34,488 bases of DNA, from contig CANLKN010000036.1 of NCBI GenBank assembly GCA_947491475.1, positions 1-34,488 of the forward strand, in the 5' to 3' direction. Positions 1 through 34,488 of the stretch are shown here, in pieces (the first letter of the stretch is position 1; every line of letters starts with the position of its first letter). The position numbers and the translations under genes are program-made. Under the pieces are notes generated by a model. It saw only the letters and a program-made list of their open reading frames with translations. It was not told the DNA's origin and searched no databases. This DNA is from Akkermansiaceae bacterium (lineage in GTDB: Bacteria > Verrucomicrobiota > Verrucomicrobiia > Verrucomicrobiales > Akkermansiaceae).

Positions 1-631
1 AGCTGCTCCAGCGATATTCCGCCGGATCCTCAGCCAACCCGGCTCTCACGGGATTCAAATCGATATAAGCCGCGATTGTTCTCGAAGCCAACCCGTCCTC
101 CACCACCACGCTTTTGAACGTTTCCTCCCATAAGTTGCCGCATCTTTTCGTCCGCTTGTTGTGCCAGCGAGTGAAGCGCTGCAGCAATGTTTTCATAAAC
201 TCCGATAAATCATGCATCCGGTAAGTGAATCGCCCGTGAACCCGATGCACATACGCCTCGCCATCTGTGGCAAGCCCCTGCGCCACCACCTGCCGCGCCG
301 CCGCCAATTCCTTCGCCACCGCCGCCACAAATGCCTTCGGATACAGCCCGCCGATCCGCTTGAGCAACTCGTCATCCGTCAACGGCCCCTTCGGTCGGGG
401 AGCCACCTCCAGCAGCAAGTGAAAATGGTTGCACATCACGCAATAAGCCAGCACCCGGCAACCGGAGAAATTCTCCATCATGCGCATGTAAATGCGGAAC
501 TGCTCTTTATCCTCCGCCGCGAAAGCAAAGCGCTTGTCCACCACCCGCGCGATGCAGTGGTAAATCGCAGGCTTCATTTCCGAATCCTTCTCCGAATCCG
601 CCCAAGGAACAATCCACCTCGCTCGTGCCAT
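1..631 (-). CDS. REP-associated tyrosine transposase (RAYT, IS200-like), cut by the window edge
   Basis: An open frame runs from ATG at 631 to the left edge with no stop, so the C-terminus is missing. The translation begins MARARWIVPWADS. It shows the HUH-type pair in NHFHLLLE near residue 75, preceded by the hydrophobic CRVLAYCVM strand. The RAYT-typical LNPVRAGL block followed by YRWSS lies just before the edge. RAYTs are single-copy, Y1-type transposases thought to mobilise short REP hairpins rather than themselves. The visible 210 residues already cover the catalytic fold. An AT-rich stretch (670-700) and a small hairpin (717-729) lie upstream. The window also has a REP doublet (20492-20547) and a second, degraded RAYT fragment (24223-24538). 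Family assignment is firm; activity cannot be judged without the end of the gene. Confidence 0.88.
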   Translation of the reverse strand, partial: MARARWIVPWADSEKDSEMKPAIYHCIARVVDKRFAFAAEDKEQFRIYMRMMENFSGCRVLAYCVMCNHFHLLLEVAPRPKGPLTDDELLKRIGGLYPKAFVAAVAKELAAARQVVAQGLATDGEAYVHRVHGRFTYRMHDLSEFMKTLLQRFTRWHNKRTKRCGNLWEETFKSVVVEDGLASRTIAAYIDLNPVRAGLAEDPAEYRWSS

Positions 632-716
632 GCCCACACCAAATCCCCACCCCGCCAGCCATGCAAGCATTTTTTAATTATTTCTGTCTCTTTTAATAAA
701 TCCTCGCAAATGGGGG

Positions 717-729
717 CGTCAGCGTGACG
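717..729. repeat. Small hairpin upstream of the RAYT gene (REP candidate)
   Basis: CGTCA-GCG-TGACG forms a 5-bp stem with a 3-nt loop about 90 bp upstream of the RAYT start, next to a G5 run. The small loop and position fit a REP element, but the stem is short and I could not identify a second copy in the window. Confidence 0.3.
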
Positions 730-805
730 GATATGCCCTGCATCGGGGCGGCGGCAGGGGAAATTTCAGGGCAATCTTGAATCTTGGACACCGTTGTAAT
801 CTTGG

Positions 806-1528
806 TCAAGTGGCGTGCAAGGTCTTTTGCAGCAGGGCGTGATACTCCGCGCGCGGGACGTCGTAGCCTCCGAATTGCCGCAGGTGCGGTGTCATCCATT
901 GGGTGTCCAGCAGATGGTAGTTGAGTTCCCGCAGATGCTCCACCAAAGCGACGAGCGCGATCTTCGAGGCATCGGTCTTGCGGGAAAACATGCTCTCGCC
1001 GAAAAACACGCCGGGCAGGGCGACTCCGTAGAGCCCGCCTTGCAAACCTTCCTCGTCCCAACACTCCACCGAGTGGGCGAAACCGAGTTGATGGAGCTGG
1101 CAGTAGCTTTCGAGGATGGTTTCATCGATCCACGTCTCCTTGCGGTCGGCGCAGGCGAGCATGACCTCGCGGAAGGCGGTGTTCCATTTGATCTGGAAGG
1201 GCTGACGCTTCAAGGCGCGGCGCAAGCCGTGGGAAATGTGAAAGCGATCATCCAGCGGAATCAACCCACGGCGTTCGGGCGAAAACCAATGGATCGCGCC
1301 ATCGTCGGCCATCGGGAAAACGCCCTTTGCATAGGCGTCCAGCAGAACCTCGGCTGGAATGACTCGGTGCAAGACGTTGAAATCACTATCGGAGGATCGC
1401 TTGGAAAGGAAGGCGGAAATAGCGCGGCTGGCCACCAGCGGCGTGCCCTTCGATGGCAGCCTGCGACTCTGGGAGGGCCGGATGCGGGTAAGGCGATTGA
1501 TCGCCAGGCTTTTTGACGCTCGTGCCAA
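806..1528 (-). CDS. aat: Leucyl/phenylalanyl-tRNA--protein transferase
   Basis: Aat moves Leu or Phe from aminoacyl-tRNA to N-terminal Lys or Arg of proteins, creating N-degrons for ClpS/ClpAP; it is cytoplasmic. Family blocks are seen in order: AYAKGVFPM, HWFSPERRGLIPLDDRFH, WIDETILESY, GGLYGVALPGVFFGESMF and SRKTDASKIALVALVEHL. The catalytic core starts around VLHRVIPAEVLLDAY. The first in-frame ATG (1528) would add about 50 basic, low-complexity residues ahead of it. A TTG at 1372 would instead give a protein of about 188 residues, like the short Aat forms, so the start is uncertain. The upstream 150 bp overlaps the suspected frameshifted tail of the exported protein encoded at 1550-2041. 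The enzyme call itself is secure. Confidence 0.93.
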   Translation of the reverse strand: MARASKSLAINRLTRIRPSQSRRLPSKGTPLVASRAISAFLSKRSSDSDFNVLHRVIPAEVLLDAYAKGVFPMADDGAIHWFSPERRGLIPLDDRFHISHGLRRALKRQPFQIKWNTAFREVMLACADRKETWIDETILESYCQLHQLGFAHSVECWDEEGLQGGLYGVALPGVFFGESMFSRKTDASKIALVALVEHLRELNYHLLDTQWMTPHLRQFGGYDVPRAEYHALLQKTLHAT

Positions 1529-1549
1529 AGGCGAGCAGCTTTTCCTCAG

Positions 1550-2041
1550 TCAGCGCCACCGCCGTGCGCAGACCATGTCCGGCCAGCACCTCCTTCTGGG
1601 TGTGGAGGTGCCGATGTGGATCCTGCCATCCCCGCTGATCTCGTATCCATACGAGTTGATTGCCTCGTCGTCCGCCCACCATTGACGCGACGTCCCGTCG
1701 GCAGGATTGATCTGCACGAGGCAGAGGCCCCCCGCCGATTGGAAAAGCACCACATAGACCATGGCGGGTTTTCCTTCCGCATCCGGACCGATGAAGGAAT
1801 GGGGGATTACCGCCAAGCGGACCGGGTTGGGCAATTCCACGATCGGCCCGGTGTCGTCGCCCGCGCCTCTGTCATCAATGCGCCCGGAGATCACAAGCGG
1901 AGTCTCGAAGCGCACGGCCGGCCGGGTTTCCGCCGCTTGTCCACCTGCCTCCTCAGCGAAGGCCGTCCCGCTCAACAAGATTCCCAGCAAAAAGGCAGAA
2001 AGGGCGCTCAAGGACTGAATGCGCATCTTCAAGGGTGGCAT
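1550..2041 (-). CDS. Small exported protein of unknown function, probable 3' frameshift
   Basis: The 163-residue frame starts MPPLKMRIQSLSALSAFLLG and has a clear Sec signal peptide ending near GTAFAEE; a start at the second Met (2026) is equally possible. The mature part is a beta-rich sequence (LVISGRIDDRG, VRLAVIPHSF, MVYVVLFQS, INSYGYEISGDGRIHIGT) with no family I recognise. The last 20 residues of this frame (RRRCWPDMVCARRWR) look out of frame. From about position 1627 downward a neighbouring frame reads HTQKEVLAGHGLRTAVALTEEKLLAFGTSV with GC-rich third positions. The natural protein may therefore continue in that frame towards 1500 or below. Either a single-base indel or a true truncation would explain this. 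Confidence 0.6.
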   Translation of the reverse strand: MPPLKMRIQSLSALSAFLLGILLSGTAFAEEAGGQAAETRPAVRFETPLVISGRIDDRGAGDDTGPIVELPNPVRLAVIPHSFIGPDAEGKPAMVYVVLFQSAGGLCLVQINPADGTSRQWWADDEAINSYGYEISGDGRIHIGTSTPRRRCWPDMVCARRWR

Positions 2042-2179
2042 CGGCTGTTAGAAATTTGCATACGGGGTGAAGGCCGTAGAAAGAACCGATGGCCGGACCG
2101 GATGCGGAAAAAAGAGTGGAAAAGTTGGAGCGCTAAAAGTTTGAATTCAGAGATAGTCGGCAAAACGCGCGGCGGCCAT

Positions 2180-2992
2180 TCATGCGTCGGCTGCTTTTCC
2201 GGAGATGACGGCGAAGGCATTGTGATCGTGGATGCTTTCGTGATTCACGGCCTTGACGGTGAACGAGGCCACCCGCTTGTCAGCTAACAGAAGTGCGGCG
2301 GCATTGCGGACCACATCCTCGACGAAGACCGGATTGTCAAAGGCCTGCATGGTGACGTGGCGCTCGTCGGTGCGCTTTAGCAGCGCGTAAACCGGCGCGG
2401 AGCCGGATTTTTCGGCAATTTCGATCAAATCCTCGATCAGGATCAATTCGCAACCGTTGCCCTTCTTCTTCGGCCGGACATCAAGCGTCACGTAGCCGCG
2501 TTGGTTGTGCGCGCCGTAGTCGCTGATTTCCTTGCTGCACGGGCAAAGGGTGGTGACGGGGACGGTGACCCGCAGGACCAGATCGTCGGATGCGCCGTTG
2601 GAGGTGCCCATGAACACACAATCACAGCCGACCTTGGCCGGCGCCCCGGAAACCGGCGCCTTCTTGGACACAAAGTAGGTGAAGGCTACCTCGATGTGCG
2701 CCTGCTCGGCATGCAGTTGTTGTTTCAGGTCGTGCAGGATGTTGGGCAGCGTGCGCGATGTCACCTCGCCCTCGTGCTTGCTGAGCACTTCGAGAAAGCG
2801 ACTCATGTGAGTGCCCTTGAACTGGTGCGGCAGGTGCACCGACATCGAGATGGTGGCCACGGTGGGAAACGGCCTGCCATGCTGGTCGGTCACCTGGATC
2901 GGATAGCGCAGGTCTGAAACGCCCACCTGGTCGATGGCGATGCCACGCGTGTCCGGAGTGGCTTGGATGTCGGGAAGTGATTTATCAGGCAT
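2180..2992 (-). CDS. folE2: GTP cyclohydrolase FolE2 (type IB)
   Basis: FolE2 opens GTP to 7,8-dihydroneopterin triphosphate, the shared entry step to folate and 7-deazaguanine (queuosine) synthesis. The 270-residue length matches the family. Diagnostic blocks are VSDLRYPIQV near residue 26, HQFKGTHMSRF near 56, VTTLCPCSKEISDYGAHNQRG near 145 (containing the metal-site Cys) and the C-terminal AVNHESIHDHNAFAVI. It starts 3 bp after the queD stop and is the last gene of the queF-queC-queD-folE2 operon. Type IB enzymes do not depend strictly on zinc. No zinc-dependent type IA enzyme is seen here. The in-operon position argues that this enzyme feeds queuosine synthesis. Confidence 0.96.
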   Translation of the reverse strand: MPDKSLPDIQATPDTRGIAIDQVGVSDLRYPIQVTDQHGRPFPTVATISMSVHLPHQFKGTHMSRFLEVLSKHEGEVTSRTLPNILHDLKQQLHAEQAHIEVAFTYFVSKKAPVSGAPAKVGCDCVFMGTSNGASDDLVLRVTVPVTTLCPCSKEISDYGAHNQRGYVTLDVRPKKKGNGCELILIEDLIEIAEKSGSAPVYALLKRTDERHVTMQAFDNPVFVEDVVRNAAALLLADKRVASFTVKAVNHESIHDHNAFAVISGKAADA

Positions 2993-2995
2993 GAT

Positions 2996-3454
2996 TCAGC
3001 GGATTGGTTCGTATTCGGCCCATGAGGAGGAGGTCTCCCACACACGCACGCGGAGGAGGCGCACGCCGCTCGCGAGGGGATAACGGGTTTCACTCCTCGC
3101 GGCGTAGGCTGCAAGCGCGGCTGCGGTGTGATCGAAAATGCTGCGCGCCATCACCTCGGTGGTGGGATCCTGGTTTTCGAAACCGATGACGCGTTCGCCA
3201 TAACGCTGCTTGAATTCCGCATAGGCGGGATCCGCGGTGTTCATGCACATGGCGTGATCGAAGCTGTCCAGCCACTCGCCCACCGCGTCCTTGATGATCT
3301 TGAAATCACAGACCATCTCGTTTTCATCGAGCTCCTCCGCCTCCAGCACGAACTCGACACGGCGGGTGTGGCCATGCGGAAACCGGCACTTGTCAGGATG
3401 CTTCGTGAGCATGTGGCCGTTCTCGATTTCGAGTGATTTGCAGATTCGGAACAT
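2996..3454 (-). CDS. queD: 6-carboxytetrahydropterin synthase QueD
   Basis: QueD converts dihydroneopterin triphosphate to 6-carboxy-5,6,7,8-tetrahydropterin, the second step towards preQ0. The 152-residue protein has the zinc ligands His14 (in NGHML) and His27/His29 in the C23-x3-HGH motif, where Cys23 is the catalytic thiol. It also has MVCDFKIIKDAV, the FDHAM block (catalytic Asp/His) and PTTEVMARSIF with the substrate-anchoring Glu. The CxxxHGH spacing fits QueD rather than mammalian PTPS. Its start codon lies directly downstream (in transcript sense) of a CTTG-rich repeat that fills the whole queC-queD gap. It is translated before folE2 with a 3-bp gap. Confidence 0.94.
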   Translation of the reverse strand: MFRICKSLEIENGHMLTKHPDKCRFPHGHTRRVEFVLEAEELDENEMVCDFKIIKDAVGEWLDSFDHAMCMNTADPAYAEFKQRYGERVIGFENQDPTTEVMARSIFDHTAAALAAYAARSETRYPLASGVRLLRVRVWETSSSWAEYEPIR

Positions 3455-3458
3455 GGGG

Positions 3459-3506
3459 AAAGACTCAAGACATCAAGACATCAAGACGCAAGACGCAAGA
3501 GAAGAG
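3459..3506 (-). repeat. CTTG-rich dispersed repeat between queC and queD
   Basis: On the plus strand this is a run of AAGAC units: AAAGACTCAAGAC, then ATCAAGAC, then CAAGACGCAAGACGCAAGAG. It occupies the entire gap between queC and queD and ends about 4 bp before the queD ATG in transcript sense. A near-identical copy (one indel and two substitutions by eye) precedes mutA at 11628-11674 in the same orientation relative to its downstream gene. Confidence 0.75.
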
Positions 3507-3507
3507 A

Positions 3508-4191
3508 TCAGGAGGGAAATCCGGGGAGCGGCGGGGTTTTTAGATAAACCGTGGGGTCGGGCAGGCCGGCGAGGTGGAAGGCTTCGCGGCGCTCTACGCA
3601 GGTGCCGCAGGTGCCGCAATGGATTTCGCCGCCTTTGTAGCAGGACCAGGTTTCCGCGAAGTCGATGCCAAGCTCGGCACCGCGGCGGGCGATTGCGGTC
3701 TTGTCCATGGCGATGAACGGCCGCAGAAGCTGGATCTTCGCGTAGGTGCCCTGCCCCATAGCCTCGCCCATGGCCTGCATGAAGGGCTCACGGCAGTCCG
3801 GGTAGATCGCATGATCGCCGGAGTGGGCGGCGATGACCACGCCATCGGCTGTGATGCTTTCGGCGAATCCCGCTGCGATGGACAGCATGATGCCGTTGCG
3901 GAAGGGCACGACGGTTTGTTTCATCGACTCCTCGGCGTAGTGGCCATCCGGAATCCCGCCGCCGGATCGCAGAAGATCGGATTTGAACAGGCGGTCCATG
4001 AAATCGAGCGCGATGGTGTGATGGGCGATGCCGTTTCGATCCGCATGGAGTTTAGCAAAAGGAATCTCGCAGGCGTTGTGTTTCGCGCCGTAATCGAAGG
4101 ACAGGCAGGCAACGACGTCATGGGATGCAAGCGCCTCGTAAAGCACGGTCACCGAATCCATACCGCCGCTGAGAAGCACACAGACTTTCAT
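3508..4191 (-). CDS. queC: 7-cyano-7-deazaguanine (preQ0) synthase QueC
   Basis: QueC uses ATP and ammonia to turn 7-carboxy-7-deazaguanine into the nitrile preQ0. The 227-residue protein begins with the PP-loop ATP pyrophosphatase motif SGGMDSVT (residues 8-15). It continues with FDYGAKHN, PFRNGIMLSIAAGFAE and AAHSGDHAIYPDCR. It ends with the zinc site, Cys residues in WSCYKGGEIHCGTCGTCVERR. Length and motifs are complete. It overlaps queF by 4 bp, indicating translational coupling. Its substrate needs QueE, which is not encoded in this window. Confidence 0.96.
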   Translation of the reverse strand: MKVCVLLSGGMDSVTVLYEALASHDVVACLSFDYGAKHNACEIPFAKLHADRNGIAHHTIALDFMDRLFKSDLLRSGGGIPDGHYAEESMKQTVVPFRNGIMLSIAAGFAESITADGVVIAAHSGDHAIYPDCREPFMQAMGEAMGQGTYAKIQLLRPFIAMDKTAIARRGAELGIDFAETWSCYKGGEIHCGTCGTCVERREAFHLAGLPDPTVYLKTPPLPGFPS

Positions 4192-4631
4192 GCCGGTTGC
4201 TCGGGATAAGTGGCCTCGGTGGTGAGCTGAATGCCGCCGCGCGGGGCGAACTCGCCGCGAACGATGATTTCCTGCGGCTTGAGAGCGGCCACCAGGTCGT
4301 CGAGGATGCGGTTGACGATTTCCTCATTAAAAGCCGGCTGGTTGCGGAACGAGGCGAGGTAGAACTTGAGGCTCTTGGTTTCCACAATGGTCTCGCCCGG
4401 CACGTAGCGGATCACGATGCGCGCGCTATCCGGTTGGCCGGTCACCGGGCAGAGCGAGGAAAATTCCGGGCAGTTGAGCGTGATCCAGTAGCGGCGACCC
4501 GGGCGTTGATTCGGGAACACCTCCAGGTTCGCCTCCTCAGGGGATGCGGGCAAACGGGTGTCCGGTTTTCCTAGCAGGGAAAGATTCTTGAGGTCCTCGC
4601 GTGCGGCCATGGCGGGATTGTTGAAATCCAT
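4188..4631 (-). CDS. queF: NADPH-dependent preQ0 reductase QueF (short, unimodular form)
   Basis: QueF reduces the preQ0 nitrile to the preQ1 amine in the last step before tRNA insertion. The 147-residue protein is of the short type (T-fold, like Bacillus QueF). It has the nucleophile Cys in SLCPVTGQPD, the conserved Asp of the same block, and the QueF signature ETKSLKFYLASFRN. The family's FHE triplet after this signature, whose His is part of the active site in Bacillus QueF, reads FNE here, a His-to-Asn change. The gene leads the operon and overlaps queC by 4 bp. I see no preQ1-riboswitch-like pseudoknot in the 140 bp upstream, though I cannot fold it here. Confidence 0.93.
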   Translation of the reverse strand: MDFNNPAMAAREDLKNLSLLGKPDTRLPASPEEANLEVFPNQRPGRRYWITLNCPEFSSLCPVTGQPDSARIVIRYVPGETIVETKSLKFYLASFRNQPAFNEEIVNRILDDLVAALKPQEIIVRGEFAPRGGIQLTTEATYPEQPA

Positions 4632-4778
4632 GGCCGGAGGTCGATGCGAAAAAAGCGCCAGCCGCGATGCAAGTCTTCAGCGCGCACAGTTTCGCAGGCG
4701 CAGTGGCCTGGCAACGAAGATCACGCTGGCTGTTTGGGTTTGCCATGCGCGGCGATGCCCCCTCAGGATGGCGGCAAG

Positions 4779-5678
4779 ATGGCAAGATTCATACCCAGAT
4801 TATCCGGCTTCGTCCGGCGGGTATTGACCGATTTTTTCCGGCAAAACCACGGCCTTCTACTCACCGGTGCGGTGGCCCACAGCATGATGCTTTCGCTCAT
4901 TCCGCTGTGCGCGGTGCTGATGGTCGTGTTCTCGCATTTTTTTGATGAAAAATTGCTCATGGAATCCCTCACCAGTGAAATTGCACTGATCGCGCCGGGG
5001 TTCGTGCCCACTCTTACCGAGGTGTTGGAGGGTTTTCTGCGCAACCGGCAGGTCGTTGGCTGGATCAGCCTGTTGGGGCTGCTGTTTTTCAGCTCAATGG
5101 CCTTCCGGGTGATTGAGGATTCCATCGCCATCATCTTCCACCGTCCGCTGCCTGCGATCAAACGCAGCTTCTGGGTCTCGGCGCTCATGCCCTACCTGTT
5201 CATCCTCATCGTGGCTGCCGGCCTGATCCTGATCACTTCCGCCAATGCCATCATCGATGCCCGCAGCCAATTGACCCACGCGCTTCCAAATCTCGACACC
5301 CTGATCCACAACCACGTCGGCAAGATCCTCTACATCTGCGGAGTGCTCGGCTTGGTGCTGCTATTCACGCTGTTCTACAAAATCATGCCGGTGACCAAGG
5401 TCTCATTTCGGCGCGCATTGGCGGGCGGCGTCACCGCCGCGATCCTCTGGGAAATTACCCGCCACCTGCTGGTCGCTTATTACACCCACGTCTCGATCGT
5501 CAACGTGCTCTACGGCTCCATGGCCACCATCATCGTCGTGCTGCTTACCATGGAAGCCGTGGCGCTGATCCTGCTGCTGGGTGCGCAGGTGATTGCCAAC
5601 CTCCAACACAAGGCGGATGCCGGACTGCCGTGGCACCACGATCCGGACGAGGACATCGGCGCTTCAGATTCCGGCTGA
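4779..5678 (+). CDS. YihY/BrkB-family inner-membrane protein
   Basis: This 299-residue polytopic protein belongs to the YihY/BrkB family, once mis-called ribonuclease BN; its function is still unclear, with transport proposed. Several hydrophobic helices are visible: VAHSMMLSLIPLCAVLMVVF near residue 30, WISLLGLLFFSSMAF near 95, LMPYLFILIVAAGLILI near 140, ILYICGVLGLVLLFTLFY near 190, and the last near IVVLLTMEAVALILLLGAQ. The family's KVSFRRALAGGVTAAILWE block follows the fifth. I chose ATG 4779 (MARFIPRL). The longer frame from 4644 adds 45 residues without membrane or family character and overlaps the queF promoter. It is divergent from the queuosine operon. Confidence 0.85.
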   Translation: MARFIPRLSGFVRRVLTDFFRQNHGLLLTGAVAHSMMLSLIPLCAVLMVVFSHFFDEKLLMESLTSEIALIAPGFVPTLTEVLEGFLRNRQVVGWISLLGLLFFSSMAFRVIEDSIAIIFHRPLPAIKRSFWVSALMPYLFILIVAAGLILITSANAIIDARSQLTHALPNLDTLIHNHVGKILYICGVLGLVLLFTLFYKIMPVTKVSFRRALAGGVTAAILWEITRHLLVAYYTHVSIVNVLYGSMATIIVVLLTMEAVALILLLGAQVIANLQHKADAGLPWHHDPDEDIGASDSG

Positions 5679-5689
5679 AATTCCGGCCC

Positions 5690-5719
5690 TTGCTGCAATT
5701 TTCACGCCCCAAATGCTAT
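5690..5719 (+). promoter_or_regulatory. Possible promoter for the propionate operon
   Basis: TTGCTG (5690-5695) and TGCTAT (5714-5719) are separated by 18 bp in the 185-bp gap before the epimerase gene. This resembles a sigma-70-type promoter, but only by eye, and the -10 box is imperfect. Confidence 0.25.
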
Positions 5720-5863
5720 CGGCTGGACTCCGGCGCGCGAGTGCTCCAACTGCCCTGCCTGACTCCTGCGGGATAAGATACGCACAGCCTTAGCAACTTC
5801 CTGCGGTGTCAGGCCGCCATTAACTGCAATCATCCCTCGCATTCAGCAACCACTCCCTCATAC

Positions 5864-6277
5864 ATGATTACCAAAATCGACCACCTCGGCATCGCCGTCA
5901 AATCCCTCGACGAGGCTATTCCTTACTACGAAAACGTTCTCGGCCTTCACTGCGAGGGCCGCGAGGAAGTCGAATCCCAGAAAGTCCGCACCGCTTTTTT
6001 CGCCGCTGGAGACGTCCATATCGAACTGCTCGAACCGACATCCGAGGAAAGCCCGATCGCCAAATTTCTCGAAAAAAACCCGTCCGGCGGCATCCACCAT
6101 ATCGCGTTTGCCACCGATGACATCACTGGCCAGCTCGCCCAGGCCAAGGACAAAGGCGCACGCCTGATCCACGAAGTCCCCTTCGAGGGCGCGGCCGACA
6201 AACTCGTCGCCTTCCTCCATCCGAAGTCCACCTTCGGCGTGCTCACCGAATTCTGCATGCCCGCCAAGGCCCATTGA
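5864..6277 (+). CDS. mce: Methylmalonyl-CoA epimerase
   Basis: This enzyme interconverts (R)- and (S)-methylmalonyl-CoA, linking the mutase product to the decarboxylase. The 137-residue protein is a single VOC (glyoxalase-fold) unit pair. Metal-site candidates are His7 (KIDHLGIAV), the HIELLEP strand, the second His of GGIHHIAFATDD and Glu in LTEFC near the end. Length and motif order are typical. It is the first gene of the propionate operon, 36 bp ahead of the decarboxylase alpha start used here. The genes around it form the same pathway, which supports the assignment over other VOC proteins. Confidence 0.95.
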   Translation: MITKIDHLGIAVKSLDEAIPYYENVLGLHCEGREEVESQKVRTAFFAAGDVHIELLEPTSEESPIAKFLEKNPSGGIHHIAFATDDITGQLAQAKDKGARLIHEVPFEGAADKLVAFLHPKSTFGVLTEFCMPAKAH

Positions 6278-6312
6278 TCCCTAACCTGCCCACCCATACC
6301 ACTCACCAAACC

Positions 6313-7866
6313 ATGGCCATCGACCCCACCCTGCTCGAGGGACTCAAGCAACGCCGCGAAGAGGCCCTGATGGGCGGCGGCATCGACCGCATCGAAAAAC
6401 GCCACGAAAAAGGCCTGCTCTCCGCCCGCGAACGGCTCGCCGCGTTTTTCGACGGCGGCCATTTCATTGAGTTCGGCATGCACGCCCATCACTCGTGCAT
6501 CAACTTCGGCCTCGAAAAACGCAAAATGCCAGGTGACGGCGTCGTCTGTGCCACCGGCTACGTCGATGGCCGCCCGGTCGCCGTTTACGCCCAGGACTTC
6601 ACCGTTGGCGGCGGTGCCGTGGGCGCCATCCACGCCAAGAAAATCTGCGACCTGCTCGACTTCGCCATCAAGGCAGGCATCCCGGTGGTCGGCATCAACG
6701 ACTCAGGCGGAGCCCGCATTCAGGAAGGCATCGAGGCGCTTTCCGGATACGGCCAGATTTTCTTCCGCAACGTGCTCGCCTCCGGTGTGGTTCCGCAAAT
6801 CTCGATCATTGCCGGCCCCTGCGCCGGTGGTGCTGCCTACTCGCCCGCGCTCACTGATTTCATCATCATGACGCGCAAGAACTCCAACATGTTCATCTGC
6901 GGCCCGGACGTCATCAAAGCGGCCACCGGTCAGGTAGCCTCGCTCGATCAATTCGCCTCAGCAGATGCGCATATGGCCGTTTCCGGCAACATCCACCTGG
7001 TGGCCGACGACGATGAACACGCGATGGCGCTTGCAAAGCGACTGCTCGACTACCTGCCGTCCAACAATCTGGGTGATACGCCCCACAAGATGAACAACGA
7101 GATTCCGTGGGTCGAAGACAACGTGATGAATGAAATCATCCCCGCCGATCCCAAGTCGCCGCTCGACATGCAACAGGTAATCGACCGCTTGGTGGACCCC
7201 GGCAGTTGGTTTGAAATCCAGCCCGGTTATGCCCCCAACATGATCACCGGCTTCGCAAAAATCGAAGGCCTCGTGGTCGGCATCATTGGCAACCAACCGA
7301 AGGTCAAAGCCGGCTGTATCGATATCGACTCCTCCGACAAGGCATCCCGCTTCATCCGCGTTTGCAATATCTACTCGATCCCGGTGCTCTCGCTGGTGGA
7401 CGTCCCCGGTTTCATGCCCGGCCTCGCCCAGGAACGCGGCGGCATCATCCGCCACGGTGCCAAAATGCTCTTTGCATGGGCATCCTGCACCACCCCCAAG
7501 ATCACACTCATTTGCCGCAAGGCCTACGGCGGTGCCTACCTCGCCATGTGTTCCAGCGATATGGGCGCGGATTTCGTCTTCGCCTGGCCCACTGCGGAAA
7601 TCGCCGTCATGGGTGCCCAGGGCGCGATGAAAGTGCTCTACAAAAAGGAACTCGAAGAGGCTAAGGACCCCGCTGCCCTTGAGTTGGAACTGCGCAAGGC
7701 ATACACCGAGAAATTCGCATCGCCTTACCAAGCGGCATCCAACGGCATGATCTCCGATGTGATCGACCCCGCTGTTTCCCGCAGCACTTTGGCCTTCGCG
7801 TTCCGCGGCATCATCGCCAAACACGAAACCCGTCCGCCCAAAAAACACGGCAACATTCCGCTCTAA
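6313..7866 (+). CDS. mmdA: Methylmalonyl-CoA decarboxylase alpha (carboxyltransferase) subunit
   Basis: The alpha subunit moves the carboxyl group from (S)-methylmalonyl-CoA to biotin on the carrier subunit. This 517-residue protein is a complete two-domain carboxyltransferase. The N-terminal half has INDSGGARIQEGIEAL (about 145) and GPCAGGAAYSPALTDF (about 170). The C-terminal half has VDVPGFMPGLAQERGGIIRHGAK (about 370) and KAYGGAYLAM with AEIAVMGAQGA (about 410-440). ATG 6313 (MAIDPTLLEGL) gives the family length. An in-frame ATG at 6274 would overlap the epimerase stop and add 13 atypical residues. PccB of propionyl-CoA carboxylase is similar, but the adjacent membrane beta and gamma subunits and the absence of a biotin carboxylase point to the Na+-pumping decarboxylase. 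Confidence 0.94.
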   Translation: MAIDPTLLEGLKQRREEALMGGGIDRIEKRHEKGLLSARERLAAFFDGGHFIEFGMHAHHSCINFGLEKRKMPGDGVVCATGYVDGRPVAVYAQDFTVGGGAVGAIHAKKICDLLDFAIKAGIPVVGINDSGGARIQEGIEALSGYGQIFFRNVLASGVVPQISIIAGPCAGGAAYSPALTDFIIMTRKNSNMFICGPDVIKAATGQVASLDQFASADAHMAVSGNIHLVADDDEHAMALAKRLLDYLPSNNLGDTPHKMNNEIPWVEDNVMNEIIPADPKSPLDMQQVIDRLVDPGSWFEIQPGYAPNMITGFAKIEGLVVGIIGNQPKVKAGCIDIDSSDKASRFIRVCNIYSIPVLSLVDVPGFMPGLAQERGGIIRHGAKMLFAWASCTTPKITLICRKAYGGAYLAMCSSDMGADFVFAWPTAEIAVMGAQGAMKVLYKKELEEAKDPAALELELRKAYTEKFASPYQAASNGMISDVIDPAVSRSTLAFAFRGIIAKHETRPPKKHGNIPL

Positions 7867-7872
7867 TCCCGC

Positions 7873-8334
7873 ATGCAAATCCCGCTGCTCATCGCTACCG
7901 CCGCCGAGGACCTCGGACACTCGCATTCCGTCTGGGATGCCCTGCCCCATCTTGGCGGCATGATCATGGTGCTCGTCACCCTCACCATGATGTGGGGCAT
8001 CACCGCAGCCGTGGCGAAAATCATCGCCATCCTGCATGCAAAACAGGCAGCAGCCGTGCCTGCGCCGGCCGCTGTCGCCCCCACCGCCGCACCAAGCCCG
8101 GTTGCTTCATCCACGCCACCGTCTGATGAGGTCCCCGTGGCAGTCATCGCCGCTGCGATCGCTGCCGCTTATGAAGCCGAAAACAACGTGCCGTCGGAAA
8201 TCGCCGCCGTCATCGCTGCCGCCGTCGCCTGCATGTCCGGTGGCACCCGCCGCATCATCACCATCAAACCAATGGACACGAGCTGGGAAAAAGCCGGCCG
8301 CCAATCAGTCCTCTACTCTCACAGAATCCGCTAA
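7873..8334 (+). CDS. mmdD: Decarboxylase gamma/delta subunit (OadG/MmdD-like)
   Basis: This small membrane anchor of Na+-pumping decarboxylases holds the complex together. The 153-residue protein has one transmembrane helix around residues 28-50 (GMIMVLVTLTMMWGITAAVA) and an Ala/Pro-rich linker. It then has the family-typical tail: an AVIAAAIAAAYE helical segment followed by RRIITIKPMDTSWEKAGR and a basic C-terminus. It starts 6 bp after mmdA and is followed 15 bp later by the biotin carrier. Such subunits are poorly conserved, so the call rests on architecture plus its operon slot. Confidence 0.88.
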   Translation: MQIPLLIATAAEDLGHSHSVWDALPHLGGMIMVLVTLTMMWGITAAVAKIIAILHAKQAAAVPAPAAVAPTAAPSPVASSTPPSDEVPVAVIAAAIAAAYEAENNVPSEIAAVIAAAVACMSGGTRRIITIKPMDTSWEKAGRQSVLYSHRIR

Positions 8335-8349
8335 CCTACTACCAATACC

Positions 8350-8757
8350 ATGGAACAACTCCGCATCACCGTCGATGGAAAGACCTACAACGTCGTTGTC
8401 GAAAAAATCGAATCGTCGTCCACTTACACGCCTGCCCCAGCACCCGCTCCGGTCTTCCGCCCCGCAGCCCCGGCACCTGCCGCCAGCGCCCCGGTGAGCG
8501 CCGCGCCAGCCGCCGCACCCATCTCCGCACCCAAAGTCGCCGGTGCCGGAGACATGACCAGCCCGCTGGCCGGCATCGTGCAAGCCATCGCCGTGGAAGT
8601 CGGCACCCCGATCAAGGAAGGCGAACTCGTGATCACCCTTGAGGCGATGAAAATGTATACGCCGATCAACGCCACCTCCACGGGCACCATCAAGGCGATC
8701 CACGTCCAAGTCGGCGACGCCGTCGAGGAGGGGCAGCCACTTTTCACCATCGCTTGA
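8350..8757 (+). CDS. mmdC: Biotin carboxyl carrier subunit of the decarboxylase
   Basis: This subunit carries carboxy-biotin from the carboxyltransferase to the membrane beta subunit. The 135-residue protein has a short N-terminal beta segment (MEQLRITVDGKTYNVVVEKIE) and a flexible Pro/Ala linker (about residues 32-65). It ends with a biotinyl domain starting MTSPLAGIVQ. The biotinylation motif EAMKM places the modified lysine at residue 101. The PLAG turn and the mirrored hairpin ending EEGQPLFTIA are intact. Linker plus biotinyl domain with no biotin carboxylase is the form found in methylmalonyl-CoA and glutaconyl-CoA decarboxylases. Confidence 0.95.
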   Translation: MEQLRITVDGKTYNVVVEKIESSSTYTPAPAPAPVFRPAAPAPAASAPVSAAPAAAPISAPKVAGAGDMTSPLAGIVQAIAVEVGTPIKEGELVITLEAMKMYTPINATSTGTIKAIHVQVGDAVEEGQPLFTIA

Positions 8758-8850
8758 GGTCTTTCGCACCCACAACCGCCGTCGGCTTCCACCCGCGGCG
8801 CGCAACTCCATGTTCAACCTGCCGCCCGAGCGTTAACACAATCCCAAATC

Positions 8851-10011
8851 ATGTTTCTCACTGCCCTCATCGACCTCAAGGAATTGTATATGAACACCGG
8901 CTTCCCCCAACTGCAGTGGCAGATGGTTCTCATGTGGCTGATCTGCGGCCTGTTGCTCTATCTGGCCATCGTCAGGGGCTTCGAACCGCTGTTGCTGGTC
9001 CCCATTTCGCTCGGCGCACTCATCGCCAACCTGCCGGCTTATGACTTGATGGTCATGGCCCCCAGCGCCAACGAGGCGGGCGGGCTGTTCTGGTATCTCA
9101 GGCAGGGCATCGACCTCGGCATCTATCCGCCCCTCATTTTTCTCGGAGTGGGTGCCATGATCGATTTCGGGCCGCTGATCGCCAATCCACGCACCCTTCT
9201 GTTAGGTGGTGCCGCACAGTTGGGAATTTTCATCACCTTCGTCGCCGCGCCACTTTTTGGTTTCGATCTGCTGGAGGCCGCCTCTATTGGCATAATTGGC
9301 GGTGCCGACGGTCCCACCTCCATCTTCACCACCACCAAGCTCGCTCCGCACCTGCTCGGGCCGGTGGCGGTGGCCGCCTACAGCTACATGGCTCTGGTGC
9401 CGCTGATCCAGCCGCCCATCATGAAACTGCTCACCACCGAGGCCGAGCGCAAGATCCGCATGAAAACACTGCGCAAGGTCAGCCGTCTCGAAAAGATGGT
9501 GTTCGCGATGGTGGTGATGGTTTTTTCCATCCTGGTCGTGCCGGATGCCGGCCCGCTCATTGCCATGCTTTTCATCGGCAACCTGCTGCGCGAGTGCAAG
9601 GTGACCGAGCGCCTCGTCAAGGCGGCCCAGAACGAAATCATCAATATCGTCACCATCTTCCTCGGCATCTGCGTCGGCCTCAAGATGGGGGGCTTTCACG
9701 ATGGTGTGCACCATTTCCTCAATTCACAAACCCTCGGCATCCTTTTCCTCGGCGTGGTCGCCTTCGCCTTCGCCACGGCCGGTGGGGTATTGATGGCCAA
9801 GCTAATGAACGTTTTCTCGAAAAACAAAATCAACCCGCTCATCGGTTCCGCTGGTGTCTCCGCCGTCCCCATGGCCGCTCGTGTATCGCATGACATGGGC
9901 ATGAAGGCGGATCCCGCTAACTTCCTGCTGATGCACGCCATGGGTCCCAACGTTGCCGGCGTCATCGGCAGCGCGCTGGCCGCCGGATATTTTCTCTCCG
10001 TACTCAAGTAA
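8851..10011 (+). CDS. mmdB: Na+-translocating decarboxylase beta subunit
   Basis: The beta subunit decarboxylates carboxy-biotin and couples this to Na+ export across the inner membrane. The 386-residue protein has about ten hydrophobic segments. It has the family's conserved ion-site block [20 protein letters not shown] (about residues 146-165) and the [22 protein letters not shown] segment. Its C-terminal [19 protein letters not shown] and [12 protein letters not shown] regions are also conserved. MmdB and OadB are close relatives; the epimerase, mutase and alpha subunit beside it make methylmalonyl-CoA the likely substrate. A start at 8890 (MNTGFPQLQ) is also possible. A 93-bp gap separates it from mmdC, with no strong hairpin seen. 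Confidence 0.95.
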
Positions 10012-10047
10012 ATCAATCCCATCATCCCGTTACGCATTACCAGTCCT

Positions 10048-11535
10048 ATGAATAGTCCATTCCCCATCCTCACTGCCGAGGAGGCCGCTGCCCTCGTCTG
10101 TCACGACCAAATCATCGGTTTCAGCGGCTTCACTCCGGCCGGTGCCGCCAAAGTGATTCCCACCGCGATCGCCCAAAAAGCCATCGCCGAGCATGAAGCC
10201 GGCCGCGATTTCAAAGTCGGCGTCATCACCGGCGCCTCCACCGGCCCGTCCCTCGACGGCGCACTCGCCAAGGCCGATGCCATCAAGTTCCGAACGCCCT
10301 ATCAGTCGGACAAGGATCTGCGCGCCAGCATCAATGCCGGGAAAACGCATTTCTTCGACATGCATCTTTCCTTGCTCCCCCAATACGTCCGATATGGATT
10401 TCTCGGGGAACTCGATTGGGCCATCGTCGAAGCCGCCGATGTCTCTGTGGATGGCAAGGTCCTGCTCACCACCAGCGTCGGTGCCGCACCCACTTTCCTC
10501 TCCAAGGCGAAACGTGTCCTGATCGAGGTCAACAAGCGCCACCCGAAGGAGTTGTTAGGATTCCACGACATCTACGAACCCGCATCGCCACCCAATCGCC
10601 GCCCGATCCCGATCTGCGCCGCTGATGACCGTATCGGCACCCAGCGCGTCTGGGTCGATCCTAAAAAAATCGTTGGCATCGTCTATACCGACCGCAAGGA
10701 CGAGGTGAAGGATTTCTCACCCGTCACCGACGTCACCACCCGCATCGGCCTCAACGTCGCGGAGTTCCTCGCTGCGGAAATCCGCAACGGTCATATCCCG
10801 AAAGCCTTCCTGCCGATCCAATCCGGAGTCGGCAACGTCGCCAACGCCGTGCTCGGCGCGATGGGCGACCACCCGGAAATCCCGCGTTTCCAGATGTATT
10901 CGGAAGTCATTCAGGACTCTGTCATCGATCTGGTGAAACAAGACCGCTGCTCGTTCGTCAGCGGAGTTTCCCTCACCGTCACCGACCCCGTGCTGCAAAG
11001 CATCTATGACAATCTGGATACCTTCCGCGGCCGCCTGCTGCTGCGTCCGCAGGAAATCGCCAATAACCCGGAAATCGTCCGCCGCATCGGCATCGTCTCC
11101 ATCAACACCGCTCTCGAAGCCGATATCTTCGGCAACATCAACTCCACCCACGTGCTCGGCCAGAAGATGATGAACGGCATCGGTGGCTCCGGCGATTTCA
11201 CCCGCAACGCCTACATCTCCATCTTCACCTGCCCCTCTACCGCCAAGGATGGCAACATCTCCGCCATCGTGCCGATGTGCTCGCACATGGACCACAGCGA
11301 ACACTCGGTGCAGGTGCTCGTCACCGAACACGGCGTCGCCGACTTCCGCGGCAAGGACCCGCGCGAACGCGCCGAACTGGTCATCACCCACTGCGTCGAT
11401 CCCTCCTACCGGGATCTCCTCTGGAAATACTTCAAACTCACCGAAAACGGCCACACCCCGCAATCCTTCCGCTCCGCCTTCGCCTTCCACGAGGCTTTCC
11501 TCGAAACCGGCGACATGCGAAACACGAAGTTTTGA
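10048..11535 (+). CDS. Succinyl-CoA:carboxylate CoA-transferase (acetyl-CoA hydrolase/transferase family)
   Basis: This 495-residue class I CoA-transferase most likely moves CoA between propionyl-CoA and succinate (or acetate and succinyl-CoA). It would recycle CoA so that succinate enters and propionate leaves the pathway. Family features include GFTPAGAAKVIP near the N-terminus, the GVGNVANAVLGAMG block and the catalytic Glu at residue 286 in MYSEVIQD. They also include SINTALEADIFGNINSTHVLG, GIGGSGDFTRNA and the C-terminal TEHGVADFRGKDPRERAELVI. It lies between the decarboxylase beta gene and mutA, which favours succinate as a partner. Substrate preference (acetate or propionate) cannot be read from sequence alone. 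Confidence 0.92.
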   Translation: MNSPFPILTAEEAAALVCHDQIIGFSGFTPAGAAKVIPTAIAQKAIAEHEAGRDFKVGVITGASTGPSLDGALAKADAIKFRTPYQSDKDLRASINAGKTHFFDMHLSLLPQYVRYGFLGELDWAIVEAADVSVDGKVLLTTSVGAAPTFLSKAKRVLIEVNKRHPKELLGFHDIYEPASPPNRRPIPICAADDRIGTQRVWVDPKKIVGIVYTDRKDEVKDFSPVTDVTTRIGLNVAEFLAAEIRNGHIPKAFLPIQSGVGNVANAVLGAMGDHPEIPRFQMYSEVIQDSVIDLVKQDRCSFVSGVSLTVTDPVLQSIYDNLDTFRGRLLLRPQEIANNPEIVRRIGIVSINTALEADIFGNINSTHVLGQKMMNGIGGSGDFTRNAYISIFTCPSTAKDGNISAIVPMCSHMDHSEHSVQVLVTEHGVADFRGKDPRERAELVITHCVDPSYRDLLWKYFKLTENGHTPQSFRSAFAFHEAFLETGDMRNTKF

Positions 11536-11536
11536 A

Positions 11537-11674
11537 AAAGACGCAAGACACAAGACTGCAAGATTCAAGATGAATATCCGGACACGCAATTTCCTTCCTA
11601 TTGCCGTCTGGTCTCTGCTTGCTCTTCCTCTTCTCTTGCGTCTTGCGTCTTGTGTCTTGAAGTCTTGAGTCTTT
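11537..11674. repeat. CTTG/CAAG repeat pair in the gap before mutA
   Basis: The 152-bp gap between the CoA-transferase and mutA holds two opposed blocks. The left block (11537-11571) contains AAAGACGCAAGACACAAGAC then CAAGATTCAAGAT. The right block (11628-11674) contains CTTGCGTCTTGCGTCTTG, then TGTCTTGAAGTCTTGAGTC. The right block is the same repeat as at 3459-3506 and ends 13 bp before the mutA ATG. The two blocks can pair over about 17 bp, so the transcript could form a long stem-loop between these genes. Confidence 0.7.
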
Positions 11675-11687
11675 ACACATCACTACC

Positions 11688-13730
11688 ATGTCCCGCCTCC
11701 TCACCGAATTCCCCGAGCACACCTACGACCAATGGCACGCCGCAGCGGAAGCATTGCTCAAGGGCGCTTCCTTCGAACAAAAACTCGTCAGCAAAACCTA
11801 CGAGGATATCACCATCCAGCCGATCTACCGCCGCGAGGACATCGCGGATTTGGAACACCTCAAGCACTTTCCCGGTTCGGCATCGCTCGTCCGTGGCAGC
11901 AGCGCCGATGGTTTCCTCAAAGCCGGTTGGGAAGTCTCGCAGGAACTCAAAGCCAACACGCCCGCCGAACTCAACGGCCTGATCCATGAAGGCCTCAACG
12001 GCGGCCAAAGCGAACTCAACATTTTTGTCGGCTGCGGTCAGGACGATTGCTGCACCGGCGGCGTCCGGTTCGACACCGCTGCCGATGTGAAAATCGCGCT
12101 CGATGGAGTCGCCGTAGATGCCATTTCAACCTGGTGGCAAGGCGGCCCCGCCGTTGCCTCGCTCGCTCCCATGGTCATCGCCGCCGCCGGGGAAATGGGA
12201 GTTTCGCCCGACAAACTGCGCGGTGGATTTGAAAACGATCCTCTCGCCGACCTCGTCGCCAAAGGCATTTCTCGCCAACCGCTTTCGCTGCGTTTCGACC
12301 ACATGGCCGCTCTCACCGACTACGCGGCGAAAAATGCTCCCGGCCTGCGCACCATCAGTGTCAAAGGTGAGGTCTATCACAACGCCGGTGCCACCGCCAC
12401 GCAGGAACTCGGCTACGTCATCGCCACCCTCGTCACCTACCTCGAGGAAATGAAGGCCCGCGGGCTATCACCCGAATCCGTTCTTCCCCACATCCGCATC
12501 CGCCTTTCCGTTGGTTCGGATTACTTCATGGAAATCGCCAAGATCCGCGCCGCGCGCTGGCTCTGGAGCAAGGTGGCCTCCGCCTACGGGGTGGAAAACG
12601 CGCCCGTCCACATCCACGCCAGCACCTCGAAGTGGAACAAGACGACCTACGACGCCCACACCAACATGCTGCGCGTCACCTCCGAAGCCTTCGCTGCCGT
12701 CGTCGCCGGAGTCGATAGCCTACACATTGGTCCCTTCGATGAAATCTCCGGCAAGACCGATGATTTCTCCCGTCGCATCGCCCGCAACCTCCACACCATC
12801 CTCCGCGAAGAATGCGGACTGGACCAGGTCATCGATCCCGCCGGCGGTTCCACCTACATCGAGTGGCTCACCGACAAGATCGCCGCCAAGAGCTGGGAAA
12901 TCTTCCAGGACATCGAGAAACAAGGCGGCATGCTCGCCGCGCTCGAAGCCGGCACCGTGCAACAAGCCGTGCAAGGCGTGGCCAAGGCCAAGTTTACCAA
13001 CATCCGCCGCCGCAAGGACAAGATCGTCGGCTGCAACATGTATCCCGACCTCAAAGGCAAAAAGCTCGCCATCCGCAGCGTCGAGTGCCGCGCCGGACAA
13101 AACATCCCCGGTGCCCCCGCTCCGAAAACACTCGACATCACGCCGTCCATCAACTCCGCGATGATCGAACAAGCGATCGCCGCCGCGAACGCCGGAGCTA
13201 CCAAACTCTCGCTCGCCATCGCCACCGGATTCATCTGCGAAGAGACTGGCCCCACCGTCACCTCGCTGCCCCAACGCCGCGCCGCCGAAGAATACGAAGC
13301 CCTGCGCGACGCCTCCGCCGCCTTCGCCGCAAAAACAGGCGCGGCCCCCGCCATCCTCCAGCTCAACATGGGCCCCTCGCGCAAATACCGCCTGCGCGCC
13401 GACTGGACCGCCGGATTCTTCGAAGCCGCCGGTTTCTCCATCGACGGCAAACGCGACTTCAAGGGCATCGACGACGCCGTCGCCGCTCTAACAGCATCTA
13501 ACGCCGCCATCGCCGTCATCACCTCGGACGACGCCACCTACCTCGAATCCGCCGAAGCCCTCGCCCAAGCCGTCAAGGCCGCCCAACCCGCCATCTACCT
13601 CCTCCTCGCCGGAGCCCCCGGCGAAAACGAACCCGCCTGGCGCGCCGCAGGAGTCGATGACTTCGTCAACGTCCGCAGCAACAACTACGAACTCAACGAA
13701 CAGCTCCTGAAAATCGCAGGCGTTCTGTAG
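11688..13730 (+). CDS. mutA: Methylmalonyl-CoA mutase small (beta) subunit
   Basis: This is the non-catalytic partner of the heterodimeric mutase. The 680-residue protein resembles MutB throughout but is degenerate at the active site. The TIM-barrel part includes CAMT-like segments LRTISVKGEVYHNAGATATQELGY, HIRIRLSVGSDYFMEIAKIRAARWLW and the LHIGPFDEISGKTDDFSRRIARN block, then DPAGGSTYIEWLT. The C-terminal B12-like domain lacks the DxHxxG cobalamin-binding signature present in the large subunit, as expected. The length is near the upper end for this subunit. It is normally followed directly by the large subunit; here an unrelated ORF6N gene lies between them. Confidence 0.94.
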   Translation: MSRLLTEFPEHTYDQWHAAAEALLKGASFEQKLVSKTYEDITIQPIYRREDIADLEHLKHFPGSASLVRGSSADGFLKAGWEVSQELKANTPAELNGLIHEGLNGGQSELNIFVGCGQDDCCTGGVRFDTAADVKIALDGVAVDAISTWWQGGPAVASLAPMVIAAAGEMGVSPDKLRGGFENDPLADLVAKGISRQPLSLRFDHMAALTDYAAKNAPGLRTISVKGEVYHNAGATATQELGYVIATLVTYLEEMKARGLSPESVLPHIRIRLSVGSDYFMEIAKIRAARWLWSKVASAYGVENAPVHIHASTSKWNKTTYDAHTNMLRVTSEAFAAVVAGVDSLHIGPFDEISGKTDDFSRRIARNLHTILREECGLDQVIDPAGGSTYIEWLTDKIAAKSWEIFQDIEKQGGMLAALEAGTVQQAVQGVAKAKFTNIRRRKDKIVGCNMYPDLKGKKLAIRSVECRAGQNIPGAPAPKTLDITPSINSAMIEQAIAAANAGATKLSLAIATGFICEETGPTVTSLPQRRAAEEYEALRDASAAFAAKTGAAPAILQLNMGPSRKYRLRADWTAGFFEAAGFSIDGKRDFKGIDDAVAALTASNAAIAVITSDDATYLESAEALAQAVKAAQPAIYLLLAGAPGENEPAWRAAGVDDFVNVRSNNYELNEQLLKIAGVL

Positions 13731-13750
13731 CGGTGATCATTGGTCACCGC
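13730..13750. other. Stem-loop just after mutA
   Basis: GCGGTGA (13730-13736) and TCACCGC (13744-13750) form a 7-bp stem with a 7-nt loop starting at the mutA stop. There is no T-run, so it is not a classic terminator. Its right arm contains GGTCAC, the half-site of the neighbouring palindrome. Confidence 0.5.
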
Positions 13751-13757
13751 AGCCGCC

Positions 13758-13784
13758 TTTAAGGTCACAAATTGTGACCTTAAA
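13758..13784. promoter_or_regulatory. Perfect palindrome, candidate operator of the ORF6N gene
   Basis: Two 13-bp arms, TTTAAGGTCACAA and its exact complement, flank a single central A at 13771. The site lies 42 bp upstream of the ORF6N start. Its core, GGTCACAAATTGTGACC, matches the core of an intragenic palindrome at 14021-14045 at 14 of 17 positions. This suggests a binding site for the ORF6N protein itself (inference). Confidence 0.6.
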
Positions 13785-13825
13785 CGACAATCCACAAGAC
13801 CTGCCTATTTCTTCTTCCCATCTCC

Positions 13826-14368
13826 ATGTCTGATACAAAACTCGTCCGCCAAGTCGAGAACCGCATCATCCTACTGCGAGGTCAGAAGGTGATGTTGGAT
13901 TTCGATTTGGCCGAGCTTTATCAAGTGGAAACGAGAGCCCTCAAGCAGGCTGTTGGTCGCAACAAAGAACGGTTTCCTGCGGATTTTGTCATCCGGTTGA
14001 ACGCAGAGGAGATCGCTGACTTGAGATCACAAACTGTGATCTCAAGTTCGCATGGCGGTCCACGCTATGGGCACCTGGCATTCACGGAACAAGGGATCGC
14101 CATGCTATCTAGCGTCCTTCGCAGCAAGCGCGCCGTTCAGGTCAATATCGCGATCATGAGGGCTTTTGTGCATCTCAGGGAAATGCTCGCAAGCAATTCG
14201 GAACTCGCTCGCAAGATCGAAGAAATGGAAAAGAAATACGACCAGCATTTCCAAATCGTGTTTGACGCCATCAAGCAACTCATCGCCTCCCCAACCTCTC
14301 CCGGCAAGGAAATGGGCTTCCACACCATCTCTGAACGCTCTCGCGCGACCAAAAGCCCCAAACGCTGA
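13826..14368 (+). CDS. ORF6N-domain DNA-binding protein inserted between mutA and mutB
   Basis: The 180-residue protein has an N-terminal ORF6N domain (KilA-N relative, found in phage and accessory-gene DNA-binding proteins). It begins with VENRIILLRGQKVMLDFDLAELYQVETRALKQAVGRNKERFP, and continues with DFVIRLNAEEIADLRSQ and the GHLAFTEQGIAMLSSVLRS block. A helical, probably coiled-coil C-terminus follows (LARKIEEMEKKYDQHFQIVFDAIKQLI). It is plainly not part of the propionate pathway. Its codon use is less GC-rich than the genes on either side, which suggests transfer. It lies 95 bp after mutA and 36 bp before mutB, in the same direction, so mutB may be read through it. The role is unknown; autoregulation through the palindromes is an inference. 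Confidence 0.85.
   Translation: MSDTKLVRQVENRIILLRGQKVMLDFDLAELYQVETRALKQAVGRNKERFPADFVIRLNAEEIADLRSQTVISSSHGGPRYGHLAFTEQGIAMLSSVLRSKRAVQVNIAIMRAFVHLREMLASNSELARKIEEMEKKYDQHFQIVFDAIKQLIASPTSPGKEMGFHTISERSRATKSPKR
14021..14045. promoter_or_regulatory. Intragenic palindrome in the ORF6N gene
   Basis: TTGAGATCACA and TGTGATCTCAA flank a 3-nt centre (AAC). The site encodes the LRSQTVISS region of the ORF6N domain. Centred on 14033 it aligns with the upstream palindrome: both share TCACAAA-Y-TGTGA, with compensated changes in the outer arms. Confidence 0.5.
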
Positions 14369-14404
14369 CCCATCCACTATCCACAATCTTCAATCCACAA
14401 TCCC

Positions 14405-16582
14405 ATGTCCCGTCCAAGCTTCGCAGAAATCCCCTACACCGCCGCCTCGTCCAAAACCACCTACGAGGAGTGGACCGCCGCGCTGGAAAAAGAACACGGC
14501 AAACCCATCGGCCAGATTGTCTGGGACACGATGGAAAAAATCCCCGTCAAGCCGCTCTACACCGAAGACGACCTCGCTGGCATGGAGCACCTGAACTACC
14601 AGGCCGGCATCGCGCCCTTTCTGCGCGGCCCCTATGCCACGATGTATTGTTTCCAACCTTGGACCATCCGCCAATACGCCGGGTTCTCCACCGCCGAGGA
14701 ATCCAACGCCTTCTACCGCAGGAATCTGGCAGCCGGACAAAAAGGCCTCTCCGTCGCCTTCGACCTCGCCACCCACCGCGGCTATGACTCGGATCATGAA
14801 CGCGTCGTCGGCGATGTCGGCAAGGCCGGCGTGGCCATCGACTCGATCCTCGACATGAAGATCCTCTTCGACAGCATCCCGCTCGACAAGGTTTCGGTCT
14901 CCATGACCATGAACGGCGCGGTGCTTCCCGTGCTCGCGTTCTACATCGTCACCGCCCTCGAACAGGGAGCCACTCTCGACCAACTCGCCGGCACGATCCA
15001 AAACGACATCCTCAAGGAATACATGGTGCGGAACACCTACATCTATCCGCCCACACCCTCGATGAAGATCATCGCCGACATCTTCGAGTTCACCTCGAAG
15101 AACATGCCGAAGTTCAACTCGATCTCGATCTCCGGCTACCACATGCAGGAAGCCGGTGCCACCGCCGACCTCGAAATGGCCTACACCCTCGCCGACGGCT
15201 GGGAATACCTCCGCACCGGCATCGCCGCAGGCATCGACATCGACGCCTTCGCGCCCCGCCTCTCGTTCTTCTGGGCACAGGGCAAAAACCACTTCATGGA
15301 AGTCGCGAAAATGCGCGCCGCCCGCATGCTTTGGGCCAAGATCGTCAAGACCTTCAATCCGAAGAACCCCAAGTCGCTCGCTCTCCGCACCCACTCGCAA
15401 ACGTCCGGTTGGTCTCTAACAGAGCAAGACCCCTACAACAACATCGCCCGCACCGCCATCGAAGCCATGGCCGCCACGCTCGGCCACACGCAATCGCTGC
15501 ACACCAATGCGCTCGACGAGGCCATCGCCCTGCCCACCGACTTCTCCGCCCGCATCGCGCGCAACACCCAGCTCTTCCTCCAGGACGAAACCGCGATCTG
15601 CCGCGTGATCGATCCCTGGGGCGGCTCATACTACGTCGAGGCGCTAACCCACGAACTCATGCACCGCGCATGGGGCCACATCATGGAAGCCGCCGAAATG
15701 GGTGGCATGTCCAAGGCCGTCGAAGCCGGCATCCCCAAGATGCGCATCGAGGAAGCCGCCGCGCGCCGCCAGGCCCGCATCGACTCCGGCGAGGAAACCA
15801 TCGTCGGCGTGAACAAATACCGCCTCGCCAAGGAAGACCCGCTCGACATCCTCGATGTGGACAACACCGCTGTAAGAATTTCCCAGATCGAGCGCCTCAG
15901 GAAACTCCGCGCCGAACGCGACGAGTCCGCCTGCCAGGCCACGCTCGCCGCGCTAACCGAATGCGCCGGTGGCGGCGAAGGCAACCTGCTCGCCCTCGCC
16001 ATCGAGGCCACCAAGGCCCGCGCCTCGCTCGGCGAAATTTCCGATGCTCTCGAAAAACACTTCGGCCGCTATCAAGCCACCATCCGCTCGATCTCCGGCG
16101 TCTATGGCAAGGAATTCAGCAACCAGGGAAACATGGACGACATCACCGCACTCATCGCACGCTTCGAAGCCGCCGAAGGCCGCCGCCCGCGCATCATGGT
16201 CGCCAAAATGGGCCAGGACGGCCACGACCGCGGTGCCAAGGTCGTCTCCACCGCTTTCGCCGACATGGGCTTCGACGTCGATATCGGCCCACTCTTCCAA
16301 ACCCCCGCCGAGACCGCGAAACAAGCCGTCGAAAACGACGTCCACGTCGTCGCCATGAGCTCGCTCGCCGCAGGCCACAAAACCCTGCTGCCCACACTGA
16401 TCGACGAACTCAAGAAACTCGGTCGCGAAGACATCATGGTCATCTGCGGTGGCGTCATCCCCGCCCAGGACTACGACTACCTCTATCAAAACGGAGCCGC
16501 CGCCATCTTCGGCCCCGGCACCGTCATCCCGGACTCCGCGCGGAAGATTCTGCAACTGCTGCTCGAACAGGTGGAAGAGTAA
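14405..16582 (+). CDS. mutB: Methylmalonyl-CoA mutase large (alpha, catalytic) subunit
   Basis: This adenosylcobalamin enzyme rearranges succinyl-CoA to (R)-methylmalonyl-CoA. The 725-residue protein has the substrate-barrel blocks [21 protein letters not shown] (about 77-97) and [21 protein letters not shown]. Further on are [12 protein letters not shown] and the central [20 protein letters not shown]. The C-terminal B12 domain has the base-off signature [10 protein letters not shown] (His near residue 606), followed by [11 protein letters not shown] and [12 protein letters not shown]. Size and motifs are complete. No MeaB-type chaperone gene accompanies it in the window. Its start is 36 bp after the ORF6N stop, so expression may depend on the transcript crossing that gene. 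Confidence 0.97.
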
Positions 16583-16603
16583 ACGGAGCTTTGTCTTCGA
16601 CAT

Positions 16604-16629
16604 GGTTGGGGAGGAATTTCTCTCCAACC
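16604..16629. terminator. Stem-loop between convergent mutB and GH105 genes
   Basis: GGTTGGGGAG and CTCTCCAACC form a 10-bp stem (one G-T pair) with a GAATTT loop, in the 61-bp gap between two convergent genes. No T-run follows on either strand, so intrinsic termination would be weak; the position fits a bidirectional transcript end. Confidence 0.5.
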
Positions 16630-16643
16630 CGCCGTGAATGGTC

Positions 16644-17768
16644 TCAGCGCTGCGGGTCCTTGCCACCGGCCATGCGGTGGATTTCGCGGCCGGCGAGCAG
16701 GAAGGCTCCCACGCCGTAAGGCTCGCTGGAATCCGGATCGAAGCGCCCGGGGCTGGCACCCACCGGTTGGACGTTGATCACGCGGCCGCTGGGTTTCACT
16801 GAATTGACCAGTGCCTGCCAGCCCTTGCGCACCACCGGCTCATAAGTCGCGCGGTCGAGTCGGCCACTGTTGATGCCCCATGCCAGACCCGCCACGAAAA
16901 ACCCGGTGCCGCTGGTTTCCGGCTGCGGGTAGGAAGCGGGATCTAACAACCCCGGATGCCAGAAACCGTCCGGTTGTTGCAGGCCGGCAATGCGTGCGGC
17001 GAACTCTTTGTAGTGCGCCTCGAAACGCGGACGTGCCGGGTGGTCCTGCGGCAGGTAGTCGAGCACGCGCATCAGCCCGCCGAGCACCCAGCCATTGCCG
17101 CGACTCCAGAATTTCTTCCGGCCGTTGGCTTCCGGTCGGTCAAAATAATTGCTGTCCCGGAAATAAAGCTGCTCCTCCTTGTCGTAGAGAAAATCCGCGG
17201 TCCGCCACCAGTTGTGGACCATGAAGTCAGTGTATTTGCTATCACCGGTCACCTTGCCCATCAGCGCCCACAACGGAGGCGCCATGAACAGCGAATCACA
17301 CCACGACCACTCGTCGGTGATCTCCGGTTGGCGGAAATCCAGCGAGGGAAAAACCTTGGGCTTGGCGAGGATGCCATCGAACAAATTGCGCAAGGGCTTG
17401 ATGTTGGCGCGCTTCGGGTCGATTTGATGAAGCCGCAGGTAGGTTTCGCCGATCAGATGGTTGTCGGCAAAATATCTCCTCGGCTGGAAACCCCACTTCA
17501 TGCGACTGGAAATGCCGCGCAGCGCGTCCGCGTAATGCGCGTCGCCGGTGAGCTCGGCCAGCGTCATAATGCCAAGGTTGCCAGTGGCCTCGATCCAATG
17601 GTTCTGCGGCCGCCGCGGGTGCGGGTTTTGAAGCTGCCAATCGGCGACGTGGCGCATGAGTTGAAGCACGGCGGCGGGCTCCATCGCAGCGGCGGCGGTG
17701 ATAGTTTCGGGCGCGATCACTTCCTTTTCCGCCGGTTTGTGCACAGTGGTCTTGGCCGGGTGATCCAT
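16644..17768 (-). CDS. GH105 unsaturated uronyl (rhamnogalacturonyl-type) hydrolase
   Basis: GH105 enzymes remove the 4,5-unsaturated uronic acid left by polysaccharide lyases on rhamnogalacturonan or ulvan oligosaccharides. This 374-residue protein has the (alpha/alpha)6-barrel blocks HWIEATGNLGIMTLAELTGD, RYFADNHLIGETYLRL, DEWSWCDSLFMAPPLWALM (with the catalytic Asp of WCDSLFM), KKFWSRGNGWVLGGLMRVL and ETSGTGFFVAGLAWG. It begins MDHPAKTT and has no signal peptide, so it is probably cytoplasmic or lacks its original N-terminus. The decayed BNR-4 gene ends 6 bp upstream, so the two were once an operon. Substrate (pectin-derived or ulvan-derived) is undetermined. Confidence 0.9.
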   Translation of the reverse strand: MDHPAKTTVHKPAEKEVIAPETITAAAAMEPAAVLQLMRHVADWQLQNPHPRRPQNHWIEATGNLGIMTLAELTGDAHYADALRGISSRMKWGFQPRRYFADNHLIGETYLRLHQIDPKRANIKPLRNLFDGILAKPKVFPSLDFRQPEITDEWSWCDSLFMAPPLWALMGKVTGDSKYTDFMVHNWWRTADFLYDKEEQLYFRDSNYFDRPEANGRKKFWSRGNGWVLGGLMRVLDYLPQDHPARPRFEAHYKEFAARIAGLQQPDGFWHPGLLDPASYPQPETSGTGFFVAGLAWGINSGRLDRATYEPVVRKGWQALVNSVKPSGRVINVQPVGASPGRFDPDSSEPYGVGAFLLAGREIHRMAGGKDPQR

Positions 17769-17774
17769 CAGGAT

Positions 17775-18764
17775 CTAGCAACGGTATTGAGTGTAGTGGC
17801 GGTAGTGATCCGAGATGTTCATCCACAGCACTTTCGGCCCGTCCGGTGCGTGGCCGCGCACGCCGATCGGGCGGACGTTGCCGTGCGATGAGCCACTGGT
17901 CACCGCCTCGGATGTCCAGGTCCGGCCAAGGTCGGCGGTGGTCCATTTTTCCAACTCGCGCACGTCATTGACCGGGCGCGTGAGATAAACAATCGAGGGG
18001 TCCGAGTGATCGAGGGCAAGACCGCTTGAGTAGTGGGGTTCGCTTTCTTTTTTTCCGGCAGGAGTTTGCGGAAACCATCCGCCGCTGGCGCAAAGTTCGG
18101 TGTCGAGCCACTGCTTGCCGTCCCAACGCGCGTATTGGTAGCGGTGGTCTTTTTCCCCTGGCAGGCGGGTGTAGGCGATCACCGGGCGGTCTTCCTTGTC
18201 AAAGGCGATGTCCCAGACCCAGGCGCGCACGCCGGTCTTGCTGGCGTCATAGACGAGGTCCGCCTGCTCCGGCTGGATCGGCAGCCCCTCCATGCCGCAG
18301 ATGCGGATTGCAATAACTGATGCCGCCCTTGCGTCCGCTGTTGTCCACCAGCGGCAGCGCCACTTCCGGCGTCCATTCATCGAACTTTCCAGGCTCGACC
18401 ATCGTGCGGCTGTGGATTGCCGGCCCTGCTTTGATCCCGCCATGGCGGCTGTAAAAAGCCATAAGGCGGCCGTCGGGCAAAAATAGAAACGCGGGGTTGT
18501 CATGGTCGTCGCGCTCATAACGTTCGTGCAAGTTCACCGTGCGCGCCTCACCGGTGGCATGCTCCAACTCGGCGGCCTGCACCGAGCCGTTTTCCGTCAC
18601 CCAACCGGTGTAAGTCTTGCCATCGCGGCTCACCGCGCGGGGATTGGAAAACCAGCACCAGCCGCCGTCATCAGTGAATCGGGCAAATTCCTGGGCCGGT
18701 TTTGCGGCCTGGGTCGGAGAAATTGTGGCAAGCAGCGCCAACGCGGCATGAGGGTTCTTTTCAT
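17775..18764 (-). pseudogene. Decayed exported BNR-4 repeat beta-propeller protein
   Basis: Two overlapping frames encode parts of one protein of the BNR-4 family (sialidase-like propellers of polysaccharide utilisation loci). The first has FTDDGGWCWFSNPRAVSRDG, AFLFLPDGRLMAFYSRHGG and GGISYCNPHL. The second resumes with GMEGLPIQPEQADLVYDASK, DIAFDKEDRPVIAYTRLPGE, YARWDGKQW, GGWFPQTPAGK and NVRPIGVRG. At about 18300-18310 the frame changes, and from my knowledge of the family roughly 80-90 residues normally found there are absent. A second lesion lies in the signal peptide. ATG 18764 reads MKRTL and then loses frame, while one extra base near 18748 would give MKRTLIAALALLATIS leading to PTQA. 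The longer ORF start at 18828 is an artefact of this. Confidence 0.8.
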
Positions 18765-18817
18765 GAGGATTGGGAGATTCGGATGGAATCAACGTGAAAT
18801 GCGGGCAGGTTCTTTCA

Positions 18818-18845
18818 AGGTTTTTCACTTTAGGTTTTTAACTTT
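18818..18845. repeat. 14-bp tandem repeat upstream of the RIC gene
   Basis: AGGTTTTTCACTTT (18818-18831) is followed directly by AGGTTTTTAACTTT (18832-18845), differing at one position. It lies 40 bp upstream of the RIC start in the divergent promoter region and may be a regulator site or a replication-slippage duplication. Confidence 0.55.
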
Positions 18846-18885
18846 ATGCCATCAGGGCTGGGGCTTTCCGGCGAATACCGCGCCG

Positions 18886-19462
18886 ATGTCAGCGCAGTCA
18901 TCCCCTAAACAGCGAAGCCTCGATGTGATCGAGCAGCTTGAAGCTGCAAATGCCGTTCCAACCGCTCCGGAAAACAACCCGGAGCTGCTGCCGCCGGTCG
19001 AGTTGATCCAATACGTCCTGGACAAGCATCACACTTACCTGCGAGCCGAGCTTTCGCGCATAGAGGCGATGTCGGAGCGCGTCGCCAAGGTGCATGGCGG
19101 CCACACGCCCACGCTGGTCGAGGTGTTCCATATTTTTTGCGCGATGGCCGAGGAACTCGATGGCCACATGATGAAGAAGGAACAGATTCTTTTTTCCGGC
19201 GATTCAGACCCTCTGCGGCGGTAGCGACAACGTGATGCCGCTCGACGGTCCTGTGGCTTGCGTGTTGCAGGAACACGATGATGCAGTAAAGGCTCTGGCG
19301 CGCATGCGCGAGCTAACCCATGGTTTCACTCCCCCACCTGAGGCCTGCAACACCCACCGCGCGTTGTTCGCGGGTCTCGCCGAACTGGCGGAAGTCCTCC
19401 ACCGCCACATCCATCTGGAAAACGTGGTGCTTTTCCCGCAAACCTTGGCCAAAGCGTGCTGA
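18886..19462 (+). pseudogene. RIC/YtfE-family di-iron repair protein, frameshifted and N-terminally short
   Basis: RIC proteins (YtfE, ScdA, DnrN) repair Fe-S clusters after nitric oxide or oxidative damage using a hemerythrin-like di-iron centre. Frame 1 carries LIQYVLDKHHTYLRAEL and AEELDGHMMKKEQILF, then stops soon after (PLRR). Frame 2 carries VLQEHDDAVKALARMRELTHGFTPPPEAC and HRHIHLENVVLFPQTL. The frames meet at a run of six T (19190-19195). With five T the reading is continuous: ILFPAIQTLCGGSDNVMPLDG. The N-terminal Cys-Cys domain (DUF542) usual in this family is missing, and only a KQRSLDVIEQLEAANA remnant precedes the di-iron domain. The lesion may be a slippage mutation, phase variation or a sequencing error. 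Confidence 0.82.
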
Positions 19463-19483
19463 TCCCTCCGCACCAAATTTCAG

Positions 19484-19521
19484 GCGGGTGTCTCTCCGGA
19501 GCCACCCGCTTTTTTGTTTTT
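19484..19521 (+). terminator. Rho-independent terminator after the RIC gene
   Basis: GCGGGTG (19484-19490) pairs with CACCCGC (19503-19509). The loop contains CTCCGGAG, and a T6-G-T5 run follows. It sits in the 67-bp gap between the convergent RIC and Rrf2 genes. Confidence 0.88.
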
Positions 19522-19529
19522 AGCCGTCA

Positions 19530-19949
19530 TCATTTCTTCCTGACGAAAACCGCGAGCGTCGTCTCTTCGAGAAACTTTCGACCACTTTCCTCCAGCCGCA
19601 GGAAATCATTATGAAGCGGACAGGGATTGCCGTTGCCACACCAACCCGGACCGAAGGGACAGGGAAACTCATCCATCTCGCGCTCGAAAATGCTCACGAT
19701 CTCAGCCAACCGGATCTCCTCCGGTGGTCGCGAAAGCCGGTAGCCTCCGCCGGGACCGGTGACGCCCTTGGCCAGCCCCGCAGACGCAGCCTCGCTCAGC
19801 AACTTCGCCGCCAGAGCCGTCGGAATCCTCCGCACCCTGCCCACCTCCGCCGATGAGATCGAACTGCTGTCCGGCGCATGCATTTCCGCCAGATAGCTCA
19901 TCGCCGAAACCGCCTGCCTTGCGAGTTTTCCATATCGGAACATGCGCAT
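19530..19949 (-). CDS. Rrf2-family Fe-S transcriptional regulator (NsrR/IscR-like)
   Basis: Rrf2 regulators bind DNA through an N-terminal winged helix and sense NO, O2 or Fe-S status through a cluster. The 139-residue protein starts MRMFRYGKLARQAVSAMSYLAE. It has the recognition region IPTALAAKLLSEAASAGL and the wing GPGGGYRLSRPPEEI. Three cysteines at 97, 104 and 110 (C-x6-C-x5-C) match the cluster-ligand region of NsrR and IscR. An alternative start is Met3 (19943). It is convergent with the RIC gene, and NsrR controlling RIC in response to NO is a known pairing. That makes NsrR-like function likely here, although the Cys spacing differs slightly from the E. coli protein. Confidence 0.87.
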   Translation of the reverse strand: MRMFRYGKLARQAVSAMSYLAEMHAPDSSSISSAEVGRVRRIPTALAAKLLSEAASAGLAKGVTGPGGGYRLSRPPEEIRLAEIVSIFEREMDEFPCPFGPGWCGNGNPCPLHNDFLRLEESGRKFLEETTLAVFVRKK

Positions 19950-20045
19950 ATCCTGCCCGATTCCGCACTTGATTCCAGAAATAAGAATCGGGAAAAAAGG
20001 ACCTTTGAATTGCCAGTCCGCCATATCATTCACACTATCCCGCCA

Positions 20046-20447
20046 GTGCCCCTCCTCCGCAAACTGCTCGCCATTGCGCTGGTCCTGCTGATGCAGGGAC
20101 CTGCGATGTTGGTGCAGGAGGTGGCGTGGGTGAAAATGCTCGTCAGCTACACCCAGGAGCGCGGGCTGAAACGCGGCGTCATGGAAACCTTCGACGGCAA
20201 TCATCCCTGCGGTCTTTGCAAGAAGGCAGCCGAACTCCGCAAGCAGGAACAACCGCAGGACCCCGCAGAAAAGCAGATGCCGAACCAACGCCAACGTCTC
20301 GCCTGGGCGGAAATGGTCGGCAGTGAGTTGCTGAACATGCCGGTGATCGCTGGTTATGACATATCCGTTCCGATCATTGCGTGCATCGCGCGAGATTCAG
20401 GCAAGGGCGCGGATGCGCCCGGATCGCCGCCGCCCGAATTGGGCTGA
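20046..20447 (+). CDS. Small exported CxxC protein upstream of the copper receptor
   Basis: The frame from GTG 20046 gives 133 residues with a hydrophobic, signal-like N-terminus (LLRKLLAIALVLLMQGPAML). It continues with EVAWVKMLVSYTQERGLKRGVMETFDG and a Cys pair in HPCGLCKKA (Cys55 and Cys58), then a charged Gln/Pro-rich region. ATG 20091 is an alternative start but would cut the hydrophobic segment. I do not know a named family. From general familiarity, similar short proteins with an FDG-x-HPC-xx-C motif occur next to metal-linked TonB receptors. The gene lies 140 bp upstream of, and in line with, the copper-type receptor, so a role in copper handling is a reasonable inference. Confidence 0.6.
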   Translation: MPLLRKLLAIALVLLMQGPAMLVQEVAWVKMLVSYTQERGLKRGVMETFDGNHPCGLCKKAAELRKQEQPQDPAEKQMPNQRQRLAWAEMVGSELLNMPVIAGYDISVPIIACIARDSGKGADAPGSPPPELG

Positions 20448-20491
20448 GCTGTGAGTTGTTAATGTTTCATGCCGCTTGGCATGGAACTGAT

Positions 20492-20547
20492 CAGGCAGCG
20501 GGCGGGACGCCCGCGCCACGTGGCCCGGGCGTCTCGCCCGGAGCCTG
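20492..20547. repeat. REP doublet (REPIN-like imperfect 56-bp palindrome)
   Basis: Two 28-bp arms match at 24 of 28 positions around a CCAC/GTGG centre. Each arm has its own small hairpin: GGGCG-GGA-CGCCC on the left and GGGCG-TCT-CGCCC on the right. Paired inverted REPs of this kind are the usual products of RAYT activity, and the window carries one RAYT gene and one remnant. It lies in the leader of the TonB-receptor gene. Confidence 0.75.
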
Positions 20548-20586
20548 CGCTTCATCCGTGCACAATCTAACAAATCATTTCGTTTT

Positions 20587-22647
20587 ATGAACTCTTTCCA
20601 TCACACCATCGCCACAGCAGCCGTCTGCGCCACAATTTCCAACACATCCCTCGCGCAGGACGCAATGCGCACTCTCTCACCCCTCTATGTCAGATCCTCC
20701 AGTCTCACACAAACCTGGACACCCACCAATCACACCGTCGGTTCCGAGCATCTCCGCTCTGCGGATGCTGCGGCCATGGTCCGCAATCTTCCCGGCGCGG
20801 CCATCGTCCGCAATGGTTCGCAAACCGGCATCCTCCAGCTTCGCGGCCTCTCGGGCGACCGCGTGGGCGTCCGCGTGGATGGAATGACCATCACTCCAGC
20901 CTGCCCCAACCACATGGACCCGCCGCTGCACTACGCCCACCCGTCCGGCGGCGATCTGGTGGAAATGTTTGCCGGGATTTCACCCGTCAGCGTGGGTGGC
21001 GACCAGATCGGCGGATCGTTATCCATGAAGAGCGCGGCACCAGCTTTCTCCGAAGACCAATCCATTCTAACAAAAGGCGCGCTGGGCGCTTCGTTTCTCG
21101 GCAGCCAGGATGCGGCGATGCTCAATGCGGATCTCACGCTCGCCAATGCGGATGCCAGCGTGCGATACCGCGGCTCCGCCGTGACGGCGGACGACCTGCG
21201 TTATCCCGGCGGCACGGTGAGTGCCAGCGGTTATGACAGCACCAGCCATGACTTAACAAGCGCCTGGCGCACCGCCGGCGGCTACCTCGCCGTGGACGCG
21301 GGTTTCTCCTCCACACGTGACGCCGGCACGCCCGCACTGCCAATGGACATGGTCAAGGACGATGCCTGGCGCTTCGGTCTCACTCAGAACGAAACCTTCG
21401 ACTGGGGAATGATCGAAAACCGTTTGTATGTGCATGACATCGATCACCTGATGGACAATTTCACCATGCGTCCGGTGATGCCCGGAGCCATGGCAATGGA
21501 ATCGCCTTCATCCAGCCGCGACTACGGTTGGCGCGGCGATGTCACACTGCCGAGCGGTGAAAACAAGCTGCGCACGGGTATCGACCTCCATCGCAATGAG
21601 TTCGAGGCGGTGCAGATCGCCCGTGCCACCGGTCTTCGGCGCGACACATTCAATGACAACCGTCGCAGCCGGATCGGGGCTTATGTCGATTGGGAACAAA
21701 AGCATTCCGATCAGTGGAGTTCGCACATCGGTGTGCGCGGCGATGCGGTGATGAGTGATGCGGATGAGGTGAGCAACGCAATCATGAACATGGGAGCCAT
21801 CAAGGCCGACATGGAAAAATTCAACACCGCCGACCGCTCCTTCACCGACGTCCTGCCCGCCGCCACCGCGGCGCTGCGTTTCGTGCCGGACGAAAACACC
21901 GGCATCGAGCTGGCCGCGGCGCTGAAAAGCCGCGCGCCATCATTGGTTGAGCGCTACCTGTGGACACCGCTCAATGCCAGCGCAGGACTTGCCGACGGCC
22001 GGACTTATCTCGGGAACCTCTATCTGGATCCGGAAACTTCGTTTCAACTGGCGCTCGCACTCACCCGCAAGGGCGAGCAATGGAATGCCGGCATCACACC
22101 TTTCTATCAGAACATTTATGATTACATCCAGGGCATGCCGATCAATCGCATGGATACAAACGGAAAACCCGTGCTGCAATATGACAACATCGACCGTGCC
22201 GAGTTGTATGGTTTCGAACTGACCGGCGGTTGGCAGTTCACCGAAGAACTCGCGTTCGACGGCAGTGTCAGCCATGTCCGCGGACGCAACAAGGACACAG
22301 GCGATGACCTCTACCGCATCGCACCGCTGCATGGCATCTTCGATCTGAGCTACCGGCGCGATTCGTGGGAAAGCCACCTAGAATGGGTTTGGGCGAACGC
22401 CCAGAACCGCGTCTCGGACCTCCAGGACGAGAAAAGCAGCCCCGGCTACGGCATTCTCAACCTGCGTCTTGCCAAAACCTTCTCCGGCGCCGTGCGAATA
22501 GAGGTAGGAGTGGAAAACTTGTTAGACAAGCGCTACGCCGACCACCTCGGCGGAGTGAACCGCGTGACCGGAGGAGATCTGGCCACCGGCGAGCACATCC
22601 CCGGAGCAGGCCGCTTTGCATATGTCTCGCTCGGATGGGAATTCTAA
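20587..22647 (+). CDS. TonB-dependent outer-membrane receptor, OprC/NosA copper type
   Basis: This 686-residue receptor has a signal peptide (cleavage near SLAQDA), a plug domain and a 22-strand-type barrel ending in a C-terminal Phe (SLGWEF). The plug holds LRGLSGDRVGVRVDGM followed by ITPACPNHMDPPLHYA. This contains CxxxM (Cys106, Met110), the copper-binding element known from Pseudomonas OprC. The second OprC element, HxM, is present as HLM at 287-289 in DHLMDNFTMR. A Met-rich stretch follows (RPVMPGAMAM). The copper assignment is therefore well supported by both halves of the site. The upstream CxxC protein probably belongs with it. No TonB/ExbBD genes are in the window. Confidence 0.93.
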   Translation: MNSFHHTIATAAVCATISNTSLAQDAMRTLSPLYVRSSSLTQTWTPTNHTVGSEHLRSADAAAMVRNLPGAAIVRNGSQTGILQLRGLSGDRVGVRVDGMTITPACPNHMDPPLHYAHPSGGDLVEMFAGISPVSVGGDQIGGSLSMKSAAPAFSEDQSILTKGALGASFLGSQDAAMLNADLTLANADASVRYRGSAVTADDLRYPGGTVSASGYDSTSHDLTSAWRTAGGYLAVDAGFSSTRDAGTPALPMDMVKDDAWRFGLTQNETFDWGMIENRLYVHDIDHLMDNFTMRPVMPGAMAMESPSSSRDYGWRGDVTLPSGENKLRTGIDLHRNEFEAVQIARATGLRRDTFNDNRRSRIGAYVDWEQKHSDQWSSHIGVRGDAVMSDADEVSNAIMNMGAIKADMEKFNTADRSFTDVLPAATAALRFVPDENTGIELAAALKSRAPSLVERYLWTPLNASAGLADGRTYLGNLYLDPETSFQLALALTRKGEQWNAGITPFYQNIYDYIQGMPINRMDTNGKPVLQYDNIDRAELYGFELTGGWQFTEELAFDGSVSHVRGRNKDTGDDLYRIAPLHGIFDLSYRRDSWESHLEWVWANAQNRVSDLQDEKSSPGYGILNLRLAKTFSGAVRIEVGVENLLDKRYADHLGGVNRVTGGDLATGEHIPGAGRFAYVSLGWEF

Positions 22648-22651
22648 AATC

Positions 22652-23875
22652 CTACTTGTGCAGGATCTTCGGCACCATCGGCGCGCGCAGGCGGTGGGGT
22701 TCCGGCAAGCCGGAGCCAAGCAGCGGGCGGCAGTAGGCGTGGAAATCACGGGTCACGCCGTTGCCTTCGGCATTGATGAACTCGTCGGGCATGTGGCGGG
22801 TCTTGCCGGCGACCAGTGAAATGGGCACCAGTTCGTAATCTACGCCGTAGTCGAGCACCGGGCGGCGGATGACCACCGAGCCATCGACATTGTCCCACAT
22901 CGCGAATTGCACCGCCTTTTCACCGACCTCGCGGGCTTCGTTGGCATCGCGGTCCGAGCGGCAGCCGATGAAGGCGCGCTGCAGGTAGCCGTAGGTGTCC
23001 GAGCGCACGCGTTTGATGCTGAGGCCGTCCTTGATCGTCTGGGAGAGCAGATCGCCGAGTGCTCCAGTGCCGGAAAGCTGCACGTTGCCGTGGGCGTCGC
23101 GCTCCTCCACTCCCATCAGTTTGGTGATCATCGGCGTGTGATCCTTATCGGAAATCCCTTCGGAAACCGCGATGGTGCACAGGCCGTGTTTTGAATAAAT
23201 CCGGTCCACATCGGCGAGGAATTTTTCGGTGTCGAACGCGCGTTCCGGCACATAAACCAAGTGCGGACCGTCATCGACATACTTGCGGGCCAGTGCCGAG
23301 GCGGCGGTGAGGAAGCCGGCGTGGCGGCCCATGATCACTCCGATGTAAACACCCTTGAGAGCACGGTTGTCGAGATTCACACCCATGAACGCCTGCGCTA
23401 CATAACGTGCAGCGGAACCGAAGCCCGGGCAGTGGTCATTTTCCATCAGGTCGTTGTCGATGGTCTTGGGGATATGGATCGCGCGCAGTTCGTAATTCGC
23501 TTCTTTCGCCTGCTCGTTGACGATGCGCACCGTGTCCGACGAATCGTTGCCGCCGACGTAGAAGAAGTAGCGGATGTCGTGGGCCTGCATCACCTTGAAC
23601 ATGCGGGCGCAATATTCCTCGTCCGGCTTGTCTCGGGTGGACAGCAAACCCGAGGACGGCGTGTCGGCCACCTGTTCAAGATTGTGGGTCGTCTCTCGGG
23701 TAAGATCGACGAAGTTTTCATCCACGATGCCGCGGACGCCGTGGACAGCACCGTAAACGGCGGTCACTTGGGTGAATTTACGGGCCTCGAGGGCGACGCC
23801 CACGACACTTTGGTTGATCACATGGGTGGGGCCGCCACCTTGTGCCACGAGTACTTTTCCTTCTAAACGGCTCAT
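22652..23875 (-). CDS. pfp: 6-phosphofructokinase, probably pyrophosphate-dependent
   Basis: The enzyme phosphorylates fructose 6-phosphate to the 1,6-bisphosphate. The 407-residue protein has the N-terminal GGGPTHVIN (13-21), GGNDS at 108-112, PKTIDND at 136-142 (catalytic Asp) and GRHAGFL. In ATP enzymes the donor-site residues are Gly in GGDGS and Gly in GTIDND. Here they are Asp (GGND) and Lys (PKTIDND), the substitutions associated with pyrophosphate use. PPi-PFK would make this glycolytic step reversible and ATP-saving, which suits a fermentative, propionate-forming metabolism (inference). It converges with the copper receptor, with only 4 bp between the two genes. Confidence 0.9.
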   Translation of the reverse strand: MSRLEGKVLVAQGGGPTHVINQSVVGVALEARKFTQVTAVYGAVHGVRGIVDENFVDLTRETTHNLEQVADTPSSGLLSTRDKPDEEYCARMFKVMQAHDIRYFFYVGGNDSSDTVRIVNEQAKEANYELRAIHIPKTIDNDLMENDHCPGFGSAARYVAQAFMGVNLDNRALKGVYIGVIMGRHAGFLTAASALARKYVDDGPHLVYVPERAFDTEKFLADVDRIYSKHGLCTIAVSEGISDKDHTPMITKLMGVEERDAHGNVQLSGTGALGDLLSQTIKDGLSIKRVRSDTYGYLQRAFIGCRSDRDANEAREVGEKAVQFAMWDNVDGSVVIRRPVLDYGVDYELVPISLVAGKTRHMPDEFINAEGNGVTRDFHAYCRPLLGSGLPEPHRLRAPMVPKILHK

Positions 23876-24222
23876 AGGTGCCTCAGGATTGATGATCGCC
23901 GGGCGGATGCAAGTCTTGAAAGCGTGACGATTCCCTCAAAAACTCCGCATAAATTTGTGACGGATGAAATGCCGCCGCACAGGCAAACCCATGGTTTTGC
24001 ATTCTTGAGAATGAATAACGGCGGGTCGAGAGCCATGATTTCCAGCAACTCGATAAAACCCCGGTCGCGAGCGGAGTTGCGGTGCCGCAACCCGTCCAAC
24101 GATAATCGTCTCGCGCCGGGTTCATCCACACGAGTTTCTTCTGCTACGACCAGTGACTGGTATAGACCGGCCTCTGGATCAATCTCGCTTCCCGGAAACA
24201 ACTCGCTCGATCAAGGCATAGT
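23876..24222. other. Gene-free stretch with small hairpins and possible RAYT debris
   Basis: No convincing gene. It contains the hairpin GTTGCGG-TG-CCGCAAC (24076-24091) and the short palindrome ACGAT-A-ATCGT (24100-24110). One minus frame reads NPARDDYRWTGCG near 24100-24130, reminiscent of the NPVRA...DYRW block of RAYT transposases. It lies on the wrong side of the C-terminal remnant at 24223-24538 for a simple linear gene, so this is only suggestive. Confidence 0.35.
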
Positions 24223-24538
24223 TCAAATTTTTTCCCTGATCCTCACCCGCAGATCCCGAACGATCCACAGCACCCCCGCCGCAGCCTTGCCGTCGCCTTG
24301 CGCCATCCTTGCGCTTTGTCGTGAACATGTCCCGCACCGCCTCAAACGTCCCGTTCACGAACGCCTTGCTGCCGATCACCGCACCATCCGTAAAACACCT
24401 CACCCGGCACCACAGGATCGCCGCCATGCACAGATCCGGCAACGCCGTTTCATTGTCGTCAATTTCTAACAACTCGAAAGTATTCTTCGTCACCAACCCA
24501 CGCGATTCAATAACAGCCCGCAATCCAGACATGATCAT
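24223..24538 (-). pseudogene. C-terminal remnant of a RAYT-type transposase
   Basis: The minus frame from 24538 reads LPDLCMAAILWCRVRCFTDG, then AVIGSKAFVNGTFEAVRDMF and KRKDGARR. This matches the C-terminal region of RAYT transposases as I know them from Verrucomicrobia-like genomes (RCRYF-DG-VIGS-FV, then KRKDGAR). After KRKDGARR the frame is lost. The next frame supplies the expected ending, AAAGVLWIVRDLRVRIR, and a stop at 24223-24225. The catalytic N-terminal part (HFH and the Tyr region) is missing from the sequence just upstream. It is therefore a truncated, frameshifted relic. Family assignment is by recalled pattern and deserves an alignment. Confidence 0.6.
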
Positions 24539-24618
24539 GAATAAGTTGAATATTTGCTGGCCAATCTAATCACCAGCTTGTATCGAATAGTCAGTTGCTG
24601 GAAATTGTTGATTTGTCT

Positions 24619-25272
24619 ATGAACTCCCCGCCACGCGTTTTAGTAATGGATTCGCAACCTTTGATGCGGGATGGCTTGGCTTTAGTAATTTCCCGAGCAT
24701 TATTGTGCGAAGTCTATGTGGAAGAGGGTGATTTCACCAGTGCCACCGCGCGGGTCTTGGAAAAACGAATCGATTTGGTGATCTCAGATTTCAGAATCCA
24801 CGGGGAAACCGGACTGAAGTTTCTGGAAACAATCGCCAGATCGGAAGGCGCCACCCGCTGCCTGATTTTTTCGGCGTTTGACGAGTTGCAGATCGGCTAT
24901 GCCTGCATGCGTGCCGGAGCTTCCGGCTTCGTGAGTAAGTCCTCGCATACGGACAAGCTGGTGGCGGCAGTGAAGACGGTCCTGGAAGGTCGGCACTACG
25001 TCAGCGAAGTTCTAGCGAAGGCGCTGATGGGTAAGAATGAAGTCGCACTAAAAGGCTCTATCGGCGCGTTGCTCACTTCCCGCGAGCTAGAGGTTTTTTC
25101 CTTGATCGCCGCGGGCATGGTGGTTTCTCAAATCGCTTTACGGCTTGGCATCAGCGTCAAAACCGTGGAGGCCCATCGTGAAAACATCAAAAACAAACTT
25201 GGATGCGACAACGCCTCTCAGGTTGTGGCCGCAGCCGTGCGCTGGCTCGATAGCGCGTCGGTAGCGATATGA
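24619..25272 (+). CDS. NarL/FixJ-type response regulator
   Basis: The 217-residue protein (from ATG 24619, MNSPPRVLVMDSQP) has an N-terminal receiver domain. It contains Asp11, phospho-acceptor Asp57 (VISDFRIHG), Ser85 (IFSAFD) and Lys107 (GFVSKSS). A C-terminal LuxR-type helix-turn-helix follows (LTSRELEVFSLIAAG to SVKTVEAHRENIKNKLG). The acid pair is reduced to Met-Asp where most receivers have two acidic residues. A TTG at 24595 could add eight residues but ATG fits the family start better. No histidine kinase gene is adjacent, so it is an orphan in this window and its signal is unknown. Confidence 0.92.
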   Translation: MNSPPRVLVMDSQPLMRDGLALVISRALLCEVYVEEGDFTSATARVLEKRIDLVISDFRIHGETGLKFLETIARSEGATRCLIFSAFDELQIGYACMRAGASGFVSKSSHTDKLVAAVKTVLEGRHYVSEVLAKALMGKNEVALKGSIGALLTSRELEVFSLIAAGMVVSQIALRLGISVKTVEAHRENIKNKLGCDNASQVVAAAVRWLDSASVAI

Positions 25273-25448
25273 AGGCGAATCGTCGGTAGAATCATGCACT
25301 AACAATAGCAGTGATCGTCGCAACCACGAACTCTACGGAGGCTCCAGAACAGGCATCCAGATCGAGCCTGAGATCATTCCGAAAGATCTCAATGGTGACG
25401 CCCAGATCTTTGCAAGCAGGGCAATTCAAAGGGCAGGAATTGCGTGTT

Positions 25449-26057
25449 TCATCGCAAGAACGGATTTCCCACCGTCTCGTGGCCGATGGTGGTGGCCGGG
25501 CCGTGGCCGGAGAGCACGCGGGTGTCAGGCGGCAGGGTGAGCAGGTGGCGGGCGATGCCATCGAGCAATTGCCGGGTGCTGCCGCCCGGAAGATCCGTGC
25601 GGCCGATCGAAGCGGCAAACAAGGTATCGCCTGAAAACACGATGCTGTAGGAAGGAAGGTGGAAAATCACGCCATCGGTGGCATGGCCGGGGACGTGGGC
25701 GATGTGAATTTCCAACCCTGCCAGCTTCAGTGGCTCGTCGGATTGGAACAACACATCAATCTGATAAGGCTCCACTGAGACCGGCAAGCCCCAGTCGCGG
25801 GCCACGTCCTCAAGCGTGAGTTCGGTGGAAAACGGTGCAAATGCGTGCAGCCGCGCTCCGCTGGCTTGGAGCGCGGCGGCATCCAGAACGTGGTCGTAAT
25901 GCTGGTGGGTGAGCAGCACGTCATCAACACGCACGCCCTTTTCATCCAGCCAATCCGCCACGCCCTCGGGCGCGTCGATGAGCAGGTTGCCATCGGGGGT
26001 TTCGATCAAGTAGCCGTTTGTCTGGGTAAAGCCACCGGTGTGGGATGTGATTTTCAT
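25449..26057 (-). CDS. Metallo-beta-lactamase-fold hydrolase (glyoxalase II-like)
   Basis: The 202-residue protein is a small MBL-fold enzyme with a complete di-metal site. It has THQHYDHVLD (His51, His53, Asp55, His56), the PGHATDGVIF histidine, the FSGDTLFA aspartate and the SGHGPATTIGHE histidine. Size and the GRTDLPGG segment match the YcbL-like thioester/glyoxalase II subgroup. The substrate cannot be named; hydrolysis of S-lactoylglutathione-like or other thioesters is typical. It starts 12 bp after the Hsp33-like gene stop, in the same direction, so the two form an operon. Confidence 0.88.
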   Translation of the reverse strand: MKITSHTGGFTQTNGYLIETPDGNLLIDAPEGVADWLDEKGVRVDDVLLTHQHYDHVLDAAALQASGARLHAFAPFSTELTLEDVARDWGLPVSVEPYQIDVLFQSDEPLKLAGLEIHIAHVPGHATDGVIFHLPSYSIVFSGDTLFAASIGRTDLPGGSTRQLLDGIARHLLTLPPDTRVLSGHGPATTIGHETVGNPFLR

Positions 26058-26069
26058 ATGGATTGGAAG

Positions 26070-26831
26070 TTATATCATATTGCGTAAGACACGGTATCCG
26101 GCGGCGCACCGCGGGCACTGGATCTGGATGGTGTCGGCATCGGCGAAAAGCTCGTCGAGCCGGTCGCGCCAACCACCGAGCACCGGCAGAATCCTGTCGA
26201 GCGTGCAGCCACAGTGGAAGCGAAAGCGGCGGGTTTCTAGCAGCTTGGTTTCCTCGTTGGCATCGATTTTGGAAACCTCCTCCGTGTCGAGCGCGGCGAA
26301 CCAGTCCATGTCGCAGTCCGGCTGGGCGGCGACCAGTGCGAAGTGTTCCTCTTCCAACCGGAATGCCCGCGCCGGGCGCTGCTCGGATTGATCGTAGTAT
26401 TGCGAAATCCAAGCCACAGGGTCCTTGCCATCGATCTCCAGTGTGGAACTGCGCGGCTCGGCACCCCGGACCTCGGTCGTTTGGCTGTAGAAAAAGTTGC
26501 GGTCCGGTTCGCGCACGTCCTGAGTGAAAATGCGTCCGGTGACGGCTTCGGAAACCGAGCCGCCGGTGACAAACAGGTTCACACGGGGAGCACGCAGGTT
26601 CACCGTCCAGGCGATTGTTTCGGCCCACGGCCTGGCCACGAGGTGCAGCGTGAGCATCGCAAGCGCATCCTTGAGCATCCCATCGAGTTCCGGCGCATGG
26701 CGGATCCCGTGCTGCATCAGATGCAGATAGTAGTCCGTGTAGATCGGTGTGAACTGCCCGCGCACGACCAGCGCATTGCGCTGGCGGACGAAAACAGACT
26801 CGATTGTGGTGAAATCTTCGACGGACTGCAT
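26070..26831 (-). CDS. hslO: Hsp33-like redox-regulated chaperone
   Basis: Hsp33 is a cytoplasmic holdase switched on by oxidation and unfolding of a zinc-thiolate domain. The 253-residue protein ends with FHCGCTLDRILPVLGGW and IQCPRCAAGYRV. This gives C207-x-C209-x29-C239-xx-C242, the zinc-switch arrangement of Hsp33. The N-terminal part (VRGQFTPIYTDYYLHLMQHG, NLRAPRVNLFVTGGSVSEAVTG) is divergent and the protein is shorter than the roughly 290 residues of E. coli Hsp33. It lies upstream of an MBL-fold hydrolase in an apparent two-gene operon. The Cys motif is convincing; the divergence means client range and activation may differ. Confidence 0.75.
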   Translation of the reverse strand: MQSVEDFTTIESVFVRQRNALVVRGQFTPIYTDYYLHLMQHGIRHAPELDGMLKDALAMLTLHLVARPWAETIAWTVNLRAPRVNLFVTGGSVSEAVTGRIFTQDVREPDRNFFYSQTTEVRGAEPRSSTLEIDGKDPVAWISQYYDQSEQRPARAFRLEEEHFALVAAQPDCDMDWFAALDTEEVSKIDANEETKLLETRRFRFHCGCTLDRILPVLGGWRDRLDELFADADTIQIQCPRCAAGYRVLRNMI

Positions 26832-27233
26832 GGATCAGTGGGAAATTCTTGATAAGGGCGGGATCGGGGGGCCTGCCGCCGGAGAGAACCACACCTTCTC
26901 GTTCCGCACCACTTGAATTGTCATTGCCAAGGTGCCCAGCTCGCATGACGTGTCTGATCATCCATCCAGAGGACATTGAGTGGATGCCGATCGGCCATGG
27001 TTCTGTGCGACGAGGGGTTTGACGCGGCGGTGTTTGTCAGGCCATGCAAGGATGGAACCGCGATGCGGTTCAATCCGGTTGGGAAATCGTCCCGGGGTAG
27101 CCGTCTGGCGGCGGCAACCCCGGGCTGAAGGACGCTACGCCGTTGGCGTAATAAATCGGGATGGCATCATTAGAAGAGCACCCAGGCGCGATTGGAACTT
27201 GGAACCGGTCTTACGCCGGGCTTTCCTTGGTGC
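26832..27233. other. Gene-free 402-bp region with three clustered hairpins before uvrA
   Basis: This stretch holds no convincing gene. At 27056-27070 is AACCGC-GAT-GCGGTT. At 27091-27124 CCCGGGGT pairs with ACCCCGGG around an inner GCCG/CGGC stem. At 27136-27150 is TACGCC-GTT-GGCGTA. Two of the hairpins have 3-nt loops. They form a compact structured element about 85 bp upstream of the uvrA start, either a mobile repeat cluster or a structured leader. Confidence 0.6.
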
Positions 27234-29837
27234 GTGGAAACGATCCGGATCCGCGGCGCACGCCAGCACAACCTGAGAAACATCGACGTCGATCTTCCAC
27301 GAGGGAAGCTCGTCGTGATCACCGGGCCGAGCGGATCGGGGAAATCCTCGCTCGCATTTCACACGCTCTACGCCGAGGGCCAGCGGCGTTATGTGGAATC
27401 GCTCTCGGTCTATGCGCGGCAGTTTCTCGACCAATTGGAGAAACCCGACGTCGATTCGATCGAAGGCCTGAGCCCGGCGATCGCCATCGAGCAGCGAAGC
27501 GGCGGGCTCAACCCGCGCTCGACGGTGGCCACGGCCACCGAGATCCACGATTACCTGCGCGTGCTGTGGGCGGCGGCAGGCGTGCCACATGACCCGCAGA
27601 CCGGCGAACGGCTCCAGCGAATGGGCGCGGCGGACATCGTCAACGCGCTGGCGGCGATGGCGGAGGGCACGAAGGTGATGCTACTCGCGCCGGTGCCGGA
27701 TGAGGAACTGCGCGAACCGGCGCGGTTGTTAGGCGACTTGCAGCGGCAGGGATACATCCGGGTGCGCATCGATGGTGAGATTTTCGAAATCGAGGAAGCG
27801 GGAAAATCATGGCCGGACTCGCTGCCATCGGTGGAAATCGTGGTGGATCGCTTCGTGATCCGCCCGGGTGTGGAATCGCGCATGGCGGACTCGGTGGAGA
27901 CCGCGCTGCGGCTCTGCGGAGTGGAAGCCCGCGCGGCGGTGCAGGAACCGGAGTCGGACACATGGCGCGACCTCACTTTCCAGACATCGTGGCGCAATCC
28001 GTCCACCGGTTTCATCGTCGGCGAGCTTTCGCCCAAGCATTTTTCGTTCAACTCGCACCTCGGTGCATGTGACGGATGCGAGGGACTGGGCACGGAAATG
28101 TTCTGCGATCCCGAATTGTTAGATGTAGGTACCGACCCGGAAAAAACCTTACAGCGGTATCGGGAAACCACATCCGAACTCACACGGCGGAAGCTCGCGA
28201 AATTCATGGCGCACCGACCGTGTCATGCGTGCGGCGGGCGGCGGCTCAAGCCCGAGTGGCTCGCGGTGAAGATCGGAGGATCTAACAACCAGTGGCTGGG
28301 CATTCAGGATTTCTGTGCGCTGGGTGTGGCGGAGGCGATCCGCTGGTTGGAGGGTTTTCATGCCGATCCATCGAAGGCGGAGGTTTGCCTGCGACTGGTG
28401 AACGATGTGCGCAAACGGCTGTTGTTTCTGGAGGAAGTGGGACTTGATTACCTCACGCTCGATCGCAGCAGCGGCACGCTTTCCGGCGGTGAGGCGCAGC
28501 GCATCCGCCTCGCCACCCAACTCGGCGCAGGTCTCTCGGGTGTGATCTATGTCTTGGATGAACCCAGCATCGGTCTGCACGCGATGGACACCGCGCGGCT
28601 AATCCGCGCGCTCGTCCGGCTGCGGGATTTGGGCAATACGGTGGTGGTGGTGGAGCATGATGAAGAGATCATTCGCGCGGCGGACCATGTGATTGATATG
28701 GGTCCGGGCGCGGGATCGGCGGGCGGTCTGGTGCTCACGGCGGGTGCGCCTGGCGAGATTGATTCGCCGACCGGGGAATGGTTGAGGGGGAAGATGAAAT
28801 GCGACGGTCATCGAGCGCCGGTACAGTTCGGTGGCGGCAAACTCGTGATCCGCGGCGCGCGCGAGCATAACTTGAAGAACCTCGATGTGGAGGTTCCGTT
28901 AGGTCAACTCGTATGCCTGGCGGGGCCGAGCGGCAGCGGAAAATCCACCCTAGCGGATGACATCCTGCGGCGGACACTCGCACGGCATTTTCATCACTCG
29001 GGCGAGGTTCCTGGAAAACATGACTCGATCGAAGGACTGGAGCTCATCGAAAAATGCGTGGTGGCCGACCAATCGCCGATCGGCCGCAGCCCGCGCTCGA
29101 ATCCAGCGACCTTTACCGGCGCGTTTGATTTGATCCGCGATCTGTTCACCAAGCTACCGCTCTCCAAGCAGCGCGGCTATGGCGCGGGGCGTTTTAGTTT
29201 CAACGCAGTCGGCGGACGATGTGAACGCTGCCAGGGCAATGGCCGGCTCAAGATCGAGATGCACTTCCTCCCGGACGCATGGGTCCCCTGCCCTGCCTGC
29301 GGCGGGCGGAGATTCAACCGCGAAACGCTGGAAGTGACCTACAAGGGAAAATCCATTTCCGATGTGCTCCACTTACAAGTCAGCGAGGCACTGGCATTTT
29401 TCCGGCCGATCCCGAAGCTGCGCCACATCCTTGCCACGCTCGAGGATCTAGGACTTGGCTATTTGAAACTCGGCCAGGCTGCCAACACTCTCTCCGGCGG
29501 CGAAGCCCAGCGCCTCAAGCTCGCTGTGGAACTCGTCCGTCCGCAGGCACCGCACACGCTCTATCTCTTCGACGAACCAACCACCGGCCTGCACTTCGGC
29601 GATGTGCGGAGGTTGTTAGATGCTTTCCTCTGCCTGCGCGACGCCGGCCACAGCGTGCTGGTGGTGGAACACCACCTCGATGTGATCGCCGCCGCCGACT
29701 GGGTGATCGAACTCGGCCCCGGCGGAGGAGACCACGGCGGAAAGCTGGTGGCGGTAGGGACACCGGAAACCGTCAGAAAAACGAAAAACTCACCTACCGG
29801 CCGGGCCCTGATGCGTGCGGACAAGCGCCCACCCTGA
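27234..29837 (+). CDS. uvrA: UvrA-family excinuclease ATPase with degenerate first zinc module
   Basis: UvrA is the damage-recognition ATPase of nucleotide excision repair. From GTG 27234 the protein has 867 residues against about 940 in E. coli. Both ABC halves are intact: [10 protein letters not shown] near residue 25 with [15 protein letters not shown] near 415, and [10 protein letters not shown] near 563 with [15 protein letters not shown] near 760. The second zinc module is intact (CERCQGNG near 662, CPACGGRRF near 686). The first lacks its leading Cys pair: where CPxCG is expected the sequence reads WRNPSTG, leaving only CDGC near 279. The UvrB-contact region also lacks the usual KGEH-like motif. 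It may be a second, specialised UvrA rather than the housekeeping copy. Confidence 0.88.
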
Positions 29838-29945
29838 ATTCACAGAAAACGTAAAAAATCGTCGAGAATCCGGTCGGCGCCATGATGACACGTTGGAAAA
29901 GCGCCGCGGCGCGATAGATCGGACCGCCGCCACCGTATCTGGTGC

Positions 29946-31490
29946 ATGTCATTTCGACTCAGACTGAAATCCGCATGGCCTGTCGCATGGATCGCCGCCG
30001 TCATCGGCACCGCACAAGCCGGGGAAGTCCCTTCGCCCATCGACAACCGCGCACTGCTGCCGCCCATCAAACCGGACACCGAAGTCGTCATGGAAGGCAT
30101 GTCGCCGGACTGGATGAAGTCGCTGATCATGGTGCAGTTCCGCGTGGAAACCGCCACGCCGGAGGGCACCTTCGCCGCCGCCACCCGGGTGCTCGACCAC
30201 TTGGCGGAAACGGGCGTCAACGGCCTGTGGATCAACCCGGTTTTCAAGCGCCTGCCGCGCGAGGTCTCGCCGCATTTCAACGGCTATGGCAACGAAGGCC
30301 CGCACACCATTGCGCCGGAGTTGAGCGGCACCGAGGATCCTGACGCCTCATTCGCTGCAGCCAAAGCCTTCGTCGATGCCGCCCATGAGCGCAACATCCG
30401 CGTGCTCTTCGACGTCATCACCTGGGGCGTCGCCAAGCAAAGCCCGCTCGGCACCGAACACGAGGATTGGTTTCTCTTCGACGGCGCAAAGCGCGAAGTC
30501 TGGGCCGGCTGGGCTTACAACTGGAACGTGCCCGCCATGCGCGAGTGGTTCATCAATGCCTGCGTCCAGTTCATCGAGCTTACCGGGGCCGACGGCTTCC
30601 GCTGCGATCTCGAACCGCACATCACCGGCTATGAGGTGTTTCGCGAAGTGCGCAAACGCCTCTACGAAAAAGGCCACAAGATCATCATCATGCCGGAATT
30701 CGTCAACTCGCGCGAGGGGGTCTATGACTTCGAACAGGTCGGCGTGGGTTTTGAAAAAGCGCTCAGGCGGGATGCCGCGCCGCCGATTCACGAGAGCGGC
30801 AGTTATTATCTCGAAAATGATATCATCCAGAGCATCCGCAGCGGCCGTGGCGTCGGCATGGGCGAGTTGCAGGAACAAGGCAAGGGCGGCACGCTGCGCT
30901 ACCACACCTTCAACTTCGCCTGCCACGACACCGGCGGTGCCCGCGTGCTCGGCAGCCGCCTGCGCACCGGCTACCAGGCGATCCTCGCCCCCTTCATCCC
31001 CATCTGGTATCTCGGCGAGGAGTGGAACAATCCCTACGACACCGCGCCTGATAAAAACAATGTTCTCTATTTCAACCACATCGACTGGGCAAAGCGCGAT
31101 GCACCGGAAAACCGCGCGTTTTTCGAGGATGTGAAACGCCAGATCCGCATCCGCCGCAGCTATCCGGAAATCTTCGAACACTTCCCGGAATCACAACGCG
31201 ATGCCAACATCGCACGCGTCGAGGCAGTCGGCAACGATCTGCCCGCCTATGCCCGCTTCGCCGGCGGCCGCGCCGTGGTCGTGGTCCCTAACAAGTCCGC
31301 CGAAGCCCGCAGCTTCGAAGTGCGCGTCCCGCTCGCCGATCTCGGCCTGCCCAATCAGCTCATTCCGGTTACCGACCTGTTGGCGGAAAAACCGGTCGCC
31401 GCGCGGCATGAAAACGACCGGCTCATCTTCCAGTCCGAAGTCCCGCCGGACGGCATCTCCATGTATCTGCTGGATGCCAAGGCCCGCTGA
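29946..31490 (+). CDS. Exported GH13-type alpha-amylase-family enzyme
   Basis: The 514-residue protein has a Sec signal peptide (WPVAWIAAVIGTAQAG, cut after residue 25). A TIM-barrel with the four GH13 regions follows: GVNGLWINPVF (91-100), VLFDVITWG (153-161), GFRCDLEPH (nucleophile Asp221) and IIIMPEFV (acid/base Glu251). The transition-state His-Asp is in NFACHD (327-328). The C-terminal part (RAVVVVPNKSAEARSFEVRVPL) looks like the beta-sandwich domain C. The region-IV motif differs from the common NHD by having Cys before His. It likely acts on alpha-glucans outside the cytoplasm, but GH13 contains many specificities. It is transcribed towards the BMC gene. Confidence 0.85.
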   Translation: MSFRLRLKSAWPVAWIAAVIGTAQAGEVPSPIDNRALLPPIKPDTEVVMEGMSPDWMKSLIMVQFRVETATPEGTFAAATRVLDHLAETGVNGLWINPVFKRLPREVSPHFNGYGNEGPHTIAPELSGTEDPDASFAAAKAFVDAAHERNIRVLFDVITWGVAKQSPLGTEHEDWFLFDGAKREVWAGWAYNWNVPAMREWFINACVQFIELTGADGFRCDLEPHITGYEVFREVRKRLYEKGHKIIIMPEFVNSREGVYDFEQVGVGFEKALRRDAAPPIHESGSYYLENDIIQSIRSGRGVGMGELQEQGKGGTLRYHTFNFACHDTGGARVLGSRLRTGYQAILAPFIPIWYLGEEWNNPYDTAPDKNNVLYFNHIDWAKRDAPENRAFFEDVKRQIRIRRSYPEIFEHFPESQRDANIARVEAVGNDLPAYARFAGGRAVVVVPNKSAEARSFEVRVPLADLGLPNQLIPVTDLLAEKPVAARHENDRLIFQSEVPPDGISMYLLDAKAR

Positions 31491-31534
31491 AACTTGAAAA
31501 CCAAAATTCCAGCCACGAAGAACGACACATCGCT

Positions 31535-31681
31535 ATGGGCAATCCGTCCGCCCAAGTGGTCACCATCACCGACGAGAAGACCGCTACATTACACGGGCTG
31601 CCCGGGCAAAGTGCCATTTCAGCGGAGCGCAAGTCCGTGATTGCCGCGCATTGCCGTGCAGGCTACCACTGCAGCACGTGA
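31535..31681 (+). CDS. Possible 48-residue protein coupled to the BMC gene
   Basis: ATG 31535 opens a 48-codon frame ([20 protein letters not shown]...) ending at TGA 31679-31681. Its stop overlaps the GTG start of the BMC gene in the sequence GTGA, a classic coupling arrangement. Third codon positions are moderately GC-rich. I recognise no family, and the overlap could be chance. Confidence 0.35.
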
Positions 31682-32298
31682 GCGCACTGGGTTTCATCGA
31701 AGTTCCTTTTTTCAGCATCGCCGCCGTGGTGGCCGATGCGGTTGCCAAGACCAGCGGTGTGCGCATCCTCGGGTTCGACACCAGCGGCAGCGATGAAATT
31801 GTCATCCGCATTGCAGGCACCGTCTCCGAAGTGGCAGACGCCTTGGAGACTGCCGGGCAGACTGCCCGCAAGCTCGGTGTGAAATATCTCGGCACCCGCC
31901 TCTCCAAGCCCGACAGCCATTTTTCCGAACTCTACTCCGGCCCCAACGCCATCAATCCGCTATACGGCGGACGCGATCAATTCCTGCCCACCGATTTCCC
32001 CAACCCCGATCCAGCCATGTCCACCCAATCCCAAGCCCTCGGCATTCTCGAAACCCAAGGCCTCACCGCTATCCTCGAAGCCACTGATGCCATGCTCAAA
32101 ACCGCCGATGTGAAACTCGTCGGCAAAGAGAAAATCGGCGCTGCCTACGTGACCATCATCGTGCGCGGCGACGTGGCAGCTGTCACCGCAGCCGTGGCCG
32201 CCGGTGCCGCCGCCGCCGCGCCGCTGGGCAAGGTGATCGCCTCGCACGTCATCGCCCGGCCGCATGCCGAGATGCTTGCACTGCTGCCAAAGCCGTAA
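31678..32298 (+). CDS. Tandem BMC-domain microcompartment shell protein, with a possible internal start
   Basis: Shell proteins with BMC domains tile into the wall of bacterial microcompartments. From GTG 31678 the protein has 206 residues and two BMC domains. The first is divergent ([40 protein letters not shown]). A linker follows ([19 protein letters not shown]). The second is strongly PduA-like ([51 protein letters not shown]). The second domain begins at an in-frame ATG (32017, MSTQSQALG). Read alone it would be a 93-residue protein, the exact size of a single-domain hexamer shell protein. No pentamer protein or encapsulated enzyme is nearby. This may be a genuine BMC-T trimer protein, a fusion of two genes, or a gene giving two products. 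Confidence 0.88.
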
Positions 32299-32374
32299 GC
32301 TGAAAGAGAAATCGCGCGAATTCCAGCGCGGGGCCTGGTGCTGAAAACCACCTCATGGTGTTTATTTGCATGGA

Positions 32375-33202
32375 TCACGAGCCCAACACAGCGCGATGAA
32401 TGCGCCCTGGGGCTTTTTTCAAAAAACGCCGTGCCAGGGCCTCGAACTCTTCGGATAGGTCGGTGAGATGGATTTCAAGCCCTCCCTCCCGGTCGCCGGG
32501 TGCCAGCAAATCCAGTCGCGCCAACTCCCGCTGCAGATGCTCGGCGCAGGTCGTGGCGGAATCGATCAATGAAACATCCGCTGGCAACAGTTTCCGCAAA
32601 ACCGGAATCAACAGCGGGTAATGCGTGCAGGCCAGCATCAGTGTGTCGATGCCCCGTTCCACCAGAGGATCGAGGTAGGTTCTGAGCACGACCTCCGTGG
32701 CCGGGTGATCGATCCAATCCTCCTCCACCAAGGGCACCAGCAGCGGTGCTGCGGTAGCGTGGATGATGAGCCCCGTGCGACGCAGGGCCAGCGCGTGCTG
32801 ATAGGCATGGGAACGGATCGTCCCGCGCGTGGCGATGATGCCGATGCGTCCGGCATCAGGATTGGCAAGAGCGGCGTCCACACCGGCATCGATCACACCA
32901 AGGATCGGCAGGCGGTATTTCTCGCGCAATCCCGGCAGCGCGTGGGCCGTGGCCGTGTTGCAGGCCACCACGATCGCCTTCACGCCGCGGGAAATCAGGA
33001 ACCGGCTGTCCTCATCCGCAAACTGGCGGATCGTTTCCGGGCTTTTCGATCCGTAGGGCAGCCGCGCCGTGTCGCCGAGATAAACGATGTCTTCGGCTGG
33101 CAGCAATTCCTGCACCGCACGCACGACGGTCAGGCCGCCGACACCCGAGTCGAAAAATCCAAGAGGAGCTGCATTCACTGGCCGGATTGTGCCCGTGCAC
33201 AA
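32375..33202 (-). CDS. murI: Glutamate racemase
   Basis: MurI makes D-glutamate for peptidoglycan. The 275-residue protein has the N-terminal GFFDSGVGGLTVVRAV (first catalytic acid), YLGDTARLPYGSKSPETI, the first catalytic Cys in VVACNTATAHALP, and the second in LMLACTHYPLLIP. Spacing and length are those of the family. The longer N-terminus (MCTGTIRPVNAAP) precedes the conserved start by about 12 residues. It is convergent with the BMC gene, with a 76-bp gap holding only a weak hairpin near 32350. No other cell-wall genes are in the window. Confidence 0.95.
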   Translation of the reverse strand: MCTGTIRPVNAAPLGFFDSGVGGLTVVRAVQELLPAEDIVYLGDTARLPYGSKSPETIRQFADEDSRFLISRGVKAIVVACNTATAHALPGLREKYRLPILGVIDAGVDAALANPDAGRIGIIATRGTIRSHAYQHALALRRTGLIIHATAAPLLVPLVEEDWIDHPATEVVLRTYLDPLVERGIDTLMLACTHYPLLIPVLRKLLPADVSLIDSATTCAEHLQRELARLDLLAPGDREGGLEIHLTDLSEEFEALARRFLKKAPGRIHRAVLGS

Positions 33203-33260
33203 AGCTCCGGCAAGCGGGAAGCTTCCGTTCCATGCATTTGCAAAACCGCTGCCGGAGCCG

Positions 33261-34488
33261 TCAGGGATTCACGACCACCCGCAGCCGGATGAAACGTCGT
33301 TCAGCCGCTGAAACCGCCACATGATCGCGGACTGTCAGATGTGTGGCCTCGTCCTCCTCGATGATGGTCTGGAGCGATGACCAGGAGCCTTCCTGGAGGT
33401 CATTGCTCACCTCGATGAAGTAGGAGAGATTGGTGGCGGCCGGATTTTTGGGAACGCGCAGGCGCAGGTATTTGCCATCACCCACTTGGGCGAAATCCGC
33501 CTCTGCAGGGCTTGCTGTCGGCGAACGAGGTTCGCTATCAAATGCGTATTCCAACAGGTTGGAAATCCCGTCTCCATCGGCATCGTCACCGGGGAGATTG
33601 GCACCGGGCTCCGCGTTGCCAAACTTGACCGTCTCCCACGCGTCGAGCATGCCGTTGCCGTTGGCATCGGGCTTGGCCGTGATAACCAGCGTATCACTCG
33701 CAAAACCCAGATAGCCCGGCGAAGTGACGGTGGCCGCCACCACATAGGTTCCCACCGCCGAGGGCTCGTGCGGCGAGCCATTGTAGGTCAACGCCACATT
33801 CAGATCCGCCGGCGCGGTGCTGGCAGTGGCGGATTTCGATTTTCCGTCATACACATGCTCGAGATCGCCAAGATTGATGACAGCCATGCCCGGTGCGACC
33901 TCGATCTCCAAGGTGGCGTAATCCGATGCCCCCGAAGCGTCGGTGACGCTCGCCGTGAAGCTGTTAGACCCGGCGGCCCCCCGATCCGGGGTTCCTCCGA
34001 GTGTTCCGCTTGGCGAAACGGTTAGCCAAGCCGGACCTCTGAACCTCGAGAAGGTGAGGGTGTTTCCCGAGTCCGGATCGCTCGCCGCCAGTTGTCCCGA
34101 AAACGCGCCGCCCACCGTCGCGGAGGCCACATAAGGACTGGCGAGGAAAACGGGTGGCCGGTTGGTGAGGTATTTCACCGTCAACTTGGGACGGAATGAC
34201 GCGGTGCCGTGGTTCGCAGTAGCATAACTCGAATAATCCTCGGTGTTGTCGTTATCATCGTCGATCTCATAGCGGATGCGGAACTGCGTCCTGCCGCTGC
34301 GGTTGACGTGCCCGAGATCCGCCGTGGGTAGGCGGCTGAAGATGGTCATGCCATCGTTGTATGCGGGATAGGCGAGTTTGCTCACGGCCGCCTTGCCAGG
34401 AACCGCCTGCCAATCGGCGTTTTCCAGGCTGGAGTTGCCATTGAACGAACCACCAATCACATCCACCAGGATTTCGCCGAAAGTCCGG
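33261..34488 (-). CDS. C-terminal part of a large exported protein with DNRLRE-like, Ig-like and MBG-like domains
   Basis: The frame is open to the right edge, so the N-terminus is outside the window. In order, the visible 408 residues show a DNRLRE/CBM96-like end (QFRIRYEIDDDNDNTEDY to FRPKLTVKYL). Next comes a putative Ig/cadherin-like domain (NRPPVFLASPYVASATVGG to YATLEIEV). An MBG-like domain follows (LEHVYDGKSKSATASTAP to SDTLVITA). Then there is a calcium-binding, dockerin-like segment with DANGNGMLDAWE and DDADGDGISNLLEYAF. It ends with a beta-rich C-terminal module of a kind common in Verrucomicrobia surface proteins (YFIEVSNDLQEGSW to RLRVVVNP). The enzyme activity, if any, would be in the missing part. 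Confidence 0.8.
   Translation of the reverse strand, partial: RTFGEILVDVIGGSFNGNSSLENADWQAVPGKAAVSKLAYPAYNDGMTIFSRLPTADLGHVNRSGRTQFRIRYEIDDDNDNTEDYSSYATANHGTASFRPKLTVKYLTNRPPVFLASPYVASATVGGAFSGQLAASDPDSGNTLTFSRFRGPAWLTVSPSGTLGGTPDRGAAGSNSFTASVTDASGASDYATLEIEVAPGMAVINLGDLEHVYDGKSKSATASTAPADLNVALTYNGSPHEPSAVGTYVVAATVTSPGYLGFASDTLVITAKPDANGNGMLDAWETVKFGNAEPGANLPGDDADGDGISNLLEYAFDSEPRSPTASPAEADFAQVGDGKYLRLRVPKNPAATNLSYFIEVSNDLQEGSWSSLQTIIEEDEATHLTVRDHVAVSAAERRFIRLRVVVNP

Follow-up and report, generated by a model that had tools for sequence, protein, structure and literature searches.

A tandem shell protein gene with a conserved internal methionine codon, predicted to encode two shell components, lies apart from a PVM-type microcompartment locus in an Akkermansiaceae genome

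A gene for a protein with two bacterial microcompartment (BMC) domains lies by itself on a contig of an Akkermansiaceae bacterium, and an in-frame ATG within it could open a second, shorter shell protein. This raised the question of what such a gene does outside a full BMC locus and whether it has one product or two. An initial annotation, made from the sequence alone, had offered three readings: a true BMC-T, a recent fusion of two BMC-H genes by stop codon loss, or one gene from which tandem and single products both arise. The window, i.e., the whole 34,488-nucleotide stretch that was analyzed, corresponds to contig C36 of a 3.9-Mb genome that is 97% complete and is assembled in 182 contigs. 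Our main reading, to which we assign a probability of about 0.7, is that this is a satellite shell gene of a PVM-type compartment, that it gives both a tandem product and an internally initiated BMC-H product, and that it is tied to a metabolic branch with a tagged sugar-acid aldolase.

The open frame extends from 31651 to 32298, and alignment with relatives placed the start that is common to them at a GTG codon, giving a protein of 206 residues that lacks cysteine (Table 1). Matches to PF00936 were obtained for both halves (43.5 bits for the N half and 90.5 bits for the C half; gathering cut-off, 24.5), so the double-BMC gene of the initial annotation was confirmed. Its other observations on the sequence also held: the internal ATG is in frame and opens a complete BMC-H of 93 residues, the pore loop of the C half is KIGAA, and the TGA of a 48-codon frame overlaps the GTG start as GTGA. 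This short frame had no match in Pfam or NCBIfam and no relative in the 58 other genomes searched; it is probably not a conserved gene, and a role as a leader for coupling is possible. The linker segment at 31954-31995 lies between the domains and yet shows strong conservation except in the f9 and f92 genomes, while the last part of the linker is variable; the conserved segment may be a docking segment.

Table 1. Features of the tandem shell gene and the preceding frame (positions in the window)
Feature	Position	Strand	Basis
Tandem BMC shell gene (N half, linker, C half); 206 aa, GTG start	31678..32298	+	PF00936 twice; start from alignment; 19 full-length relatives
N-terminal BMC domain and tail, diverged; end approximate	31678..31934	+	Mean family identity, 39%; groups with the 19 further N domains in one clade (FastTree, 0.97)
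Interdomain linker	31935..32016	+	Alignments; pLDDT under 50 at residues 104-116
Nested 93-residue BMC-H frame; predicted internal translation start at ATG 32017	32017..32298	+	Met in 20/20; folding energy (dG) at the ATG, 0.0 kcal/mol; p = 0.004 for G content and for structure in the synonymous test
Leader of the predicted internal start; G-poor, C/A-rich, without Shine-Dalgarno sequence	31997..32016	+	2 G in 20 nt; composition similar to that at 55 Verrucomicrobiota BMC-H starts
Short frame (48 codons) whose end overlaps the GTG start	31535..31681	+	Unmatched in Pfam and NCBIfam; none of 58 other genomes has a relative

Two fused, nonpermuted PF00936 domains are the arrangement that characterizes BMC-T^s proteins, and to this extent the reading as a true BMC-T was borne out. 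None of the NCBIfam BMC-T models was passed by the whole tandem protein, and an identity as CcmO or PduT was rejected, as the scores of 105.7 bits (CcmO; equivalog cut-off, 270) and 44.1 bits (PduT; cut-off, 250.3) were too low. This is a weak test because these cut-offs are strict and PduT-like proteins from three related genomes also fall below it, reaching 120 to 124 of 250.3 bits. In the PDB set, the best match of the whole protein was 6ner, an engineered BMC-H tandem, which ranked first because its two copies are both matched by the C half. Taken alone, the C half scored best with PduA (99.5 bits versus 79 and 82 bits for the two 6ner copies), with 61 to 63% identity in structure matches, and is classed on this comparison as a whole BMC-H close to PduA/EutM. 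An AF2 model of the monomer showed strands and helices arranged in one common order in the two halves and aligned to 6ner with a Z score of 22.2 over 177 residues (TM, 0.74 to 0.78), whereas whole PduT chains aligned badly (TM of about 0.4; rmsd near 16). The modeled domain order would therefore match the engineered tandem more than PduT; this is only a lead, because the model output states no confidence for the relative placement of the domains.

Relatives were sought among 59 related genomes, a wider contig collection, 387 genomes of the phylum, and 384 genomes of the class, which are overlapping samples. At least 19 full-length relatives were detected in 19 other genomes, all in Verrucomicrobiota, and the members were spread over nine family-level groups plus two further genomes; the two closest named relatives came from uncultured Verrucomicrobia subdivision 3. 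Family counts given below (n = 20) comprise the window gene and these 19 relatives. The phylum and class sets are samples, so that 20 is a minimum and further members or split forms may exist. In a tree that also contained BMC-H, PduT-like, CcmO-like, and Latescibacterota domains (the PduT, CcmO, and Latescibacterota labels having been assigned by eye), the 20 N domains formed one clade and the 20 C domains another, with support values, from FastTree only, of 0.97 and 0.99. The presence of a single clade for each half indicated one old fusion rather than a recent one. Mean identity within the family was 69% for the C half, and the C half was the more conserved in 190 of 190 pairs (N half values in Table 1). 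Slower change of the C half fits service in two products, and other constraints could have the same effect.

The comparison of split and fused forms that the initial annotation had proposed gave, besides the 19 fused relatives, a single N-half-only gene, which is excluded from the family counts. It lies behind its aldolase in genome G024 (L041:1675-2184) and diverges abruptly in the linker; it represents either a truncation or a chimeric contig, in an assembly that is 57% complete. No N-half-only gene was present among the matches listed from the 387-genome phylum search.

Several other tandem genes were separated from the family. Fused BMC-H pairs of Latescibacterota, Gemmatimonadota, and other groups have no internal Met and were used among the controls described below; membership in the same family was rejected, with three cases placed in the tree falling outside both clades. 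One set of these pairs (L054, L055, L058, L061, L063, L075, L082, L084, and L091), mostly from Latescibacterota and Gemmatimonadota, encodes proteins of about 186 residues without an internal Met, and several adjoin a single BMC-H or a PduL-like gene. PduS-PduT-like pairs that were matched in the search of the 59 relatives (G006, G018, G019, G025, G028, and G035) belong to a different tandem family; they were set apart by eye, with three PduT-like proteins and one PduS-like protein checked by profile. Such pairs, named by eye and with L043 checked by profile, were seen away from the PVM locus (L042, L043, L044, L045, L046, and L047) or adjoining it (L134). A plasmid search matched 47 records, and the best 15 of these 47 were PduA/EutM-like or distant BMC proteins.

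Conservation of the internal Met was then compared with that of its surroundings. Each of the 20 full-length members has a Met codon 4 to 9 residues ahead of domain 2, at a distance that varies among members; in one of them (L247), a repeat has been inserted in the linker and the Met is still present. Of 91 control frames that also encode two BMC domains and come mainly from other phyla and families, only 3 had a Met in the stretch before domain 2. The 10 residues preceding the internal Met were nearly saturated, with 11% identity between clades. The AF2 model places the Met region in the disordered linker, and hence the Met has no obvious structural use there.

The RNA context of the internal ATG was examined by folding 40 nt around each codon and ranking the ATG against all codon positions of its own gene. 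In 20 of 20 genes, it fell within the least structured 11% of positions. For matching places in the 91 controls, scored position by position at five distances, 4, 6, 5, 6, and 8 frames reached this 11%. The mean folding energy at the internal starts (n = 20) was -1.6 kcal/mol compared to -9.9 kcal/mol for 48 other in-frame Met codons of the family (p = 6e-10). Similar values were detected at 55 BMC-H starts in Verrucomicrobiota loci (-1.57 versus -1.58 at the internal starts). The leaders of these 55 starts were C/A-rich with 4% G and mostly lacked a Shine-Dalgarno sequence, a composition that could be a useful marker for start calling. Leaders of the internal starts were less extreme, with 15% G.

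No Shine-Dalgarno sequence was found at ATG 32017 of the window gene, and a motif of this type was detected at 1 of 20 internal starts versus 10 of 55 BMC-H starts. The missing motif counts for less because so few BMC-H starts carry one and because some Verrucomicrobiota are listed as Shine-Dalgarno-scarce (PMC10783764). Weak structure around the starts of genes without this motif has been described (PMC5397173).

As the amino acids of a polar linker could by themselves produce such a context, synonymous codons were resampled. G content was below expectation in 17 of 20 genes and structure was weaker than expected in 17 of 20, the exceptions being L201, L245, and L246 for G and L204, L205, and L245 for structure. 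Fisher-combined p values over the 17 genes that are not near identical were 2e-10 for G and 2e-6 for structure; these values overstate independence because the family members are related. The combined values and a scan along the gene exclude the near-identical L052, L200, and L246, which were kept in the counts of 20. In the scan, the deviation peaked at the internal ATG (mean z of -2.0 for G and +1.25 for folding), and a weaker deviation persisted for about 24 codons downstream; the remainder stayed within about 0.6 for folding, and a G excess was present near the main start (z of +0.6 to +1.3). These results indicated that the mRNA around the internal ATG has unusually little structure and G, more so than the encoded amino acids would demand, and is much like that at real BMC-H starts in related genomes. 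The predicted internal start is conserved and has the sequence context of real starts, as would be expected of a PduB-like two-product gene, without a Shine-Dalgarno sequence.

The main competitor of the two-product reading is a plain tandem BMC-T with a single product, in which the internal Met and the G-poor context are relics of a fused BMC-H gene that have been kept by chance or for structural reasons. Tandem BMC-T proteins are an architecture that is already known (PMC8217296), the C half resembles a whole PduA/EutM-type protein, and the internal start has no Shine-Dalgarno sequence, all of which suit this explanation. It has to account, however, for a Met that has persisted in every member since a fusion old enough to be common to nine family-level groups and two genomes, next to flanks that are nearly saturated, for the rarity of such a Met in other tandem BMC frames, and for start-like context at synonymous sites. 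We consider it unlikely, although it retains more weight than the other alternatives. The initial annotation had held that an end-to-end match to an established BMC-T family, together with an unconserved ATG, would make this an ordinary trimer protein; instead, the ATG is conserved and no BMC-T cut-off was reached. Of the three readings first proposed, one gene with two products is best supported by the combination of a conserved Met and a start-like RNA context, and the prediction of dual products is well supported by comparison.

The genomic setting was then considered. In the window, the gene stands without BMC-P pentamer genes or enzymes, as was first noted, and its neighbors proved to be of the expected types: upstream lies a gene of the alpha-amylase family (PF00128; 36 bits), and a murI-like gene (PF01177) is in convergent orientation. 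The isolation is local only. A search of the rest of the genome, as the initial annotation had advised, detected on contig C1 three BMC-H and three BMC-P genes with genes for DeoR, PduL (PF06130), acetate kinase (AckA), an aldehyde dehydrogenase (AldDH), and a class II aldolase (PF00596), so that the absence of a BMC locus from this genome was rejected. This combination in one locus is that of the PVM type, which has been described for fucose and rhamnose and has the PF00596 aldolase as its signature enzyme (PMC4207490). The C1 locus contains no tandem shell gene, and the window gene was the only one found in the genome. A satellite BMC locus has been defined as an incomplete shell set with a nonsatellite BMC locus elsewhere in the genome (PMC4207490), and this describes the tandem gene. 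BMC-P genes were present in 18 of 20 genomes with the tandem gene, which is evidence of co-occurrence only as regards a shared shell; none was found in G463 (74% complete) or G639 (91% complete). In G639, the tandem gene and a tagged aldolase are present.

In most of the family, the tandem gene is paired with an aldolase. A gene of the DHDPS/N-acetylneuraminate lyase family, recognized by a profile built from three such proteins, lies directly upstream in 10 of 20 members (L051, L052, L040, L200, L201, L202, L240, L241, L245, and L246), with a gap of up to 172 nt, and also precedes the N-half-only gene. PF00701 was checked for the L246 aldolase and for two copies in the window genome (L132 and L133). 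Genes in the clusters with the aldolase include, in L052, a zinc dehydrogenase, an enolase-family dehydratase, two short-chain dehydrogenases, and an L-fuconolactonase-like amidohydrolase; alpha-L-fucosidase genes (PF01120) are present in L051 and L200, and RhaT-like symporters are present in clusters L132 and L267. In L243, the tandem gene is on the same strand as a lactonase-like gene that runs off the contig; on a different contig of that genome, a lactonase-like gene precedes the aldolase. From PF00701 and the L-fuconolactonase-like, RhaT-like, and alpha-L-fucosidase neighbors, the predicted substrate of the aldolase would be 2-keto-3-deoxy-fuconate/rhamnonate, enzyme activities being assigned here at the family level and below NCBIfam cut-offs. 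Such an aldolase was present in 17 of the 20 genomes with a tandem gene, and the three lacking it are f9 genomes. BMC domains were present in 22 of the 59 relatives, and these 22 include all 7 genomes that carry this aldolase subfamily (chance, 5e-4); G005 has a broken aldolase fragment and no BMC match.

Examination of the aldolase C termini by eye indicated that 24 of 25 end in a variable linker followed by an amphipathic-looking motif (e.g., LDVDGIVEAVLRKM), similar to VDxIVxxVxxxL; the exception was that of G014. To the eye, these tails are similar in style to encapsulation peptides and to the ends of the PF00596 aldolase (tail) and AldDH (head) of the same genome. Tailed genes comprise L132:7694-8716 and L133:7431-8501 of the window genome and 22 other genes. 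In G448, the deoR gene next to pduL and BMC-H of the main locus is immediately followed by the aldolase gene, and in G463 the aldolase gene lies behind a deoR gene on a short contig. The tail and the position next to deoR make the DHDPS-family aldolases a good candidate for a second PVM cargo and possibly an unrecognized cargo family.

Five f9 members (L203 to L207) adjoin a different cluster, with an HpcH/HpaI-cupin fusion aldolase on which no tag was evident, and in three of them (L203, L204, and L206) the main BMC locus also adjoins. The L203 to L207 clusters also contain 2-hydroxyacid dehydrogenase and isomerase-like genes. The HpcH aldolase matched an NCBIfam model of the 2-keto-3-deoxy-rhamnonate type below its cut-off. 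As HpcH aldolases include this type, the theme common to both aldolase types may be cleavage of keto-deoxy acids.

In the window genome, an aldolase operon is present on contig C27 without a tandem gene and a second aldolase is on C82, so that shell gene and enzyme are apart. This separation raises the alternative that the gene is a decaying, relocated leftover that lost its aldolase partner and lies disused at the amylase/murI site. A sigma-70 scan detected no promoter-like site upstream of the gene, and the region of the main start is structured (dG, -8.7), as might be expected of such a remnant. Against this, the frame is intact, its C half is 74 to 85% identical to those of the twelve full-length relatives that do not belong to f9 or f92, both tagged aldolases persist in the genome, and three other members that are unlinked to an aldolase (L242, L244, and L247) are nevertheless intact. 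Disuse therefore appears quite improbable. A recent fusion within this genome of two BMC-H genes through stop codon loss, for which the complete BMC-H with its own start in the C half might speak, is very improbable, as all 19 full-length relatives found are fused, each half forms one clade, and the sole N-half-only gene, with its abrupt divergence in the linker, comes from a 57% complete assembly.

The preferred reading, that of a satellite shell gene with two products, suggests the following mechanism. Translation from GTG 31678 would give the 206-residue tandem protein, expected to form a trimeric pseudohexamer, and internal initiation at ATG 32017 on the same mRNA would give the 93-residue BMC-H, expected to form ordinary hexamers. 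We infer that both products are made and that they would join the PVM shell when a nonphosphorylative branch is active. The aldolase that accompanies most of the family lies amid genes of a predicted non-phosphorylative deoxy-sugar pathway, with a dehydrogenase, a lactonase, a dehydratase, and the aldolase itself. The tagged aldolase would be packed into the shell through its C-terminal encapsulation-peptide-like tail, and the tandem tile could act as a gate by supplying a pore suited to the presumed sugar-acid substrate. Lactaldehyde, a toxic product of the PVM route (PMC8857213), would be kept inside when released by the aldolase and would be handled by the resident aldehyde dehydrogenase and PduL.

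A more far-reaching version of this proposal is that the nested gene is an old and conserved design of Verrucomicrobiota. One cistron would give a trimeric BMC-T and also, through initiation at an internal site that has no Shine-Dalgarno sequence, a hexameric BMC-H, so that the ratio of the two is fixed. The design would specifically serve an encapsulated aldolase of the PF00701 (or HpcH) type, which would make the PVM compartment a dual-route organelle for the breakdown of phosphorylated and nonphosphorylated methylpentose. We put this forward tentatively, at somewhat less than even odds. If true, the production of two structurally different shell tiles from one gene would be a new answer to the problem of setting shell composition, and engineered compartments could adopt the design to hold BMC-T and BMC-H at a set ratio. 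A second aldolase cargo would widen PVM chemistry from sugar phosphates to sugar acids.

In the open literature that was searched, we recognized no description of this tandem gene, of an internal BMC-H start, or of an encapsulated PF00701 aldolase. PduB is a BMC-T protein. Its gene is the nearest precedent, as PduB and PduB' are two in-frame products of one shell gene region, PduB' having its own start codon (PMC9132943); PduB', however, loses only a 37-residue N-terminal extension, whereas the shorter product here would be a single-domain BMC-H and so a different tile. PduT and CcmO, which are BMC-T^s proteins, share the two tandem PF00936 domains; the tandem protein differs in scoring below their cut-offs, in its lack of cysteine, in keeping the internal Met, and in a model that is closer to 6ner than to PduT. 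The Planctomycetes/Verrucomicrobia PVM-type BMC corresponds to the C1 locus in having DeoR, PduL, AckA, AldDH, the class II aldolase, three BMC-H, and three BMC-P on one contig, and the accessible portion of its description (PMC4207490) mentions neither the tandem shell gene nor the tagged PF00701 aldolase. Satellite loci, including that of CcmK3/K4, likewise have a shell gene apart from the main locus, for which a tuning of permeability has been proposed (PMC8217296); the difference here is the link to a specific tagged aldolase. Finally, the Campylobacter jejuni Cj0481 locus, with a predicted L-fucose pathway, combines a dehydrogenase, a hydrolase, and a dehydratase with a DHDPS-family enzyme (PMC6946681), as do the clusters described here; these differ in the encapsulation-peptide-like tail of the aldolase and in the presence of a microcompartment in the genome.
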